Part shown: positions 1-64,000 of the stretch, piece after piece
How the letters are laid out: each line of letters begins with the position of its first letter
How positions within the stretch are numbered: the first letter of the stretch is position 1
Origin: an uncultured Acidimicrobiaceae bacterium
Lineage (GTDB): Bacteria > Actinomycetota > Acidimicrobiia > Acidimicrobiales > Ilumatobacteraceae
Length of the DNA stretch: 64,000 nt
NCBI GenBank assembly: GCA_903919455.1
Contig: CAIXIJ010000115.1
Coordinates: 1-64,000 of the forward strand
Direction: 5' to 3'
Notes under the pieces: generated by a model
The model's database searches: none
What the model saw: the letters and a program-made list of their open reading frames with translations, nothing else
Told to the model about the DNA's origin: nothing
Made by a program: the position numbers and the translations under genes

Positions 1-465
1 CTGCGTGAGATCTTCGCCCGTGAGGCCGACGAGCCGCTGCCCGACTTCACCAAGTTCGGCCCGAGCGTGATGGAGTACGAGTCGCCGCCCGGCACCTTCT
101 ACGACTGCTTCCCGCTGATGATTATGAGCACGTCTGCGCTTCGCTCGATGGCTGCCGCACTGCCGGATTCGGTCGTCGACGTTCGCCGCTTTCGCCCCAC
201 GTTCGTGGTCGATACGGGTGATGCCCCCGGCCACCCCGAGTTCGATTGGACCGGCCAGCGATTCGCCATCGGCTCCGCTGTGGTGGAGGTGATCAACGAC
301 TGCCCACGCTGCGCCTCGCTGACCAAGCAGATCAACGCCGACATCCCCCAGGATCGAGCGATCCTGCGTCACGTCGTGAAGGACCTCGGTCAGGCCGTCG
401 GCATGTACGCCAACGTGGTGCAGCCCGGCACCATCACCCAGGGCGACGATCTCGTTCCGTTCTGA
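1..465 (+). CDS. MOSC domain protein, 5' end outside window
   Basis: The frame is open from base 1, so only the C-terminal 154 residues are visible and the start lies upstream. The residues around FDWTGQRFAIGSAVVEVIND followed by CPRC match the core of MOSC domains, which handle sulfur or molybdenum-cofactor-linked reactions through a conserved cysteine. The PRC cysteine is present. The substrate cannot be told from sequence. The gene ends 38 bases before the sigma factor on the same strand, so co-transcription is possible. The family call is fairly firm and the function is open. Confidence 0.75.
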   Translation: MREIFAREADEPLPDFTKFGPSVMEYESPPGTFYDCFPLMIMSTSALRSMAAALPDSVVDVRRFRPTFVVDTGDAPGHPEFDWTGQRFAIGSAVVEVINDCPRCASLTKQINADIPQDRAILRHVVKDLGQAVGMYANVVQPGTITQGDDLVPF

Positions 466-503
466 ACGCCTGTCACCCGGGATCGGGAGCTGCGACGACG
501 TAA

Positions 504-980
504 GTGATGATGGTAACCGTGGACCTCGAGGCCGAATACCGCACACACGTGGCCGACCTCGTCCGCTTCGCCACTGTCCTCGTCGGTCCGCATGACGCCA
601 ACGATGTCGTCAACGAAGCGGTCACCACGACGATTGCTCGCAACTCGCTTGCCGCAGTCGATGACGTGCGGGCCTATTGGTTCCGTGCAGTCGCGAACAC
701 CTCCGCTGATTGGCACCGCTCGCGCTTCCGCCGACACGCGCGAGAACTGCGCAGCGCCGAGCGAGCACTCACGAACGAGACGGCGACGCCCCTCGACGCA
801 CGCCGCGTGCTGGCCGCGCTGAGTGCGCAGCAGCAGGCTGTGGTGTACCTCACCTACTGGCACGACTGGCCGATCGACCGGGTCGCCGAGGTGTTGCAGG
901 TGAGCGACGGCACCGTCCGAAAACAACTGGCAAGAGCTCGTGAACATCTGAGGGAGGTGCTGGGCGATGGCCGAGCATGA
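504..980 (+). CDS. ECF-like RNA polymerase sigma factor
   Basis: A 158-residue sigma-70 family protein with the two-domain ECF layout: region 2 at about residues 8-75 (LVRFATVLVGPHDANDVVNE, then a basic stretch RSRFRRHARELRS) and region 4 at about 95-150 with the helix-turn-helix PIDRVAEVLQVSDGTVRKQL. It should direct core polymerase to a small regulon. GTG 504 and ATG 507 or 510 are all possible starts, and no strong ribosome binding site decides between them. The last 14 bases overlap the next gene, which encodes a membrane-anchored protein. That arrangement is typical of a sigma factor paired with its membrane regulator. Region 2 is divergent, as in SigE-like actinobacterial groups. Confidence 0.85.
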   Translation: MMMVTVDLEAEYRTHVADLVRFATVLVGPHDANDVVNEAVTTTIARNSLAAVDDVRAYWFRAVANTSADWHRSRFRRHARELRSAERALTNETATPLDARRVLAALSAQQQAVVYLTYWHDWPIDRVAEVLQVSDGTVRKQLARAREHLREVLGDGRA

Positions 981-2091
981 CGACGAATTGGACCGCCGCA
1001 TCACCGCGCTGCTCGGCCTCGCGCAGGCCGACGCGCCCGAGCCTGCCGACGTGACACGCCCCAGGCCGGAACGTACCCACAGGTGGATCGCAATGGCCGC
1101 CGCAGTCGTCGTGATTGCCGCAGGCGTCGCTGCCTTGACCCTCCATGGTGAGCCGGCGACTGTCTCACCGGCCGACTCGACCCCTATCGACACAAGCCTT
1201 AGCGAAACGACGATCGCAGAGACGCTCGCTACGGCGCAGTCAACAACGCCGACTTTCCCCAGCCAACAGTCCACCTGCAGTGCACCTGCAGTCGATTCGT
1301 ATGACATGGTCGGCTCGATGCACACCATCGTCAAGAGCGCGCAGGCACTCGACATCGAGATCGAATCGCTCGATGCGCCGTGGTGCCCGGGTGGCACCGG
1401 CGTGGCGCGCCTGACGGTGACCAACATCGGCGTCGACCAAGAGAGGGTCGACCCCATTCAGCTCATTCTCAACGGCGGGATGAACAAGTACCCGCTGACG
1501 CACATCGGGTCCGACCAGGAACCCGGCGGATTGTCCCTCGCGCCCGGCACTGCCATCACGGTCGAGTACCACGTCGCTATCCCTGCCGTGCCGCCCGGTT
1601 CCTACTTGCTGCAGCTGTACGGCTTTGCCTCGAGTGCGGATGTACGGATCGACGGTCCGCCTGCATGCGCTACCGCCGAGCTAGAGGCTGTCGCGGGGTT
1701 GAGCGACGGTGCCAGCGGGAACGTGGGAACGCCCATCACCGTCACCAACACCGGCACCAGGCCGTGTTTCCTCGGCAAGCCCTTGATGGTCATGGCCACC
1801 GGTCCTGACGGCACGGGCGCCGCCCAGGTGCAGTTCTCGGAGGGCGCCTTCTTCCCAGTTGTTAACCCGCGCCCTTCGCGGGTGCTGGCGCCGGGGGCTC
1901 GGACGATGCTCGTCCTCACCACTCACAACAGCTGCCTCGTGCCAACCACCGAGAGCGTTAGCTGGTCGTCGATGCAGGTCCAAATGTCGCCGCTGGGAAA
2001 CTCAACGCTGAACGTCACCTTCCACTCCTGGAGCCACGTCCAGACCGCATGCGGCCTGGAACTCAGCGGCTGGGGAGACGTCGCCCCCTGA
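967..2091 (+). CDS. membrane-anchored DUF4232-like protein, possible regulator of the upstream sigma factor
   Basis: A 374-residue protein whose ATG lies inside the sigma factor gene (14-base overlap), implying translational coupling. Residues 1-40 are charged and cytoplasmic in character. Residues 41-59 form one hydrophobic segment. A Thr/Ser/Pro-rich spacer runs to about residue 103. Two beta-rich extracellular parts follow. The second, about 234-345, has TPITVTNTGTRPCFLG and spaced cysteines (C234, C267) like DUF4232 domains of actinobacterial surface proteins. No HxxxCxxC zinc anti-sigma motif is seen in the short cytoplasmic part, so an anti-sigma role is inferred only from position and topology. 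The alternative is a secreted protein controlled by the sigma factor. Confidence 0.7.
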   Translation: MAEHDDELDRRITALLGLAQADAPEPADVTRPRPERTHRWIAMAAAVVVIAAGVAALTLHGEPATVSPADSTPIDTSLSETTIAETLATAQSTTPTFPSQQSTCSAPAVDSYDMVGSMHTIVKSAQALDIEIESLDAPWCPGGTGVARLTVTNIGVDQERVDPIQLILNGGMNKYPLTHIGSDQEPGGLSLAPGTAITVEYHVAIPAVPPGSYLLQLYGFASSADVRIDGPPACATAELEAVAGLSDGASGNVGTPITVTNTGTRPCFLGKPLMVMATGPDGTGAAQVQFSEGAFFPVVNPRPSRVLAPGARTMLVLTTHNSCLVPTTESVSWSSMQVQMSPLGNSTLNVTFHSWSHVQTACGLELSGWGDVAP

Positions 2092-2106
2092 CCGTCGCGA
2101 ACGACT

Positions 2107-2301
2107 TCAGTCGCTGAAGCCGCCGCGCAGGAGGTGGCTGGCCTTCTCGATGGCGCGCCTTGCTTGAGTGAGCCGCTTGTCGTCGGCGGGACGCCCGGTC
2201 TTTTCGGCGGCTGCTTCGCGAAGCTGCTCGAACATGATCTCGTCGAGATCCTCCACGATGGCGTCGAGACGCTCCGCGAGGTGTTCATAGCGGTCGCTCA
2301 C
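2107..2301 (-). CDS. small helical protein coupled to glcF
   Basis: A 64-residue ORF starting at GTG 2301. Its start overlaps the glcF stop codon as GTGA, the same coupling seen elsewhere in this genome. The product is charged and predicted all-helical (RYEHLAERLDAIVEDLDEIM in the first half, QARRAIEKASHLLRGGF in the second). I do not recognise the family. The tight coupling makes it a likely real gene and suggests it is made together with the iron-sulfur subunit. A longer reading from 2370 would run far into glcF and is unlikely. Confidence 0.6.
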   Translation of the reverse strand: MSDRYEHLAERLDAIVEDLDEIMFEQLREAAAEKTGRPADDKRLTQARRAIEKASHLLRGGFSD

Positions 2302-3434
2302 AGTGCCTCCGCCAGCAGATCGATCGGATGCCGCACCACCAGGCCCGCAGCGGCCAGGTGCATGGCGCATCCGGGATTGGCGCTAGCCACCACACCGCTG
2401 CCGGCACGGGCGATCGCCTCGAGCTTGCGGTCGCGAATCTGCCCGGCCAACTCCGGCTGCATCGCCGAGTAGGCGCCGCCGGCGCCGCAGCACACGCCGT
2501 CGTCGTCGAGTTCCACCAGCTCGGCCACTGGCGCCAGTACGGCACGGACACCGGCGTGGGCCTTCTGCACATGGCGAAGGTGGCAGGGGTCCTGCACGAT
2601 CACGCGCCCAAGGTGCTTGGTGGGATGCAGCCGATCGACATGCTCCGCGAGGAACTCGTGCACATCCTTCACGCGAGCGCTGAACGCTGCCGCCTCGGGC
2701 GTGCCCAACAGGTGCCCGTACTCCTTCAACGCTGCGCCACAGCCCGCCGAGTTCACCACGATGGGCGCGTCGCCAGGCATCGACGCCATCACCGATGCGG
2801 CCAGCGCTCGGGCGGGATCGGTGAGGCCGGCATGCGTGTGCAGGGCACCGCAGCATCCGCCACCGCTGCCAGGCGTGCGGTAGGTAATCCCGAGGTGGTC
2901 GAGCACCTTGGTGGTACTGCGGTGCGTGTCGCGCAGCCACGCGTCCATCACGCACCCGGTGAACATCCACACATCACCACCGGTGCTCTGCACCGCCGTA
3001 CCCCGGCGCAAGGGCAGACGCGGCAGCCCGGCTCGTTTGGGTACGAGGTGCAGCCGCTGGGCGACCGCCAACGCGGAGGAACCGAGCAGCAGCATGCGGT
3101 GACGGGGCAAGAACGAGTAGCCCACGCGTTGCCAACGCGGCGTGATGCGGTGCTGCGCCGCCAATGACTGGCGTACGCCATCCTGCAGGTGCCCGTACGG
3201 CACGCCCGACGGGCATGCCGGTTCGCAGCCGCGGCACTGCACACAGGTCTCCATGAACGACACGAACTCTGACGTGATGGGGGCATCCTCCAGATGCACC
3301 GCCCGAATCGCCGCAATCCGCCCACGCGGCGACAGCGCTTCCTCGCCGGTCACACGGAAGGTGGGGCAATGCGGAAGGCACAGACCGCAGCTCACACATG
3401 TGGCAAGTTCGTCGTCGCTCACATGAAGCCGCAC
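2298..3434 (-). CDS. glcF: glycolate oxidase iron-sulfur subunit (GlcF-like)
   Basis: A 378-residue protein with two ferredoxin-type [4Fe-4S] motifs near the N-terminus: C13, C16, C19, C23 (CVSCGLCLPHCP) and C64, C67, C70, C74 (CVQCRGCEPACP). Two CCG domains follow, with GGCCGALHTH near residue 192 and GVCCGAGGAYS near the C-terminus. This is the layout of GlcF and related lactate or glycolate oxidase subunits, which pass electrons from the flavin subunits to the membrane quinone pool. The flavin subunits glcD and glcE are on the same strand 3-5 kb away, separated by a DNA glycosylase on the other strand. The start is GTG 3434, with TACGGT eight bases upstream and no Shine-Dalgarno. Confidence 0.88.
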   Translation of the reverse strand: MRLHVSDDELATCVSCGLCLPHCPTFRVTGEEALSPRGRIAAIRAVHLEDAPITSEFVSFMETCVQCRGCEPACPSGVPYGHLQDGVRQSLAAQHRITPRWQRVGYSFLPRHRMLLLGSSALAVAQRLHLVPKRAGLPRLPLRRGTAVQSTGGDVWMFTGCVMDAWLRDTHRSTTKVLDHLGITYRTPGSGGGCCGALHTHAGLTDPARALAASVMASMPGDAPIVVNSAGCGAALKEYGHLLGTPEAAAFSARVKDVHEFLAEHVDRLHPTKHLGRVIVQDPCHLRHVQKAHAGVRAVLAPVAELVELDDDGVCCGAGGAYSAMQPELAGQIRDRKLEAIARAGSGVVASANPGCAMHLAAAGLVVRHPIDLLAEAL

Positions 3435-3442
3435 GATGGTTC

Positions 3443-3448
3443 ACCGTA
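3443..3448 (-). promoter_or_regulatory. putative -10 element for leaderless glcF
   Basis: TACGGT on the minus strand ends eight bases before GTG 3434. There is no Shine-Dalgarno, and the spacing would place transcription start at or near the start codon. No convincing -35 is seen. Confidence 0.35.
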
Positions 3449-3484
3449 GCGTCTGCTCATCAAAGATTCGGGAACTGACAGTAT

Positions 3485-3724
3485 GTGTCGAATCGTCATA
3501 TCTGCATGCCCTGCCCTACCACCTTGCTCGACCACACGAACGCTCGCGACTACGGCGTACTCTGCCGCATTCTTCAGGCCGGCATGGCCTCGCGAGCCGA
3601 CCAACAGGCCGCCGCCGAACTCATTGTCGGTCTCACGGATCAGCTCGCTGACCTGTCGATGCTGGCCGATGCCATGGCAATGCAACTCGGTCAGATTCCC
3701 AGCCCTCCTGGGGCGACGGAGTAG
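3485..3724 (+). CDS. hypothetical 79-residue protein
   Basis: A short ORF from GTG 3485 in the gap between divergent glcF and the Nei glycosylase. Its second half, rich in alanine and leucine (QQAAAELIVGLTDQLADLSM), looks like a single amphipathic helix, and third-position GC is moderately high. No family is recognised. A frame also exists on the opposite strand, but its composition (arginine and glycine rich, many rare choices) looks less natural. The stop at 3724 sits just before the promoter-like TACCCT of the next gene. Treat it as possible rather than proven. Confidence 0.4.
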   Translation: MSNRHICMPCPTTLLDHTNARDYGVLCRILQAGMASRADQQAAAELIVGLTDQLADLSMLADAMAMQLGQIPSPPGATE

Positions 3725-3736
3725 CCACTGCTTCAC

Positions 3737-3742
3737 TACCCT
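3737..3742 (+). promoter_or_regulatory. putative -10 element for leaderless nei
   Basis: TACCCT is followed by seven bases and then ATG 3750. No Shine-Dalgarno and no clear -35 are present. Confidence 0.4.
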
Positions 3743-3749
3743 CGGTCAC

Positions 3750-4544
3750 ATGCCCGAGGGACACACGATCCACCGAATCGCCAAGGATCACAACCCGCTG
3801 CTCGCGGGCCACAGCGTGGCAGTGTCGTCGCCTCAGGGTCGCTTCTCCGCCGATGCAGAGATGATCGACGGCGTCACGCTGGAACGCATCGAGGCGTACG
3901 GCAAGCACCTGTTCTACGAATGGGAGAACGGCCTGGTGGGCCATGTGCACCTCGGCCTGTTCGGCAAGTTCCGCGTCAGTCGCGGGTCCACTGTTCCCGA
4001 ACCAGTGGGGCTGGTGCGGATGCGTATGTCCACCGACCTTGGCACCATCGACCTGGCCGGGCCAACCGACTGCAGCATCGGCACGGTGGAGGATCGCGAT
4101 GCCATCGTCGCTCGCCTGGGGCCCGACCCTCTCCGTCGCGACGCGAAGCCCGCTGTAGCCATGGCCCGAATCCGCAAAAGCAAGCAGCCCATCGGGCAAC
4201 TGCTGCTCGACCAGCGCGTGCTGGCTGGGGTGGGAAACGTGTACCGAGCCGAAGCGTTGTTCGTGAACGGCATTCACCCCGGACGACCCGGCAACCAACT
4301 CCACGATGCCGAACTCGAGGCCATCTGGACCACCACCGCCTCCATGCTGCGCCAGGGCGTGAAAGACAACCGCATCATCACCATCGACCGCAACGAGCTA
4401 CCCGCGAAGAAGGGTCATCATCGCCGCGGTCAGACCACGTACGTGTATCACCGCGACATCTGCATTCGCTGCTCCACACCGGTGCAGACGGTGGAACTCG
4501 GCGGTCGCCCGTGCTACTTCTGCCCCACCTGCCAGCCGCGCTGA
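3750..4544 (+). CDS. nei: Fpg/Nei family DNA glycosylase-AP lyase (Nei1-like)
   Basis: A 264-residue base-excision-repair enzyme. The start is fixed by MPEGHT: after removal of Met, Pro2 is the catalytic nucleophile and Glu3 the acid of the family. AYGKHLF carries the conserved lysine. LLLDQRVLAGVGNVYRAEAL is the helix-two-turn-helix DNA-binding region. The C-terminus has a zinc finger of exact form CxxC-x16-CxxC (CIRC ... CPTC). PEGHT rather than PELPE puts it with the Nei-like actinobacterial enzymes that remove oxidised pyrimidines. It is divergent from glcF and appears monocistronic. An in-frame extension upstream to 3483 has no homology and is rejected. Confidence 0.93.
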   Translation: MPEGHTIHRIAKDHNPLLAGHSVAVSSPQGRFSADAEMIDGVTLERIEAYGKHLFYEWENGLVGHVHLGLFGKFRVSRGSTVPEPVGLVRMRMSTDLGTIDLAGPTDCSIGTVEDRDAIVARLGPDPLRRDAKPAVAMARIRKSKQPIGQLLLDQRVLAGVGNVYRAEALFVNGIHPGRPGNQLHDAELEAIWTTTASMLRQGVKDNRIITIDRNELPAKKGHHRRGQTTYVYHRDICIRCSTPVQTVELGGRPCYFCPTCQPR

Positions 4545-4545
4545 A

Positions 4546-5337
4546 TCAGGAGCGTTCGCGCAACCCCTGTGCCATGACCAGCATCTTCTCGTGCGCCTCA
4601 GCACTGTCGGGGTAGGCGCGCCGAGGGTCGTCGGGGTTCTCGCCTCGCAGCAGTCGGTCGAGGTAGAACCGGTCGGCGTCGAGTCGGTCCATCGGCGTAA
4701 ACGTGACGTGACCGTGGCCGGGCACGAGTACCGCGGCCTTGGCCACAACCGGCGCGAGCACGTCGAGACCGTCGAGGTAGGCCGGTAGGTCGTCGGGATA
4801 GAAAGGGAAGGGCAGTTCGATGTCGCTGAGCATGTCGCCAGCGCACATCACCCCTCGCTCGGGCATCCACATCGCCGTGTGGCCGGGAGCATGCCCGTCG
4901 TGCACCACGAACTCAATTGCCTCATCCACGCCATCGAGGAATGGGTCGGGCACCATCGACGCGTCCAGCGCATGCAGACCATCGACCGGGTGAGGCCAAT
5001 CGGTGGGAATGTCGCCATCGAGCGACACCAGAATCTCCGCACGATCCCGCTCGGCCATTGCGACGGCACGCGGTGAGCCCCACCGCGGGGCATCGCCGAA
5101 TTCGGGATGCCACAGCACATGGTCGTAGTGCCCGTGTGTGCTCAGACCCGCAGTCACAGAGAGGCCGGAGGAACTGAGCCACGCTGCAATGTTGTTCAGG
5201 TCGAATTCGGTCCACGCCGGATCCACCAAGACCGCGTTCCGATCTCGGATCACCACCGTGGTGTTCGTCATGTACTTCGCCGCAGTGGTCACCCGCACGC
5301 CTGGGGCAATCTCGATGAAGTCGGAGTGAATACTCAT
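4546..5337 (-). CDS. metallo-beta-lactamase fold hydrolase
   Basis: A 263-residue MBL-fold protein starting at ATG 5337 (MSIHSDFIEI). An ATG at 5364 is also in frame but would overlap the phosphotransferase gene by 16 bases. The metal site is complete: STHGHYDHV (HxHxDH), HAPGHTAMW, CAGDMLSD and VPGHGHVTF. These give two zinc centres typical of glyoxalase II-like or lactonase-like hydrolases. The substrate is not evident. It is the last gene of the minus-strand run headed by icd and is only 11 bases after the phosphotransferase, so the two are probably co-expressed with glcD-glcE. Confidence 0.85.
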   Translation of the reverse strand: MSIHSDFIEIAPGVRVTTAAKYMTNTTVVIRDRNAVLVDPAWTEFDLNNIAAWLSSSGLSVTAGLSTHGHYDHVLWHPEFGDAPRWGSPRAVAMAERDRAEILVSLDGDIPTDWPHPVDGLHALDASMVPDPFLDGVDEAIEFVVHDGHAPGHTAMWMPERGVMCAGDMLSDIELPFPFYPDDLPAYLDGLDVLAPVVAKAAVLVPGHGHVTFTPMDRLDADRFYLDRLLRGENPDDPRRAYPDSAEAHEKMLVMAQGLRERS

Positions 5338-5348
5338 GACGGCCGAAC

Positions 5349-6206
5349 CTACTGCGGTTCCCACAATGGAGCGTTCACATCACCGCGCCAATAACGCAGT
5401 CTTCGCTCTGCTTCCGAGGCCGCAGCCACATCGGTGCGTCCAGCCCGAACTCTCAGCAGCGTGGCCACCACCATTCGCATCGCGGCCAACGCCTGCGTCA
5501 TCCACTCGTCGCGTAACGACGAGCCGTAGCCCTCGGCGAAGTCGTCGTACGCATGCGGCCCGCCTCCCCATCGGTTGGACCATCGCTCGCCCCACTGCAG
5601 GAGCGGACCATGGTCCCAGCCGATTGGGGCCATGCACCGCAGATCCCAGTCGAGCAGCACCACACCGTCGGGTCCCTGAATGACATTGCCGGGATGCACG
5701 TCACCGTGGCACACCACCAATGCCTCACGCATGCGATCGCGCCAGCCAGCCCACTTCACCATACAGGCGTCGAGCCCTTCGAGTGCTGCGGCATCGATGC
5801 GATCTCGGACGTCGCGCAGCAGATGCTCCACCTGCCAGTGCGGGAAATGGCCGCACCACGACAGGTCCGGCCACGTCGAGGGATCGAGCGAATGGATTCG
5901 TCGCACCATGTCGCCCACCTCTCGGAAGTCCACCTCGCCATGGGAGCGCACCCGTTCCATTGCGCTCACCATCAGCGGGCCCTTCGACTTCATATCGTCG
6001 AGGCGTCGAGGGGTGCGCACACCGATGGACGACATGAGCGCCTCCCACTGGCGCTCTTCCGAGACAGGAAAGGAGGGAATGCCCACGCGGAGCAGCACGT
6101 CGTCGCCCGCAGCAAAGAGCGCGTTCATGCCGCTGCGAATCAACCGCGGTGCCGGCAGCCCCCACGCTGCCGCAGCAGTTGTTGCAAGAGCATCGACGTC
6201 AGACAT
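5349..6206 (-). CDS. aminoglycoside/choline phosphotransferase-family kinase
   Basis: A 285-residue APH-fold kinase. The Brenner-type catalytic loop VVCHGDVHPGNV supplies the catalytic Asp and Asn, and VVLLDWDLRCM supplies the metal-binding Asp. The fold phosphorylates small hydroxyl compounds; antibiotics are only one possible substrate. Its ATG overlaps the glcE stop by 8 bases, and an MBL hydrolase follows, so it is part of the glycolate oxidase operon. A metabolic small-molecule kinase is more likely than a resistance gene in this setting. There is no signal peptide or membrane segment. Confidence 0.82.
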   Translation of the reverse strand: MSDVDALATTAAAAWGLPAPRLIRSGMNALFAAGDDVLLRVGIPSFPVSEERQWEALMSSIGVRTPRRLDDMKSKGPLMVSAMERVRSHGEVDFREVGDMVRRIHSLDPSTWPDLSWCGHFPHWQVEHLLRDVRDRIDAAALEGLDACMVKWAGWRDRMREALVVCHGDVHPGNVIQGPDGVVLLDWDLRCMAPIGWDHGPLLQWGERWSNRWGGGPHAYDDFAEGYGSSLRDEWMTQALAAMRMVVATLLRVRAGRTDVAAASEAERRLRYWRGDVNAPLWEPQ

Positions 6207-7059
6207 CGATGCCGGGGTTCAACCGCCCCAGCGGATCGAACTCGTGCTGCAGCGCGCGAGCCAATTCAAGTACTCGCAGCGAGCGCGTCGGAGGGGTCCA
6301 AGGCTCGGCGTGATGCACCGTGCCCACACCTACCTCGGCGACGAACTCGCCTTGCATCGTCACGATCGACGCAGGGGCAACCGATCGGCGGCTGCCACTG
6401 GGCAGCGGTGGCGGGCCATCGACCGCGCTGAGCGACGCGCCACGCGCTTGCGCATGCACATCGTCCGGGTGACCTTCCAGCAACGCCCACGCGCACGATC
6501 CGTCCCACAGCACGCTGACCGGACGATGCAGTTGGCTGAATACCTCGAACAGTTCGCTGGCCTCGCGCTGAAACCATTGCGAACATTGCGCAATCGGGCG
6601 AGTGCGGAGCAGCACTTCGCCGAGAAACCCCAGCGCCCCGCGCGAACCCACAAGAAGGCGGCACAGATCGAAGCCGCTGACGTTCTTCACGGTGGGGCCG
6701 CCAGCCTTCACCACCTCGCCAACTGCGCTGACGTACCTGGCCTGCAGCAGCACGTCGCGTACGGGGCCGTAGCCGAGCCTGCGTACATCAGCCAGGCCGA
6801 CCGAAAGCGCTCCGCCCACCGTGCCGCCTGGCGGGAGCGCCACGGTTTGGCGATGCTCGGCCAACACGGCAACCAGTTCATCGACCGGTGTGCCGGCGCC
6901 ACAGCACACGATCATCTCGTCGGGCTGCACCCATTCCACGCCGGACGGTGCGTACACCGTGCGAACGCCGGGAACGGCGCCACCGCGCGAGCCAAGGCCG
7001 GCGATGGTGACAGGCCCTTCGGCACCCACCTCGGCGGCGAACGCGTCCAGATCGATCAC
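6199..7059 (-). CDS. glcE: glycolate oxidase FAD-binding subunit GlcE-like
   Basis: A 286-residue protein with the N-terminal FAD-binding (PCMH-type) domain seen in GlcE: VTIAGLGSRGGA, VCCGAGTPVDELVAVLAEH, LPPGGTVGGALSVGLADVRR and KAGGPTVKNVSGFDLCRLLV. It lacks the long C-terminal substrate domain of GlcD, as expected for GlcE. The start is GTG 7059, which overlaps the glcD stop as GTGA. The open frame continues to 7098, but that would overlap glcD by more than 40 bases. It works with GlcD and GlcF to oxidise glycolate or a related 2-hydroxyacid. Confidence 0.85.
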   Translation of the reverse strand: MIDLDAFAAEVGAEGPVTIAGLGSRGGAVPGVRTVYAPSGVEWVQPDEMIVCCGAGTPVDELVAVLAEHRQTVALPPGGTVGGALSVGLADVRRLGYGPVRDVLLQARYVSAVGEVVKAGGPTVKNVSGFDLCRLLVGSRGALGFLGEVLLRTRPIAQCSQWFQREASELFEVFSQLHRPVSVLWDGSCAWALLEGHPDDVHAQARGASLSAVDGPPPLPSGSRRSVAPASIVTMQGEFVAEVGVGTVHHAEPWTPPTRSLRVLELARALQHEFDPLGRLNPGIDV

Positions 7060-8477
7060 ACCCACGCCCCATCCGGTACGTGCTGCACGTCGCCGCAAGC
7101 TCCGGCACTCGGCAGCACCTTGTACGGGTTCGCCAGACCGGTGGGATCGAAGCCACGTCGCATCGCGGCCTGTGCGGCAAGGTCGGCAGGGGCGAACATC
7201 ATCGGCATGAAGTCGCGCTTCTCCATTCCGATCCCATGTTCACCCGACAGCACTCCCCCAGCAGCCACCGAGGCTCGAACGATCTCCTCGCCCGCAGCGT
7301 GCACTCGCTCCATCACGCCGGGCTCGCGCTTGTCGAACACCAGCAGCGGGTGCAGATTTCCATCCCCTGCGTGGAACACGTTCATCACCAGCAACTGATG
7401 ACGCTCGGCGATCTCGTAGACCTGACGCAACACCTCTGGCAGCATCCGCCGCGGCACCACCGTGTCGTGCAGGTAGTAGTTCGGCTTGATGCGCGCGATC
7501 GCGCCGAAGGCGGTCTTACGGCCTTTCCACAGCAGTGCGCGCTCAGCTTCATCTTTGGCGATGCGCACTGTGCCTGCGTCATGTGCCAGACCGATCTCCA
7601 CGATGCGCTCGGCGTCGGCCTCCACACCGGCCGCGAGACCTGCCACCTCCACCAGCAACACTGCCGCAGCCTCCAGCGGCAGGCCGGCGTGGATATACGC
7701 CTCCACCGCCTGCACACAGAGCTGGTCCATCATCTCGAGCGCAGCGGGCACCATGCCCGCAGCGATGATGGCACTCACCGTCTGCGCCCCAGCCTCGACG
7801 GAAGCAAAGTCCATCAGCATGGTCTTCACCGTGGGAGCGTTCTGTGTAAGGCGCACTAGCACTTTGGTGGCGATGCCGAACATCCCCTCGCTGCCCACGA
7901 ACGCACCGCGCAGGTCCAAGCCCTCTTCCTCGGGTTCCTCCCCGCCGAACTGCACCACGGACCCATCGCTCAGCACGACCTCCAGGCCCAACACGTGCGA
8001 TGCCGTAACGCCATCGCTGAGGCAGTGAGGCCCACCGGAGTTGTTGGCCACGTTGCCGCCGATGGAACAGCTCTGCTGGCTACTGGGATCGGGCGCGAAG
8101 TGGAGGCCGAGGTGCGACACCTGGCGTGTGAGATCGAGGTTCAGCACCCCTGGCTCCACCCAGGCCATGCGGTTGACAGCATCCACCGACAGCACTCGGT
8201 TCATCTTCGTGGTGGCGATCACCAGCGCATGATCCAGCGGAGTGGCGCCCCCGGCGAGGCCCGTGCCGGCGCCGCGCGCCACGAATGCAACACCATGACG
8301 CTGCGCTGTTCGAACGGCTGCTTGCACCTCCGTTGTGGTGAGCGGAAAGCACACCACGCCCGCGGAACCCTCGATGTTCGAAGCGTCGCGGCGATACAGC
8401 CCCAACTCTGTGGCATTCGTACGCACGCGATCAGCCGACATCACCGACCGCAGATCGGCGGCGAGACCCTCGTTCAT
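7056..8477 (-). CDS. glcD: glycolate oxidase subunit GlcD (FAD-linked oxidase)
   Basis: A 473-residue flavoprotein. The N-terminal PCMH FAD-binding domain includes ARGAGTGLAGGATPLD and IGGNVANNSGGPHCLSDG. The C-terminal FAD-oxidase domain ends with GGVLSGEHGIGMEKRDFM, the signature of the GlcD/D-lactate dehydrogenase family. Length is normal for the family. It is the catalytic subunit oxidising glycolate (or D-lactate) to the 2-oxoacid. It overlaps a small gene upstream by ATGA and glcE downstream by GTGA. Substrate choice between glycolate and other 2-hydroxyacids cannot be decided here, but the D-E-F set favours glycolate. Confidence 0.9.
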   Translation of the reverse strand: MNEGLAADLRSVMSADRVRTNATELGLYRRDASNIEGSAGVVCFPLTTTEVQAAVRTAQRHGVAFVARGAGTGLAGGATPLDHALVIATTKMNRVLSVDAVNRMAWVEPGVLNLDLTRQVSHLGLHFAPDPSSQQSCSIGGNVANNSGGPHCLSDGVTASHVLGLEVVLSDGSVVQFGGEEPEEEGLDLRGAFVGSEGMFGIATKVLVRLTQNAPTVKTMLMDFASVEAGAQTVSAIIAAGMVPAALEMMDQLCVQAVEAYIHAGLPLEAAAVLLVEVAGLAAGVEADAERIVEIGLAHDAGTVRIAKDEAERALLWKGRKTAFGAIARIKPNYYLHDTVVPRRMLPEVLRQVYEIAERHQLLVMNVFHAGDGNLHPLLVFDKREPGVMERVHAAGEEIVRASVAAGGVLSGEHGIGMEKRDFMPMMFAPADLAAQAAMRRGFDPTGLANPYKVLPSAGACGDVQHVPDGAWV

Positions 8478-8827
8478 GCGCGGCTGCGTCGGCCCGGCTG
8501 CTGCTGGCGGCTGTCGCGCACCTGCTTCAGCACGATCACCTGCCCCGGTTCCACCGGAACGCCATCCACCATCACGGCATCACCGTCGTCGAGGTCGTCG
8601 GCCAACGAGTGCGCGCGCCCATCGAGGCGAGCCTTCAACTCGGCCTCCTTGGCTCGCATGGCTCGGCGGCCCTCGGAGAACGCGTCCTTTGCGCGTCCGG
8701 TGGCCTTCTTCACCACAGCCTGAGGCGCGTACTCCACGTAGGCCTCTTTGGCCTTCTTCTTGGCGATGCCAAGCCCGGCGACGCCTGCGACGGCACCTCC
8801 GATGAACCATGTGAGTCGCTTGATCAT
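8474..8827 (-). CDS. small membrane-associated protein, unknown
   Basis: A 117-residue protein with a short hydrophobic N-terminus (MIKRLTWFIGGAVAGVAGLG) that could insert in the membrane, followed by a highly charged, probably helical region (KKKAKEAYVEYAPQAVVKKA ... EGRRAMRAKEAELKARLDGR) and a polar tail. No family is recognised. It overlaps the gene before and the gene after (glcD) by four bases each, so it is firmly inside the operon. With the next gene upstream, also a single-span protein with coiled-coil character, it may form a membrane pair like those found next to alanyl-tRNA synthetase in other actinobacteria, but this is inference. Confidence 0.65.
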   Translation of the reverse strand: MIKRLTWFIGGAVAGVAGLGIAKKKAKEAYVEYAPQAVVKKATGRAKDAFSEGRRAMRAKEAELKARLDGRAHSLADDLDDGDAVMVDGVPVEPGQVIVLKQVRDSRQQQPGRRSRA

Positions 8828-9213
8828 GATGCCTTGCGCTCCTTGCGGCGGAGACGGCGTACCGCACGAGAGGTTCCGGTGCCGAGCGCCACGGTCTTGA
8901 TCATCGGCGCCGACAATGCGGCTCTGGCCATGCGACTGCCGCCCGCCATGGCGCCGCTGATGGCCTCAGCCGAGCCGAGCACACGGTCGAACCGTTCGAG
9001 ATCGTCTCGGGCCTCTTCCACGACCGCCCGCGTATCGCTGGTGGTGACACGTAGTTCTTGCAACAGCGGGCGCGTTTCCGCGCGCAGGCTCTCCACTTCG
9101 AAGCGCAATGCCTTCAAGCTGTCGAGCACCCGCATCAGCACCACGACCAACGCTGCGAAGCCGATACAACACAGGACGGCAGCCATGAGGACAGCAAGTT
9201 CTCCAGCGGTCAT
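8824..9213 (-). CDS. single-span coiled-coil membrane protein (DUF948-like)
   Basis: A 129-residue protein. Residues 5-27 (ELAVLMAAVLCCIGFAALVV) form one membrane helix. About residues 28-80 form a heptad-rich charged helix (LKALRFEVESLRAETRPLLQ, then VVEEARDDLERFDRVLGSAE). The C-terminus is basic (RRLRRKERKAS). This resembles the DUF948-type proteins common in Gram-positives, whose role is unclear. Its ATG overlaps the rarA stop by four bases, and it overlaps the next gene by four. The inner-face basic tail could contact nucleic acid or lipid head groups, which is speculation. Confidence 0.7.
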   Translation of the reverse strand: MTAGELAVLMAAVLCCIGFAALVVVLMRVLDSLKALRFEVESLRAETRPLLQELRVTTSDTRAVVEEARDDLERFDRVLGSAEAISGAMAGGSRMARAALSAPMIKTVALGTGTSRAVRRLRRKERKAS

Positions 9214-10493
9214 GACTCCTCCTTCCGTTGCGCCATACGCTCGGCCACCCTGGCCTCGTTACCGTGCACTGTTGGGTCGTAGTAGCGCTTGTCGATCTGT
9301 TCGGTGGGCAGATACTGCTGCGCCACCCACCCATTCGGGTGATCATGAGGGTAGTCGTAGCCGACACCATGCCCAAGGACCTGCGCCCCCTGATAGTGCG
9401 CGTCGCGAAGGTGCGGTGGCACCTCGCCCACTGCACCGGCCTGCACGTCGCCGCGCGCGTTCCAGATGGCCAGCGCGGCCCTGTTGCTCTTGGGTGCTGT
9501 TGCGAGATGGATGGCGGCCTGCGACAGGCTGAGTTGCGCTTCGGGCAGTCCGACGTGGTCGAGTGCCTGGCTCGCAGCCACCGCTACCAGGAGCGACTGC
9601 GGGTCGGCCATACCCACGTCTTCGCTCGCGAAGATGATCATTCTGCGGGCAATGAACCGAGCGTCTTCTCCGGCCTCGAGCATCCGAGCCAGGTAGTACA
9701 CAGACGCCTGCGGATCGCTGCCGCGCATGCTCTTGATGAACGCGCTCACCACGTCGTAGTGGTCGTCGCGCCCGTACCGCAGGGCGCTGGTTCCCAGCGC
9801 TGACTCCACGTGCTCCAGCGACACTCGCCCCGGGTGCGACAACGCGCACGCAACTTCCAACGCAGTCAGCACCTGCCGCCCATCGCCACCGGAACGATCG
9901 GCGAGATACGTCACCGCATCGTCGTCGGCCTCGCGCCCCTCGGCCTGGAGACCACGGAGAATCAGCGTGGTGATGTCGTCGTGCCGAAGAGGTTCGAGAC
10001 GAAACAGCGTGCTGCGGCTACGCAGCGGTGCGTTCACTTCGAAAAACGGGTTCTCGGTGGTGGCGCCGATCAGGGTGAGGGTGCCGTCCTCCACAGCGGG
10101 AAGCAGGGCGTCCTGCTGGCTCTTCGAGAAGCGATGGATCTCGTCGAGGAACAGAATCGTGCCCCGTCCGTGTTCGCCGAGCCGGTGGCGCGCCCGCTCG
10201 ATCACTTCCCGCACGTCCTTCACGCCCGCTGTGACGGCGCTGAGTTGCTCGAAGGCACGCTTGGTACTGCCCGCCACAGCGAGCGCCAGCGTGGTCTTGC
10301 CGGTACCCGGAGGGCCCCAGAAGATGGCGCTGGTGAGTCGATCCTGCTCCACCAACCGCCGCAGCGGCTTGTTCGGCCCAACGAGGTGTTCCTGGCCCAC
10401 CACATCGTCGAGCGTTCGCGGCCGAAGGCGCGCTGCCAGGGGCGCCTGCTGACGCAGACGATCCTCCGCGGCAGCGCTGAACAGATCGGACAC
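9210..10493 (-). CDS. rarA: replication-associated recombination protein RarA
   Basis: A 427-residue AAA+ ATPase of the RarA/MgsA/WRNIP1 family, which acts at stalled replication forks. Walker A is GPPGTGKTTLA, Walker B is ILFLDEIHRFSK, and the sensor region is GATTENPFFEVN. FEQLSAVTAGVKDVREVIE is typical of the family and absent from RuvB and DnaX. The C-terminal tetramerisation part is complete. The start is GTG 10493 (MSDLFSAAAEDRL). The longer open frame to 10598 would run into the NUDIX gene and shows no homology. It follows the NUDIX gene by 17 bases. Confidence 0.93.
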   Translation of the reverse strand: MSDLFSAAAEDRLRQQAPLAARLRPRTLDDVVGQEHLVGPNKPLRRLVEQDRLTSAIFWGPPGTGKTTLALAVAGSTKRAFEQLSAVTAGVKDVREVIERARHRLGEHGRGTILFLDEIHRFSKSQQDALLPAVEDGTLTLIGATTENPFFEVNAPLRSRSTLFRLEPLRHDDITTLILRGLQAEGREADDDAVTYLADRSGGDGRQVLTALEVACALSHPGRVSLEHVESALGTSALRYGRDDHYDVVSAFIKSMRGSDPQASVYYLARMLEAGEDARFIARRMIIFASEDVGMADPQSLLVAVAASQALDHVGLPEAQLSLSQAAIHLATAPKSNRAALAIWNARGDVQAGAVGEVPPHLRDAHYQGAQVLGHGVGYDYPHDHPNGWVAQQYLPTEQIDKRYYDPTVHGNEARVAERMAQRKEES

Positions 10494-10510
10494 GATGTCG
10501 ACGGTAGCCG

Positions 10511-10963
10511 TCAGAGGGTGCCGAGGACGCGCTGGTAGGCGGCGCGGCGAAATTCGGGCACGTGGTCGATGAGCCAACCGGTGGTGACCCACTTCCACGC
10601 CACGAACTCGCTGCCATCGGGCGCCGGCACGATGCCCTCATGATGCGCGTTGAAGAGAAACCAGCGCTGCACCTGTCCGATCCGATCCCTACGGCCCGGC
10701 TTGCCCTTGCGGAGGTCGTCGGGCCACTCGTAGGCCACCCAGTCGGGGTATTCGGCCAGCACATCCACCTGGTCGGCTCCGAGCCCAGTCTCCTCCATCA
10801 ACTCACGCCAGGCCGCGTCGATGGGCGTCTCACCCTCATTCATGCCGCCCTGGGGCAACTGCCAACTGCCGCGCGCATCAACCCGCTCGAACGCCATGAC
10901 GTGTTCGAGATCGGGGTGCCGCACCACGATCACCACGCCTGCACGAAAGAACAGGCCCGCCAC
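10511..10963 (-). CDS. NUDIX hydrolase (RppH-like)
   Basis: A 150-residue NUDIX protein from GTG 10963. The Nudix box begins in QLPQGGMNEGETPIDAAWRE and continues LMEETGL, matching G-x5-E-x7-RE-L-x-EE-x-G. The WQLPQGG context and the C-terminal half resemble RppH/diadenosine polyphosphate hydrolases. Possible roles are 5' pyrophosphate removal from mRNA or clearance of Ap4A. Ap4A is a side product of aminoacyl-tRNA synthetases, and aspS lies only six bases upstream in the same operon, which makes dinucleotide clearance an attractive guess. Confidence 0.82.
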   Translation of the reverse strand: MAGLFFRAGVVIVVRHPDLEHVMAFERVDARGSWQLPQGGMNEGETPIDAAWRELMEETGLGADQVDVLAEYPDWVAYEWPDDLRKGKPGRRDRIGQVQRWFLFNAHHEGIVPAPDGSEFVAWKWVTTGWLIDHVPEFRRAAYQRVLGTL

Positions 10964-10969
10964 CGTTGA

Positions 10970-12715
10970 TCAGGCCTTCGGCGGCAGCACCCGGATACCG
11001 AGTTCGTCCAGTTGCTTCTGGATGACCGCGGTAGGTGCATTGGTCATCGGGTCTTGGCCCGATTGCGTCTTCGGGAAGGCGATGACCTCGCGGATGTTTT
11101 CCTCGCCGGCGAGGATGGCCACCAGACGGTCGATGCCGAACGCGAAGCCACCGTGCGGCGGAGCGCCGTAGCGGAACGGGTTGAGGAAGAAGCCGAACTT
11201 CTTCTGCGCCTCTTCATCGCTGATGCCCAAGATGGAGAACACCCGAGCCTGCAGTTCGTGCTGGTGGATTCGGATGGAGCCCGAACCGAGTTCCCAACCG
11301 TTCAACACGAGGTCGTATGCCTGGCTGCGCACCGACAGCGGATCCGACTCCAGCATGTGCACATCGTCGGGGTGCGGCTGCGTGAAGGGGTGGTGTCCGG
11401 GCCGCGGTCGGCCGCTGACCTCATCGACTCCCACGAACATGGGGAAATCCACGACCCAGAGGTAGCGATACGGACCTTCGAACACCGGCGGGCGACCAAT
11501 GTCGTTGCGCAAGGTGCCCAGCACTTCGCAGGCCGTGTCCCACTTGTCGGCCACGATGAGCAGCAGGTCGCCGGGCTGGGCCGAGAGCTTCTCGCGCAGC
11601 GCTGCGGTTTCGGCCTCAGAGAGGAACTTCGCCACGGGCGACTCGAACGTGCCGTCGGCAGCAACCTTCAGCCACACGAGGCCCTTGGCGCCCATCTGCT
11701 TGGCCTTGTCGGTCATCGCGTCGAGCTTGTTGCGACCGAATTCTTCGGCCTTGCCCGAAGCGTTGATGCCCTTGATGGCGGCAGCGCCAGCGAACGCCTT
11801 GAATTCGGTGGCGGCGAACACGTCGGTGAGCTCTTGCAGTTCCATGCCGAAACGCAGGTCGGGCTTGTCGCTGCCGAAGCGGTTCATGGCCTCGTGCCAC
11901 GTGATCTTCACGATCTCGCCGCCGGTGTCCTTGCCGGCAGCCTCGGCGGCAGCCAACACCGCAGCGCCGATGGCCGTGTGTACGTCGTCCTGGTTCACGA
12001 AGCTCATCTCAGCATCGAGCTGCATGAACTCGTACTGGCGATCGGCGCGCAGGTCTTCGTCGCGCAGGCAGCGAGCCAGCTGGTAGTAACGGTCGATGCC
12101 GGCCACCATGAGCAGCTGCTTGAACAGCTGCGGGCTCTGCGGGAGTGCGTAGAACGAGCCCGGCTGCTGACGGCTGGGCACGATGAACTCGCGAGCACCT
12201 TCGGGGGTGCTGGGCACCAGCATCGGGGTCTCCACCTCGACGAAGCCCTGTGCCTCCATGGCGCCACGGATGGCGCTGTTCACGGCGGCACGCAGACGCA
12301 GGTTGCGCTGCATCCGCTCGCGGCGAATGTCGAGGAAGCGGTACTGCAGGCGAGTGTTCTCGGCAACCTGATCGGCACGCTCGCTGATGGGGAACGGCGG
12401 AGCCTCGGCGTTGTTGAGCACCTCCACCTGGCAGTCCTGCAGCTCGATACCACCTGTGGGGATGCGGCTGTTCACGTTCTCGGCCGGTCGGGCGGCGACG
12501 GTGCCGGTGACGCGCAGCACGTACTCGGCACGCACGTCGACGGTGTTGTCGACCACGCATTGGGTGACACCAGTGTGGTCGCGGAGGTCGACGAACGCGA
12601 GCTTCTCGCCGTGCTCGCGGCGGGTTGCCACCCAGCCGGTGAGGGTGACGATCTGGCCGATCTGCTCGGGACGCAGCTCGCCGCACTGATGGGTACGCAT
12701 GGACGTGGAGGTCAT
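10970..12715 (-). CDS. aspS: aspartyl-tRNA synthetase
   Basis: A 581-residue class II synthetase of bacterial length. The N-terminal OB-fold anticodon domain (about 1-105, TGWVATRREHGEKLAFVDLR) is followed by the catalytic core with motif 2 (CLRDEDLRADRQYEFMQLD) and motif 3 (GFAFGIDRLVAILAG). The bacterial GAD insertion domain lies between them, about 290-410. It charges tRNA-Asp. Whether it also charges tRNA-Asn cannot be judged from this window. The ATG at 12715 overlaps the hisS stop as ATGA, so the two synthetases are translationally coupled. Confidence 0.97.
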   Translation of the reverse strand: MTSTSMRTHQCGELRPEQIGQIVTLTGWVATRREHGEKLAFVDLRDHTGVTQCVVDNTVDVRAEYVLRVTGTVAARPAENVNSRIPTGGIELQDCQVEVLNNAEAPPFPISERADQVAENTRLQYRFLDIRRERMQRNLRLRAAVNSAIRGAMEAQGFVEVETPMLVPSTPEGAREFIVPSRQQPGSFYALPQSPQLFKQLLMVAGIDRYYQLARCLRDEDLRADRQYEFMQLDAEMSFVNQDDVHTAIGAAVLAAAEAAGKDTGGEIVKITWHEAMNRFGSDKPDLRFGMELQELTDVFAATEFKAFAGAAAIKGINASGKAEEFGRNKLDAMTDKAKQMGAKGLVWLKVAADGTFESPVAKFLSEAETAALREKLSAQPGDLLLIVADKWDTACEVLGTLRNDIGRPPVFEGPYRYLWVVDFPMFVGVDEVSGRPRPGHHPFTQPHPDDVHMLESDPLSVRSQAYDLVLNGWELGSGSIRIHQHELQARVFSILGISDEEAQKKFGFFLNPFRYGAPPHGGFAFGIDRLVAILAGEENIREVIAFPKTQSGQDPMTNAPTAVIQKQLDELGIRVLPPKA

Positions 12716-13986
12716 GACGTTGCTTTCCTGATGTGAAGGATGAGATCGGAGCGAGGGACCACCGCTTGGCCGCTCGCAGTGTCGGGCCCGGCAGGTTCGG
12801 CTCGCAGCGGGCGAACCACCACAGTGCCGGCCTCGACTTCGTTGCTGCCCACGATGACGGCGAACGCAGCACCGCTGCGGTCGGCCACCTTCATCTGGCT
12901 CTTCATGCTGCGGTTCTCGTACGCACGATCGGCGCTGAGACCAGCGGCGCGAAGTTCGGAGGTGATCCGGAGTGCCTCAGCGCCACCAGTGGTGTCGACC
13001 ACGAACACGTCGACCGATGGTGAAGGAGCTGCGAACACGCCTTCGTCGTCGCATGCCAGAAGGGTACGGTCGAGACCCATCGCAAAGCCAACGCCTGGGG
13101 TGGGCTTGCCGCCGAGTGCCTCCACCAGACCGTCGTAGCGGCCACCGCCACCGAGAGCGTTCTGTGCCGAGTCGAGCGTGCCGCCCTGATACTCGAACGT
13201 GGTGTGGCGGTAGTAGTCGAGGCCGCGCACCAACTTGGGTTCGACGGTGAACGGAATGCCCAGCACCGAAAGACCGGCCTGCACCGCAGCGAAGTGAGTG
13301 GCCGCCTTCTCGCTGTAGAACTCGGCGATCTTCGGAGCCGATGCCACGAGCGGCGCATCCTGCTCGCGCTTGGAGTCCAGCACGCGCAGCGGATTCTTCT
13401 CCAGCGTCACGCGGCTCTCAGCGCTGAGCGCTTCGAGGTTGGCTTCGAAGTGCGCCTTCAGTGCCTGCACGTAGCGGGCACGGTCGTCGGGCTCTCCGAG
13501 TGAGTTCACGACGAGCTTCACCTGCTGCAGACCGAGCGCCCTGTAGAACTCCCAGCCGAGGGCGATGATCTCCACGTCGAGGTTCGGGTCGTCGGCACCG
13601 AGCACCTCGATGCCCACCTGGTCGAACTGCCGGTATCGGCCACGCTGGGGCTTCTCGTACCGGAACATCGAGCCCGTGTACCAAATCTTCCACGGCACCT
13701 GAGGGCTGTGCTGCACGAACGCTCGGCAGATCGACGCAGTCAATTCGGGCCGCAGCGCAATGTGGCGCCCGCCCTTGTCGACGAAGTCGTACATCTCTTT
13801 GCTCACCACGTCGGTTGCATCGCCGATGCGTTGGAATACACCAAGATCTTCCAGCAAGGGCGACATCACCTGGCCGTACCCGCCGCTCTGCGCCACGTGG
13901 GCGAAGACATCCACGAACCGGCGCCACCGCGCAGATTCGGGGGGAAGGATGTCGCGCATCCCTGGGCTGGTCTGGAACTCCGGCAC
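12712..13986 (-). CDS. hisS: histidyl-tRNA synthetase
   Basis: A 424-residue class II synthetase. FRYEKPQRGRYRQFDQVGIE is motif 2, RGLDYYRHTTFEY is the histidine-binding motif, and PTPGVGFAMGLDRTLL is motif 3. A C-terminal anticodon-binding domain follows. The start is assigned to GTG 13986 (MPEFQTSPGMRDILPPES) because family members begin about ten residues before RDILP. The frame stays open far upstream into rel, where the translation has no homology. It sits 50 bases after rel and is coupled to aspS, a common arrangement in actinobacteria. Confidence 0.95.
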   Translation of the reverse strand: MPEFQTSPGMRDILPPESARWRRFVDVFAHVAQSGGYGQVMSPLLEDLGVFQRIGDATDVVSKEMYDFVDKGGRHIALRPELTASICRAFVQHSPQVPWKIWYTGSMFRYEKPQRGRYRQFDQVGIEVLGADDPNLDVEIIALGWEFYRALGLQQVKLVVNSLGEPDDRARYVQALKAHFEANLEALSAESRVTLEKNPLRVLDSKREQDAPLVASAPKIAEFYSEKAATHFAAVQAGLSVLGIPFTVEPKLVRGLDYYRHTTFEYQGGTLDSAQNALGGGGRYDGLVEALGGKPTPGVGFAMGLDRTLLACDDEGVFAAPSPSVDVFVVDTTGGAEALRITSELRAAGLSADRAYENRSMKSQMKVADRSGAAFAVIVGSNEVEAGTVVVRPLRAEPAGPDTASGQAVVPRSDLILHIRKATS

Positions 13987-14036
13987 GGTGATCAAGGCTA
14001 CCGGTAGGGGCGCCTCAGGACCGGCGATGTTTCGGC

Positions 14037-16256
14037 TCAGCCGCCCTTGCCGGGCACCAGCCGGTAGGCCTCGTAGACGGAATCGATGTGCTTGATGGTG
14101 CGCAGCACCGATTCCAGGTGGCTGGGGTCGCCCATCTCGAACTCGAATCGCATCTTGGCAACCCGGTCGCTGCCCGTGTGAGTGCTGCACGCGACGATGT
14201 TCACGTGTTGCTCGCTCAGCGAGTTGGCCACATCGCGCAGCAGCTTGGATCGGTCGAGCGCCACCACTTCCACAGCCGCACGGAACAGCGCCTTGGACTG
14301 GTCGCCGTCCCACTCCACATCGATGAGGCGAGCGCTCTGCTCGCTCATGAGGCTTTCGGCGTTGGCGCAGTCGGCGCGGTGCACCGACACGCCGCGACCG
14401 CGGGTGACGAAACCGATGATCTGGTCGCCGGGTACCGGAGTGCAGCAACGCGACAGACGCACCAACACGTCGTCGAGGCCCTCCACGTGCACACCGACGT
14501 TGTTGTGCGGACGGCGAGGGCCGGTGCGAGGAAGCACGGTGGCCGGCAACTGTTCGCCGATCCCATCGCTCTGCAGGTTGCGGGCCACCTTGTTGGCGAT
14601 GGATCGAGCCGACACGTGGCCTTCGCCAATGGCCGCCAGGAGCGAGTCGAGGTCTGCGTACGACGCCGCCTCGATCTCCTCGGCCAACGCATCGCTGGCC
14701 CAGATACGCGTGACGGGCAAACCCTCGCGGCGTAGTTCCTTCGTGAGGTCTTCGCGGCCGGTCTCCACCATGTCGTCGCGCCGCTCACGGGAGAACCACT
14801 GCTTGATCTTGTTGCGCGCCCGCGGCGACTCGACGAACTGCAGCCAGTCTTGGGTGGGCCCGGCGCTCTCCACCTTGGAGGTGAAGATTTCGCACGTGTC
14901 GCCGCTCTTCATGTGGTGGTGCAAGGGCACCAGTCGGCCGTTCACCTTGGCCCCGATGCAGGCATGACCCACCTCGGTGTGCACGGCGTACGCGAAGTCG
15001 ACCGCTGTTGCTCCCACTGGCAGGGTGACGACCTTGCCCTTCGGGGTGAAGACGAACACCTCGTCCTGCTCGAGGTCGGTCTTCAGGTTCTCCATGAAGG
15101 CTGCCGGATCGCTGATCTCGGCCTGCCAATCGATGATGCGGTTCAGCCAGTCGATTTCGGTGGAGGCACCGATGCCGTCCTTGTATGCCCAGTGTGCAGC
15201 CACGCCCCATTCGGCACGCTGGTGCATCTCGCGGGTGCGGATCTGCACCTCCACCACCTTGCCGCCGGGCCCGATGACCGTGGTGTGCAGGCTTTGGTAG
15301 AGGTTGAACTTCGGCATTGCGATGTAGTCCTTGAACCGACCCACCACCGGCTTATAGCGGCCGTGGATGCAGCCCAGCGCGGCGTAGCAATCTTTCACCG
15401 AGTCCACGATCACCCGAATGGCGATGAGGTCGAAGATGTCGTCGAACTCCCGCCCCTTCTGCACCATCTTTTCGTAGATGCTCCAGAGGTGCTTACCGCG
15501 GCCTGTCACGTCGGCGGTGATGTTCAACTCCAGGAGACGCGCCTGCACCTCGGCAATCGACCTCGCCAGGTACACCTCGCGCTCGGGCGAGCGACTCCAC
15601 ACCAGGTGGTCGAGTTCGGCGTATCGCTTCGGATACAGCGCTGCGAACGACAGGTCTTCGAGTTGCTGCTTCAGTTCCTGCATACCGAGGCGGTGTGCCA
15701 GTGGCGCATAGATCTCGAGCGTCTCGTGGGCGATTCGCTGCTGCTTCTCAGCCGGCATGGCGGCGATGGTGCGCATGTTGTGCAGGCGATCGGCGAGCTT
15801 GATGATGAGCACGCGCAGGTCGCGGGCCATGGCCACCAGCATCTTGCGCATCGTGGCGGCCTGCTGGGCCTCCTTGCTGTCGAACTGAAGGCGCTCGAGC
15901 TTCGTGACGCCGTCGACGATTTGGGCCACCTCGGCGCCAAATCCGATCTCCACATCAGCCAGCGTGATCTCGGTGTCCTCGACGGCGTCGTGCAGCAACG
16001 CGGCGGCCAGCGACACCTCATCCAAACCCAGTTCGGCGACAATCTGAGCGACCGCCAACGGATGATTGATGTAGCTCTCGCCGCTGCTGCGCTGCTGATG
16101 GCGATGCGCTTCCTTCGCCGTCTCGTAGGCACGGTTGATCATCACGACCGACGCCTTGGGGTGGCGACGGCGATACGCCGTAAGGAGCGGCGTCAGTTCC
16201 TCGGCCGTTGCGTTCTGATGGCGACGCCACGGCAGAACGCGGTCGACCGCAGCCAT
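14037..16256 (-). CDS. rel: bifunctional (p)ppGpp synthetase/hydrolase Rel
   Basis: A 739-residue long RelA/SpoT homologue. The N-terminal HD hydrolase domain has SYINHPLAVAQIV and ALLHDAVEDTEIT (H89-D90 and E93-D94), so the hydrolase looks intact. The synthetase domain follows at about 245-360. The TGS domain includes VFVFTPKGKVVTLPVGATAV, and an ACT domain closes the protein. It makes and degrades the alarmone during amino-acid starvation, sensed on ribosomes. The ATG at 16256 shares one base with the apt stop (TGATG). The secD-secF-apt-rel order is conserved in actinobacteria and supports the start and identity. Confidence 0.96.
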   Translation of the reverse strand: MAAVDRVLPWRRHQNATAEELTPLLTAYRRRHPKASVVMINRAYETAKEAHRHQQRSSGESYINHPLAVAQIVAELGLDEVSLAAALLHDAVEDTEITLADVEIGFGAEVAQIVDGVTKLERLQFDSKEAQQAATMRKMLVAMARDLRVLIIKLADRLHNMRTIAAMPAEKQQRIAHETLEIYAPLAHRLGMQELKQQLEDLSFAALYPKRYAELDHLVWSRSPEREVYLARSIAEVQARLLELNITADVTGRGKHLWSIYEKMVQKGREFDDIFDLIAIRVIVDSVKDCYAALGCIHGRYKPVVGRFKDYIAMPKFNLYQSLHTTVIGPGGKVVEVQIRTREMHQRAEWGVAAHWAYKDGIGASTEIDWLNRIIDWQAEISDPAAFMENLKTDLEQDEVFVFTPKGKVVTLPVGATAVDFAYAVHTEVGHACIGAKVNGRLVPLHHHMKSGDTCEIFTSKVESAGPTQDWLQFVESPRARNKIKQWFSRERRDDMVETGREDLTKELRREGLPVTRIWASDALAEEIEAASYADLDSLLAAIGEGHVSARSIANKVARNLQSDGIGEQLPATVLPRTGPRRPHNNVGVHVEGLDDVLVRLSRCCTPVPGDQIIGFVTRGRGVSVHRADCANAESLMSEQSARLIDVEWDGDQSKALFRAAVEVVALDRSKLLRDVANSLSEQHVNIVACSTHTGSDRVAKMRFEFEMGDPSHLESVLRTIKHIDSVYEAYRLVPGKGG

Positions 16257-16783
16257 CAGTACAGCGCCAGGCTCTCGATGCGGTGACCCGCAAGCCGCTC
16301 TCGACCACCCAGGCCACCGAGCTCCAGGAGGAAGCCAAGGCCTACCACCGAGCCGCCGAGTGCTTCCACCAGACGGCAGGTGGCCTCGGCAGTGCCCCCC
16401 GTGGCGAGCACGTCGTCGACCACCAGGATGCGCTCGCCGGGATGGATGGCGTCGCGATGCATCTCGAGCTTGTCGCGGCCGTACTCGAGCGAGTACTCCT
16501 CGCGCACCACAGCCCATGGCAGCTTGCCGGCCTTGCGCACCGGGATGAACGAGGCGTTCATGCAGTAGGCCACCGGGGCGGCAACGATGAAGCCTCGGGC
16601 CTCCATGCCCAGCACACGGTCGACTTCCAGACCATCGAAGCGCTCCACGAGTTCGGAGATGCAGCGATGGAAGCCATCGGCATCGCCGAGCAGCGGAGTG
16701 ATGTCGCGGAAGGTGACACCCGGCGTGGGGTAATCGGGAATGTCGCGGACCAGTTCAGTGATCCATTGACCGTTCGTCGCCAT
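16256..16783 (-). CDS. apt: adenine phosphoribosyltransferase
   Basis: A 175-residue type I phosphoribosyltransferase for purine salvage, converting adenine and PRPP to AMP. VDRVLGMEARGFIVAAPVAY and the PRPP-binding loop ILVVDDVLATGGTAEA are the family marks, and the length is normal. Start is ATG 16783. It lies 24 bases after secF and shares a base with rel. Pairing of apt with the alarmone enzyme is frequent in actinobacteria. Confidence 0.95.
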   Translation of the reverse strand: MATNGQWITELVRDIPDYPTPGVTFRDITPLLGDADGFHRCISELVERFDGLEVDRVLGMEARGFIVAAPVAYCMNASFIPVRKAGKLPWAVVREEYSLEYGRDKLEMHRDAIHPGERILVVDDVLATGGTAEATCRLVEALGGSVVGLGFLLELGGLGGRERLAGHRIESLALY

Positions 16784-16807
16784 GGGTGAAGGGTATCCGG
16801 CCTGGTC

Positions 16808-17992
16808 TCAGGCCCGGCGCTTCTTCTTGCGGGGGCGTGGCGTGTGGGTGAGCACCTCGGTGGGCGACTGCACCGACTGTGGCACGAGCGCGTCAGCCGT
16901 GTCGGCGGACGACCGCTGGCGACCACCCTCACGTCGGCTGCTGGGCGCACCACCGTGCACGAGGCGCTCGAGTTCCGCGCCGGTGGCATGGCGACCGCGC
17001 AGGCTCTTGTAGCGGGGCTCTCGCTCTTTGGCCATCGCCACCAATGGCGAGGCCACGAAGATGGACGAGTACGAGCCGGTAAGCAGGCCGATGAGCAGCG
17101 CCAACGCAAACTCTCGGAGTGTTGCGGCACCGAGAATGCCCGAGCCGAGCACCAGCAACGACAGCACCGGCAACACTGCGGCAAGGCTGGTGTTCAGCGA
17201 GCGCATGAGCACCTGGTTCATCGACACGTTGAGAATGTCGCCGTACGGCATGCGGTAACCCGCATACCGATCCTGGTTCTCGTCGAGCTTGTCGAACACC
17301 ACGATGGTGTCGTAGAGCGAGAAACCCAAGATCGTGAGGAACGCCACCACGGTGGCCGGGGTGACCTCGAAGCCAAGCAGCGAGTACACGCCCACACTGA
17401 GCAACACGTCGTGCAGCATGGCCACGATGGCAGCGAGCGCCATGCGCCATTCCAAACGCCAGGCGATGAAGATCGACACAAGGATCATGAAGACGATGAG
17501 CGCCTTCACCGCCTTCTGCGTGATGCTGCTACCCCAACTCGAACTCACCAGTTGGGTGGCCACGCTCTCTGCGGGCACATCGGCAGCCTTGGCGAAAGCC
17601 TCCTGTACCTTCTGACGCACGGAGTCGGGCTGGTCGCCCACCTGCACCTCGAGGCTTCGACCCGTCTCCTTCGAGGTGAGGATCTGCACCTTGGCGGTGG
17701 CACCGTCGAGGCCCTGCGCATCGAGGATGTCGCGCGCCTGGCTCTCGGTCATGGTCTCGGTGGGTACCTCCCACAACACGCCGCCCTTGAACTCGAGGCT
17801 CAGGTTCAGCCCGCTCACGAGCAGCGACACGATGCTGATGACCAGCAACGCGCCAGAGACACCGAGACCGAGGAAACGACGACCGTAGAAGTCGATGGAT
17901 GTTTCGCCGTGGTAGAGGCGGCCCAGTGCGCTGCGACGCTGCGGTGCCGGCGCAGGAACCGGTGTCTCTTCAGGGGTGAGAATGTCGGTCAT
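16808..17992 (-). CDS. secF: protein-export membrane protein SecF
   Basis: A 394-residue Sec accessory membrane protein. The first membrane segment is at about residues 45-65 (GALLVISIVSLLVSGLNLSL) and is followed by LEFKGGVLWEVP, the SecF version of the DLQGG region. A periplasmic domain leads into five more membrane helices with the RND-type core (VTPATVVAFLTILGFSLYDT, then IVVFDKLDEN). The basic C-terminal tail ends in RPRKKKRRA. It uses proton motive force with SecD to aid protein release at SecYEG. The ATG at 17992 overlaps the secD stop as ATGA. Confidence 0.95.
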   Translation of the reverse strand: MTDILTPEETPVPAPAPQRRSALGRLYHGETSIDFYGRRFLGLGVSGALLVISIVSLLVSGLNLSLEFKGGVLWEVPTETMTESQARDILDAQGLDGATAKVQILTSKETGRSLEVQVGDQPDSVRQKVQEAFAKAADVPAESVATQLVSSSWGSSITQKAVKALIVFMILVSIFIAWRLEWRMALAAIVAMLHDVLLSVGVYSLLGFEVTPATVVAFLTILGFSLYDTIVVFDKLDENQDRYAGYRMPYGDILNVSMNQVLMRSLNTSLAAVLPVLSLLVLGSGILGAATLREFALALLIGLLTGSYSSIFVASPLVAMAKEREPRYKSLRGRHATGAELERLVHGGAPSSRREGGRQRSSADTADALVPQSVQSPTEVLTHTPRPRKKKRRA

Positions 17993-19614
17993 GCCGTGGC
18001 TCCGTGAGAGGTGACCTCGATGCCCATCACCTTGCGGCGTTCCATCCACTTCGTGCGAGCGAGCAGCAGAACCATGGGTCGGGTGAAGGTGTACGCAACG
18101 ATGAGGTCGCAAAGGGTGGACAGGCCGAGAAAGAAGGCGAAACCGCGAACGGCTCCGACGGTGAGGTACCACAGCACGAGGGCACCGATCAGCGACACGA
18201 GGTCGGCGATCACGATGGTGCGCCACGCGCCCTGGAAGCCGCGGGTGGCGCTGTTGCGCAGCGTCTTGCCGGACCTCACCTCATCCTTCAACCGTTCAAA
18301 GAACACGACGTAGGAGTCGACGGTGACGCCGACCGACACGATGATGCCGGCGATACCGGACAGCGACAGCGCCAAACCGTTGGTGCGGGACAACCAGACG
18401 ATGATGCCCCACAGCAGGCTTGCCGACACCGTGATGCCGATGGCCACGATGAGGCCGAGCAGGCGGTAGTAGGCGACCATGAACAGCAACACCAGTAACA
18501 CGCCGATTGCGCCGGAAATGACGGCCGCTCGCAGCGAGTCCTTACCGAGGCTGGCCGACACGTTCTGAACCGATTGCAGTTCGAGTTCAACCGGCAACGA
18601 GCCACTGTTCAGCACACGGGCCAGGTTCTTGGCCTCGCCTTCGGTGAACGAACCACTGATCTCCACGTTGCCGGTGTCGAACGAGGGAGTGTTCACCGTG
18701 GCAACCGACTGCAACGTGCCATCGAGGTCGATCGAGATCTGCTTCGTTGGGCACGTCGCCTCTGCATTGAAGCACTGCCTTGCAAGGTTGTTCCAGATGT
18801 CCTCGCCCTGAGCTCCGGACCGCAAGTTGGCGATCACGCCCCAACCCTTGCCCGAAACAATGGTGGCCGAGGCATCGTCCTTGAACACCTCACCGGTGCC
18901 CTGTGCGGGGCCGACGTAGCAATACTGCGGCGGCTTGGAACCCTGGACCGGCAGAATCTGCGGGTTGTTCGGGTCGCTCTTCTGCACCGGAATGCCGTTC
19001 TCGTCGAGCGGCGGCGACGTGGTGCTGGTGGTGGTACTTCCAGCCGGACCGGTGGTCGTGGTGGATCCAGCGGCAGTGGTGGTACTGGCGGGCCCCGTGG
19101 TGCTGGTGTTCCCGGAGCTCAGCGGCCTCGAGGGGCCACCGGCAGCGGTCGTGGTGGGCGCATCGGTGGCGCCGGTGGTGGTGGACGAGCCGGCAACGGA
19201 GGTGGTGCTGCCGCCCGCCACCGTGGTGGTGGATGCGTTCGGATCGGGAACGTTCAGCACCTGGCATGCCTGCAACACTGGCCGCAGGTACACCAAACCG
19301 GTGACCTGCACCAGATCCACGGCCTGCTGCTGGTTCTTCACGCCGGGAAGGTTCACCACGATGGTGTCGCCCTGGCAGAGAATTTCGGGCTCGGACACGC
19401 CGAGGCTGTCCACACGGTCGCGGATCTTCTCCACCGCAAGTTGCATACTGGCATCGGAGCAGGTGGCGCCCGAGACCGCCCGCTGCGTGACGGAGATTCC
19501 GCCCTGCAGGTCGAGCCCGAGGGCCGGCTTGGAGTCGGTGATGATGGTGGCCAACAGCGCGCCGTAGGCGACGACCATGATGCCGATCAGGGAAACGAGC
19601 AGTTTGCGGCGCAT
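17989..19614 (-). CDS. secD: protein-export membrane protein SecD with Ser/Thr-rich insertion
   Basis: A 541-residue SecD. Residues 1-25 form the first membrane helix, LGLDLQGG is at residues 33-39, and RDRVDSLGVSEPEI is typical of the P1 base. Residues about 126-202 are an unusual low-complexity stretch of Thr, Ser, Gly, Pro and Ala (for example GSTTTTGPAGSTTTSTT) placed inside the periplasmic P1 domain. The second half has the five-helix translocon core (GIAGIIVSVGVTVDSYVVFF). Actinobacterial SecD often carries a flexible insert here, but its role is unknown. It is followed by secF with a four-base overlap and lies 8 bases after yajC. Confidence 0.95.
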   Translation of the reverse strand: MRRKLLVSLIGIMVVAYGALLATIITDSKPALGLDLQGGISVTQRAVSGATCSDASMQLAVEKIRDRVDSLGVSEPEILCQGDTIVVNLPGVKNQQQAVDLVQVTGLVYLRPVLQACQVLNVPDPNASTTTVAGGSTTSVAGSSTTTGATDAPTTTAAGGPSRPLSSGNTSTTGPASTTTAAGSTTTTGPAGSTTTSTTSPPLDENGIPVQKSDPNNPQILPVQGSKPPQYCYVGPAQGTGEVFKDDASATIVSGKGWGVIANLRSGAQGEDIWNNLARQCFNAEATCPTKQISIDLDGTLQSVATVNTPSFDTGNVEISGSFTEGEAKNLARVLNSGSLPVELELQSVQNVSASLGKDSLRAAVISGAIGVLLVLLFMVAYYRLLGLIVAIGITVSASLLWGIIVWLSRTNGLALSLSGIAGIIVSVGVTVDSYVVFFERLKDEVRSGKTLRNSATRGFQGAWRTIVIADLVSLIGALVLWYLTVGAVRGFAFFLGLSTLCDLIVAYTFTRPMVLLLARTKWMERRKVMGIEVTSHGATA

Positions 19615-19622
19615 GGACGCTC

Positions 19623-20039
19623 TCAGGCCTCGCTGCTCGGGGCGTCGTCGTTCGCGATGACGTCGTCGATCTTGGTCTGCTTCGACGGGGTGCCGTCGTC
19701 GGTGGGCACGGCGGACTCACCCTTGGAGGTGTCGACCTTGCGCTGGATGGCCTGGCGAGCGACGCGAATCTGCACGTTGTCGTCGATTTCCAACCAAGCG
19801 ATGTCGCCCTCGAAGCTGGTGACGAAGCCATAGACGCCGGAAGTGGTCATCACTTCGTCGCCCACCTCGATGGAGGACTGGAGGGTTGCCGCCTCGCGTT
19901 GGCGACGCTTCTGCGGGCGGATGAGCAGGAAGTACATCGCCACGCCCATGATCAAGAACGGGATGAGGAGGCCGAACGCGCTGCCACCGCTGCTGGTGCT
20001 GTCTGCACCGAGGATGGACGCAAGATGGGGGGAACTCAT
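19623..20039 (-). CDS. yajC: preprotein translocase subunit YajC
   Basis: A 138-residue protein with one membrane helix (FGLLIPFLIMGVAMYFLLIR, then the family signature RPQKRRQRE) and a small beta-rich cytoplasmic part (VGDEVMTTSGVYGFVTSFEG). It binds SecDF. Start is ATG 20039 (MSSPHLAS); the frame is open to 20105 but that extension is not homologous. The acidic tail is longer than in short YajC proteins. The order queA-tgt-yajC-secD-secF is the same as in many distant bacteria. Confidence 0.92.
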   Translation of the reverse strand: MSSPHLASILGADSTSSGGSAFGLLIPFLIMGVAMYFLLIRPQKRRQREAATLQSSIEVGDEVMTTSGVYGFVTSFEGDIAWLEIDDNVQIRVARQAIQRKVDTSKGESAVPTDDGTPSKQTKIDDVIANDDAPSSEA

Positions 20040-20064
20040 AGAGAGACGACCAACCGTTGAGAAT

Positions 20065-20081
20065 GGAGGGAATGGCCCTCC
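20065..20081 (-). promoter_or_regulatory. hairpin in the tgt-yajC intergenic region
   Basis: On the minus strand GGAGGG and CCCTCC form a perfect six-base-pair stem with a five-base loop, about 30 bases before yajC. It could be leader structure of the yajC-secDF mRNA or a weak terminator after tgt. It is not followed by a T run. Confidence 0.35.
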
Positions 20082-20094
20082 GGACCGATCGGCG

Positions 20095-20100
20095 ATTCTA
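20095..20100 (-). promoter_or_regulatory. putative -10 element upstream of yajC
   Basis: TAGAAT on the minus strand is a near-consensus -10, 55 bases before the yajC ATG. It would allow yajC-secD-secF to be transcribed apart from queA-tgt. No clear -35 is present. Confidence 0.35.
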
Positions 20101-20125
20101 ACCACCGCTCAGCCTGATCGGTGGG

Positions 20126-21223
20126 TCATCCCCAGACGTTCAGCACCTCGTCACGCATCTGTCGGAACGTTCCAGCTGCGATCGCTGCCCGCATCCGGGC
20201 CATCAACTGCAACGTCCAGGCCACGTTGTGGATACTCATCAGGCGCGCCGCGGTGGGCTCGCCCACCTGGAACAGGTGCCGGATGTAGCCGCGGGAGTGC
20301 CGCGCGCACACCTCGCAACCGCAGCGGGCATCGATCGGTTCATCGCTGAGGGCCCACTTGGCGTTCTTCACGTGCAGTTTGCCGGCGTCGGTGAGCGCCG
20401 TCCCGTGTCGACCGATCCGGGTCTGCATCACGCAGTCGAACTGGTCGACGCCCAACGCCACTGCTTCCACGAGGCTGGCAGGATCGCCCACGCCCATGAG
20501 GTAGCGAGGCTGATCCTTCGGAAGGTGCTCGATGGCGGCCGCCAGTGCCGGGAGCATCTCGGCCCTGGTCTCCCCCACGCTGAGACCACCGATGCCATAA
20601 CCGTCGAAGCCCACCTCCACGGTGCGCTGCGCACTCTCGGCGCGCATGCTCTCGCTGATGCCACCCTGCACGATGCCGAACAGCGCCTGGTCGGGCCGTT
20701 GGTGGGCAGCCTTGGCTCGAGCGGCCCACGCCGAGGTGCGTTCGAGACCCTGGCGAACCAGGTCGGGGCTGGAGGGCAGGCTGACGCACACGTCGAGCAC
20801 CATCTGAATGTCGGCTCCCAGCAGCTCCTGGGTTCGCACGGCGATCTCCGGGGTGAACCGGTGCGACGAGCCGTCGTAGGTGCTCTTGAAGGTCACGCCG
20901 TCGTCGTCCACCTTCGGATCGAGCGAGAACACCTGAAACCCGCCCGAGTCGGTGAGGGTCAGCCCACCCCAGGCGGAGAACTTGCCGAGACCACCGAAGT
21001 GCGCCACGGTCTCGGCACCGGGTCGGAGCATGAGGTGGTACGTGTTGCCGAGCACGATCTCAGCACCGAGCCGCTCGTAATCGGCGGCACTGAGGTACTT
21101 GATGGCACCGCGGGTACCTACCGGCATGAAGCACGGGGTGCGGTAACTGCCCCGAGCGGTGGTGGCCACGCCGGTGCGGGCATCGCCCTCGGTGGCGGTG
21201 GCTTCGAATCGAACGGAATGCAT
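20126..21223 (-). CDS. tgt: queuine tRNA-ribosyltransferase
   Basis: A 365-residue Tgt that exchanges guanine-34 for a 7-deazaguanine in GUN-anticodon tRNAs. LTDSGGFQVFSL and DQFDCVMQTRIGRHGTALT contain the substrate-binding and nucleophile aspartates. The zinc site is CGCEVC followed by a distal His (SIHNVAW). The usual DCVMPTR is DCVMQTR here. The ATG at 21223 follows the queA stop with no gap. Together the pair performs two consecutive steps of queuosine formation in tRNA. Confidence 0.95.
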   Translation of the reverse strand: MHSVRFEATATEGDARTGVATTARGSYRTPCFMPVGTRGAIKYLSAADYERLGAEIVLGNTYHLMLRPGAETVAHFGGLGKFSAWGGLTLTDSGGFQVFSLDPKVDDDGVTFKSTYDGSSHRFTPEIAVRTQELLGADIQMVLDVCVSLPSSPDLVRQGLERTSAWAARAKAAHQRPDQALFGIVQGGISESMRAESAQRTVEVGFDGYGIGGLSVGETRAEMLPALAAAIEHLPKDQPRYLMGVGDPASLVEAVALGVDQFDCVMQTRIGRHGTALTDAGKLHVKNAKWALSDEPIDARCGCEVCARHSRGYIRHLFQVGEPTAARLMSIHNVAWTLQLMARMRAAIAAGTFRQMRDEVLNVWG

Positions 21224-22234
21224 CTAGCTCAGACTCCTATCGAGCAGCATGGCGTCGCCAAAGCTCAGAAATCGGTAACCCTCGGCGAGGGCTTCGTCGT
21301 AGAGGTGCCGCCAGCGCTGGCCGACGAAGGCCTCGATCATCATCAACAGCGTGGTGCGCGGCATGTGGAAGTTCGTCATCAGCACGTCGACCGTCTGCCA
21401 CTCATAGGGCCGGTAGATGAAGATGCGGGTGCGTCCCTCCAGCGAGCCGAGGGTCGCCGCGCTCTCCAGCGCACGAACGCTCGTGGTGCCCACCGCCACC
21501 ACGCGTCGAGCCTGCCGACATGCATCCACAGTGGCCTGCGGCACGCGGAAGCGTTCGCTGTGCATCGGGTGCTGTGTGGGGTCGGCTTCGCTGACCGGCT
21601 TGAACGTGTCGAGGCCCACCACCAGCTCCACTCGCGCCGTCTGCACGCCCATGCCGTCGAGGCGCGCCAGTAGTTCGGGCGTGAAGTGCAGGCCTGCAGT
21701 GGGGGCGGCGGCCGAGCCGGGCTCGTTTGAGTACACGGTCTGATAGCGATCCGCTTGCGCCAGTGGCGCGGTGATGTACGGCGGCAGCGGCATCTCGCCG
21801 AACGTTTGCAGCAGCGCCAGCGGGTCTCCCTCCCCGATCAGTTCCACCACCATCGTGTCGCCAGCATCGGAGCGGCGAATCACACGAACGAGGGGCACAC
21901 CGTTGGAGAACAGTTCCTCGCCCGGCCGCATCTTCTTCGCCGGCCGCACCATGGCCTCCCAGACACGACGCTCGGTGTCGAGCGGGTCGAGCAGCAATGC
22001 CTCGGCCGCTCCCCCGGTGCTGCGGCTGAGTCGCAGGCGCGCCGGGATGACGCGGCTGTCGTTCACCACGAGCAGATCGCCTTCGTGTAAGAACTCAGTG
22101 AGGTCGTGCACGTGCCGGTGCAGGGGCGCAGCGCTGCCCTGGTCCACCAGCAGTCGAGCCGAATCGCGGGGCTCGACAGGGTGCTGGGCGATGCGCTCGT
22201 CGGGCAGTGGGTAGTCGAAATCCTCCAAGCGCAT
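21224..22234 (-). CDS. queA: S-adenosylmethionine:tRNA ribosyltransferase-isomerase
   Basis: A 336-residue QueA, which transfers the ribosyl part of S-adenosylmethionine to preQ1-modified tRNA to form epoxyqueuosine. Family motifs are FDYPLPDERIAQHPVEPRD at the N-terminus, GDLLVVNDSRVIPARL, PTAGLHFTPELL, and MTNFHMPRTTLLMMIEAF near the end. Length is usual. It is the first gene of the queA-tgt pair, 24 bases downstream of icd, and has its own TAGCCT nine bases before the ATG. Confidence 0.96.
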   Translation of the reverse strand: MRLEDFDYPLPDERIAQHPVEPRDSARLLVDQGSAAPLHRHVHDLTEFLHEGDLLVVNDSRVIPARLRLSRSTGGAAEALLLDPLDTERRVWEAMVRPAKKMRPGEELFSNGVPLVRVIRRSDAGDTMVVELIGEGDPLALLQTFGEMPLPPYITAPLAQADRYQTVYSNEPGSAAAPTAGLHFTPELLARLDGMGVQTARVELVVGLDTFKPVSEADPTQHPMHSERFRVPQATVDACRQARRVVAVGTTSVRALESAATLGSLEGRTRIFIYRPYEWQTVDVLMTNFHMPRTTLLMMIEAFVGQRWRHLYDEALAEGYRFLSFGDAMLLDRSLS

Positions 22235-22243
22235 GGCTTGGAA

Positions 22244-22249
22244 AGGCTA
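22244..22249 (-). promoter_or_regulatory. putative -10 element for queA
   Basis: TAGCCT on the minus strand, nine bases before ATG 22234, in the icd-queA gap. No Shine-Dalgarno is seen. The spacing fits a leaderless or near-leaderless message. Confidence 0.3.
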
Positions 22250-22258
22250 ACGGCGGTG

Positions 22259-23476
22259 TCAGGCCATCTTGGCTTGTAGGCGACGGTCGAGCGCGTCGAG
22301 GAAGTCTTCCGTGGACAGCCACGGCGAGTCCTTGCTGATGAGCAGCGCCAGGTCCTTGGTCATCTCGCCCTGCTCCACGGCCTCCACGCACACGGACTCC
22401 AGCGACTTGGCGAAGTTCACCACGTCGGGGGTGCCGTCCATCTGACCCCGGTAGGTGAGCCCCTGTGTCCAGGCATAGATCGATGCGATGGGGTTGGTGG
22501 AGGTCTTGTTGCCCTTCTGGTGCTCGCGGTAGTGACGCGTCACTGTGCCGTGGGCCGCCTCGGCCTCGACGGTCTTGCCATCGGGGGTCATCAGCACACT
22601 GGTCATCAGGCCCAGCGAGCCGAAGCCCTGCGCCACCGTGTCGCTCTGCACGTCGCCGTCGTAGTTCTTGCAGGCCCACACGTAGCCGCCCTCCCACTTC
22701 ATGGCGCAGGCGACCATGTCGTCGATGAGGCGGTGCTCGTAGGTGAGACCCAGCGCGTCCATCTCGGCCTTGAACTCGTTCTGGTACACCTCTTCGAAGA
22801 TGTCCTTGAACGAGCCGTCGTACGCCTTGAGGATGGTGTTCTTGGTGGACAGGTACACCGGGTAGTTGCGCAGGATGCCGTACCGCAGCGAGGCGCGGGC
22901 GAAGTCGCGGATGCTGTCGTTGTAGTTGTACATACCCATCGCCACACCGCCGTCGGCACCGAAGTCGGCGATCTTCATCTCCACCGGCTCGCTGCCATCA
23001 GCGGGGATGTAGGTCATCATCACGGTGCCGGCGCCAGGCACCTTGTAATCGGTGGCCTTGTACTGGTCGCCGTGGGCGTGACGGCCGATGACGATGGGCT
23101 TGGTCCAGCCCGGCACCAGGCGCGGGATGTTGGAGATGACAATGGGCTCACGGAAGATGACGCCACCGAGGATGTTGCGGATGGTCCCGTTGGGGCTCTT
23201 CCACATCTTCTTGAGATCGAATTCCTTCACGCGGTCCTCATCGGGCGTGATCGTGGCGCACTTCACGGCCACGCCGTGGCGCTTGGTGGCGTTCGCCGAA
23301 TCGATGGTGACCTGGTCGTCGGTGGCGTCGCGGTGCTCGATACCGAGGTCGTAGTAGTCGAGTTCCACGTCGAGGTACGGAAGAATGAGCTTGTCCTTGA
23401 TGAACTGCCAGATGATGCGGGTCATCTCGTCGCCATCCATCTCCACGATGGGATTCGCCACCTTGATCTTCGACAT
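22259..23476 (-). CDS. icd: NADP-dependent isocitrate dehydrogenase, eukaryote-like dimeric type
   Basis: A 405-residue enzyme of the TCA cycle, oxidising isocitrate to 2-oxoglutarate with NADP. It begins [19 protein letters not shown] and carries [19 protein letters not shown] and [20 protein letters not shown], the pattern of the mitochondrial/cytosolic IDH type and of mycobacterial Icd1, not of the E. coli type. A ribosome binding site (GAAGGAGCC on the minus strand) precedes ATG 23476. It heads the long minus-strand run, so TCA flux and the downstream tRNA, export and alarmone genes may share transcripts. Confidence 0.95.
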
Positions 23477-23507
23477 CGTTCAGGCTCCTTCGCCGGCCCC
23501 AAAAGGC

Positions 23508-23525
23508 ACTTGTATCGGACTTGTA
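23508..23525. repeat. direct repeat ACTTGTA spaced 11 bp, upstream of icd
   Basis: ACTTGTA occurs at 23508-23514 and 23519-23525. The 11-base period is one helical turn. It sits 32 bases before the icd start and 55 before the divergent lipoprotein gene, where an operator would be expected. Confidence 0.4.
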
Positions 23526-23579
23526 CACCCTAGCCCGCGCCGGGGAACCAACCGCAAGGCGTCAGCGTCGAAGCCCTCG

Positions 23580-25052
23580 ATGCGCCCCTGCCGAGTACTC
23601 CCTGTCCTCCTTGCACTCGCTGCCTCCGCCTGCAGCTCGGCGGCGCAGCGCATCGATCCCGGTGTCTCGGCACCGACCGCAGGTGGCAAATCCAACGCGG
23701 AATGGCAGTTCGAGCCCCTGCGTTGGAGCGCCCCGAGTTCGCAACCCACGTTGCAGGGCATCACCATCCTCGACGTCGGCGAGCGTCAACTCGCGCTCGG
23801 AGTGGACGACGCCGCAGGCACGCAACGTCTGATCGTGTGGCACACGGACGACGCGGTCGCGTGGAACTGGAGTGAAGTGCCCTCTACCGACGGCGAGGCG
23901 ACCGTGCAGGCCCGCGCTGTGATGGCGACGGCCGTTGATGGCGACGTCGTGGCGGCCGTCGGCATCGCCAATCGCCTCATCGACCCCCATCACGCCGACG
24001 GCTCCGGCATCCACGCCGACCCGAGCGATGTGGTTGGTGGCGTGTGGTGGTCCTCCAACGGCGGCACGACGTGGCAGCACACCTCCACCACTGAGGCAGC
24101 GCAGTTCACCAGCGTCGCCATCATCGATGGCGACATCTGGGTGGGCGGGTCACTTGGTTCCAACTCCACTCTCCAGCCCGCCGTGTGGCGCGTACACGAC
24201 GGCACCCTTTCGCAGCAGGGTGTGTTCGGCGAACCTTCATTCTTCGGCATGGTCTCAAAGATCACCAAAGAGCGCGAGGCCATCATCGTCGATGTGATGG
24301 CGGAGGATTACAGCGCCGAGCGCCAGCAACGCACAGCAGCAGGCTGGATGCCCACTGGCGAGTCGGTGCCGGCGGAGAACTACTACGAATCGATTGCTCT
24401 CAGTCCCGGCACCACGTTCGCCACGAACAATCAGATCCTGCACGATGGACCACTGGAAGTCCGCCAGGGCAGCTACCTGCAGCGCGCCGACCTGGCCTAC
24501 TGCTTCGTCGACGCAACAACGTGCAAAACCGACGCCAGCGGCTTCGTCATCCGTCGCGCTGGCGGCCCATGGGAACTGCTCGACGCTCCGGATCTCGGCT
24601 ACACCTGGACGGCACCGGCGCCGCAGATCCGAGACCACGAGTTGGTGGTCTATTCGGCAACTCCGGGCGGCCCACCAACCCAGCGCGCGACGCTCGACCT
24701 CACGGGCAATGTCGCCACCGTGACATACCCAACGCCGCCCGATCTTCCAGCACCACCGTTCGATGGCACCCTGGAAGTGGATCAGCCCGAAGCCGTGGAG
24801 ATCGGCGTGGGATGTGGAGCCGAGCAACTCACCATCAACGGCACCCTGATGGGTCCGGTGTCGCTCACCGACGGCGGCATGCCTGCCGACGCCCCCATCC
24901 GGCGCCATGGCTTCGGCAGCGACGGGCCGCAGTTTGCCGTCTACGGGCTATTGGTCTTGCGGGCTGACGGCACGGTCGAGGTAACGAACGCCGCAGGCAA
25001 GCGGCTCACTACCTACGAACCGACGACCCCACCCGAGTTCTTCTGTGGCTGA
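23580..25052 (+). CDS. predicted lipoprotein, unknown function
   Basis: A 490-residue exported protein. Residues 1-18 form a signal peptide ending in ALAASAC, so Cys18 may be lipidated, although Ala at the -3 position is not ideal. The remainder is soluble and beta-rich with many Trp and Gly turns (GVWWSSNGGTTWQHTSTTEA resembles a BNR/sialidase-like or beta-propeller blade). It is not enough to assign a fold with certainty. It is divergent from icd and not linked to other genes. The open frame reaches back to 23385, inside icd, but only ATG 23580 gives a signal sequence. Confidence 0.7.
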   Translation: MRPCRVLPVLLALAASACSSAAQRIDPGVSAPTAGGKSNAEWQFEPLRWSAPSSQPTLQGITILDVGERQLALGVDDAAGTQRLIVWHTDDAVAWNWSEVPSTDGEATVQARAVMATAVDGDVVAAVGIANRLIDPHHADGSGIHADPSDVVGGVWWSSNGGTTWQHTSTTEAAQFTSVAIIDGDIWVGGSLGSNSTLQPAVWRVHDGTLSQQGVFGEPSFFGMVSKITKEREAIIVDVMAEDYSAERQQRTAAGWMPTGESVPAENYYESIALSPGTTFATNNQILHDGPLEVRQGSYLQRADLAYCFVDATTCKTDASGFVIRRAGGPWELLDAPDLGYTWTAPAPQIRDHELVVYSATPGGPPTQRATLDLTGNVATVTYPTPPDLPAPPFDGTLEVDQPEAVEIGVGCGAEQLTINGTLMGPVSLTDGGMPADAPIRRHGFGSDGPQFAVYGLLVLRADGTVEVTNAAGKRLTTYEPTTPPEFFCG

Positions 25053-25308
25053 TTGTTGACAAACATCACCTCACCCGCCGCCTCGGGACCCTCACGCCCG
25101 CACACCCATTGGTGGGAGGCCTCGACGCCGACCAACCTGAGGTACTCGAACTCGACAGCGAGAGCTATCCGGTCGGCGTGGGACAACCGATCCACGGTGC
25201 ACTGTGCGGCCGCTGATTACAGTGAACGGCGTGTCATGCACCGCGTGACAGTGGCCGGCAATCGGCCGACCGGCATCCACGGCTCCGCCGCCTGACAGAG
25301 GTTCGAGC
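25053..25308. other. intergenic region before the taurine-type transporter
   Basis: A 256-base gap. It contains a possible -10 (TACAGT, 25218-25223) and a small GC hairpin (GGCCG/CGGCC) about 50 bases before the permease start. On the minus strand a 60-codon frame runs from GTG 25195 to 25013, overlapping the end of the lipoprotein gene; codon choice is only mildly gene-like and no homology is recognised, so it is not called. No known riboswitch pattern is seen. Confidence 0.3.
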
Positions 25309-26154
25309 ATGTCCACTCCCGTGGCAGTCGCAATCGAGGAAGACGAACAGGCCAACGCGATGCCGACGCGGCACCGCGGTCGCACGTTCGCCCTGCGACT
25401 GCTGTCGCTCGGCGTGGTGTTCGGGTTGTGGTGGCTCCTCACCGCGCTGAAGATCTGGAGCCCGCTCATCCTTCCCGCACCCTCGGCGGTGTGGCGAGCC
25501 TTCGTTCAGAGTGTCACCACCGACGGCCCTCGCCGGGGCCTCGCCGGGTACTACCTGTGGGAGCACCTCTGGGCCAGTCTTCAGCGGATCTTGAAAGGCG
25601 TGGGCTACGCCATGATCGTCGGTCCACTGCTGGGGCTCGCACTGGCGTCGTTCCGCTGGGTGCGCATCGTGGTGGAGCCATGGGTGGGCTTCCTCAGGGC
25701 GCTCCCTCCCCTGGGCTACTTCAGCCTGCTGATCATCTGGTTCGGCATCGACGACACCTCCAAGATCTGGCTCCTCTTCCTCGCAGCCTTCCCACCCATC
25801 ACCATCGCCACGATCGTCGGCGTGGAACGGGTGCGCACCGACCGCCTCAACGGTGCGAGATCTCTCGGCGCCAGCCGATTGCAGGTGATCCGCCACGTCA
25901 CGCTTCCGTCCGCACTTCCCGACGTGCTCACCGGCATTCGCGTTGCCTTCGGGTTCGCCTGGACCACCATCGTGGCAGCAGAGACCGCCAACGGCATACC
26001 GGGCATCGGCGGGCTCGCATGGGCCACGAAGAAGGAGAATCGCACCGATGTGGCGATTCTCTGTGTCATCGTCATCGGCATCACTGCCGTCGTCATCGAC
26101 GCCGTCCTCCAGCGGTTCGAACGCAGGGTCGTGCCCTGGAAGCACCACGCCTGA
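25309..26154 (+). CDS. tauC: taurine/sulfonate-type ABC transporter permease
   Basis: A 281-residue inner-membrane permease with about six membrane helices. The EAA loop that docks the ATPase reads NGARSLGASRLQVIRHVTLP, as in TauC/SsuC permeases. SAVWRAF near the N-terminus and GIPGIGGLAWATKKENRTD near the C-terminus also fit the family. It starts at ATG 25309, just after GAGGTTCGAGC. It is the first gene of a three-gene transporter (permease, binding protein, ATPase). Substrate assignment rests on the binding protein. Confidence 0.88.
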   Translation: MSTPVAVAIEEDEQANAMPTRHRGRTFALRLLSLGVVFGLWWLLTALKIWSPLILPAPSAVWRAFVQSVTTDGPRRGLAGYYLWEHLWASLQRILKGVGYAMIVGPLLGLALASFRWVRIVVEPWVGFLRALPPLGYFSLLIIWFGIDDTSKIWLLFLAAFPPITIATIVGVERVRTDRLNGARSLGASRLQVIRHVTLPSALPDVLTGIRVAFGFAWTTIVAAETANGIPGIGGLAWATKKENRTDVAILCVIVIGITAVVIDAVLQRFERRVVPWKHHA

Positions 26155-26199
26155 ATGCCCCACGTCCAGATCCCCCACCATCAGAAAGTCACGACACCC

Positions 26200-27219
26200 A
26201 TGACCAGAAAGCACTCGTTCAGAACGCTGCTCACTGCCGGCATCGTCGCCTCACTGGCACTCGCGGCTTGTGGCAGCGACAGCGATGGAGGCGGCAGCGG
26301 CGCCAACCCCACCACCATCCGCATCGGCTACCAGATCATCCCGAACGGCGACCTGATCGTGAAGAACAAGGGTTGGCTCGAAGAGGCGTTCGGTAAGGAC
26401 GTGAAGATCGAGTGGAGCCTGTTCGACTCGGGCGGCTCGGTGAACGAGGCCATCGTGGCCGGCGCCCTCGACATTGGCCTGGCTGGCAGCAGCCCCGTGT
26501 CGCGCGGCATCTCGCAGGGCATCACCTACCAGGTGCCGTGGATCCACGACGTCATTGGCAAGGCCGAGTCGCTGGTGGCCAAGGAAGGCATCGCCACAAT
26601 TGCCGACCTGAAGGGCAAGACCGTGGCAACCCCGTTCGCCTCGACCGCTCACTTCAGCCTGCTGGCTGCTCTGGCCGACGCCGGCGTGGCAGAAGCCGAC
26701 GTGAACGTCATCGACGCTGAGCCTGCCGACATCTATGCGGCATGGCAGCGCGGCGACATCGATGCCGCCTACGTGTGGAACCCGAACCTGGCCAAGATGA
26801 TCGCCGAGGGTGGCACGGTACTGGTCACCAGCGCCGACCTCGCCGCCAAGGGCAAGACCACCTACGACCTGTCCGTGGTCACCAACGACTTCGCATCGAA
26901 GTACCCGGCTGCCGTGAAGACCTGGGTGGCCCAGCAGGACCGCGCTGTGGCGCTCATCAAGGACAACCCCGACGATGCCGCGGCATCGCTGGAAGTGGAG
27001 ATGAGCATCACCGCCGAAGAGGCCAAGGCTCAGTTGGGCGACCTTGTGTTTGTCAGCGCGAAGGATCAGGCAGGCGCCGATTTCCTCGGTGGTGGTCTGG
27101 CGGCGAACCTCTTCGCCGCTGCCAAGTTCAACGTGGAGCAGGGCAAGATCGACGCCGTGAAGGACGAAGCCGAGTACACCAAGGCCGTGAACGCCACGTT
27201 CGCCGCTGCGGTGAAGTGA
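26200..27219 (+). CDS. tauA: taurine-type ABC transporter substrate-binding lipoprotein
   Basis: A 339-residue binding protein with a lipoprotein signal (LALAAC, Cys24); ATG 26200 is preferred over the in-frame ATG 26155 because it gives a normal signal peptide. The mature part resembles E. coli TauA closely at several places: FDSGGSVNEAIVAGALDIGL, GSSPVSRGIS, AESLVAKEGI, VATPFASTAHFSLLAALADA and AAWQRGDIDAAYVW. TauA delivers taurine or other sulfonates to the permease. No taurine dioxygenase or alkanesulfonate monooxygenase gene is in the window, so the true ligand may be another organosulfur compound. Confidence 0.88.
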   Translation: MTRKHSFRTLLTAGIVASLALAACGSDSDGGGSGANPTTIRIGYQIIPNGDLIVKNKGWLEEAFGKDVKIEWSLFDSGGSVNEAIVAGALDIGLAGSSPVSRGISQGITYQVPWIHDVIGKAESLVAKEGIATIADLKGKTVATPFASTAHFSLLAALADAGVAEADVNVIDAEPADIYAAWQRGDIDAAYVWNPNLAKMIAEGGTVLVTSADLAAKGKTTYDLSVVTNDFASKYPAAVKTWVAQQDRAVALIKDNPDDAAASLEVEMSITAEEAKAQLGDLVFVSAKDQAGADFLGGGLAANLFAAAKFNVEQGKIDAVKDEAEYTKAVNATFAAAVK

Positions 27220-27232
27220 CTCGGTTGCATTG

Positions 27233-28042
27233 ATGAGCGAAGCGAACGACGCAGCGAAGGTGGCTGGAGCTTCCGGCTCTGGCCACCCGCTGCGTCTTCG
27301 CGCGCTCAGCCATACCTACCGAACCGAGCGCGGGGCCACCCACGCGGTTGGGCCCATCGATCTCGAGGTCGCTCCAGGCGAGTTCCTCTCGCTGCTCGGG
27401 CCCAGCGGATGCGGCAAGACCACACTGCTGCAGATACTCGCCGGCTTCGTGCACCCGAGCGACGGGAGCGTTCTGCTCGGCGACCAGCCGGTCACTGCCC
27501 CCGCGGCCGACCGCGGCGTGGTCTTCCAGCAGTCGTCGGCGTTGCTGCCGTGGCGCAGCGTGCGCCAGAACGTCGAACTCGGCTTACAACTTGCTGGGGC
27601 AAACAAGGCCGCTCGGCGCACTCGCGCCGATGCTGAACTCGACCGGGTCGGCCTCACCGACTTCGCCGATCGCCCCGTGTACGAATTGTCGGGCGGCATG
27701 CAGCAGCGGGTGCAGATCGCCAGGGTCCTGGCCAATGACCCGGAACTGCTCCTGATGGACGAGCCGTTCGGCGCGCTCGACGCGATGACCCGCGAGCATC
27801 TGCAGGGCGAACTCCGCCACCTGTGGCGCACCACCGGTCGAACGATGGTGCTCATCACCCACAGCGTCGAAGAGGCCGTGGCGTTGGGAAGTCGCGTGCT
27901 GGTGATGAGCCCTCGGCCCGGCCGCATCGTCTTCGACGAGCCATCACCGTTCGCGAACAGCGACCGCCCGCTCAGCGTCATGCTCGACGACCCCGACTTC
28001 CATGAGGAATGCAGGCGAGTTCGTGCTGCCATTGAGCACTGA
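27233..28042 (+). CDS. tauB: taurine/sulfonate-type ABC transporter ATP-binding protein
   Basis: A 269-residue ATPase. Walker A is LGPSGCGKTTLLQILAG, the Q-loop is VFQQSSALLPWRSVRQNV, the signature is ELSGGMQQRVQIARVL, Walker B is LLLMDEPFGALDAMTRE, and the H-loop is LITHSVEEAV. VFQ..ALLPWR is typical of the TauB/SsuB/NrtD group. Start is ATG 27233, 13 bases after tauA. It completes the importer. An extra TTG codon directly upstream is possible but not needed. Confidence 0.9.
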   Translation: MSEANDAAKVAGASGSGHPLRLRALSHTYRTERGATHAVGPIDLEVAPGEFLSLLGPSGCGKTTLLQILAGFVHPSDGSVLLGDQPVTAPAADRGVVFQQSSALLPWRSVRQNVELGLQLAGANKAARRTRADAELDRVGLTDFADRPVYELSGGMQQRVQIARVLANDPELLLMDEPFGALDAMTREHLQGELRHLWRTTGRTMVLITHSVEEAVALGSRVLVMSPRPGRIVFDEPSPFANSDRPLSVMLDDPDFHEECRRVRAAIEH

Positions 28043-28051
28043 CCAGAACGA

Positions 28052-28082
28052 TTGAGCACGGCTCGGGAACCCGCCCTAGCAT
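28052..28082 (+). promoter_or_regulatory. putative promoter for the acyl-CoA dehydrogenase gene
   Basis: TTGAGC at 28052-28057 and TAGCAT at 28077-28082 are separated by 19 bases. TAGCAT lies eight bases before ATG 28091. ATTGAGCAC also occurs 20 bases earlier at 28031-28039, at the end of tauB, giving a 9-base direct repeat. Confidence 0.35.
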
Positions 28083-28090
28083 TCGCATCG

Positions 28091-29191
28091 ATGGACTTTT
28101 CTTGGACGAGCGAGCAGATCGCACTTCGCACCGAAGCGGCCCGCGTCGCCCACGACGCAGTGGCGAGATTCGGCCGCTCCAACGATTCGTGGATCAACGG
28201 CTACTCCAAAGAGTTCTCCAAGGAACTGGCCGCACACGGATGGATCGGCATGACCTGGCCCGACAACCCGTATAGCGGAGTCGCCCGACCGGCCATTGAT
28301 CGCCTCATCGTCGGCGAGGAGATGATCGCCGCTGGCGCGCCCGTTGCGGCCTCTTGGTTCGGCGATCGGCAGATGGGCCCGGCGCTACTCGCGTACGGCA
28401 CACCCGACCAGCAGGCCGCATTCCTTCCCGGGATCGTTGCTGGCGAGACCACGTGGTGCATCGGGATGAGCGAGCCGAACGCCGGCAGCGACCTCGCCAG
28501 CCTCAAGACCACCGCAGATCGCGTCGGTGATCACTTCGTGATCAACGGCCAAAAGATCTGGACCTCGTTCGGCGCAGTCAGCGACTACTGCTATCTGATC
28601 TGCCGCACCAGCAGCGAGGGTCCGCCGCACGCCGGCATCAGCGAAGTGATCGTTCCGATGGATACCCCGGGCATCGAAGTTCGGCCCATCAAGGACATGA
28701 CCACCAACCGCCACTTCTGCGAGGTCTTCTTCACCGATGTACGGGTGCCCGTGGAGAACCTGGTCGGCCAGGAAGGCGGTGCCTTCAAGCAGACCATGCG
28801 TCAACTCGAGCACGAACGCGGAGGCATCGACCGACTGGTCAGCAACCACGCGCTCTATCTGATCGCGGCCGAGCGTGCCGACACCACCGACCCGATCGTC
28901 CGCCAAGAGATTGCTGCGTTGGAGATTGCCTACCGCATCGGGCGAATTCTTGTGGTCCGCGAAGTGCTACGACAGGCGCCCGCCGGCTTCAGCGCCGCCA
29001 CCAAGTGCTTCTGCACCGAGCACGAGGTGCGGGTGGCCAACTTTGTGAGCCGAGTGCTGGGGCCTGAGGCAACGCTCTGGGACGACATCACCAAGGGCCT
29101 TTCCTACGCGCCGGGCTACACGATCATGGGTGGAACCTCCAACGTGATGCGCAACATCCTTGGCGAGCGCGTCCTCGGTCTGCCTCGCTGA
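28091..29191 (+). CDS. acyl-CoA dehydrogenase family protein
   Basis: A 366-residue flavoprotein of the acyl-CoA dehydrogenase family. TWCIGMSEPNAGSDLASL and FVINGQKIWTSFG are the central flavin-binding signature, and the C-terminus has GGTSNVMRNILGERVLGLP. The family catalyses alpha,beta-dehydrogenation of acyl-CoA, but sulfur-compound monooxygenases such as DszC/SfnC-like enzymes share this fold. Its position between a taurine-type importer and an alkylsulfatase-like hydrolase leaves both readings open. Start is ATG 28091 (MDFSWTSEQIALR). An in-frame GTG at 28052 is less likely because of the TAGCAT at eight bases before the ATG. Confidence 0.85.
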   Translation: MDFSWTSEQIALRTEAARVAHDAVARFGRSNDSWINGYSKEFSKELAAHGWIGMTWPDNPYSGVARPAIDRLIVGEEMIAAGAPVAASWFGDRQMGPALLAYGTPDQQAAFLPGIVAGETTWCIGMSEPNAGSDLASLKTTADRVGDHFVINGQKIWTSFGAVSDYCYLICRTSSEGPPHAGISEVIVPMDTPGIEVRPIKDMTTNRHFCEVFFTDVRVPVENLVGQEGGAFKQTMRQLEHERGGIDRLVSNHALYLIAAERADTTDPIVRQEIAALEIAYRIGRILVVREVLRQAPAGFSAATKCFCTEHEVRVANFVSRVLGPEATLWDDITKGLSYAPGYTIMGGTSNVMRNILGERVLGLPR

Positions 29192-29205
29192 CACAACCGG
29201 GCGAC

Positions 29206-29211
29206 TACCGT
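29206..29211 (+). promoter_or_regulatory. putative -10 element for leaderless alkylsulfatase-like gene
   Basis: TACCGT is followed by six bases and ATG 29218. No Shine-Dalgarno is present between the two genes. Confidence 0.35.
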
Positions 29212-29217
29212 CGGCCC

Positions 29218-30528
29218 ATGGCCGACCTTCTTGCGCTGTCCTCGCGGATCATCGATAGCGGACTCACCGATCAACCAGTGAACCGCATCACGAACGAACT
29301 CAGCGAGGTTGCCGCCGACATCGCCATGGTGGAGAGCTTCAGCCATTGCGTCGCCCTGCGCACCGACGATGGCCTCGTGTGCTTCGACTCGTCGGGCGTG
29401 GGCACCGGACAGGCGGTACGTGAGTCGCTGCGCGGTTGGAGCGACCAGCGGGTGAGCCATCTCGTCTACACACATGGTCATGCCGATCACGTGGGCGGCA
29501 GCACCTTCTTCGCCGACGATGCACCCGTGGTAGTGGGCCATGAGAATGTGGCCCACCGGCTGGATCGCTACGACTTCACGAACAACTGGAACCTCATCAT
29601 CAACGCCCGCCAGTTCGGCGGTGTGCCCGGCGAACTGAACCTCTCGGTGGGCGCTGGCATGAACGTGGAGGTGAACCCGAAGGCGCGTCGGTTCCTGCCA
29701 TCCAGCACATTGCGGCCCAGCGACACCTTTGCGACGAGCCGCACATTGCACGTGGGAGGCCAACAGATTGAGTTGAACCACGCGCGAGGCGAGACCGACG
29801 ATCACCTGTGGGCGTGGCTGCCCGAACGCAAGACGCTGATGACCGGCGACTTCCTCATCTGGAACTTTCCCAATGCCGGCAACCCACAGAAGGTGCAGCG
29901 CTACCCCATCGAATGGGCTGCTGCGCTTCGCGCCATGATCGACAAGGGTCCGGAGCTGTTGCTGCCAGCGCATGGCCTTCCCATCGAGGGCCGAGAGCGC
30001 GTCGCACGCGTGCTCGACGACGTGGCCACCGCGTTGGAGAACCTCGTTGCCGACGTCGTGGCGATGATGAACACCGGCGAGACGCTCGACACCATCATCC
30101 ACACCGTGAAGGTGCCAGCCGAGACCCTCGCCAAGCCGTACCTGCGTCCGCTGTACGACGAGCCCGAGTTCGTAGTGCGTGGCATCTGGCGACAGTTCGG
30201 AGGTTGGTGGGACGGCGCAGCGTCGCGCCTCAAGCCCTCCCCCGACGCCCACCTGGCGTCGGCACTGGCCCAGCTCGCCGGAGGCGCCGATGCAGTACTC
30301 CGGCGAGCCGAGGCAGCGGCGTCCGAAGGTGACCTTCGACTGGCATGCCACCTCGCCGACCTTGCCGGATGGGCATCACCGGACGACCCCACCATTCATG
30401 CCGGACGATCTGCGATCTACATCGCGCGCCGCAAAGCAGAGCCCAGCCTTATGGCCAAGGGCATCTTCGCTGCGGCAGCCAAGGAGAGCCAACTGATCGT
30501 GGAGCGCGAAGCCCTTACGAACGACTGA
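29218..30528 (+). CDS. alkylsulfatase-like metallo-beta-lactamase hydrolase
   Basis: A 436-residue protein. The N-terminal MBL domain has LVYTHGHADHVGG (HxHxDH), a second metal-side motif NHARGETDDHLWAW, then LMTGDFL and LLPAHGLPI. The second half has PLYDEPEFVVRGIWRQFGGW followed by WDGAASRLKPSP, which matches the dimerisation region of SdsA1-type alkylsulfatases, and a short SCP2-like end. Those enzymes release sulfate from alkyl sulfate esters. It lacks a signal peptide, unlike secreted SdsA1, and is shorter than the usual 600-plus residues. The last 14 bases overlap the convergent EamA gene. Confidence 0.75.
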   Translation: MADLLALSSRIIDSGLTDQPVNRITNELSEVAADIAMVESFSHCVALRTDDGLVCFDSSGVGTGQAVRESLRGWSDQRVSHLVYTHGHADHVGGSTFFADDAPVVVGHENVAHRLDRYDFTNNWNLIINARQFGGVPGELNLSVGAGMNVEVNPKARRFLPSSTLRPSDTFATSRTLHVGGQQIELNHARGETDDHLWAWLPERKTLMTGDFLIWNFPNAGNPQKVQRYPIEWAAALRAMIDKGPELLLPAHGLPIEGRERVARVLDDVATALENLVADVVAMMNTGETLDTIIHTVKVPAETLAKPYLRPLYDEPEFVVRGIWRQFGGWWDGAASRLKPSPDAHLASALAQLAGGADAVLRRAEAAASEGDLRLACHLADLAGWASPDDPTIHAGRSAIYIARRKAEPSLMAKGIFAAAAKESQLIVEREALTND

Positions 30529-31357
30529 GCGTTACCAGCACCAACGCGAATACCGCGAGCACGAGACCGAGCGCCTGCCACCTGGTGATGCGTTCTTTGT
30601 CCACCACGAACGCCAACGTCACCGTGCTTGCGGGATACAGCGAGGCCACCACGGCAACCACGCTGAGCAGGCCGTCGCGCACCGCCACCATGTACAGCCA
30701 ATTGGCCCCCATGTCGAAAACGCCGGCAAGCACTGCAATCCGCATCGACGCCATGTGCCGTATCGGCCGAATGCGCCCTACCAATGCAACACCCAACAGC
30801 AACGGAACCGACGCCACACGGGCAATCACCAACGGCCACAGTCCGGAGTTCGGGTCCGCGTGATCGAAGGCAACGAACATCAGCCCGAAGCAGGCACCCG
30901 ACCCCGCCGCGAGCGCAACGATGCGCGGCGGCGTGTGATGTCGATGCCCTCCGAGCGCGCCGCTCACCAGGGCGACCGCCGAGATGGCAACGGCAATCCC
31001 GCACAAGGCGAGGACCGATGGACGTTCACCGGAGATCAGTGCCGCCACCACCGGCAATCCAGCGCCCACCACTGCACTGGTGGGTGCCACCACTGCGACG
31101 TCACCGTGGGCGAAACCGTGGTACAGGCTGGCGATACCGATGGCCCCGACGATGCCACCGAACGACATCCACCACCATGTGGACACGCCCGGCGACGCCG
31201 TACCCATGCCGATGGTGACTGCGATCACCAGCACAAAGCTGACCATCTGGCCGGTAGCAGCCACGATGACGCTGTGCTGCACCCTGCTGGCCCGGCCGCC
31301 GAACCAGTCTCCTACGCCGTAGACCACCGCAGATGCGAGAGCGAGCAGGACGGGCAC
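30515..31357 (-). CDS. EamA/DMT family transporter
   Basis: A 280-residue membrane protein with about ten hydrophobic helices in two homologous halves, as in drug/metabolite transporters. The first half starts LLALASAVVYGVGDWFGGRA, and SLYHGFAHGDVAVVAPTSAV is typical of the group. It probably exports a small metabolite. Start is GTG 31357. It lies 43 bases downstream of the small sigma-partner gene, on the same strand, so it may belong to that transcript. It overlaps the alkylsulfatase-like gene tail to tail. Confidence 0.82.
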   Translation of the reverse strand: MPVLLALASAVVYGVGDWFGGRASRVQHSVIVAATGQMVSFVLVIAVTIGMGTASPGVSTWWWMSFGGIVGAIGIASLYHGFAHGDVAVVAPTSAVVGAGLPVVAALISGERPSVLALCGIAVAISAVALVSGALGGHRHHTPPRIVALAAGSGACFGLMFVAFDHADPNSGLWPLVIARVASVPLLLGVALVGRIRPIRHMASMRIAVLAGVFDMGANWLYMVAVRDGLLSVVAVVASLYPASTVTLAFVVDKERITRWQALGLVLAVFALVLVTLSRS

Positions 31358-31400
31358 GGGCCACAGTCAACCATGGCGCCCACTCCACTTCATCGACGCG

Positions 31401-31556
31401 TCATCGAGGCGCGTGTTGAGCCTCTGCAGCAATGGCAACAGCGACGGCGTCCTCAAGGCTGGGATCGGGCTCCAGCCAGAGGGACTCGTCGGCAAAGATC
31501 TTTTCGTAGTGGGAGATGATGGCGAACTCTGACGGGGTGAGTTCTTGGGCCGGCAT
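31401..31556 (-). CDS. 51-residue protein downstream of ECF sigma factor
   Basis: A short gene starting at ATG 31556 (MPAQELTPSEFAIISHYEKI). GGAGGA lies on the minus strand at 31563-31568, seven bases before that ATG, an ideal ribosome binding site; the ATG at 31562 is too close to it. The product is strongly acidic and probably helical (FADESLWLEPDPSLEDAVAV). It follows the sigma factor by 52 bases on the same strand. An acidic small partner could act as an anti-sigma or activator peptide; this is inference. No family is recognised. Confidence 0.6.
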   Translation of the reverse strand: MPAQELTPSEFAIISHYEKIFADESLWLEPDPSLEDAVAVAIAAEAQHAPR

Positions 31557-31608
31557 GGGCATTCCTCCATCGGGCTCAGTAGTTCTACGACGCGAAGGCC
31601 GGTTTGGT

Positions 31609-32163
31609 TCACTCAGCCTTGGAACGCAGAAAACCGAGCTGTACTGCCAATGCCTTATAGGCGCGAAAGGACCGACTCTTCACCGTGCCGAGCGGCAGTC
31701 CGAGTGCGTCGGCGATCTCCTGCTGGGTGTACCCCTCGAGATGCTGGAGACGAACCACTTCCTGGTCCTCCTTCGGCAGAGCATCGACAGCCAACCGAAC
31801 CTGGGCAACTTCCCATGCCTCCGTCTCATTGAACGGATGGCTCACAAGAGCGTCATCGGAGGGGTCGACGAACTCCAATGGAGTGCTGGGCCGCCTTCCT
31901 TCCCTGCGAGCCACGTCGATGGCCACCCGCCTGGCGATGGTGACCAGCCAGGGTGCGATATCGCGATCGATGTCGAGCCCCGAGGACGCTCTCCACGCCT
32001 GCACGAAGGTCTGCTGCGTGGCCTCCTCGGCAAGTTCGCGATGCCGAAGCGTCTGCATGCACACGGAGGTGACGAGCGATGAGTACCGCCGGTAGACGGC
32101 GCGAACCGCCTGTTCGTCGCCACGCTGAAACGCCTGGAAGGTCTTGGCGTCGAGCGAGTCCAC
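31609..32163 (-). CDS. ECF RNA polymerase sigma factor
   Basis: A 184-residue ECF sigma factor. Region 2 is about residues 12-90 (YRRYSSLVTSVCMQTLRHRE, then EEATQQTFVQAWRASSGLD), and region 4 is about 115-175 with the helix-turn-helix YTQQEIADALGLPLGTVKSR. Start is GTG 32163; the frame is open to 32655 without homology. A promoter-like TTGTGC-N17-TAGGTT lies just upstream with TAGGTT seven bases from the GTG. It is divergent from a double-PAS protein and followed by a 51-residue gene. No zinc-binding anti-sigma gene is adjacent, so control may be through the small protein or the PAS protein. Confidence 0.9.
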   Translation of the reverse strand: MDSLDAKTFQAFQRGDEQAVRAVYRRYSSLVTSVCMQTLRHRELAEEATQQTFVQAWRASSGLDIDRDIAPWLVTIARRVAIDVARREGRRPSTPLEFVDPSDDALVSHPFNETEAWEVAQVRLAVDALPKEDQEVVRLQHLEGYTQQEIADALGLPLGTVKSRSFRAYKALAVQLGFLRSKAE

Positions 32164-32170
32164 GCCAGCC

Positions 32171-32199
32171 AACCTACTCAGGCGATGAACACTGCACAA
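32171..32199 (-). promoter_or_regulatory. putative promoter of ECF sigma gene, leaderless
   Basis: On the minus strand TTGTGC (32194-32199), 17 bases, then TAGGTT (32171-32176), then seven bases to GTG 32163. No Shine-Dalgarno is present. Confidence 0.4.
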
Positions 32200-32244
32200 T
32201 TGCCCTTTGGGGCATAGGACCAAGCCACCAGGCCAGCGGCTCAC

Positions 32245-32272
32245 TATCCTTGCGCCAACCGGACAAGGAGGT
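32245..32272 (+). promoter_or_regulatory. -10-like element and strong ribosome binding site of the PAS gene
   Basis: TATCCT at 32245-32250 is followed by AAGGAGGT at 32265-32272, a full complement to the 16S 3' end, five bases before ATG 32278. This is the strongest Shine-Dalgarno in the window and contrasts with the leaderless pattern of the divergent sigma gene. Confidence 0.5.
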
Positions 32273-32277
32273 GGGAC

Positions 32278-33009
32278 ATGGCGAACTACGAGACCGGCAG
32301 CGTTGCTGCGTTCGAAGAAGTTGTTCTTCGTCACAGCGCCGATGCAGCGATGCTGCTCCACCCCCGCGACGGCGTGGTCTACGCCAGTCCGGCGATGGCG
32401 CATGTGATCGGTATCGACCCTGCCGACTTCCTGGGCAAATTCGCAGGCGAGTGGGTGCATCCTGACGATGTCGGGTCCGCCATCGAACATCGGCGACAGG
32501 CAACAACCGCCGGCCATAGCGGTCCGGCACTGATTCGCGGTCGCCACGGTGACGGCACGTTCCATTGGTTCGAAGCGGAGTGGTGGTACCTCTCCACCGA
32601 GCACACCGTGATGCACCTGCGCGATGCGCATCGCAACCACACCGCCATCGAACACATGTCTCGAGAATTGGGCTTAGCTCGCGCCATCCTCGAGTACAGC
32701 GACGAGTTGGTAATCGTGGTCCAGTCCGAATGGCGAGTTGCACAGAGCAGTCCTTCGTGCACCGCGGTACTGGCCACGTCTCACTCCGATCTCGAGGGCA
32801 AGGACTGGCGCGGTTTCGTGCATCCCGACGACCACGAATCGCTCCTTACCGCCATGCAGCGTTCGAGCGCTTCGAAGTCGTCCGCAATTCGAGTTCAGGT
32901 GCGCTTCAGGCACCGAACGAACGTGTGGTTTGCCGTCCAGTGCACTGTGCGAGACCTCACGAACGACCCCCGAGTGGGCGGTCACATGATTCACGCTGCA
33001 GTTGCCTGA
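32278..33009 (+). CDS. double PAS domain protein
   Basis: A 243-residue protein made of two PAS_3-like domains. The first is about residues 12-120 (LLHPRDGVVYASPAMAHVIG, then WVHPDDVGSAIEHRRQ, then GTFHWFEAEWWY). The second is about 130-240 (DWRGFVHPDDHESLLTAMQR and FRHRTNVWFAVQCTVRDLT). There is no kinase, cyclase, HTH or other output domain, so it must act through a partner. Divergence from an ECF sigma factor 114 bases away suggests it could sense a ligand or redox state for that system. No membrane segment is seen. Confidence 0.82.
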   Translation: MANYETGSVAAFEEVVLRHSADAAMLLHPRDGVVYASPAMAHVIGIDPADFLGKFAGEWVHPDDVGSAIEHRRQATTAGHSGPALIRGRHGDGTFHWFEAEWWYLSTEHTVMHLRDAHRNHTAIEHMSRELGLARAILEYSDELVIVVQSEWRVAQSSPSCTAVLATSHSDLEGKDWRGFVHPDDHESLLTAMQRSSASKSSAIRVQVRFRHRTNVWFAVQCTVRDLTNDPRVGGHMIHAAVA

Positions 33010-33022
33010 ATCAGACGTCGAG

Positions 33023-33096
33023 TGGGCGTGACGGGGCTCGAACCCGGGACCTCCACCGTGTCATGGTGGCGCTCTAACCAACTGAGCTACACGCCC
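33023..33096 (-). tRNA. tRNA-Val (anticodon GAC)
   Basis: A full cloverleaf on the minus strand. The acceptor stem is GGGCGTG/CACGCCC, the D-arm is GCTC/GAGC, the anticodon stem is CCACC/GGTGG with loop ATGACAC (anticodon GAC), and the T-loop is TTCGAGC. The discriminator is A at 33023 and CCA is not encoded. The outer T-stem pair is C:U, a mismatch. The gene is alone between the PAS gene and the GGDEF-EAL gene. Confidence 0.93.
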
Positions 33097-33269
33097 TCGA
33101 TTGCGGGCCAACGCTACCCCAGCAGGTCGTCTGCGCCAACGTTGTCGAGCGCGTAAACAGCAACCGGACACGACCACCCGACGTGCTGGAACCTCACACT
33201 CTGCACCGCTGCCACCGGCGCGGCAATCGCCACATCATGTTCCGATCAAAGCCCTTCCGGATACGTCAG

Positions 33270-33283
33270 GACTTGCGCAAGTC
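33270..33283. repeat. 14-bp perfect palindrome upstream of GGDEF-EAL gene
   Basis: GACTTGCGCAAGTC reads the same on both strands and lies 50 bases before ATG 33334. It is a candidate operator. A 14-base palindrome is expected a few times by chance in a window this size, so position is the main argument. Confidence 0.35.
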
Positions 33284-33333
33284 GTGCCGATGACCAGAAT
33301 GCAAGCAGACCAGCCGAGTGGCAGGAGAGCCGA

Positions 33334-35079
33334 ATGATCCGATTGATCGGTCGCACATCACATGCCAACACCACTCCCGACATGTCAATGGCGACCCTCG
33401 ACGAGGGCGCAGCACTCCTCGATGCCGTGCTGGAATCCGCACGAGCCGAAATCGCCGTGGCCGACGAATCCGGCGTGATCATTGCCACCAACAGCGCATT
33501 CCGTCGGCACTTCTTCCGCGACGGCGACCCCACTGGAATGCGCCTGGACCAACTCGTAGCACAGACCGACCAGCAACCGATGCTCGACATGCTGCACCTA
33601 CTTGCAGGCGCGCTGCACGGGTCCACCGAGCTCAGCATGTTCTCTCGCGAGACATTCCTCGACACCGATCGCTGGTACGAGGTGACGGCTGCATCGCTCG
33701 GCGATCACCCTGGTGCCGTACTGCGCGCTCACGACGTCACTGAACTCGTTCACGCGTCGCAGAACGGCAGTCATAGCCGAACACAGGACGTCCTCACCGG
33801 AGTGCTCACCGAGCAGGGCCTACGCGACGCGCTTCGCCAGGAAATGGTCCGGGCGCTCACCACTCGCTGTGTGGTGATGCTCGACATCGATCAGTTCAGC
33901 GTGATCCGCCAGACGCTCGGCTACGAAGCCGCCGATGAAACCGTTCGACAGGTGGCATTGAGCCTTCAGCGGCACGTGCCCCAGGGCGGTCACCTCGCAC
34001 GCATGATGGGCGACGAGTTCTGCATCACCTTCGAACCTCAAAGCGTGCTCGATGTGGACCAGGTGTCGTCGGCGCTTCGCGACGCGGTTCGCCAGCCCAT
34101 GACCATTCGTGGCCGCAGCGTGCGCATCACTGCGTCGGTCGGCATCACCATGACCGACCCGGACGCCAACCTCGATCTGGCGATGCAGCACGCCGAACTG
34201 GCGATGCAGGAAGCTGGCAAGCGCGGCGGCAATCGCTGTGTGGTGTACGCCCCTGAGCTCGCCGAGCCGCAAGAGGGCATGATGCGATTGTGGAACGCAC
34301 TGCGCAGCGCACTCCAGTTCCGCCAGATGGAAGTGTGGTTCCAGCCCGTGGTGAGCCTGGCAACCGATCGCCCGGTGGCGGCCGAGGCACTCTGCCGCTG
34401 GCACCACCCTCAGTTCGGCGACATCGCTCCCGGCGTCTTCATCCCGATTGCCGAACGGAACTCCGAGATCCTGAACATCGGTTCGTTCGTGCATGGCCGG
34501 TCCGCCGAGGTGATGAACGTATTGCGCTCCAGCCGCACCACCTCGCTCGGCAACTTTCAGATCTCGGTGAATGCATCGCCGAATGAACTGGCGTGGCCAG
34601 AATTTGCAAAGAACATGCTGGCCCGCATCAAGGCCAACGATGCGCTGCCGGAGTGGTTCGCGCTCGAGGTCACCGAGAAGGCTCTACAGCAGCGAGATCC
34701 CAATGTCATGGTGAACCTACAGATCATTCGTGATGCCGGCGTCACCATCTCGTTGGACGACTTCGGCACTGGCTACTCGTCGCTCGAGCGGCTTCGAGAC
34801 CTCCCGGTGGACCGCGTGAAGATCGATCGCACCTTCGTTGCCACGCTGATGGAGAACGAGCGCACAGAACGGCTGATCGCAGCCATCATCACGCTGGCCG
34901 ACGAACTCGGCATCGATACGGTCGCTGAAGGCGTCGAGACCAGCGAGCAAGCCGCCAAGCTGCGGTCGCTCGGCTGCAAGTCTGCACAAGGTTTCCTCTT
35001 CGCTCCCGCCGTTCCCGACAGCGAACTGGTGGCAGTGCTACGCGATCTCTCCACTGCCAGCGCCCGCCGGCCCTGGTGA
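33334..35079 (+). CDS. GGDEF-EAL cyclic-di-GMP protein, probably phosphodiesterase
   Basis: A 581-residue protein. Residues about 22-140 form a PAS-like sensor (ARAEIAVADESGVIIATNSA). Residues 150-305 are a GGDEF domain whose signature is MGDEF (225-229), and the nucleotide-binding IND position reads IRQ, so cyclase activity is doubtful. Residues 320-575 are an EAL domain with Q337, EAL at 351-353, N413, E445, DDFGTG at 475-480, K496, E532 and Q552, all expected catalytic positions. It probably hydrolyses c-di-GMP with GTP or c-di-GMP sensing by the degenerate GGDEF. GGAGAG precedes the ATG. No membrane segment is seen. Confidence 0.9.
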   Translation: MIRLIGRTSHANTTPDMSMATLDEGAALLDAVLESARAEIAVADESGVIIATNSAFRRHFFRDGDPTGMRLDQLVAQTDQQPMLDMLHLLAGALHGSTELSMFSRETFLDTDRWYEVTAASLGDHPGAVLRAHDVTELVHASQNGSHSRTQDVLTGVLTEQGLRDALRQEMVRALTTRCVVMLDIDQFSVIRQTLGYEAADETVRQVALSLQRHVPQGGHLARMMGDEFCITFEPQSVLDVDQVSSALRDAVRQPMTIRGRSVRITASVGITMTDPDANLDLAMQHAELAMQEAGKRGGNRCVVYAPELAEPQEGMMRLWNALRSALQFRQMEVWFQPVVSLATDRPVAAEALCRWHHPQFGDIAPGVFIPIAERNSEILNIGSFVHGRSAEVMNVLRSSRTTSLGNFQISVNASPNELAWPEFAKNMLARIKANDALPEWFALEVTEKALQQRDPNVMVNLQIIRDAGVTISLDDFGTGYSSLERLRDLPVDRVKIDRTFVATLMENERTERLIAAIITLADELGIDTVAEGVETSEQAAKLRSLGCKSAQGFLFAPAVPDSELVAVLRDLSTASARRPW

Positions 35080-35089
35080 CCGCGCTGCG

Positions 35090-36118
35090 TCAACGGATGC
35101 GCAGCGCCACTTCGTTCGCCAGCAAACGCCCCTGACGGGTGAGACGGGCAGTACCGGCTTCCACGTCGACCAGCGTGTCGAGGCCATCGAGGTCGAGGGC
35201 CTCGGACGGAATGCCGTCGCGCATACGAAGACGCAGTTGCAAGCCTTCGACGCGGCGGGTGTCGTCATCGAGGGTCTCCCCTGCCGCCTCGGTGGTCTCC
35301 CCTGCCTCGACAGCTGCGCAGTAGCGCTCCGGGGTACGCAGATTCCACCAACGGCGTCCGGATCGATGGCTGTGAGCCGCACAACCAACACCCAGATAGT
35401 CGCCCTGCTGCCAGTACAACACGTTGTGTCGGCATTCGTGACCCGGTTGCGCCCAGTTGCTCACCTCATAGTTCGAGAGCCCTGCAGCGGTGAGCAGATC
35501 GTCGGCGAGTTCGTACTTGTCGGCAAGGTCATCATCGTCAGGGTGGCGATGCGGTTCGTCGAACAGTGGAGTGCCTGCTTCCACCGTGAGGGCATAGGCA
35601 GACACGTGCGTGGGGCCCAACTCGAGCGCCCGGTCGAGCGTGACGCGCCAATCGTCGAGCGTTTCGCCCGCTCCGCCGTAGATGAGATCGAGGTTGAAGG
35701 TGGCGATCCCTGCCGCACGGACAGCGGCCACTGCATGTTCCACATTCGTGGGCACATGGCTGCGACCAAGCGCTTCCAGCACGTGCGGCACCATCGATTG
35801 CACCCCGATGCTCACACGGTTCACGCCTGCCTCTGCGTAGATCGTCATCATTTCGGCGGTGACGTCGTCGGGATTGCATTCCACGGTCATCTCGAACCCC
35901 GGAGCCACCGGGATGCATGCCAGCACCGCCGCGAGCGCTCGTGGGTCCACCAGCGTGGGCGTACCGCCACCAACGAACACACTCGACACCGGGGGCAAGC
36001 ACGCTCGTTCTATCTCCGTGCGGAGCGCCGCCAGATAGCGGTCCTGCAGATGATGCCGATCCGTCCAGGTGGCAAAGGCGCAGTAGTCGCACCGATGCGC
36101 GCAGAACGGAATGTGCAC
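35090..36118 (-). CDS. hemW: radical SAM protein HemW (coproporphyrinogen oxidase-like)
   Basis: At least 342 residues. It has the radical-SAM cluster motif CAHRCDYCAF (CxxxCxxC), then FVGGGTPTLVDP and NLDLIYGGAGETLDDW, and the C-terminal HemN-like domain. HemW is a haem chaperone for respiratory proteins. From GTG 36118 the protein starts MHIPFC, truncating the first strand normally seen as YVHIPFC. Fourteen more in-frame codons (SLPQISPDAFGVY) run back to a CTG at 36160-36158 that overlaps the bldD stop as CTGA; the true start may be there. There is no ATG, GTG or TTG in that extension. Confidence 0.9.
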   Translation of the reverse strand: MHIPFCAHRCDYCAFATWTDRHHLQDRYLAALRTEIERACLPPVSSVFVGGGTPTLVDPRALAAVLACIPVAPGFEMTVECNPDDVTAEMMTIYAEAGVNRVSIGVQSMVPHVLEALGRSHVPTNVEHAVAAVRAAGIATFNLDLIYGGAGETLDDWRVTLDRALELGPTHVSAYALTVEAGTPLFDEPHRHPDDDDLADKYELADDLLTAAGLSNYEVSNWAQPGHECRHNVLYWQQGDYLGVGCAAHSHRSGRRWWNLRTPERYCAAVEAGETTEAAGETLDDDTRRVEGLQLRLRMRDGIPSEALDLDGLDTLVDVEAGTARLTRQGRLLANEVALRIR

Positions 36119-36156
36119 ATAGACGCCGAAGGCGTCGGGGGAAATCTGGGGAAGGC

Positions 36157-36663
36157 TCAGGGGCGGTACAGCAGGTCGAGCGCATCGAGGCGCTGGCCCA
36201 CCTGATCGACCGGCACGTCGAGCATGGCGGAGATGGCGCGGGTGTCATCGCCGCGGACCGTGATGACCTTGCCATTGAAGTCTTGACGCTGCACCTGGAT
36301 CATCTTCAAGAAACGGGTGAGCATTTCGAAGGGCTGACCCGAGAGCTGACTGAGCTTGAGCAGGTCGACAGCCAACTTCTTGCGAGCTTCAGCTTCGCCA
36401 TCGGCGGCCGGCACTGCGTCTTCGCGAGGCAGCAACTGGTCGACGGGCACGTTGTAGAACTTCGCCAGACGCTCGAGGCGCGGCACGGAGATAGCCCGCT
36501 CGCCGCGTTCGTACGCGCCGAGCACCGACGCCTTGAACTCCTCGTTCGACGTGGCCTCCACTTCCTGCAGGGAAAGACGCTTCTGACGGCGGATGACGCG
36601 GAGTCGATCGCCTACCTTGCGGCTGTACGGCGAAGAAGCGACGTCGTCGTCGAAATCGCGCAT
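36157..36663 (-). CDS. bldD: BldD-family c-di-GMP-responsive regulator
   Basis: A 168-residue orthologue of Streptomyces BldD. Residues 11-80 form an XRE-type helix-turn-helix (SPYSRKVGDRLRVIRRQKRL, then VLGAYERGERAISVPRLERL, then FYNVPVDQLLPR). Residues 96-168 form the C-terminal domain, which holds the exact c-di-GMP signature RxD-x8-RxxD: R126-Q-D128, eight residues, R137-G-D-D140. In Streptomyces this site binds four c-di-GMP molecules to dimerise the repressor. Start is ATG 36663 (GTG 36669 is also possible), and GGGAGA lies upstream. A c-di-GMP phosphodiesterase-like gene is 1.1 kb away. Confidence 0.9.
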   Translation of the reverse strand: MRDFDDDVASSPYSRKVGDRLRVIRRQKRLSLQEVEATSNEEFKASVLGAYERGERAISVPRLERLAKFYNVPVDQLLPREDAVPAADGEAEARKKLAVDLLKLSQLSGQPFEMLTRFLKMIQVQRQDFNGKVITVRGDDTRAISAMLDVPVDQVGQRLDALDLLYRP

Positions 36664-36795
36664 GTTCACGTGGCCGTCTCCCAGAAGGTGCGAACGGGAA
36701 CAACCCGTCCTGTGGTGGATACAACGCACAGTGTGGCACGCCGAGAGGAAATCCGCAACGGTGTGTGAAAGGCCAACACGCTCCGTTGAGATTCT

Positions 36796-39579
<2,784 letters not shown>

Positions 39580-39618
39580 CGAAATCCCTCGGACGTCACG
39601 GTCGGTTGGCACTCGAGC

Positions 39619-40965
39619 CTATCGACTGCCAGCCGTCGCGTGGCGGTACCTCGCAAGGGCCTCTTCTCGCTCCACCGCATGATCCACCATCGGTGCCGGA
39701 TAGTCGTCGGGTCGGCGCGAGCCAGGTTCGTGCACCGCTGCACCGTCGATGCCGCGCAGTTCTGGCACCCACGAACGCACGAAGTGCCCGTCTGCATCGA
39801 AACGGTAGGCCTGCGTGGTGGGATTGAACACACGGAAGTACGGCGCCGCATCAGTGCCGGTGCCTGCCGCCCATTGCCAACCATGCTGGTTGGAGGCGAG
39901 GTCTCCGTCGACGAGGTGGCGCATGAAGTGACGGGCCCCCCACTGCCACGGAAGGTGGAGATCCTTCACGAGGAAGCTGGCAACGAGCATGCGCACCCGG
40001 TTGTGCATCCACCCCGACTGCAGCAGTTGACGCATACCGGCATCGACGATGGGAAAGCCCGTCGTGCCGGTGGCCCAGCGTTCGAACTTGCGTCGAGCGC
40101 TCTCGTCGGTGTCCACCACCATGGTGTCGAGCTTGTGATCGAGGTTCGTCCACGCTGACTCTGGAGTACGGAACAGCACATCGGCGTAGAACTCGCGCCA
40201 GCCCAGCTCGCTCGCAAACACCGAATGGCCGCGTTCGGGACCTAATTCTGCCAGGAGCTGACGCGGGTGCACGAGCCCCCACCGCAAGGCCGCCGACAGC
40301 CGACTGGTGCCGTCGACGCCCGGAAGATCTCGACGATCGTGGTAGTGCGTCGCCTCCGGAAGGAACTCGTTCCATCGATCAAGAGCAGCGGCCTCGCCGG
40401 CAGGCGGCAGCACGATGTCGACGTTCGTCGCAGCGGGCGGGCCTTCACACTCGATGGTTGGGGCACCAAGCCAGTCCACCTCAGGCACGCCGAGCGGCGA
40501 ATCCCAGCCGATGGCCCGCCACGCCTTCGAGAATGGCGTGAACACTCGGTAGGCGGTGCCGTCGCCCTTGTTCACATCGCCCGGCTGCACGGCGTACGCG
40601 CTGCCGACACCGACGAACTTCACATCATTGGAGCGCAATGCCTCCGCAACGGCAGCGTCACGCCGACGACCGTACGGACCGTACTCGCGGCTGACGAACA
40701 CCGCGTCGGCTCCCACCTCTGCGGCAAGCGCCGCAACCACCTTCACCGGGTCGCCATGTCGATACACCAGTGCTCGCCCCATGGACTCGTCGAGCGAGTC
40801 CAGGCACGCGGCCATGAAGGCACGGCGAGGCGCGCCGCTGCGATCGAAGGCTGGATCCACGACGAACAACGGCACGACTCGACCACTCGCTGCGGCAGCG
40901 TGGAGTGCGGGAAGGTCGGCGAGTCGAAGGTCGCGTCTGAACCACATGATGACGGTACGAGGCAT
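39619..40965 (-). CDS. phr: deoxyribodipyrimidine photo-lyase
   Basis: A 448-residue DNA photolyase. The N-terminal alpha/beta antenna domain begins TVIMWFRRDLRLADLPALHA. The FAD-binding domain has SELGWREFYADVLF, WATGTTGFPIVDAGMRQLLQ, then GWMHNRVRMLVASFL and FNPTTQAYRFDADG, as in class I CPD photolyases. It splits UV dimers using blue light. The ATG 40965 is divergent from the histidine phosphatase. It precedes hrcA by about 39 bases. It implies exposure to light in the habitat. Confidence 0.94.
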   Translation of the reverse strand: MPRTVIMWFRRDLRLADLPALHAAAASGRVVPLFVVDPAFDRSGAPRRAFMAACLDSLDESMGRALVYRHGDPVKVVAALAAEVGADAVFVSREYGPYGRRRDAAVAEALRSNDVKFVGVGSAYAVQPGDVNKGDGTAYRVFTPFSKAWRAIGWDSPLGVPEVDWLGAPTIECEGPPAATNVDIVLPPAGEAAALDRWNEFLPEATHYHDRRDLPGVDGTSRLSAALRWGLVHPRQLLAELGPERGHSVFASELGWREFYADVLFRTPESAWTNLDHKLDTMVVDTDESARRKFERWATGTTGFPIVDAGMRQLLQSGWMHNRVRMLVASFLVKDLHLPWQWGARHFMRHLVDGDLASNQHGWQWAAGTGTDAAPYFRVFNPTTQAYRFDADGHFVRSWVPELRGIDGAAVHEPGSRRPDDYPAPMVDHAVEREEALARYRHATAGSR

Positions 40966-40982
40966 GCACCACGAGTGTCGCC

Positions 40983-40988
40983 TACCCT
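40983..40988 (+). promoter_or_regulatory. putative -10 element for leaderless histidine phosphatase gene
   Basis: TACCCT is followed by eight bases and GTG 40997. No Shine-Dalgarno lies between. The whole gap to the divergent phr start is 31 bases. Confidence 0.4.
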
Positions 40989-40996
40989 TCCTCGCC

Positions 40997-41605
40997 GTGC
41001 CTCATTCTGCGCCCCCGGTCCCCTCGCTGATTCTGCTGGTTCGTCATGGCGCCACAGAGTGGTCGGTCACTGGACAGCACACCGGACGCACCGATATCCC
41101 GCTCACTACTGAAGGTGAGCGCCAGGCACGCGACGCCGCTCGAGTCATCGAGCACTGGCTCGACGGGGCCGACCCCGTCGTCTACACCAGCCCTCTGCAA
41201 CGGGCCTCGCGTACAGCCGAGTTAGCTCTGCCGCGTCACTCCGCCGAACCGGTGGCAGCGCTGATGGAGTACGACTACGGCAACTACGAGGGGCTCACCA
41301 CCAGCGAGATCTACGCGCAGGACCCCGACTGGGACCTGTTCGGCAGTGGCTGCCCGGGAGGCGAGAACATCCTTCAAGTGGCAGCGCGTTGCGACTCGTT
41401 CGCAGCGAAACTCGAACGCACTGCCGCAGGCCGCGCGGTCGTGGCCTTCACCCACGGGCATCTCAGCCGCATTCTCACTGCTCGAATGCTGGGCATTCCT
41501 GCGTCAGCTGCCGGTGGCCTCTGGAACGACACTGCTTCCGTGGCCGCCATCAACCTGCATCGCGGACGTCTCGTCCTCGTCGGATGGAACATCACGGCGT
41601 TGTGA
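40997..41605 (+). CDS. histidine phosphatase family protein
   Basis: A 202-residue phosphatase of the phosphoglycerate-mutase-like superfamily. LILLVRHGATEW contains the phospho-accepting His17 in the RHG motif; YTSPLQRASRTAEL and VVAFTHGHLSRIL supply the other conserved Arg and His. YDYGNYEGLTTSEI fits the acid-phosphatase group, not glycolytic mutases. Start GTG 40997 is chosen because translation from upstream ATGs shows no homology. The 3' end overlaps the convergent MFS gene by 102 bases, yet its conserved domain runs right to the end. Confidence 0.88.
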   Translation: MPHSAPPVPSLILLVRHGATEWSVTGQHTGRTDIPLTTEGERQARDAARVIEHWLDGADPVVYTSPLQRASRTAELALPRHSAEPVAALMEYDYGNYEGLTTSEIYAQDPDWDLFGSGCPGGENILQVAARCDSFAAKLERTAAGRAVVAFTHGHLSRILTARMLGIPASAAGGLWNDTASVAAINLHRGRLVLVGWNITAL

Positions 41606-42799
41606 ACGCCGCAGCACCACACCCACGCTGCACGCTGCCAACGCGATCACGCTGCCGTACCCGAGGCTCCATTCCGCGCTGACGTGGTCGGCCACCCAAC
41701 CGGTGATCGGTGCCCCCACAGGGGTGCTGCCGAGGAAGGCAACGGCACTCAACGCCAGCAAGCGGCCGCGCATGTTGGGTGGTGATTCCTGCTGCATGAT
41801 CGAGTTCTGACCGGCAATCACCGCCGCTCCGGTAGCGCCCACCGGAAGGCTCAGCAGCACCGCAGCCCAGGGACCCGGGGCCCACGCGAGCAGGAGACCC
41901 GTCACGCCGAGCAGCAGTCCGTTGCCGAAGAACCAACGTGTCGTCACGCGCGGACGCGCTGCAGTGAGCAACGAGCCACACAGGCTGCCGACGCCGGTGG
42001 CGGCGAGCAGGATGCCGAACCATCGCCGATCGCCGAAGCGCACATCGCTGAGCTTCAGCAACGACACGTTGTAGTTGAAGGCGAACATCCCTACCAGCGT
42101 GAACACCACGAACACCACGAACAGACGCCGATCGCGCACGATGAAGCGCATCGCGTCACGCACAGGCGTGCCGCCGCGGTCGGCCCGAACCGTTGGGTAC
42201 ATCTTCGTGCGGTCGATCGCGAAGAGCGGCCACAGGATGGCCAGAAACGACACGCCGTTGATGATGAACAACCAACCGGCACCAAGAGGGCCAACCAAGA
42301 ACGCTGCCAAGGCAGGTCCGACGATGCGGGATCCGGTCATCACCGCAGTGTTCAGCGACACGACGTTCGAGATCTCTTTCGGCTCCACCAGTTCGATGAC
42401 GAACCCGCGACGCGCCGGGTTGTCGAACGCGGCCACCACGCCCAGCAGCAGCGACAGGGTGTAGAGCACCGGCAAGTTGGTGAGGTGGCACAGCGTCAAC
42501 ACGCCGAGCACCAGTGCCTGAAGGCCCTGCAGTGACTGCGTGACGATGGTGAAGCGGCGTTTGTCGCTTCGGTCGGCGATCGCCCCTGCCCAACTGCCCA
42601 GCAGCAGCATCGGGAGGAACTGACACAACAGGTTGATCCCCGTGTCGGTGGCGTTGCCGGTGAGGTCGTACACCACCAGCGCCACCGCGGTCATCTGCAT
42701 CCAGCTGCCGAAGTTGCTCACCAGCAGACCGAGGAAGAAGAGCCGTGCATTGCGATGCCGCAGGGAGCTGAACATCGCTGACCGAGACATCGTGATCAT
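41504..42799 (-). CDS. MFS transporter, EntS/MFS_3-like
   Basis: A 431-residue transporter with about twelve membrane helices. It opens FSSLRHRNARLFFLGLLVSN and has AGAIADRSDKRRF in the first cytoplasmic loop (the MFS A-motif) and AFDNPARRGFVIELV, typical of the enterobactin-exporter-like group. It probably exports a small molecule. The last 34 residues (from about RSQRRDVPSDEDE) form a hydrophilic tail encoded in the 102-base overlap with the histidine phosphatase. GGGGG lies six bases before ATG 42799. It is divergent from a DNA polymerase gene. Confidence 0.88.
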   Translation of the reverse strand: MITMSRSAMFSSLRHRNARLFFLGLLVSNFGSWMQMTAVALVVYDLTGNATDTGINLLCQFLPMLLLGSWAGAIADRSDKRRFTIVTQSLQGLQALVLGVLTLCHLTNLPVLYTLSLLLGVVAAFDNPARRGFVIELVEPKEISNVVSLNTAVMTGSRIVGPALAAFLVGPLGAGWLFIINGVSFLAILWPLFAIDRTKMYPTVRADRGGTPVRDAMRFIVRDRRLFVVFVVFTLVGMFAFNYNVSLLKLSDVRFGDRRWFGILLAATGVGSLCGSLLTAARPRVTTRWFFGNGLLLGVTGLLLAWAPGPWAAVLLSLPVGATGAAVIAGQNSIMQQESPPNMRGRLLALSAVAFLGSTPVGAPITGWVADHVSAEWSLGYGSVIALAACSVGVVLRRSQRRDVPSDEDETSAMQVDGGHGSSVVPEATGS

Positions 42800-42828
42800 T
42801 TCTACCCCCTCTCGGGCAGGATGGGGGT

Positions 42829-44571
42829 GTGCATCGCACGGTCCACTCCCCCGACGAGGCCATCGCCGCCCTGAGCGACCATGGAGTTCAGCGCGGCAGC
42901 CCGGTCGGCCTCGCAGTGCACGACAGCACCGTCGGGTTCGCCGCTGGCGACCACACGATCGCAGTGGAGGGCGGCGATGCGTTCCGTTGCGTCGCTGCCG
43001 TCGAACGCACGATTCGCCCTCGTTGGGTGCTGTGGTCCCCCGACACTGCCGCGGCCCTCGTACGCAGCGGCATCAGGGTTTCCACCGCCTGGGATGTCGC
43101 CGCAGTTCACCGATTGCTCGCAGGCGGATGGCGCAATGATCCCGCACGGGTCTGGGCGTACCTGCATGGTCTCGACCGCCGGCACACACCAGTGGCCGGG
43201 CAACTCGACCTCATGGGCGGTGATGCCGGCGATGATGCCGACCAACCCGTTCGTCCCGATGGATATCTCCGTGCGGAGTGGGTGGATGGCAGTTGGCGTC
43301 GGTCGTCCACCGATGCGGCCGCCTGGGCCGCCGTGGTACTGAGGGTGGCCGCACTTCAGGGCGAACGGCTCCGGGCGCTCTCGAAGACCGGCGCCGTCGC
43401 TGGCGATTCCGAGGCAACCGCCCGGGCGGAATCCACCGCCGAACTGCTGTGCGCCGAACTGGCTCACGATGGCCTACCGATCGACCGATTGGCAGCGGTC
43501 GAGTTGATCTCGTCGTTGGTCGGCCCTCGTCCGCAGAACGAGGCCGAGGCTGCAGAGGGGCGCCGTCGCCGCGACGCAGAAGTGTTCGTCCATCTCTCGT
43601 CGGCAGCAGGAGTCGATCTCCGCAACCCGGCCGACGTGAAGGCGATGCTGCGCCGGGTTGGCATCGATGTGCCCGACACTCGCGCCTGGCGCCTCGAGGG
43701 AATGCGCAGCGTGCATCCGGTGGTCGATGCCCTCTTGGCCTGGCGGAAGGCGGAGCGAATCGCCACCACATTCGGCCACACCTGGCTGGCCGAACACGTG
43801 GGCAGCGACGGTCGTCTGCGTGGCGCATGGTCGGCCAGCGATGGCGCCGCTGGTCGCATGACGGCCCAGGCGGGTCTGCACAACCTGCCCGCCGAACTGC
43901 GCGACGTGGTGGTGGCCAAACATGGTCATGTCTTTGTGCGCGCAGACCTCGGCCAAATCGAGCCACGCGTGCTGGCCGCCGTGTCGGGCGACGAGGCACT
44001 GCGACGCGCCACACAGGACGACGACCTTTACGCGCCGGTGGCGAAGCGACTGGGGGTGGAACGCTCCGTTGCCAAGATTGCAGTGCTTGCTGCCATGTAC
44101 GGCCAGACCAGTGGCACCGCCGGCCAGGCGCTGCGAGGCATGGAGGCGGCGTATCCGGCGGCCATGAAGTTCCTCGACACGGCAGCGCAGCAGGGCCAGG
44201 CCGGTATCGACATTCGCACGTATGGCGGCCGATTGATTCGGGTGGGCGAGGTTGCCGACGGCGACGTTCGCGGTGCTGCAGCGGCCGCACGCGGCCGCTA
44301 CGCCCGCAATGCGATGGTGCAGGGTGCCGCGGCCGAGCTGTTCAAGGTCTGGGCGGTCACCGTGCGCGCACGGCTGGGCGACCTCGACGCTCGCATCGTG
44401 CTGTGCCTCCACGACGAACTGCTGCTCCACGTTCGCGAGGAAGATGCAACCGGGGTGGTGGCACTCCTCGACCGGTGTTTGGGCGAAGCTGCGCACCGTT
44501 GGCACCCCACCAGCGGGGTGCGGTTCGTCACCGACACGAGCATCGTGCGCAGCTGGGCCGAAGCGAAGTAG
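42829..44571 (+). CDS. second family-A DNA polymerase with vestigial exonuclease region
   Basis: A 580-residue PolA-like protein. Residues 1-220 occupy the place of a 3'-5' exonuclease domain but show no clear DEDD residues. The polymerase part has GRMTAQAGLHNLP (342-354), motif A RADLGQIEPRVLAAVSGDE (D373), motif B K416...Y424-G425, and motif C LCLHDELLLHV (H528-D529-E530). Motif A differs from the usual DxSQIELR. Similar stand-alone proteins occur in actinobacteria beside a normal PolA. It lacks a 5' nuclease domain. It may serve repair or translesion synthesis, but this is inference. Confidence 0.87.
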   Translation: MHRTVHSPDEAIAALSDHGVQRGSPVGLAVHDSTVGFAAGDHTIAVEGGDAFRCVAAVERTIRPRWVLWSPDTAAALVRSGIRVSTAWDVAAVHRLLAGGWRNDPARVWAYLHGLDRRHTPVAGQLDLMGGDAGDDADQPVRPDGYLRAEWVDGSWRRSSTDAAAWAAVVLRVAALQGERLRALSKTGAVAGDSEATARAESTAELLCAELAHDGLPIDRLAAVELISSLVGPRPQNEAEAAEGRRRRDAEVFVHLSSAAGVDLRNPADVKAMLRRVGIDVPDTRAWRLEGMRSVHPVVDALLAWRKAERIATTFGHTWLAEHVGSDGRLRGAWSASDGAAGRMTAQAGLHNLPAELRDVVVAKHGHVFVRADLGQIEPRVLAAVSGDEALRRATQDDDLYAPVAKRLGVERSVAKIAVLAAMYGQTSGTAGQALRGMEAAYPAAMKFLDTAAQQGQAGIDIRTYGGRLIRVGEVADGDVRGAAAAARGRYARNAMVQGAAAELFKVWAVTVRARLGDLDARIVLCLHDELLLHVREEDATGVVALLDRCLGEAAHRWHPTSGVRFVTDTSIVRSWAEAK

Positions 44572-44586
44572 TGCTGGGCGAAACAG

Positions 44587-46371
44587 TCAGTCGTCGAGCT
44601 TGAGGGCCGAGATGAACACGTCGCCGGGCACTTCCACACGCCCGATGCTCTTCATCTTCTTCTTGCCCTCTTTTTGCTTCTCGAGCAGCTTGCGCTTACG
44701 TGTGATGTCGCCGCCGTAGCACTTGGCCAACACGTCCTTGCGCTTGGCTTTCACGGTCTCGCGAGCAATCACCTTGCCGCCGATGGCCGCCTGAATCGGC
44801 ACGTCGAACATCTGCCGAGGGATGAGCTCCTTCAGCTTCTCGCACATCCGGTTGCCGTAGGCGAAGGCTTTGTCGCGGTGCACGATGGTGCTGAATGCGT
44901 CGGCTGGAATGCTGTTCAGCAGCAGGTCGACGCGCACCAGATTGCTGCGCTGGTAACCACTGAGCTCGTAATCGAGGCTTGCGTACCCCTGCGTGCGGCT
45001 CTTCATCTGGTCGAAGAAGTCGACCACCACCTCAGCGAGCGGGATCTGATAGTGCAGCTCCACACGCTCGGGCGACAGGTACTCCAGCTTCGTCATATCG
45101 CCACGGCGGGTCTGACAGAGGTCCATCAGGGTGCCCGTGTAGTCCTTCGGAGTGATGATGCTCACTCGGAAGTAGGGCTCCTCGATGAAGTCGATGCTCT
45201 GGGGCATCGGTAGATCGGCAGGGTTGTCGCAGAGTTCCACTTCACCGTTGGTCTTGTGGACGCGGTACTCCACGCTCGGAGCGGTGGCGATGAGCGCCAG
45301 GTTGAACTCGCGCTCGAGGCGCTCCTTCACGATCTCCATGTGCAGCAGACCGAGGAAGCCGCAGCGGAAACCGAAGCCGAGCGCACCGGAGCTCTCGGGC
45401 GAATAGGTGATGCTCGCATCGTTCAGCTTGAGCTTCTCGAGGCTCTCGCGCAGCAGTTCGAAGTCGTCGCCATCGATGGGGAACAGGCCGCAGAACACCA
45501 TCGGCTTCGGGTCGCGGTAACCCTCCAGCGCGGTGGTGGCGCCGTGATGGAAGGTCGTGACGGTTTCACCGGAACGGGCTTGGCCCACGTCCTTGATGCC
45601 GGCGATGAGATACCCCACCTCGCCGGGGCCGAGCTGCGGGACCGGCGAGGGTCCGGGCGAGCGGACACCGATTTCCACAGACTCCTGCGGAGTGCCGGCG
45701 TTCATGAACAGCAGCTTGTCGCCGCTGCTGATGCGACCGTTCATCACGCGGATGCTGGAGACCACACCGCGGTACTGGTCGTACTGCGAATCGAAGATGA
45801 GGGCCTGCAGCGGCGCCTCAGGGTCGCCCTTCGGAGCCGGGATACGTTCGATCACTGCGTCGAGCAGCGAATCCACACCCACGCCGGTCTTGGCCGAGAT
45901 ACGCAGGATGTCTTCTGCCGGGATACCCAGCACGGTCTCGATCTCCATGGCGTACCGATCGGGGTCGGCTGCCGGCAGGTCGATCTTGTTCAGCGCCGCC
46001 ACGATCTCGAGGTCGTGTTCGAGCGCCAGGTAGCAGTTGGCCAGCGTCTGGGCTTCGATGCCCTGTGCGGCGTCGACCACCAGCACCACGCCCTCGCATG
46101 CCGCCAGGCTGCGGCTCACCTCGTAGCCGAAGTCGACGTGACCGGGCGTGTCGATGAGGTGCAGCGTGTGCCCCTTCCACGCCACGCGCACGTTCTGCGC
46201 CTTGATGGTGATGCCACGCTCGCGCTCGAGATCCATCGAGTCGAGGTACTGCGCACGCATGTCGCGCGCGTCCACGGTCTTGGTGATCTCCAGGATGCGG
46301 TCGCTGAGGGTGCTCTTACCGTGGTCGATGTGAGCGATGATCGAGAAGTTGCGGATGCGTTCGAGGTCCAT
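44587..46371 (-). CDS. lepA: elongation factor 4 (LepA)
   Basis: A 594-residue translational GTPase. G1 is [16 protein letters not shown]3 is [14 protein letters not shown], and G4 is [12 protein letters not shown]. The C-terminus carries the LepA-specific domain with [20 protein letters not shown] and [20 protein letters not shown]. It acts on ribosomes in back-translocation or biogenesis. Start is ATG 46371. It is divergent from rpsT, a common arrangement. Confidence 0.97.
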
Positions 46372-46399
46372 GGGCGGTCGCTCAAGGTTACCGGGCAGG

Positions 46400-46429
46400 T
46401 TGGGGCGAGGGGCGTGGTGCTGTTAGCCT
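46400..46429 (+). promoter_or_regulatory. putative promoter of rpsT
   Basis: TTGGGG (46400-46405), 18 bases, TAGCCT (46424-46429), giving a leader of about 33 bases before GTG 46469. Confidence 0.4.
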
Positions 46430-46468
46430 TCAAAGGCAGTTTTCCGAGAGTCGTAGAGGGTCCATTCC

Positions 46469-46723
46469 GTGGCGAACATCAAGAGTCAGAAGAAGCGCAA
46501 CCTTACGAATGCCAAGCGCGCAGCGCGCAACAAGGCGACGAAGAGCGAGCTCAAGACTCGCGTGCGCAACGCCACGGCGGCCGCTGGCACCGAGCAGAGC
46601 GACGAAACGCTCCGCTTGGCCGTGAAGCGCCTCGACATGGCTGCTGCCAAGGGTGTCATCCACCCCAACCAGGCCGCTCGCCGCAAGAGCCGCCTGATGA
46701 AGAAGCTCAACGCCGCAGGCTGA
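46469..46723 (+). CDS. rpsT: 30S ribosomal protein S20
   Basis: An 84-residue basic helical protein, MANIKSQKKRNLTNAKRAA onward, with KLDMAAAKGVIHPNQAARRK-like S20 signature (here RLDMAAAKGVIHPNQAARRK). It binds 16S rRNA early in small-subunit assembly. The start is GTG 46469 with GAGGG at 46456-46460. It stands alone on the plus strand between lepA and holA and is followed by a strong hairpin. Confidence 0.97.
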   Translation: MANIKSQKKRNLTNAKRAARNKATKSELKTRVRNATAAAGTEQSDETLRLAVKRLDMAAAKGVIHPNQAARRKSRLMKKLNAAG

Positions 46724-46747
46724 ACCGCCGCTGCGAAAGTGTTCTGG

Positions 46748-46778
46748 AACGAGCCCGGGCCAATGGCCCGGGCTCGTT
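46748..46778. terminator. bidirectional hairpin terminator between rpsT and holA
   Basis: AACGAGCCCGGGCC and its exact reverse complement form a perfect 14-base-pair stem around the loop AAT. It starts 24 bases after the rpsT stop and ends 17 bases before the convergent holA stop. The stem ends in TT without a longer T run, as is common for hairpin terminators in GC-rich actinobacteria. Confidence 0.75.
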
Positions 46779-46795
46779 CGCGTATACGGGCCTGG

Positions 46796-47770
46796 TCAGC
46801 GGCGGGACGCGCCGCCAAGGCGACTGAGGCGAGCGACGAGCACTTCCATCACCAACTCCTCAGGCCAGTCCTTCGCGCCACGCAGATCCAGGTCGGCCTG
46901 TGCCAGAAGGCCGATGGCACGCGCAGTGCCTCCCCCACCGAGCTTGCGGTATTGGTTGAGCGCCTTCTTGGCGGGATAGCCGGGCTTGATGCCCATCGCC
47001 GCAGCCGCCGACGCCTCGTCGCGAGCATCCACGCCGTCGAGCGACAACAGCTTCACGTAGTGGCTGTGAAGGATGCTCATCACCTGCAGAGGGTGGCGCT
47101 CACCGGCGCGCATCATGCGGTGCAGCAACTGCAGTGCTCGTGTCGTGTCGCCGCCGTCGATCGAATCGGTGAGATCCCATGGCGGCACGCCGCCGGCGTC
47201 ACCGAGGAACGGGATGACATCGGCTGCCTTCAGCGTGTGGCCCTGTCCGTAGGTGCTTGCCAGGGTGTCGAGAATGCCTTCCAAGCGGCCGGCGTCTTCA
47301 CCCAACCACTCCGTGAGCACGCTGACGGCGTGTGCATCAAGCCGCATGCCGCGTGCCCTGATCTGATCTTCGAACCAGCCGGCACGATCCTTCGTTCGCG
47401 ACGGCGGCGCGGTGGCGATCGTGGTGGCAGACGCGTTCTTGAGTGCGTCGGTGAGCGCCTTGGGCATCCGCCCGCCGCCAGACACCAGCACCAGCTGCGT
47501 GCTCGGTAAGGGCTCGGCGAGATAGGCCACGAGTGGAGCCACATCATCGGCGTTGAATCGCCCCACCCCGCGTGCCACCACGACACGGCTGTCGGTGAGG
47601 AACGGCGGCGTCTGCGCGGCATCCACCACATGGCGCAACTCGAATTCCTCGCCATCGAAGTCTTCGACCATGAGGGATCGATCGCCGTCACCCACGAGGC
47701 GCTTCAGAAGATCGCCGATGGCGGTAAGGAGCAGCGACTCGTCGTCGCCCGTGATGAGGTACGCGGACAT
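46796..47770 (-). CDS. holA: DNA polymerase III subunit delta
   Basis: A 324-residue clamp-loader delta subunit. The N-terminal part starts MSAYLITGDDESLLLTAIGD; the middle includes SRVVVARGVGRF and LVLVSGGGRMPKALTDAL. Its C-terminal domain has GERHPLQVMSILHSHYVKLL, typical of HolA. It opens the sliding clamp in the clamp loader. Start ATG 47770 leaves seven bases after comEC; ATG 47791 would overlap comEC. The comEA-comEC-holA order is conserved in actinobacteria. Confidence 0.92.
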   Translation of the reverse strand: MSAYLITGDDESLLLTAIGDLLKRLVGDGDRSLMVEDFDGEEFELRHVVDAAQTPPFLTDSRVVVARGVGRFNADDVAPLVAYLAEPLPSTQLVLVSGGGRMPKALTDALKNASATTIATAPPSRTKDRAGWFEDQIRARGMRLDAHAVSVLTEWLGEDAGRLEGILDTLASTYGQGHTLKAADVIPFLGDAGGVPPWDLTDSIDGGDTTRALQLLHRMMRAGERHPLQVMSILHSHYVKLLSLDGVDARDEASAAAAMGIKPGYPAKKALNQYRKLGGGGTARAIGLLAQADLDLRGAKDWPEELVMEVLVARLSRLGGASRR

Positions 47771-47777
47771 GGCGGTC

Positions 47778-49193
47778 TCAGAATGGCACAAGCCGAGATG
47801 CCGAGCGCGAGCGATGGCCTCGAAACAGTGCGAACGCCAGCGCTACAAGCGCGATGCACCAGGCAACCACGGCGGCTACGCCCGACGGTTCGAGTGCGGC
47901 ACCCACCTGCGCCACCGTGGCGGTCCAGCGTGTTCCCAACGCTGCTGGCGCCATCACGAGGCGTTGCAGCCAGCCTGGCAGTAGCGAGGCGAACATCCCG
48001 GCGGGCAGCCCGTAGAGCATCACCAGGCCCGCCACCGGCACGGCGGCCACGTTTGCCGCCACCGACACCAGCGCCAACCGATGGAACACCATCAGGCTCG
48101 GCAGTAACACTCCCACCTGCGCGCCCAGGCTGATGCCCACCGACACCCGCAACCACTGTGGCCCTGGTAGCCGGGCGGCACACCAAGGACCGACGGTGCA
48201 CACACCCAGCGTGGCCCCCACCGACAGCCAGAACCCGACGAGATGCACCAGCATCGGATCGCCCACGGTGAGCAGGGTCACCGCAAGCCCCACCAGACGT
48301 AGTGGTGTGACCTGACGACCCAGCACGAACGCGGTAGCGCTGAGCATCGCCATCAGTCCGGCGCGCAGCACCGATGGTTCGAATCGCGTGATGGCCATGA
48401 ACCACAGAATCGCTGCAACCGTGACCGCCCAACGCCACCACGAACGAAGGCGCCGCAACAAGGGCAGCATGGCGGCCATCACAAAGGCAACGTTCTGCCC
48501 GGAGACAGCGGTCAAGTGCGACAGACCCGCTCTGCGGAACTGGGCCACCATCCATTGCGGTTGCAAGGCATCGTCGCCGATGACCAGACCCGTGAAGAGG
48601 GCTGCCTCTGCAGGTCGCATCGTCTGCGACGCGCTGCGCCGAAGCGCAGCGCGCACGCGATTACCTGCTCGCGCCAGCCCGTTTCCGGGCACGACGTCGC
48701 CGAGCACCTCTACACGAAAGGTACCGACGACATGTCGTGTCTGGGCACGGCGAACGTTGCCGGCCGTGGTCATCCGAGTACCACTCGTCCACACCATCTC
48801 GCCGACCTGGCGTGCCTCGGTGGTCGCTCGAGCACCGCCATACACCCAGCTGTCGAAGCGCTCACCCTCGATCTCCCAGGTGATCCGCATACCACGGCCC
48901 ACCTGAACGGGATCCGCAGCAACCACGGCCCATCCGATGAACGGCCCGAGATGGCGAGGGGATGCTTCGGCCCACGACCGCGCTGCCGCGACCGAGCCAA
49001 CCACGGCCAAGATGGCGCACGCCACAAATGGGAACCATCGCCGTCTTCCAAGGCCCACCACGAGGCCGACACACACGCCGGAAGCGGCACCAACCACGGC
49101 GCCGAGCACAGTGGCTACGGCGACCGCAAGGATGTCGGCGTCGCTGAGATGGTGCCATGAGCGCAGTCCTCCTACGCCGTACGCTCGTCTCAT
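47778..49193 (-). CDS. comEC: ComEC/Rec2-family DNA uptake channel, without hydrolase domain
   Basis: A 471-residue polytopic membrane protein. A hydrophobic N-terminus and an extracellular OB-like part (ITWEIEGERFDSWVYGGARA) precede the competence core with LFTGLVIGDDALQP and GLSHLTAVSGQNVAFVMAA, then about eight helices. It carries single-stranded DNA across the membrane during transformation. The C-terminal MBL nuclease domain found in many ComEC proteins is absent. AGGGAG lies seven bases before ATG 49193. That ATG overlaps the ATG of the divergent gene in a shared CATG. Confidence 0.9.
   Translation of the reverse strand: MRRAYGVGGLRSWHHLSDADILAVAVATVLGAVVGAASGVCVGLVVGLGRRRWFPFVACAILAVVGSVAAARSWAEASPRHLGPFIGWAVVAADPVQVGRGMRITWEIEGERFDSWVYGGARATTEARQVGEMVWTSGTRMTTAGNVRRAQTRHVVGTFRVEVLGDVVPGNGLARAGNRVRAALRRSASQTMRPAEAALFTGLVIGDDALQPQWMVAQFRRAGLSHLTAVSGQNVAFVMAAMLPLLRRLRSWWRWAVTVAAILWFMAITRFEPSVLRAGLMAMLSATAFVLGRQVTPLRLVGLAVTLLTVGDPMLVHLVGFWLSVGATLGVCTVGPWCAARLPGPQWLRVSVGISLGAQVGVLLPSLMVFHRLALVSVAANVAAVPVAGLVMLYGLPAGMFASLLPGWLQRLVMAPAALGTRWTATVAQVGAALEPSGVAAVVAWCIALVALAFALFRGHRSRSASRLVPF
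49180..49185 (+). promoter_or_regulatory. putative -10 element for the gene divergent from comEC
   Basis: TACGCT is followed by six bases and ATG 49192. It lies inside the comEC coding region. No Shine-Dalgarno is present. Confidence 0.3.
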
Positions 49194-49632
49194 GGAGCAG
49201 CTCCCTCACGACGCCATCCCGGTGCCGCAGGGACCTCGCGCTTACCGAGCTCGGCTACGCCGCTTGGGACCCATCCTCGGCCTGTTGCCTCCAGCTGTAC
49301 TCGCCTGCGGTTCGTGGTTGATGCTGCGTCACAACGACAGCACACTGCGCGGCGTGCTGGCATTTCTGCTGGCGGTGCTAGCGGCACCGGTGCTGCTGGT
49401 GGCCGGAGTGCCGCTGAGTGGCGGGCCGGGCGAGCATCCGTGGGCGTTGCTGGCGAGCGTGGCGATGTGGTTGTTGCTCGGTGCGATCGCCGCACGGAGG
49501 GCCACCCGCCTTCCTGCCGCAAGTTGGCGCGATTTCTGGCGCGATTATCTTTGGCTGGCGAGCGGAGTGTGGCTCGGGGTCGTCGGGGCTCTCGTCGCAG
49601 CGAACCTGCTGCTCGGCCGCACGCTCGTGTAG
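49192..49632 (+). CDS. hypothetical membrane protein
   Basis: A 146-residue protein with three or four hydrophobic helices: LGPILGLLPPAVLACGSWLM, VLAFLLAVLAAPVLLVAGVP, WALLASVAMWLLLGAIAARR and LASGVWLGVVGALVAANLLL. No family is recognised. It begins at ATG 49192, sharing CATG with the comEC start on the other strand. It ends three bases from the comEA stop, so it fills the gap between comEC and comEA on the opposite strand. A later start at GTG within the first 15 codons cannot be excluded. Confidence 0.6.
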   Translation: MEQLPHDAIPVPQGPRAYRARLRRLGPILGLLPPAVLACGSWLMLRHNDSTLRGVLAFLLAVLAAPVLLVAGVPLSGGPGEHPWALLASVAMWLLLGAIAARRATRLPAASWRDFWRDYLWLASGVWLGVVGALVAANLLLGRTLV

Positions 49633-49635
49633 CCG

Positions 49636-50328
49636 TCATACGGTCACCAACCCGCGGAGTGCCTCCATCTTCGCCGGTCCGATGCCACGCACCTCGGCCA
49701 GATCATCCACGCGGCCGAACGGACCGTGTTCGTCGCGGTATCGCACGATGGCAGCCGCTGTGGCTGGGCCAACGCCGGGCAGCGCGTCAAGGTCGTCGGC
49801 AGTCGCACGATTCAGATCCAACGGGCCGGGCAGCGAGGTGTCCACTCCCCCAGCCGGATCGGGACGAGTCGGTTCCCCGACTCGAGGGATGTACACGTGT
49901 TGGCCGTCGGCCATCACGGCAGCGAGGTTCACCACATCGGCGTCGGCATTGGCGGCCAGTCCGCCAGCACGCCCTACCGCGTCGATCACCCGGCTTCCTC
50001 CGTGCAACGTGTACACACCGGGCGACACGACCGCCCCTGCGATGTGCACCACGACGTCGGCTGTCGTCGTGCCAACGTTGGCAGCCACCTCAGTAGCCGT
50101 GGGGGCAACAGCGAGCGAACTGCCGGTGCGAGGCGCAAACGGCAGCGCGGACTCCGGCGGCGTCGCCGGCGGTTTCACCAACCAGTACGCCGCTGCCAGG
50201 ACAGCAAGCACCACCACTGCGGTGCCGAGCACACGCCCCACACCAACCCACTCCAGCCAGGATCGAACGCGGTACGGAATCGATTGTGGCGGCGCCGGCC
50301 GATCGGGGGGATCGGGCAGATCGGACAC
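49636..50328 (-). CDS. comEA: ComEA-family DNA-binding competence protein
   Basis: A 230-residue protein. One membrane helix lies at about 32-51, an SLBB domain at about 91-150 (VVVHIAGAVVSPGVYTLHGG), and paired helix-hairpin-helix motifs at 170-230 (DLNRATADDLDALPGVGPAT and LAEVRGIGPAKMEALRG). It binds incoming double-stranded DNA outside the membrane and hands it to ComEC. Start is GTG 50328, with GGGAGG just upstream; a longer frame to 50373 is less likely. A membrane-protein gene on the other strand separates it from comEC. Confidence 0.9.
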   Translation of the reverse strand: MSDLPDPPDRPAPPQSIPYRVRSWLEWVGVGRVLGTAVVVLAVLAAAYWLVKPPATPPESALPFAPRTGSSLAVAPTATEVAANVGTTTADVVVHIAGAVVSPGVYTLHGGSRVIDAVGRAGGLAANADADVVNLAAVMADGQHVYIPRVGEPTRPDPAGGVDTSLPGPLDLNRATADDLDALPGVGPATAAAIVRYRDEHGPFGRVDDLAEVRGIGPAKMEALRGLVTV

Positions 50329-50403
50329 ACGACCTCCCAGAGGTACACCGCGCGAGAGCACGGCGACAAGCAACTGGGGGAAGCTGTTGCCGAACCTATC
50401 GGC

Positions 50404-50748
50404 TCATGAAGCAATGCGGTGTTCGGCCACGGGCTCAGGAACCGCCGTGGCGATCGATCGCCGTGCCACCCAATCGGCCTCGATCTCCATGGGGATCCGG
50501 AGATACGCACCGCGGTGGCCTTTGCGCCGCAGTCGCCACGCGAGATAACTCGTCAGGTAGCGAGTGGAGAAGCCCACCACGCCAAATCGACGCCACTGAC
50601 GAACGTGCACCATCTCATGGCGCATCAGCGAAGTGCTCGCCTTGCCACGGCGCACCACGACCATCGACCCCAGCGTGATGGCGTCGAACCCCTTCGGTAC
50701 CGGTCCGCCTTCCCAGAGGCGATATCCGTCGCGGAGCTCGATCGTCAT
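50404..50748 (-). CDS. small HExxH protein, putative metallopeptidase-like
   Basis: A 114-residue protein from ATG 50748 (MTIELRDGYRLWEGG). SLMRHEMVHVRQWRRFGVVG contains the zinc-metallopeptidase motif HEMVH, and PMEIEADWVARR supplies a downstream Glu/Asp that could be the third ligand. The protein is otherwise small, with a basic middle and no signal peptide. I recognise the motif but not a named family. It sits 19 bases after patA in the same direction. The open frame extends to 51054 into patA without homology. Confidence 0.65.
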   Translation of the reverse strand: MTIELRDGYRLWEGGPVPKGFDAITLGSMVVVRRGKASTSLMRHEMVHVRQWRRFGVVGFSTRYLTSYLAWRLRRKGHRGAYLRIPMEIEADWVARRSIATAVPEPVAEHRIAS

Positions 50749-50767
50749 CGCCCACGACCCTACTGCA

Positions 50768-51679
50768 TCAGTAGCCGGGGTCACTGGGCCAGTTCGGTTG
50801 GAACAAATGCCACTGTTCCGGAGCCCGACGAATGAGGAACTCGAGTTCCCGAGCCAGGGTCTGCGTGATCCGGGCCACGTCGTCGCGCAGGCCACCCTGT
50901 CGCACCATCGGGATTGCCGGCCGCACCAGCGCGTGGTGCCCGTTGTACGCAGGCGTGAAGTAGCAACCCACCGGCAACACGGGTGCGCCCATCCGCAGAC
51001 CGAGCATTGCTGGCCCAGCAGGCAACGTGGTGCGCTCGCCGAAAAACTCCACATCGACGCCGTTCCGCTCGATGTCGCGGTCGCAGAGCAGACACACGAT
51101 CTGGTTCTCCTTCAGCGCCTTCGACACTGCTGCAGCGGCTCCGGGACCGGTGGGCACGACGGTCATGCCCAGGTTCTTGCGGAGTTCGGCGAACCATTCG
51201 AACAACTCGGGTGGCTCCAGCGCCTCGACGACCACCGTGAGCCGATATCCCTGATCGGTCATCCATCGTCCGGCCCACTCCCATCCACCCAGGTGCGGAA
51301 GGGCGAAGATGCACCCGTTGCCGAGGGCCAATGCGTCCGTGATGTGATCGAAACCATCCACGCTGAACGCTCGGTCCACCGTCTTCTTGCTCAGGCTCGG
51401 CAGTCGAAAGCTCTCCATGTAGTAGTGGGCGTAGCTGTCGAATGACTGCTGCACCGCCACGCGGAGGCTGGCACCACGGAGGCCGGGGTTCACACGCTGG
51501 ATGTGGCGCTGGATCATGGCCCGTCGTTCGGCACTGGCGAAGCTGGCGCCGAAGCCAAGTGAGGTGGCGGCGGCAGTCGCCAACGGGCCCGGCATCAGCC
51601 TCGCGGCGAGCGAACCCATCTTGTACGCGTTCACGGTGGCGGCGTCGGTGAGGCGCTGCCGTGGCGTGGTGTCAGTCAT
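50768..51679 (-). CDS. patA: phosphatidylinositol mannoside acyltransferase-like protein
   Basis: A 303-residue LPLAT-superfamily acyltransferase. The catalytic H-x4-D/E motif is in FALPHLGGWEWAGRW, and the C-terminus RAPEQWHLFQPNWPSD is typical of PatA and lauroyl acyltransferases. In mycobacteria PatA adds an acyl chain to the mannose of PIM. Here it overlaps the phosphatidylinositol-phosphate synthase gene by eight bases, the same order as in mycobacteria (pgsA, patA), which favours PatA over a lipid A enzyme. It is membrane-associated and faces the cytoplasm. Confidence 0.85.
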   Translation of the reverse strand: MTDTTPRQRLTDAATVNAYKMGSLAARLMPGPLATAAATSLGFGASFASAERRAMIQRHIQRVNPGLRGASLRVAVQQSFDSYAHYYMESFRLPSLSKKTVDRAFSVDGFDHITDALALGNGCIFALPHLGGWEWAGRWMTDQGYRLTVVVEALEPPELFEWFAELRKNLGMTVVPTGPGAAAAVSKALKENQIVCLLCDRDIERNGVDVEFFGERTTLPAGPAMLGLRMGAPVLPVGCYFTPAYNGHHALVRPAIPMVRQGGLRDDVARITQTLARELEFLIRRAPEQWHLFQPNWPSDPGY

Positions 51680-52373
51680 TGCGGGTGGTTCGACCTGGGC
51701 GGGCTATGCGCGTGTGCCGGCGCTCGGTGCGAACGACGCGGCGGGTCTGTCTGCGGCTGCGCCGCATCTCGATCTTCGCGGCCGTGACTGGGGCCACCGC
51801 GGCCTGCTTCCAGACCTTCATGAAGCGCTGCACCGCAGTGATAGCCGTGAGCGCCAACGTGATCCACAGGATCGGGATGAGCAGCACGGGAAACAGCAGG
51901 CCGAGGCACAGCGCGATGATCCGCTCGGCGCGTTCCATCAGGCCACCCTTGGCATCGAGGCCGAGCGATTCTGCCTTGGCTCGCATGTAACTGATCACCG
52001 AGCTGAGCGCCATCACCGCGAACGGCAACATCGCCATGTGGGGCGACTTGGCCGATGCGAAGTACCAGGCCACGCCGCCGAACAAGAGCGCATCGGCGAA
52101 GCGATCGATCGTGGAGTCGAAGAAGGCACCACGCTGGCTCGACGTGTTCGATGCCTTCGCCAGTGCTCCGTCGAGCAAATCGGGCAGTGCAGCGAGGATG
52201 ACCAAGAGCAGCCCAAGCCGAAGTTGCCCGGCTCCGATGGCGACCGCGGCACCTACTGCAACCAGCAACCCGAGCACCGTCAGGTGGTCGGGCGTGAGAC
52301 CCGTCTTGCGCAGCCCATTGCCCAACGGCTTGACGGCCTTGTCGACCGGAGCGCGGAATTTGCCGTCAAACAT
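51672..52373 (-). CDS. pgsA: CDP-alcohol phosphatidyltransferase, phosphatidylinositol-phosphate synthase-like
   Basis: A 233-residue membrane enzyme with about six helices. The CDP-alcohol signature reads DLLDGALAKASNTSSQRG and then AFFDSTID, matching D-x2-D-G-x2-A-R-x8-G-x3-D-x3-D except that the Arg is Lys. It joins a CDP-diacylglycerol lipid to an alcohol; neighbouring patA and the PimA-like gene favour inositol phosphate. The C-terminus is very basic (RRSRRQTRRVVRTERRH). Start is ATG 52373 (MFDGKFRAPVDKAV); an in-frame start at 52415 lacks support. Confidence 0.87.
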   Translation of the reverse strand: MFDGKFRAPVDKAVKPLGNGLRKTGLTPDHLTVLGLLVAVGAAVAIGAGQLRLGLLLVILAALPDLLDGALAKASNTSSQRGAFFDSTIDRFADALLFGGVAWYFASAKSPHMAMLPFAVMALSSVISYMRAKAESLGLDAKGGLMERAERIIALCLGLLFPVLLIPILWITLALTAITAVQRFMKVWKQAAVAPVTAAKIEMRRSRRQTRRVVRTERRHTRIARPGRTTRND

Positions 52374-52399
52374 CGATGCCCACGTTACTTCGCGAGCGG

Positions 52400-52900
52400 T
52401 CAGCCAACGTCCCACTCCTCAACAGGATTGTCCTGCACCATGTGCTCTTTCACCGAGCCATCGACGGCATCCACCAGCACAAGACCGCGACGGCGCGGCG
52501 GATCCTCCGAGGAGTAGACCAGCACACGCCAGGTGGGGCGACTGCGCAGCCCGCGCCACACCTGCTGTGCCGAGGCGTGGCCCACCGGAAAGCCGACAGC
52601 GCCTTGCGCAGCGACCAGCGCTTCCTTCTCGTCGACGTGCATCCGCCAGCCCGACGTGAAGGCGAAAAGGGCGACCGCGCCCAGCAAGATGGCCGCCCAC
52701 AGGAAGCCGTCGTTTACGAGCGCGGCGTCGCGCTGAGTGAGCCACAGGAGCAGACACGCCAACGCCACCACGGTGTACAGAATGGCGGGCTTGCGACGGC
52801 GGGAGTTGTCGGGGAACTCGTAGGGCCCGAAGTGCTCGACGGCATTGAGGTCGTCGGGCAGTTGGTCGCGGAGGTCGTCGGGTCGGGGCGCGTCGCTCAT
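52400..52900 (-). CDS. hypothetical membrane protein with two helices
   Basis: A 166-residue protein. Two adjacent membrane helices lie at about 38-55 (PAILYTVVALACLLLWLTQ) and 63-84 (DGFLWAAILLGAVALFAFTS). A cytoplasmic domain of about 80 residues follows (GWRMHVDEKEALVAAQGAVG, then RSRPTWRVLVYSSEDPPRRR). No family is recognised. It lies 26 bases upstream of pgsA on the same strand, suggesting a shared transcript with the lipid genes. TAGCCT occurs ten bases before the ATG. Confidence 0.65.
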   Translation of the reverse strand: MSDAPRPDDLRDQLPDDLNAVEHFGPYEFPDNSRRRKPAILYTVVALACLLLWLTQRDAALVNDGFLWAAILLGAVALFAFTSGWRMHVDEKEALVAAQGAVGFPVGHASAQQVWRGLRSRPTWRVLVYSSEDPPRRRGLVLVDAVDGSVKEHMVQDNPVEEWDVG

Positions 52901-52949
52901 GTCGCCTATGAGGCTACGTCGGCGGGGGTGGCTGTGTCACGATGAGGCT

Positions 52950-53654
52950 ATGACGACCATGCGAACCGATCGTGTGGCCTGCGGTGACGCGGGCGAGATG
53001 AACTTGTTCACCTGGGTACCCGACACCCCGCCACGCGCTGCGGTACTGCTGGTGCAGGAGATCTTCGGAGTGGGTCCCTACATCCGGGCGGTGGCCGAGC
53101 GGCTAGCCGAAGCGGGCTATCTGGTGGGCGCTCCCGATGTGTTCTGGCGCTTCGCTCCGAACTGGGAGGCCGGCCACGACCAGGCGGGCCTCACCGAGAG
53201 CAGGGCCAAGGTGCAGCAACTGGATTTCCCTGCCGCTGTCGGCGACTGCATCGCTGCGCTTGGGCACCTCGCCGCACAGCCCGGCATCGATGCGGCTCCT
53301 GCCGTGATGGGCTTCTGTCTCGGCGGAACGCTGGCCTGGGCCGTGGCGGCGAACGCCGAGCCTTCGGTGTGTGTGAGCTACTACGGCTCCGGTGTTCCTT
53401 CGATGCTGGGAATGATCGATCAGGTGGCGTGTCCGACGTTGTTCCACTTCGGCAACGCCGATGCCTACATCCCGAACGAGGGCGTCGACGCAGTGGGCGC
53501 CGCCATCGCAGGGCGCGAAGGGTTCGTCCTCAACGTGGAGACCGCAGGGCACGCGTTCGACAACCACGAGAGCGAAATGTTCTGGAACGAGAACGCTTCC
53601 AAGGCCGCATGGGCCAAGACCATGTCGTTCCTGCAGTTGTATCTGCCGTCCTGA
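52950..53654 (+). CDS. dienelactone hydrolase family protein
   Basis: A 234-residue alpha/beta hydrolase. MGFCLGGTLAWAVAA holds the cysteine nucleophile of dienelactone hydrolases, FHFGNADAYIPNEG the Asp, and ETAGHAFDNHES the His; VLLVQEIFGVGPYIRAVAER holds the conserved Glu. Such enzymes open dienelactones in chloroaromatic breakdown or act on related esters; no degradation genes are nearby. Start ATG 52950 (MTTMRTDRVAC). It is divergent from the preceding gene and stops seven bases before the convergent ruvB. Confidence 0.87.
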   Translation: MTTMRTDRVACGDAGEMNLFTWVPDTPPRAAVLLVQEIFGVGPYIRAVAERLAEAGYLVGAPDVFWRFAPNWEAGHDQAGLTESRAKVQQLDFPAAVGDCIAALGHLAAQPGIDAAPAVMGFCLGGTLAWAVAANAEPSVCVSYYGSGVPSMLGMIDQVACPTLFHFGNADAYIPNEGVDAVGAAIAGREGFVLNVETAGHAFDNHESEMFWNENASKAAWAKTMSFLQLYLPS

Positions 53655-53661
53655 ACGACGC

Positions 53662-54690
53662 TCAGTCGAACAGGCCGGGGTGCTGGCCGCCCGTAGGTGG
53701 CGCCAACCCCAGATGCTCGTAGGCCGCCGCCATGGCGATACGACCACGAGGTGTACGGGCGATCATCCCCTGCTGAATGAGGAACGGCTCGTACATGTCT
53801 TCCACGGTTTCTGGCTGCTCGCCCACGCTGATAGCCAGCGTGCTGAGGCCCACTGGGCCACCGTGGAACTGCTTGCAGATGGCGCCGAGAATGGCCCGGT
53901 CGACCTTGTCGAGACCGCGTTCGTCGACGCCAAAGACTCGCAGACCCTCGTGCGCAGTGGCTTCGGTAACCGTGCCGTCGCCACGCACTTCGGCGAAGTC
54001 GCGCACGCGGCGCAGCAGACGGTTGGCGATGCGAGGGGTACCTCTGGAGCGCTTGGCGATCTCCCATGCCCCTTCGGTGGCAATCGTGACCTTCAAGATG
54101 CCCGCGGCACGACGCACGATGGACTCCAGTTCGTCGTCGGCGTAGTAGTCGAGTCGAGCCACCAGCCCGAATCGGTCTCGGAGCGGGCCGGTGATCATGC
54201 CGGTACGAGTAGTGGCGCCCACCAGGGTGAAGCGCGGCAGCGACAGTCGAATGCTGGATGCGGCTGGCCCTTTGCCTACCACGATGTCGAGCTGGAAGTC
54301 TTCCATTGCCGGGTACAGAATCTCTTCCACCGATCGCGACAGACGGTGAATCTCGTCGATGAACAACACATCGCCGTCTTCGAGCTTGGTGAGGATGGCA
54401 GCGAGGTCTCCGGCACGCTCGAGCGCAGGGCCGGAGGTGATGTGCAGGTGCACGCCCATCTCCGCCGCCACAATGCCAGCCATGCTGGTCTTACCCAGGC
54501 CGGGAGGGCCAGCGAGCAGCAGGTGGTCGGCCGCCTGGCCGCGCATCTTGGCTGCCTCGAGCACGATGCTGAGGTGCTCTTTCAGTTCGCGCTGTCCCAC
54601 GAACTCGGCGAGGCGCTTTGGACGAAGGCCGACCTCGTCGTTTTCCTCGTGTTCGGTGACCGGTGCAGGATCGAGGAATTCGTCACGCAC
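53662..54690 (-). CDS. ruvB: Holliday junction helicase RuvB
   Basis: A 342-residue AAA+ motor for branch migration. Family motifs are [19 protein letters not shown], Walker [17 protein letters not shown], Walker [19 protein letters not shown], and sensor [20 protein letters not shown]; the winged-helix C-terminus is complete ([17 protein letters not shown]). The start overlaps the ruvA stop by eight bases. ruvC-ruvA-ruvB form one coupled unit. Confidence 0.97.
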
Positions 54691-55276
54691 GACGCGCTCC
54701 GAGCAGCTTCAAGGCCTCGCGCAGCAAGGTGGATGCGCCGGCGGTGGAGGGCAACTCGCGCAACGCGTCGCGGATTTCCTCTTGGCCGTAGCCCAAGCCG
54801 GTGAGTGCCTCGCGCACATCGCCGATGGCAGTGCTTCCCCCGCCACCGCCGGCCGGAATCGGGTCGAGCATGGGCAGATTGAGTCGGTTTCGCAGCTCCA
54901 CCAGCAACCGCTCGGCAGTCTTCTTCCCGACGCCAGGCACGAGGGTGAGCGCATTGAGATCCGAGGTGGCAACGATGTCGACCAGCGCCGACGGTGAGTG
55001 CGTGCCGAGGATGGCCAACGCCAGGGCTGGCCCGATGCCATGCGTGTTGATGAGCACCTGGAACGTGGTGCGCTCGTCGCGCGACAGAAAGCCGAACAGC
55101 GTCTGGGCGTCTTCACGAATGTGGTGATGCACGTAGAGGAACGCCGACGAACCTGGCTCGAGCTCGGCCAAGGTGCGAGGAGTGACCGACACCAGATAGC
55201 CGACGCCTCCGACCTCGATGAGCGCGGTGCCTTCATCGGTGCGTTCCAGCACGGACCCGCGCAGCGAACCGATCAT
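54683..55276 (-). CDS. ruvA: Holliday junction protein RuvA
   Basis: A 197-residue junction-binding protein. It starts [20 protein letters not shown] (ATG 55276). The OB-fold carries [17 protein letters not shown], the two helix-hairpin-helix motifs are [15 protein letters not shown] and [18 protein letters not shown], and the C-terminal RuvB-binding domain contains [11 protein letters not shown]. The ATG overlaps the ruvC stop as ATGA. The longer open frame into ruvC has no homology. Confidence 0.97.
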
Positions 55277-55770
55277 CGCGCCACCGCTGCCTGCACGCGA
55301 CGACGCATCGAGGCGCCCGCCAGATAGCACAGCGCCAACGCTGCGGCGTCGGCAGCGTCGGCAGGTTTGGGCGGGGCCGACAGCCCGAGCCGCGCCTGCA
55401 CCATCCGTTGCACCTGCTCTTTTTCGGCGCCGCCCCAACCGGCGACAGAGTCCTTCACCTGGCTGGGGGTGAACTGCACCACGTCGCAACCTGCGGCGGC
55501 AGCCTCTGCCAATGCAAGACCGCTGGCCTGCCCCACGCTCATCGCAGTGCGAACGTTGTTCTGGAAGAACACTTGCTCGACTGCCACCGCGTCGGGCCGG
55601 AACTCCGCGATCAGTGACTTCAGCTCCTCCTGCAGTTCGGCCAGCCGAAACGGCAACGGCGTGGACGGTGCCGTGCGGATGACGCCCAGGGCGAGCGGTT
55701 TCGTGGAGGCTCCGATGGCATGCAGAACGGCATACCCGCAGCGCGTGAGCCCGGGGTCGATCCCCAGCAC
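55273..55770 (-). CDS. ruvC: Holliday junction resolvase RuvC
   Basis: A 165-residue endonuclease. LGIDPGLTRCGYAVL carries the first catalytic Asp, VAVEQVFFQNN the Glu, and SAPPKPADAADAAALAL the last Asp pair. Start is set at GTG 55770 because GAAGGA lies six bases upstream and it gives the normal N-terminus; the frame is open to 55839. It cuts the junction held by RuvAB. It heads the ruvCAB unit. Confidence 0.95.
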   Translation of the reverse strand: MLGIDPGLTRCGYAVLHAIGASTKPLALGVIRTAPSTPLPFRLAELQEELKSLIAEFRPDAVAVEQVFFQNNVRTAMSVGQASGLALAEAAAAGCDVVQFTPSQVKDSVAGWGGAEKEQVQRMVQARLGLSAPPKPADAADAAALALCYLAGASMRRRVQAAVAR

Positions 55771-55862
55771 GACAATTCCTTCACGAACGAACACGCGTAC
55801 GAGCGTAGCCGAACGGAGCGCCAACGACGCGGATCGCACGTTCGATGTGGCAGCGTAGGAAA

Positions 55863-57899
55863 ATGCGCCAACGCACCGTGCTCCCCTGGTTGCTCGCCTC
55901 CTCCATCCTCATCGCGGGAGCCGCGTGCAGCAGTTCACCGATCGACACATCGCCCACCACATCGCCGGCGACGACGTCACCTGGCAGCACCACCACCGGC
56001 CCGCAGGATGCCGTGCTCACTGAGAGCCTCCACTGCGACCCCCTCGATGAACGCGCCTGCTTGCTGCCGTGGCCGAACGACGCCTTCACCGTGCCCGACG
56101 ACACGACTCCGACTGGTCGTCGCCTCGACATTCGACCCGACTCGACGCCGCTCAACGCCGCCGGCGTGCCCATCGACGTGACCGATCAGAACCGGGCCGA
56201 TGGCTTCTCCCCCGGCTCGGCAATTTTGGCGCTGGTGCCGAATCTCGACGTCGAGAAGTCGGGCATTGCGCCGAGCACCGGCATCGGGGCATCGCTGGCT
56301 GCCGACGCACCGATCGTGCTGCTCGACACCGTCACCGGCGAGCGAGTGCCGTACTGGGGCGAACTGGATGCACCCGCACCGAAGCCGGACCAACTGTTGA
56401 TGGTGCACCCGGCCATCTCCTTGCCCGAGGGCCACCACTTCATCGTGGCAATCCGTCACCTGAAGGATGCCCAGGGTGCGGAGATTCAGCGCTCCACAGC
56501 ATTCCAAGCGGCGCTCGACAACACACCGGAACCACTGGAGCGCGCCCGACATTTCCGCGAGATGCTGGCCACGTTGGCCGACGCCGACGTGGCGCCCGAC
56601 GACCTGTACCTCGCATGGGACTTCACCGTTGCCAGCGCCGAGAGTCTCAGCGGGCGCCTGCTGCACATCCGCGACCTCGCCTATCAAGCGGTTGGCGACG
56701 ACCAGTTGCACTTTGCTGTGAGCAGTTCGACCGACACCGACGGGTTGCGAACCATCGAGGGCACGTACGACGTGCCGAACTTCCTCAGTGGCGACGGCGC
56801 TGCAGGCAACTCGTTCGTACTCGGCGACGACGGTCTTCCGGTCCAGAACACCGATCACCCCACCTACCAGGCACCGTTCCGATGCCTCATGCCGCTCACG
56901 CCCGCAGCAGGCCGCACCACGATCGTGTTCGGGCACGGACTGCTCGGCAACCGAGGCCAAGTGGACGGCCTGTCGTTCGCCGCCAGTGGCGGCCTTGCTG
57001 GCGTCTGCGGCACCGACGAGATCGGCATGGCCACCGACGATCTGCCGAACCTGGCGGCGATCCTCGCCGATCTCTCCCATTTCAACCAGCAGGCCGACCG
57101 CATGCAGCAGGGGCACCTCAACCAATCGTTCCTCGGTCGCATGCTGAACTCTCCGAACGGCTTCGTCACGTCGCCGGCATTCCAGACCACCGACGGCCAG
57201 CCGCTGTTGTCGCCGGGCACCACCGTCTTCGTCGGCAACAGCCAAGGTGGCGTCATCGGCGGTGCCGCCAGCGCCATCAGCAGCGAATGGAGCCGAGTTG
57301 TGCTCGGCGTGCCGGGCATCAACTACTCGCTCCTGCTGCCACGTAGTAGCGACTGGCCGGAGTTCCAGTCCATCTTCGATGTCGCGTACACCGACCCGGT
57401 CGATCGCGTGCTGTCGCTGCAATTGATCCAGTTGCTGTGGGACTGCGGCGAGAACAATGGCTATGCCCAACACCTCACTGCCAACCCCTACGCCGGCATC
57501 GATGCCAAGCGAGTGCTGCTTGTGGAGGCATTCGGCGACCATCAGGTGAGCAACGTCAGCACCGACATCCTCAGCCGCACCATCGGCGCCCAGGTGTACG
57601 AACCGTCACTGACAGCGGGTCGCAGCCCCGACGTGGACCCGCAGTGGAACATTCCAGCGCTCGACTCATCCGCGGATCCTGGCGTGGTGCAGGTGGTGTG
57701 GGATTGGGGCACACCGGCTGCTCCCACCGTGAACCTGCCGCCCACCGAACCCGAGTACGGCAGCGATCCGCACGGCAACGGCGGCAGCGAACCACGCCTG
57801 CTCCAGCAGGCGATCGAATTCCTGTTCACCGGCTCGTTCAACGATGCCTGCGACGGCAAGCCCTGCCAGGGCGATTCGTTCTCGATCAGCCCAGGCTGA
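55863..57899 (+). CDS. secreted esterase-like lipoprotein
   Basis: A 678-residue exported protein. The signal peptide ends LIAGAAC, with Cys22 a likely lipid site, followed by a Ser/Thr/Pro linker. The first domain starts CDPLDERACLLPWPNDAFTV and GRRLDIRPDSTPLNAAGVPI, a pattern found in large secreted proteins of myxobacteria and actinobacteria. The second has alpha/beta-hydrolase features: TIVFGHGLLGNRGQVDG and VGNSQGGVIGG with a GxSxG serine. It is probably an extracellular ester or peptide hydrolase of unknown substrate. It is divergent from ruvC and overlaps the peroxiredoxin gene by 14 bases. Confidence 0.72.
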   Translation: MRQRTVLPWLLASSILIAGAACSSSPIDTSPTTSPATTSPGSTTTGPQDAVLTESLHCDPLDERACLLPWPNDAFTVPDDTTPTGRRLDIRPDSTPLNAAGVPIDVTDQNRADGFSPGSAILALVPNLDVEKSGIAPSTGIGASLAADAPIVLLDTVTGERVPYWGELDAPAPKPDQLLMVHPAISLPEGHHFIVAIRHLKDAQGAEIQRSTAFQAALDNTPEPLERARHFREMLATLADADVAPDDLYLAWDFTVASAESLSGRLLHIRDLAYQAVGDDQLHFAVSSSTDTDGLRTIEGTYDVPNFLSGDGAAGNSFVLGDDGLPVQNTDHPTYQAPFRCLMPLTPAAGRTTIVFGHGLLGNRGQVDGLSFAASGGLAGVCGTDEIGMATDDLPNLAAILADLSHFNQQADRMQQGHLNQSFLGRMLNSPNGFVTSPAFQTTDGQPLLSPGTTVFVGNSQGGVIGGAASAISSEWSRVVLGVPGINYSLLLPRSSDWPEFQSIFDVAYTDPVDRVLSLQLIQLLWDCGENNGYAQHLTANPYAGIDAKRVLLVEAFGDHQVSNVSTDILSRTIGAQVYEPSLTAGRSPDVDPQWNIPALDSSADPGVVQVVWDWGTPAAPTVNLPPTEPEYGSDPHGNGGSEPRLLQQAIEFLFTGSFNDACDGKPCQGDSFSISPG

Positions 57900-58338
57900 C
57901 GAGCACCTCGACCAATTCGCTCACCGGCCGATAGGTGAGGCCAGCGATGGCTCGGTGCGCATAGCGCACCACACCGTCGCCGTCGATGATGAACACACTG
58001 CGGCGCGGGAAGCCGATCGGCCCCAAGGTGCCGTAGGCACCTGCGACGGCCTTGTCGGTGTCGGCCAACAATGGGAACCGGAAGCCGTGCTTGCCCGAGA
58101 ACTTCTCGTGGCTGTCCACCCCCTGGGCGGAGATGCCGAGCACCTGCGCATCGAGCTTCTCGAACTCGGCGAGTTCGTCGTTGTAGCTGTTCAACTGCTT
58201 CGTGCACACCGGCGTGTCGTCGCCCGGGTAGAACACCAGCACCACAGGACGGCCCTTGAAATCGGCGAGCGACACCGTGGTGCCACCGGTGGACGACAGG
58301 GTGAAGGCTGGCGCCGCGTCGCCGACGGAGAGACTCAC
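57886..58338 (-). CDS. 1-Cys peroxiredoxin (Bcp/AhpE-like)
   Basis: A 150-residue thiol peroxidase. FYPGDDTPVCTKQL contains the peroxidatic Cys45 in the PxxxTPxC context, and there is no second cysteine in the protein, so it should need an external thiol for recycling. It reduces peroxides. The ATG 58338 overlaps the yebC stop by four bases, which couples the two genes. The 3' end overlaps the convergent lipoprotein gene by 14 bases. Confidence 0.9.
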   Translation of the reverse strand: MSLSVGDAAPAFTLSSTGGTTVSLADFKGRPVVLVFYPGDDTPVCTKQLNSYNDELAEFEKLDAQVLGISAQGVDSHEKFSGKHGFRFPLLADTDKAVAGAYGTLGPIGFPRRSVFIIDGDGVVRYAHRAIAGLTYRPVSELVEVLVSLG

Positions 58339-59084
58339 GCGCTGACCGCTTCCATCAGGTCGTCACTGATGTCGAAGTTGCTATAGACGTCTTGCACATC
58401 GTCGAGGTCTTCCAGCGAGTCGATGATCCGCAGGATCTTCCGGGCGTCTTCTGCGTCGGTGACTTCGACCGTCATGCTGGACACCATCGTGCTCTCGGCG
58501 TTCTCCACCTTCAGACCGGCAGCTTGCAACGCATCGCGCACCTCGTACACGACCGACGGGTCGCAGGTGATGCGCCACAGGTCGTCGCCATCGGCGGTGA
58601 CGTCGTCGGCACCGGCGTCGAGTGCCGCCATCATCACACTGTCCTCGTCGCCGCCCTGCACCTGCAACACACCGCGACGACTGAACTGCCAGCCGACAGC
58701 GCCGGGCTCGGCCAGGCTGCCGCCCATCTTCGAGAACACATTGCGCACATCGGCGCTGGAACGGTTGCGGTTGTCGGTGAGTACATCCACGAGCATCGCC
58801 ACGCCGCCGGGGGCGTAGCCCTCATAGGTGATGGCCTCGTAGGTGCCACCGTCGGCCAGACCGGCACCGCGCTTGACGGCACGATCGATGGCGTCGTTGG
58901 TCATCTGAGCACCCTTGGCCTTCTGGATGACCGTGCGCAGCGAGGCGTTGCTCGTGGGGTCGGCGCCGCCTTCACGTGCAGCTACCTCCAGTTGGCGCGC
59001 GATCTTGTTGAAGATCTTGGCGCGAGCCTTGTCGGCGGCGCCCTTCTTGTGCTTGATCGTTGCCCATTTGGAATGCCCGGACAT
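58335..59084 (-). CDS. yebC: YebC/PmpR family protein
   Basis: A 249-residue protein beginning MSGHSKWATIKHKKGAADKA (ATG 59084), with GGTYEAITYEGYAPGGVAML and SVMMAALDAGADDV, marks of the YebC family. Members were described as transcription regulators, and some as translation factors acting at proline stretches. GAGGGG lies upstream as a ribosome binding site. In actinobacteria yebC usually lies between pdxT and ruvC, as here with a peroxiredoxin and a lipoprotein inserted. Confidence 0.95.
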   Translation of the reverse strand: MSGHSKWATIKHKKGAADKARAKIFNKIARQLEVAAREGGADPTSNASLRTVIQKAKGAQMTNDAIDRAVKRGAGLADGGTYEAITYEGYAPGGVAMLVDVLTDNRNRSSADVRNVFSKMGGSLAEPGAVGWQFSRRGVLQVQGGDEDSVMMAALDAGADDVTADGDDLWRITCDPSVVYEVRDALQAAGLKVENAESTMVSSMTVEVTDAEDARKILRIIDSLEDLDDVQDVYSNFDISDDLMEAVSA

Positions 59085-59088
59085 GGCG

Positions 59089-59679
59089 TTACCCCTCGTG
59101 TTGGAAGTCGTGCTGCTGAAGGAAGAGGCGATGCAGCCGAGCATCGCCCGTGAGCTCTGGATGAAAGGATGCCACCATCACGTTGCCCTGGCGAGCCAGC
59201 ACCGGGACCCCGTCGTGAGTGGCCAAGACGTGCACGCTGTGGCCGACAGACTCCACCTTGGGCGCACGGATGAAGACACCGTGGAATGGCGACGATTCAC
59301 CCTCCACGGCCAGATCGGCTTCGAAGCTGTCGATCTGACGGCCGTATCCGTTGCGACGAACCGAGATGTCGATGGCTCCGAAGCTGCGCTGATCTGCTCG
59401 GCCGTCGAGTACCTCGGAGGCAAGCAGGATCATCCCAGCACACGTGCCGAACGCCGGCATGCCGTCGGAGAGTCGCGACTGGATCTCACCGAACAGACCG
59501 CTGGACTCCAGCAGCTTCGACATGACGCTGCTCTCGCCGCCCGGCAGCACCATGGCCTGCACCCCCGACAAGTCGGCAGGAGTGCGCACCTGGCGCGTCT
59601 GGGCACCGACCTCAGCGAGCGCGGCTTCGTGCGCGGCGAAGGCACCCTGCAGCGCCAGCACCCCGATGAGGGGCCGCAC
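59089..59679 (-). CDS. pdxT: pyridoxal 5'-phosphate synthase glutaminase subunit PdxT
   Basis: A 196-residue class I glutaminase. GVLALQGAFAAHEAAL is the N-terminal signature, VLPGGESSVMSKLL the oxyanion strand, FGTCAGMILLA holds Cys80, and SFHPELTGD holds His173 and Glu175. It supplies ammonia to PdxS. It ends four bases before yebC and follows pdxS by 31 bases. Confidence 0.96.
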   Translation of the reverse strand: MRPLIGVLALQGAFAAHEAALAEVGAQTRQVRTPADLSGVQAMVLPGGESSVMSKLLESSGLFGEIQSRLSDGMPAFGTCAGMILLASEVLDGRADQRSFGAIDISVRRNGYGRQIDSFEADLAVEGESSPFHGVFIRAPKVESVGHSVHVLATHDGVPVLARQGNVMVASFHPELTGDARLHRLFLQQHDFQHEG

Positions 59680-59710
59680 CTGGGGGCTCCGGACTCACGA
59701 ACGGCATTGC

Positions 59711-60610
59711 CTACCAGCCACGCTCGGCGTAGCGCTGGTTGATCTCGTCCATGCCAATGCCGGTCATCGGGGCACCGAGGCCACGGCTCACCTTGGCCAG
59801 GATATGGGCATCCTCGAAGTGGGTGGTGGCTTCCACGATGGCCTTAGCACGCGGCGCCGGGTCGTCGCTCTTGAAGATGCCCGAGCCCACGAACACAGCC
59901 TCGGCACCAAGCTGCATGGCGAGGGCGGCGTCGGCCGGGGTGGCGATGCCGCCAGCGCAGAACAGCGGCACGGGCAGCTTGCCGGTCTCGGCGATCTCCT
60001 GCACCAGCGGCAGCGGAGCCTGCAGCACCTTGGCCCACTGGAACAGCTCGGCCGAATCGGCCTGGGTGAGCTTGCGGATGTCGCCGAGGATGTTGCGCAG
60101 GTGGCGCACGGCCTCCACGATGTTGCCGGTGCCGGCTTCGCCCTTGCTACGGATCATGCAGGCGCCCTCGCTGATACGACGCAGCGCCTCGCCGAGGTTG
60201 GTGGCGCCGCACACGAAGGGCACGGTGAACTTGAACTTGTCGATGTGGTGGGCTTCGTCGGCCGGGGTGAGCACTTCGCTCTCGTCGATGTAGTCGACGC
60301 CCAATGCCTGGAGGATCTGAGCCTCCACGAAGTGACCGATGCGAGCCTTGGCCATCACCGGAATCTTCACGGCGGCCTGAATGCCCTCGATCATGATCGG
60401 ATCGCTCATGCGCGAGACGCCACCATCGCGGCGGATGTCGGCGGGCACACGCTCGAGCGCCATCACGGCGCAGGCGCCGGCATCTTCGGCGATCTTCGCC
60501 TGCTCAGGGGTGACGACGTCCATAATGACGCCGCCCTTCAACATCTCGGCGAGACCACGGTTCACCGTGTAGGTGCCGATGGAGCGCGTAGCTGACGACT
60601 GGTCACTCAT
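59711..60610 (-). CDS. pdxS: pyridoxal 5'-phosphate synthase PdxS
   Basis: A 299-residue PLP synthase that builds vitamin B6 from ribose 5-phosphate, glyceraldehyde 3-phosphate and ammonia. [32 protein letters not shown]-like [20 protein letters not shown], and [20 protein letters not shown] match the family throughout. ATG 60610 is preferred over ATG 60619 because TACGAT lies seven bases before it. With pdxT it forms the ribose-5-phosphate-dependent vitamin B6 route. Confidence 0.96.
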
Positions 60611-60617
60611 AGGACGC

Positions 60618-60623
60618 ATCGTA
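60618..60623 (-). promoter_or_regulatory. putative -10 element for leaderless pdxS
   Basis: TACGAT on the minus strand is followed by seven bases and ATG 60610. It overlaps the alternative ATG 60619, so it also argues against that start. Confidence 0.4.
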
Positions 60624-60673
60624 CCGCTGAAGGGCGCGCGGCACCTCAGCGAGATCGGTGTACAGGGTGGTGG

Positions 60674-61747
60674 TCAGGGCACCGGGTAGAGATTGCCCGC
60701 CCGAGCGAGTTCCACCACGGTGCGGCCCGCATTCAGCAGAATCGGATTGCCATCGGCATCGGTGAGCAGGATTGGCGACAGGCGGTCGGGGCGACTCCAG
60801 GTGCCGTGCACCACGTTCCCGCCGGTGAACACCAGAGCCGTGCCATTGCCGATGGTCTGCGCCTCGGGGCTGCGCACGTCGGCAGGGCTTGGCCGATACA
60901 CCACTTCCATCACCACCACGTTGTCGGTGGTGAACAGAGCGCCCGTGAGGCCGTCGAAGTGCGGCTCGCCACCACTGGTTCGGGCGTACAACCCCGTCGT
61001 CACGTCAAACGTCCAGGTGATGGCCAAGCCGAACATCTCGCCCGTCACGCCCGCAGCGGGCGTTCCCTGGCGCACCTGATCGCCGGCGTAGTACTGGAAC
61101 TGCTGCGGCGGCGGACCCGAACCGGCCGGGGCGAGCGTGAAGAGTTTCGAGGTGTCGGCCATCAGGTCGTGCGGTGATCGGCGATTCCCATCGCGACGAA
61201 AGCCGCCACCCTGATACACCTGATTCTTCTGAGCGCTCAGCGACACCAGGTCGCTGCCTTCGATGGCCTTGGTGACGTTCTTGTTGCCACCACTCCACGC
61301 GAATAACGGCTTGTTGAACGAGCCCAGCAGGTCGATGTCTTGGGTGCGACCGGACCGGATTGGCCCCACCGGGTCGGCGACGTTGCTCTGGAACACGGCG
61401 GCGAACCGCGTCTGCACCTCGACGATCTCTTCGAACACGATGTCGGCTTCGTTCAGACCACTCTGCGGACGAGCCGAACGGTTGTTGTCGATCTTCACCA
61501 CCAGCGCAGGGCGAGCTGCAGCAGCCGAATCGATCGCCGGTAAACCCGTGAGCGGATACACCGGCCCGGCCTCCACTGTGGTGCTGGTGGCGACCGACGT
61601 GGAGGTGGACGACGTGCTGCTGGACGACGTGCTGGTGCTGGAGGATGAAGGTGACGTGCTGGTGTCGGGTGCCGCCGAACTACCACCGCTGCACCCGACA
61701 GCCACCAGGGCCAGCATTGCGAGCGAGGCGATGCGACGGCTCCGCAT
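60674..61747 (-). CDS. DUF3048 (YerB-like) lipoprotein
   Basis: A 357-residue protein with a lipoprotein signal (MLALVAVGC, Cys19) and a long Ser/Thr linker (about 20-66). The folded part begins YPLTGLPAIDSAAAARPALV and contains RPQSGLNEADIVFEEIVEVQ and VGPIRSGRTQDIDLLGSFNK, as in DUF3048/YerB. The function of that family is unknown; some members are linked to the cell envelope. ATG 61747 shares one base with the htpX stop (TGATG). It is likely co-transcribed with htpX and lemA. Confidence 0.85.
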   Translation of the reverse strand: MRSRRIASLAMLALVAVGCSGGSSAAPDTSTSPSSSSTSTSSSSTSSTSTSVATSTTVEAGPVYPLTGLPAIDSAAAARPALVVKIDNNRSARPQSGLNEADIVFEEIVEVQTRFAAVFQSNVADPVGPIRSGRTQDIDLLGSFNKPLFAWSGGNKNVTKAIEGSDLVSLSAQKNQVYQGGGFRRDGNRRSPHDLMADTSKLFTLAPAGSGPPPQQFQYYAGDQVRQGTPAAGVTGEMFGLAITWTFDVTTGLYARTSGGEPHFDGLTGALFTTDNVVVMEVVYRPSPADVRSPEAQTIGNGTALVFTGGNVVHGTWSRPDRLSPILLTDADGNPILLNAGRTVVELARAGNLYPVP

Positions 61748-62652
61748 CAGAGTTCCCTCAGCAGGGCGATGCGTTCCTCGAGTGGCGGGTGCGTGTCGAA
61801 CATGCGGTTCCACATGCCCATCTTCCCGTGATCGCCGACACCCGACATCGGCTGCTCGATCCACATGTGGGCCGTGGCGGTGCTGGCCGCATGCGTCACG
61901 GTGGTGTCGGCCTGCAGCTTCTCGAGCGCCGATATGAGGCCCGGTGGGTAGCGGGTCATCTGGCATGCCGAGATGTCGGCCAATGTCTCGCGCTTGCGGC
62001 TCACGGCAGCCTGCATGGCCTTGGCGAGCAGCGGCGACACCACCAGGAACACGATGCCCACGATGGCGATGGGGTTCACGCCGCCGTCGCGATCGCCTTC
62101 GCGTCGCACGCGACCACCGTTCCACCACATGGCACGAACGGCGAAGTTGGTGAGCAGCGCAACGGCACCGACCAGCGTGACCGCCAACGTGCTGACGAGA
62201 ATGTCGTAGTTGCGAATGTGCGACAGCTCATGCGCCACCACGCCTTCCAACTCGACGCGATTCATCTTTTCGAGCAGGCCGGTGGTGACAGCGATGGCGG
62301 CGTGCTTCGGGTCGCGGCCGGTAGCGAACGCGTTCGGAGCCGGGTCGTTCACGATGTACACCCGCGGCTTGGGAAGTCCGCTGGCAATGCAGAGACCTTC
62401 CACCAGGTTGTGCAGGCGCTGGTACTGCACCGGGTCGGCGGGCACGGCACGGCTGACGGACAACGCAACGGCGTCGGACTTCCAGTAGGACACAAAAGCC
62501 ATCACACCGGAAATCACTAGGGCGATGACGGTTCCCTGCCATCCGTAGCCGAGCAGCAGCCCCACGGCAGCGCCCACGAGGCAGAGAACGACGACGAAGC
62601 CGGCAATGAGCGCGATGCTCCGTCGCTTGTTGGAGCGGATGAGTTCGAACAT
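61747..62652 (-). CDS. htpX: M48 family membrane metallopeptidase HtpX
   Basis: A 301-residue inner-membrane protease. Two helices near the N-terminus (ALIAGFVVVLCLVGAAVGLL and TVIALVISGVMAFVSYW) precede the zinc motif GVVAHELSHIRNYDI (HEx2H). Two further helices follow, and ISALEKLQADTTVT lies in the C-terminal part. NAFATGRDPKHAAIAVTTGL is characteristic of HtpX. It degrades misfolded membrane proteins under stress. Seven bases separate it from lemA, its common partner. Confidence 0.94.
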   Translation of the reverse strand: MFELIRSNKRRSIALIAGFVVVLCLVGAAVGLLLGYGWQGTVIALVISGVMAFVSYWKSDAVALSVSRAVPADPVQYQRLHNLVEGLCIASGLPKPRVYIVNDPAPNAFATGRDPKHAAIAVTTGLLEKMNRVELEGVVAHELSHIRNYDILVSTLAVTLVGAVALLTNFAVRAMWWNGGRVRREGDRDGGVNPIAIVGIVFLVVSPLLAKAMQAAVSRKRETLADISACQMTRYPPGLISALEKLQADTTVTHAASTATAHMWIEQPMSGVGDHGKMGMWNRMFDTHPPLEERIALLREL

Positions 62653-62659
62653 GGTGTGG

Positions 62660-63211
62660 TTAGAACTGCACCTTCGGCACCTGGCGGTCGGCCGGGTCGG
62701 CCTGGAAGAAGTCGCGCTTCACGAAGTTGAACATGCCAGCCAGCACCACCGTGGGGAAGGTCTGGAGCTTGTTGTTGTAGCCCAGCACACTGTCGTTGTA
62801 GAACTGCCGAGCGTAGGAGACGCGACCTTCGGTGGCCGTGAGTTCTTCCTGCAGGGCGAGGAAGTTCTGGTTCGCCTTGAGGTCGGGGTACGCCTCGCTC
62901 AACGCGAACAACTGCCGAAGCGCCGCAGTGATCTGCGTGTCGGCAGCGCCCTGACCCGCCGGGGTGGACGGTGCGGCCATCGCAGCATTGCGGGCGTTGA
63001 TGACAGCATCGAGCGTGCTCTTCTCGTGCTCGGCGTAGCCCTTGACGGTCTCGACGAGATTCGGGATGAGATCAATTCGACGCTTGAGCTGGACATCGAT
63101 CTGCGACCAGGCGTTGTCGACCTGGTTACGAGACCTGACGAGGCCGTTGTAGGCGCCGATGACGAACAGCACCAGCAGCACGACGACCACCAGAATGATG
63201 ATCCACCACAT
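62660..63211 (-). CDS. lemA: LemA family protein
   Basis: A 183-residue protein: one N-terminal membrane helix (WWIIILVVVVLLVLFVIGAY) followed by a long helical domain with NGLVRSRNQVDNAWSQIDVQ, LKRRIDLIPNLVETVKGYAE and YARQFYNDSVLGYNNKLQTF. LemA proteins are surface or membrane proteins of poorly known role that often pair with HtpX, as here. Start is ATG 63211, with CGGAG upstream; the open frame to 63301 has no homology. Confidence 0.93.
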   Translation of the reverse strand: MWWIIILVVVVLLVLFVIGAYNGLVRSRNQVDNAWSQIDVQLKRRIDLIPNLVETVKGYAEHEKSTLDAVINARNAAMAAPSTPAGQGAADTQITAALRQLFALSEAYPDLKANQNFLALQEELTATEGRVSYARQFYNDSVLGYNNKLQTFPTVVLAGMFNFVKRDFFQADPADRQVPKVQF

Positions 63212-63252
63212 GATGACTCCGAGGGGTTCGGGGCGCCGGGGGCGACGCCTGA

Positions 63253-64000
63253 TCAGGCCATCATACGGTCGCGACGGCGCCGGCGCAGGGACAGTGGCCA
63301 CGGTGAGGCAGGTGGCGGCGCGTCGGCGGGCCGAGCCACATGGCGGTAGATCTCGGCGTAGCGCGCGGCCAGCGCCACCATCGAGAAGTCGTCGGCGCGA
63401 CGGTGTCCGGAGGCGGTGAGCCGGCGCGACAGTTGCTCGTCCGTGAGTGCCAGGTGCAGCGCATCAGCAAGCGCCACGGGGTCGCCGGGCTCCACCAGAA
63501 GCGCATCGTGGTCGTGAGTGGCAACGTTGAGATAGCCGGCCAGCGAACTTGCCACGATGCAGGTACCCGCAGCCATCGCCTCGATCAGCACCACCCCGAA
63601 GCTCTCTCCATGCAACGACGGGGCACAGAACACATGCGCACCCTTGAGGCGGCTGATCTTCTCTTCGTCGGTTAAGCGCCCGAGCCATTCGATGCGGGGG
63701 TCGCCTGCCGTTTCGGCTCGCAAGCGTTCGGTGTCGGGGCCGTTGCTGGCCACCCACAGGTGCACCTCTGGGCCAAGTTTCTGCATCGCTGCGATGAGCA
63801 CGTCGAGACCTTTGCGCTCCTCGTGACGACCGCAGAAGAAGATGGTCGGGCCATCGGTGGGCCACGGCGTGGCAGACCGATACTCGTCCAACTCCACACC
63901 GTTGAAGAGCACCTCATACTCGCCGCCGATGCTGGCCTGCACCAGTGCCTTGGCATCCTTGGAGACCGCAACGTTGTGGGCAACGTTCTTCGCAGCAGCC
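63253..64000 (-). CDS. pimA: PimA-like GT4 mannosyltransferase, start outside window
   Basis: Only the C-terminal part (about 248 residues) is in the window; the frame is open to the edge. It is the nucleotide-sugar-binding half of a GT-B glycosyltransferase: FFCGRHEERKGLDVLIAAMQ and APSLHGESFGVVLIEAMAAG, with the E-x7-E type motif. These closely resemble mycobacterial PimA, the first mannosyltransferase of PIM synthesis. patA and pgsA, which neighbour pimA in mycobacteria, are here 11 kb away. Another GT4 role cannot be excluded. The product ends in a basic tail, RRRRRDRMMA. Confidence 0.8.
   Translation of the reverse strand, partial: AAAKNVAHNVAVSKDAKALVQASIGGEYEVLFNGVELDEYRSATPWPTDGPTIFFCGRHEERKGLDVLIAAMQKLGPEVHLWVASNGPDTERLRAETAGDPRIEWLGRLTDEEKISRLKGAHVFCAPSLHGESFGVVLIEAMAAGTCIVASSLAGYLNVATHDHDALLVEPGDPVALADALHLALTDEQLSRRLTASGHRRADDFSMVALAARYAEIYRHVARPADAPPPASPWPLSLRRRRRDRMMA

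Follow-up and report, generated by a model that had tools for sequence, protein, structure and literature searches.

A probably vertically inherited bldD relative with a complete c-di-GMP signature in the hrcA-dnaJ cluster of an uncultured actinobacterium, and its probable control of at least its own gene

In Streptomyces, BldD reads c-di-GMP and holds back spore formation; each dimer takes up four c-di-GMP molecules and binds DNA in response. The 64,000-nucleotide stretch of DNA analyzed here (the window) encodes a BldD relative close to a GGDEF-EAL protein, which raises the question of what such a regulator responds to and controls outside the model genera, and whether the two genes form a local c-di-GMP circuit, as the original prediction proposed. 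In the reading that we favor, with a probability of about 0.72, the gene is a bldD acquired by vertical descent and belongs to an old hrcA-dnaJ cluster (Table 1), and its product would bind c-di-GMP, draw on the cell-wide pool of this messenger, and repress at least its own promoter.

Table 1. Features of the bldD region, with positions counted from the first nucleotide of the window
Feature	Position	Strand	Remarks
PAS-GGDEF-EAL protein	33334..35079	+	EAL 210 bits, GGDEF 84 bits, PAS_4; convergent with hemW
hemW	35090..36118	-	Directly 3' of bldD; TIGR00539 267 bits (cut-off 205.4)
bldD, BldD-family regulator	36157..36663	-	168 aa; HTH ~10-79, BldD-like C-terminal domain 96-165
Codons of the c-di-GMP signature	36244..36288	-	RQD-x8-RGDD (R126 to D140)
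Possible third BldD-box-like site	36722..36734	-	ACAC-N5-GTTG, core only
BldD-box-like site 2	36756..36768	-	TCAC-N5-GTTG, one outer base matched, ~105 bp 5' of ATG
BldD-box-like site 1	36776..36788	-	Core AC-N5-GT, no outer base matched
rsmE-type RNA methyltransferase	36796..37461	-	Upstream neighbor, 132-bp gap to bldD
dnaJ	37458..38600	-	
hrcA	38575..39612	-	

Both domains of the protein match BldD. Its reading frame runs on the minus strand, which the original prediction had left unsaid, and no BldD-like product is encoded on the plus strand of the same interval (36157-36663). The DNA-binding domain aligned with structure 2EWT at an E value of 3.9e-17 and the C-terminal domain with the BldD C-terminal entries at about 5e-7, while the Pfam family BldD-like_C (PF21179) scored 54.5 bits (cut-off 27); by these comparisons, the two-domain match lies far beyond chance. 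Identity to the Streptomyces protein amounts to 54% in the DNA-binding domain and 30 to 33% in the C-terminal domain. The proposed alignment to BldD structures also bore out the relationship, since an AlphaFold model (mean pLDDT, 79) superimposed on 4OB4 with a TM score of 0.92 by target and on 5KHD, the structure of the C-terminal domain with c-di-GMP, with 0.80. The NCBI BldD equivalog profile NF050110 yielded 143.5 bits and thus stayed below its cut-off of 250, which is a naming threshold rather than a functional feature and bars the equivalog label, not kinship with the BldD family.

The signature reads R126-Q-D128, eight residues, and R137-G-D-D140, exactly as predicted. Further c-di-GMP contacts described for Streptomyces BldD are K84, I110, N118, S123, and R130 (PMC4151990), to which K96, I122, N130, T135, and R142 correspond in the window protein, so that the only difference among them is the conservative change of S123 to threonine. 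With BldD of Streptomyces coelicolor and S. venezuelae, the window protein shares the HTH and BldD-like C-terminal domains, the RxD-x8-RxxD motif, and the predicted fold; its own promoter has box-like sites that match the BldD box in part. The window protein most likely binds c-di-GMP, and would then dimerize and act as a repressor.

The claim of a BldD-family protein with the complete signature outside the model genera is supported; such a protein is retained over most of the sampled order and is associated with the presence of GGDEF genes. Loss of the motif in close relatives had been named as an argument against the claim; the signature positions were found in 53 to 55 of 55 relative proteins (equivalents of R114, D116, R125, and D128 in 54, 53, 55, and 54, respectively). 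All 80 named loci, a set that partly overlaps the 55 relatives in organisms, carry them without change, and the K84 position holds K or R in only 34 of the 55. Among 396 genomes of the phylum, GGDEF genes were detected in 130 of 131 with BldD versus 227 of 265 without it (Fisher's exact test, P = 2.6e-6), the per-genome GGDEF numbers being lower bounds from about nine upward. The sole BldD-bearing genome without a GGDEF match (G314, 98% complete) has kept the HTH and lacks the motif. Of the 116 genomes in which BldD could be read and the GGDEF genes were credible, 106 retained the signature, which argues for inheritance rather than chance. Against the favored reading, the other 10 have lost it.

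A second reading is that the window protein has kept DNA binding and no longer uses c-di-GMP, the motif persisting for structural reasons. Motif-less BldD proteins persist in the GGDEF-bearing genomes G037, G040, G251, G066, G081, and others, and c-di-GMP binding is therefore dispensable for gene retention. We consider this reading improbable for the window protein in view of its four signature residues and the equivalents of N118, I110, R130, and K84 (S123 being replaced by T), the constancy of the motif in all 80 named loci, and the presence of GGDEF in all but one of the 131 BldD genomes. The motif was missing in three of four genomes without GGDEF versus 10 of 116 with it (P = 0.0038, kinship ignored). 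When the loss of the motif was set against that of GGDEF on the tree, the independent pairs were too few to support a link (P = 1). The comparison of 3 of 4 with 10 of 116 comprised 120 genomes, from which G055, whose copy is cut or broken, and every other lettered copy had been removed. Among loci without a usable start, those of G419 and G142 match the motif by pattern and that of G130 does not.

The favored reading of a c-di-GMP-responsive repressor predicts control of bldD itself. Box-like sites 1 and 2 are paired at 20 bp, in contrast to the 15-bp spacing in Streptomyces, and the same arrangement occurs in G007, G009, G014, G010, G003, and G011. The sites upstream of the window's bldD are partial matches, with no full TNAC-N5-GTNA box among them. 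Among the 55 loci of the relatives, 32 had box-like sites 5' of bldD versus 12.6 expected by shuffling (maximum of 21 in 300), and among the 75 phylum loci, 40 had them versus 14.9 expected (maximum, 29). With the seven second copies set aside from the relatives, the count was 31 of 48, or 21 of 35 outside the window's own genus. Full boxes were frequent in the phylum loci (26 versus 1.8 expected) and not enriched in the relatives (5 versus 1.5 expected; shuffle maximum, 7). Control regions of the same loci contained box-like sites in only 19 of 185 cases (Fisher's exact test against the bldD upstream regions, P = 1.5e-12), or 21 of 204 including small control groups; several of these regions lie inside an operon and hence represent coding DNA instead of true promoters. 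The named loci as a set showed no enrichment (11 of 58 versus 14.0 expected); in a second count, sites were present in 18 of 33 loci from L103 to L135 and in 4 of 47 from L136 to L182. Three Streptomyces-type loci carry two boxes 5' of bldD (L263, L267, and L290). The scan started from 210 of 214 loci and kept 188 with distinct proteins, the four without a usable start being L084 (G005, frame-broken), L277 (G130), L287 (G419), and L288 (G142).

The enrichment over controls in the relatives supports conserved autoregulation, and the window BldD probably regulates bldD, if nothing more. The c-di-GMP would bind as a cluster through the RxD-x8-RxxD signature and bring a pair of C-terminal domains together, which would allow the HTH domains to hold TNAC-N5-GTNA-type DNA, as in Streptomyces. 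Repression would be exerted via the tandem boxes 105 to 125 bp 5' of the ATG. A high cell-wide level of c-di-GMP, in a genome with 14 GGDEF and 12 EAL domains, would keep BldD on the DNA, and a drop in c-di-GMP would release it.

The genomic setting of the gene was a surprise. The conserved neighborhood is hrcA-dnaJ-rsmE-bldD(-hemW), in contrast to the efp-nusB/pyrR context of Streptomyces (hrcA-dnaJ-rsmE/hemW in the window), and bldD and hemW are probably cotranscribed; the GTG listed for hemW may be the wrong start, and the frame is open into the end of bldD. On a tree of 108 rows, which excludes eight near-identical genomes of the own genus and rows below 110 bits (G314 and G230 were kept), 87 had a recognized context and the remaining 21 were left out of the count; the context changed only twice, and bldD is located near hrcA/dnaJ or groES-groEL in 81 of the 87 (hrcA and/or dnaJ in 71 and groES-groEL in 10). 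The protein is a true relative of BldD, and its gene was most likely inherited vertically.

This linkage, and the fact that in the ten groES-groEL cases bldD is divergent from groES with a BldD-like box in the shared intergenic region, invites the proposal that BldD chiefly couples c-di-GMP to the adjacent heat shock chaperone loci and that its sporulation role is derived. Such a function is unlikely, since in most of the ten the boxes are closer to bldD than to groES (an exception is L262), as fits autoregulation, and box-like sites are rare 5' of hrcA (5 of 39), dnaJ (1 of 43), and rsmE (2 of 42); the gene order may merely mirror a stable chromosomal region. A broader scenario, which we regard as speculative and rather doubtful, is that the BldD of early Actinomycetota was an autoregulated, c-di-GMP-responsive regulator at chaperone (proteostasis) loci, that command over sporulation was co-opted later in Streptomyces after a move to the efp-nusB/pyr region, and that the family of the window still works from the hrcA-dnaJ cluster. 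If the favored reading is right, the c-di-GMP brake on Streptomyces sporulation would be older than its sporulation role, and the BldD switch would probably run in many uncultured actinobacteria. The natural losses in G314, G230, and G384, together with the conserved operator and motif, make a role of BldD before sporulation testable.

The local circuit is not supported. It is true that a GGDEF-EAL protein with an intact EAL set is encoded near bldD, namely, as the second gene downstream, beyond hemW; its EAL domain comprises EAL, N, E, DDFGTG, K, AEGVE, and QG, which we take to be the residues that matter. The gene could encode a phosphodiesterase devoted to lowering the c-di-GMP available to BldD, or could itself be a BldD target, and it adjoins hemW-bldD with intact EAL residues in 4 of 15 genomes of the genus (G000, G007, G009, and G002). 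In three further genomes (G003, G010, and G014), about 12 kb at most separates the orthologue from bldD, and two of them, G014 and G003, have another GGDEF-EAL gene (28 to 31% identity) directly past hemW. By our own arithmetic, any given gene would have a GGDEF gene within 3 kb about 2% of the time, so that chance makes the pairing mildly unlikely, although it was picked post hoc. Against a circuit, 8 of the 15 genomes lack the orthologue (best matches at the paralogue level, 31 to 34% identity; four of the eight less than 80% complete), and seven of these eight possess bldD or a piece of it. The gene is convergent to hemW and therefore not in its operon; the strands are opposite and no promoter is shared with bldD. 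BldD-like boxes with one or more outer bases are absent from its own promoter, and those of G007 and G009 have one such box each at positions that are not shared. The GGDEF site is degenerate (MGDEF instead of GG[D/E]EF in the window protein; GDQF, GDTF, or lost in orthologues), and in the comparison of catalytic residues, made without the G003 orthologue, DDFG was altered in G010 and G014, and G009 has DDYG at this site. Thirteen other GGDEF matches exist in the genome. The circuit was therefore rejected as very improbable on gene order, degeneracy, and promoter, and the GGDEF-EAL gene looks like a passing neighbor.

A wider regulon was sought with the stricter pattern TNACNCNGNGTNA, which gave 15 sites in the window's own genome versus 18 for the reversed-pattern control; there is thus no genome-wide enrichment, and a regulon defined by this pattern was rejected. 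Three of the 15 sites are located in promoter-like gaps outside the genes called by a simple in-house tool (L295, L297, and L307). One gap site lies 5' of an L,D-transpeptidase-like gene (P0006) with homologues in 13 of the 15 genus genomes; at the same place, the box was absent from G009 and the other loci compared, half-matching in G002, and full in G007, which makes this promoter a lead only.

The occurrence of bldD in this lineage has a precedent. The orthologue of Acidimicrobium ferrooxidans, published in 2013-14, was called convincing and taken as evidence for bldD in very early actinobacteria, in a review that stated the signal of BldD as not known (PMC4255298). It belongs to the same class as the named matches of the window protein. 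In the portions of that report available to us, motif, operator, and chaperone linkage are unmentioned, and hrcA and dnaJ are absent from its main text; in titles and abstract openings of open-licence papers, none of the three was found for BldD outside sporulators. The useful surprise is the chaperone context. A search for SsgA gave no match in 61 genomes or in 14 controls and hence carries no information on sporulation. Another c-di-GMP developmental switch of Streptomyces, RsiG-WhiG, differs from BldD in protein family and mechanism (sigma/anti-sigma) and has been reported for nonsporulating actinobacteria and three of four Acidimicrobiales species (PMC8325347). The genome of the window encodes a WhiG-type sigma factor whose score exceeds the family cut-off.

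The bldD gene lies on the minus strand; its product has the predicted signature RxD-x8-RxxD, and both of its domains are those of BldD. A phmmer search of solved structures (E ≤ 0.01) returned six sequences that cover both BldD domains, with E = 3.9e-17 for the DNA-binding domain and about 5e-7 for the CTD; the BldD identity of these structures was taken from their titles. The Pfam domains HTH_3/HTH_31 and BldD-like_C were detected. In the structural alignment called for in the original prediction, the AlphaFold model (mean pLDDT 79, pTM 0.46) matched 4OB4 best, followed by BldD CTD-c-di-GMP structures. The score against the NCBI BldD equivalog model was 143.5 bits, below the cut-off of 250.

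Features in the window and at two further loci of the same genome
Feature	Position	Strand	Details
tRNA-Val (gac)	33022-33096	minus	just upstream of the GGDEF-EAL gene
PAS-GGDEF-EAL protein	33334-35079	plus	EAL residues intact; GGDEF site MGDEF
hemW	between bldD and the GGDEF-EAL gene		convergent with the GGDEF-EAL gene
Open frame upstream of the listed hemW GTG	36118-36157		runs into the end of bldD
bldD, BldD-family regulator	36663-36157	minus	168 aa; R126-Q-D128-x8-R137-G-D-D140
Box-like site	-125		CAACGGAGCGTGT; aligned upstream regions
Box-like site	-105		TCACACACCGTTG; aligned upstream regions
Full BldD box	L295 (own genome C17), 1501-1513		upstream of an L,D-transpeptidase-like gene
Palindrome, perfect except at its centre	L297 (own genome C23), 1501-1513		TCACGCTGCGTGA; ~85 bp upstream of a subtilase gene

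A BldD-family protein with a complete signature outside the model genera is supported. An orthologue in Acidimicrobium was already known: a 2013-14 review (PMC4255298) calls it convincing, infers bldD in very early actinobacteria, and suggests that simpler organisms might use it in growth and stationary phase. Tschowri et al. describe the motif as strictly conserved across sporulating actinomycetes and note that BldD-bearing actinomycetes also encode GGDEF proteins (PMC4151990), and a later review states that bldD is conserved in all sporulating Actinobacteria (PMC7985256). New here are the motif across the class with its natural losses, a candidate operator outside Streptomyces, and chaperone-linked contexts, on none of which a search of titles and abstract openings found a paper.

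The nearest named matches by BldD identity, down to 82%, are MAGs labelled Actinomycetota, Acidimicrobiaceae, Ilumatobacteraceae, etc.; the isolate Ilumatobacter nonamiensis shares 71%. These identities make Ilumatobacteraceae very probable as the family. A BldD match was found in 51 of 61 relatives, including weak ones near 1e-4 in G018 and G030. Among the 55 relative proteins, equivalents of R114, D116, R125, and D128 (Streptomyces numbering) occur in 54, 53, 55, and 54, and that of N118 in 51; T replaces S123 in 47, with S retained in 5, and only 34 have K or R at position K84. The 80 named loci, some of which come from the same organisms as the relatives, show no variation at any of the four signature residues. 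Motif loss in close relatives had been named as counterevidence: the motif is kept in most relatives, with losses in G022 (D to E), G037, and G040. Losses were also seen in genomes G251, G230, G066, G081, G162, G204, G314, G384, G191, G211, and G130.

Among 396 evenly sampled genomes of the phylum, BldD, called by profile A1 at E ≤ 1e-15, was present in 131 and GGDEF domains in 357. GGDEF occurred in 130 of 131 BldD genomes versus 227 of 265 others (Fisher, 2.6e-6, kinship uncorrected); the sole exception, G314, retains the HTH and lacks the motif. Considering the 120 genomes with a readable BldD, the motif is lost in 3 of the 4 with no or weak GGDEF (best E above 1e-30; G314, G230, G384, and G039) versus 10 of 116 others (p = 0.0038, kinship uncorrected). 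G039 keeps the four signature residues but not N118, and has no EAL match. A tree-based test of motif loss against GGDEF loss had too few pairs to be informative. This pattern supports the view that c-di-GMP maintains the motif, but is no proof of it.

The BldD box was published as TNAC-N5-GTNA (PMC4151990). Alignment of the upstream regions across the genus shows two box-like sites with a 20-bp spacing, whereas in three Streptomyces-type loci, whose DNA-binding domain is that of 2EWT, the two boxes upstream of bldD are spaced 15 bp from each other. Sites with AC-N5-GT and at least one outer base, ≤200 bp upstream, were counted against 300 dinucleotide shuffles: they occur in 32 of 55 relative loci (12.6 expected; shuffle maximum, 21), in 31 of 48 after removal of second copies, in 21 of 35 without the own genus, and in 40 of 75 phylum loci (14.9 expected; maximum, 29). 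Full boxes numbered 26 versus 1.8 expected in the phylum loci and 5 versus 1.5 in the relatives, the latter not significant. Of 185 control regions taken from upstream of other genes at these loci, several of them intra-operonic and hence coding DNA, 19 had a site of this kind (hemW, 9/37; rsmE, 2/42; dnaJ, 1/43; hrcA, 5/39; photolyase, 2/24; Fisher versus bldD, 1.5e-12, near-identical genomes counted separately). The named loci showed no enrichment (11 of 58; 14.0 expected), for which a short distance between rsmE and bldD is a likely cause: boxes occur in 8 of 44 loci where bldD sits <70 bp behind rsmE versus 33 of 53 otherwise. In these compact lineages, bldD may be transcribed from the chaperone operon.

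Upstream of bldD in the window lie rsmE, dnaJ, and hrcA. As to conserved gene order, bldD has hrcA, dnaJ, rsmE, or hemW matches around it in 47 of the 56 relative regions (the others being seven second copies, G050, and locus L088, which has no bldD match), but the GGDEF-EAL gene adjoins hemW in 4 of 15 genus genomes. Outside the class, the hrcA-dnaJ-rsmE context also occurs in several families, ten genomes have a divergent groES-groEL context, and Streptomyces-type bldD has an efp-nusB/pyrR context. On a 108-row tree with 55 of 105 inner branches weak, the three contexts occupy 71, 10, and 6 rows (21 unrecognized) and need only two changes, which speaks for vertical inheritance of bldD. In most groESL cases, the boxes sit in the bldD-proximal part of the intergenic region, a placement that fits autoregulation better than groES control. 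Such divergent arrangements with a BldD-like box were seen in L249-L252, L256-L259, L262, and L264; L251, L252, and L257 additionally have a CIRCE-like repeat toward groES. Of the two BldD copies in G426 (L237 and L281), one follows hrcA-dnaJ-rsmE and the other lies ~1.1 kb from groES; the relative G024 has five BldD-family copies (L051, L057, L071, L076, and L080), only one of them at the hrcA-dnaJ cluster.

The GGDEF-EAL gene does lie two genes from bldD with its EAL set intact, but the local c-di-GMP circuit proposed from this pairing is not supported. Its orthologue adjoins hemW in the own genome, G007, G009, and G002 (sites MGDEF, MGDEF, GDQF, and GDTF), lies within ~12 kb of bldD in G003, G010, and G014, and has no orthologue-level match in 8 of 15 genus genomes, 4 of these <80% complete. 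G010 and G014 have lost the GGDEF site and the first D of DDFG. The window promoter of this gene contains no box with an outer base; those of G007 and G009 contain one each, at positions not shared. The adjacency needs no special reason, since the 3.55-Mb own genome encodes 14 GGDEF and 12 EAL domains. Judging from the open frame, hemW may in fact start within bldD.

Elsewhere in the own genome, the L295 box has counterparts only in G007, where it is kept, and in G002, where it is half kept. L327 (own genome C41) has a WhiG/FliA-type sigma gene above the family cut-off (253.9 bits) beside an M23-peptidase gene, with, by eye, a recombinase-like frame before the sigma gene and an rpsB-like frame beyond.
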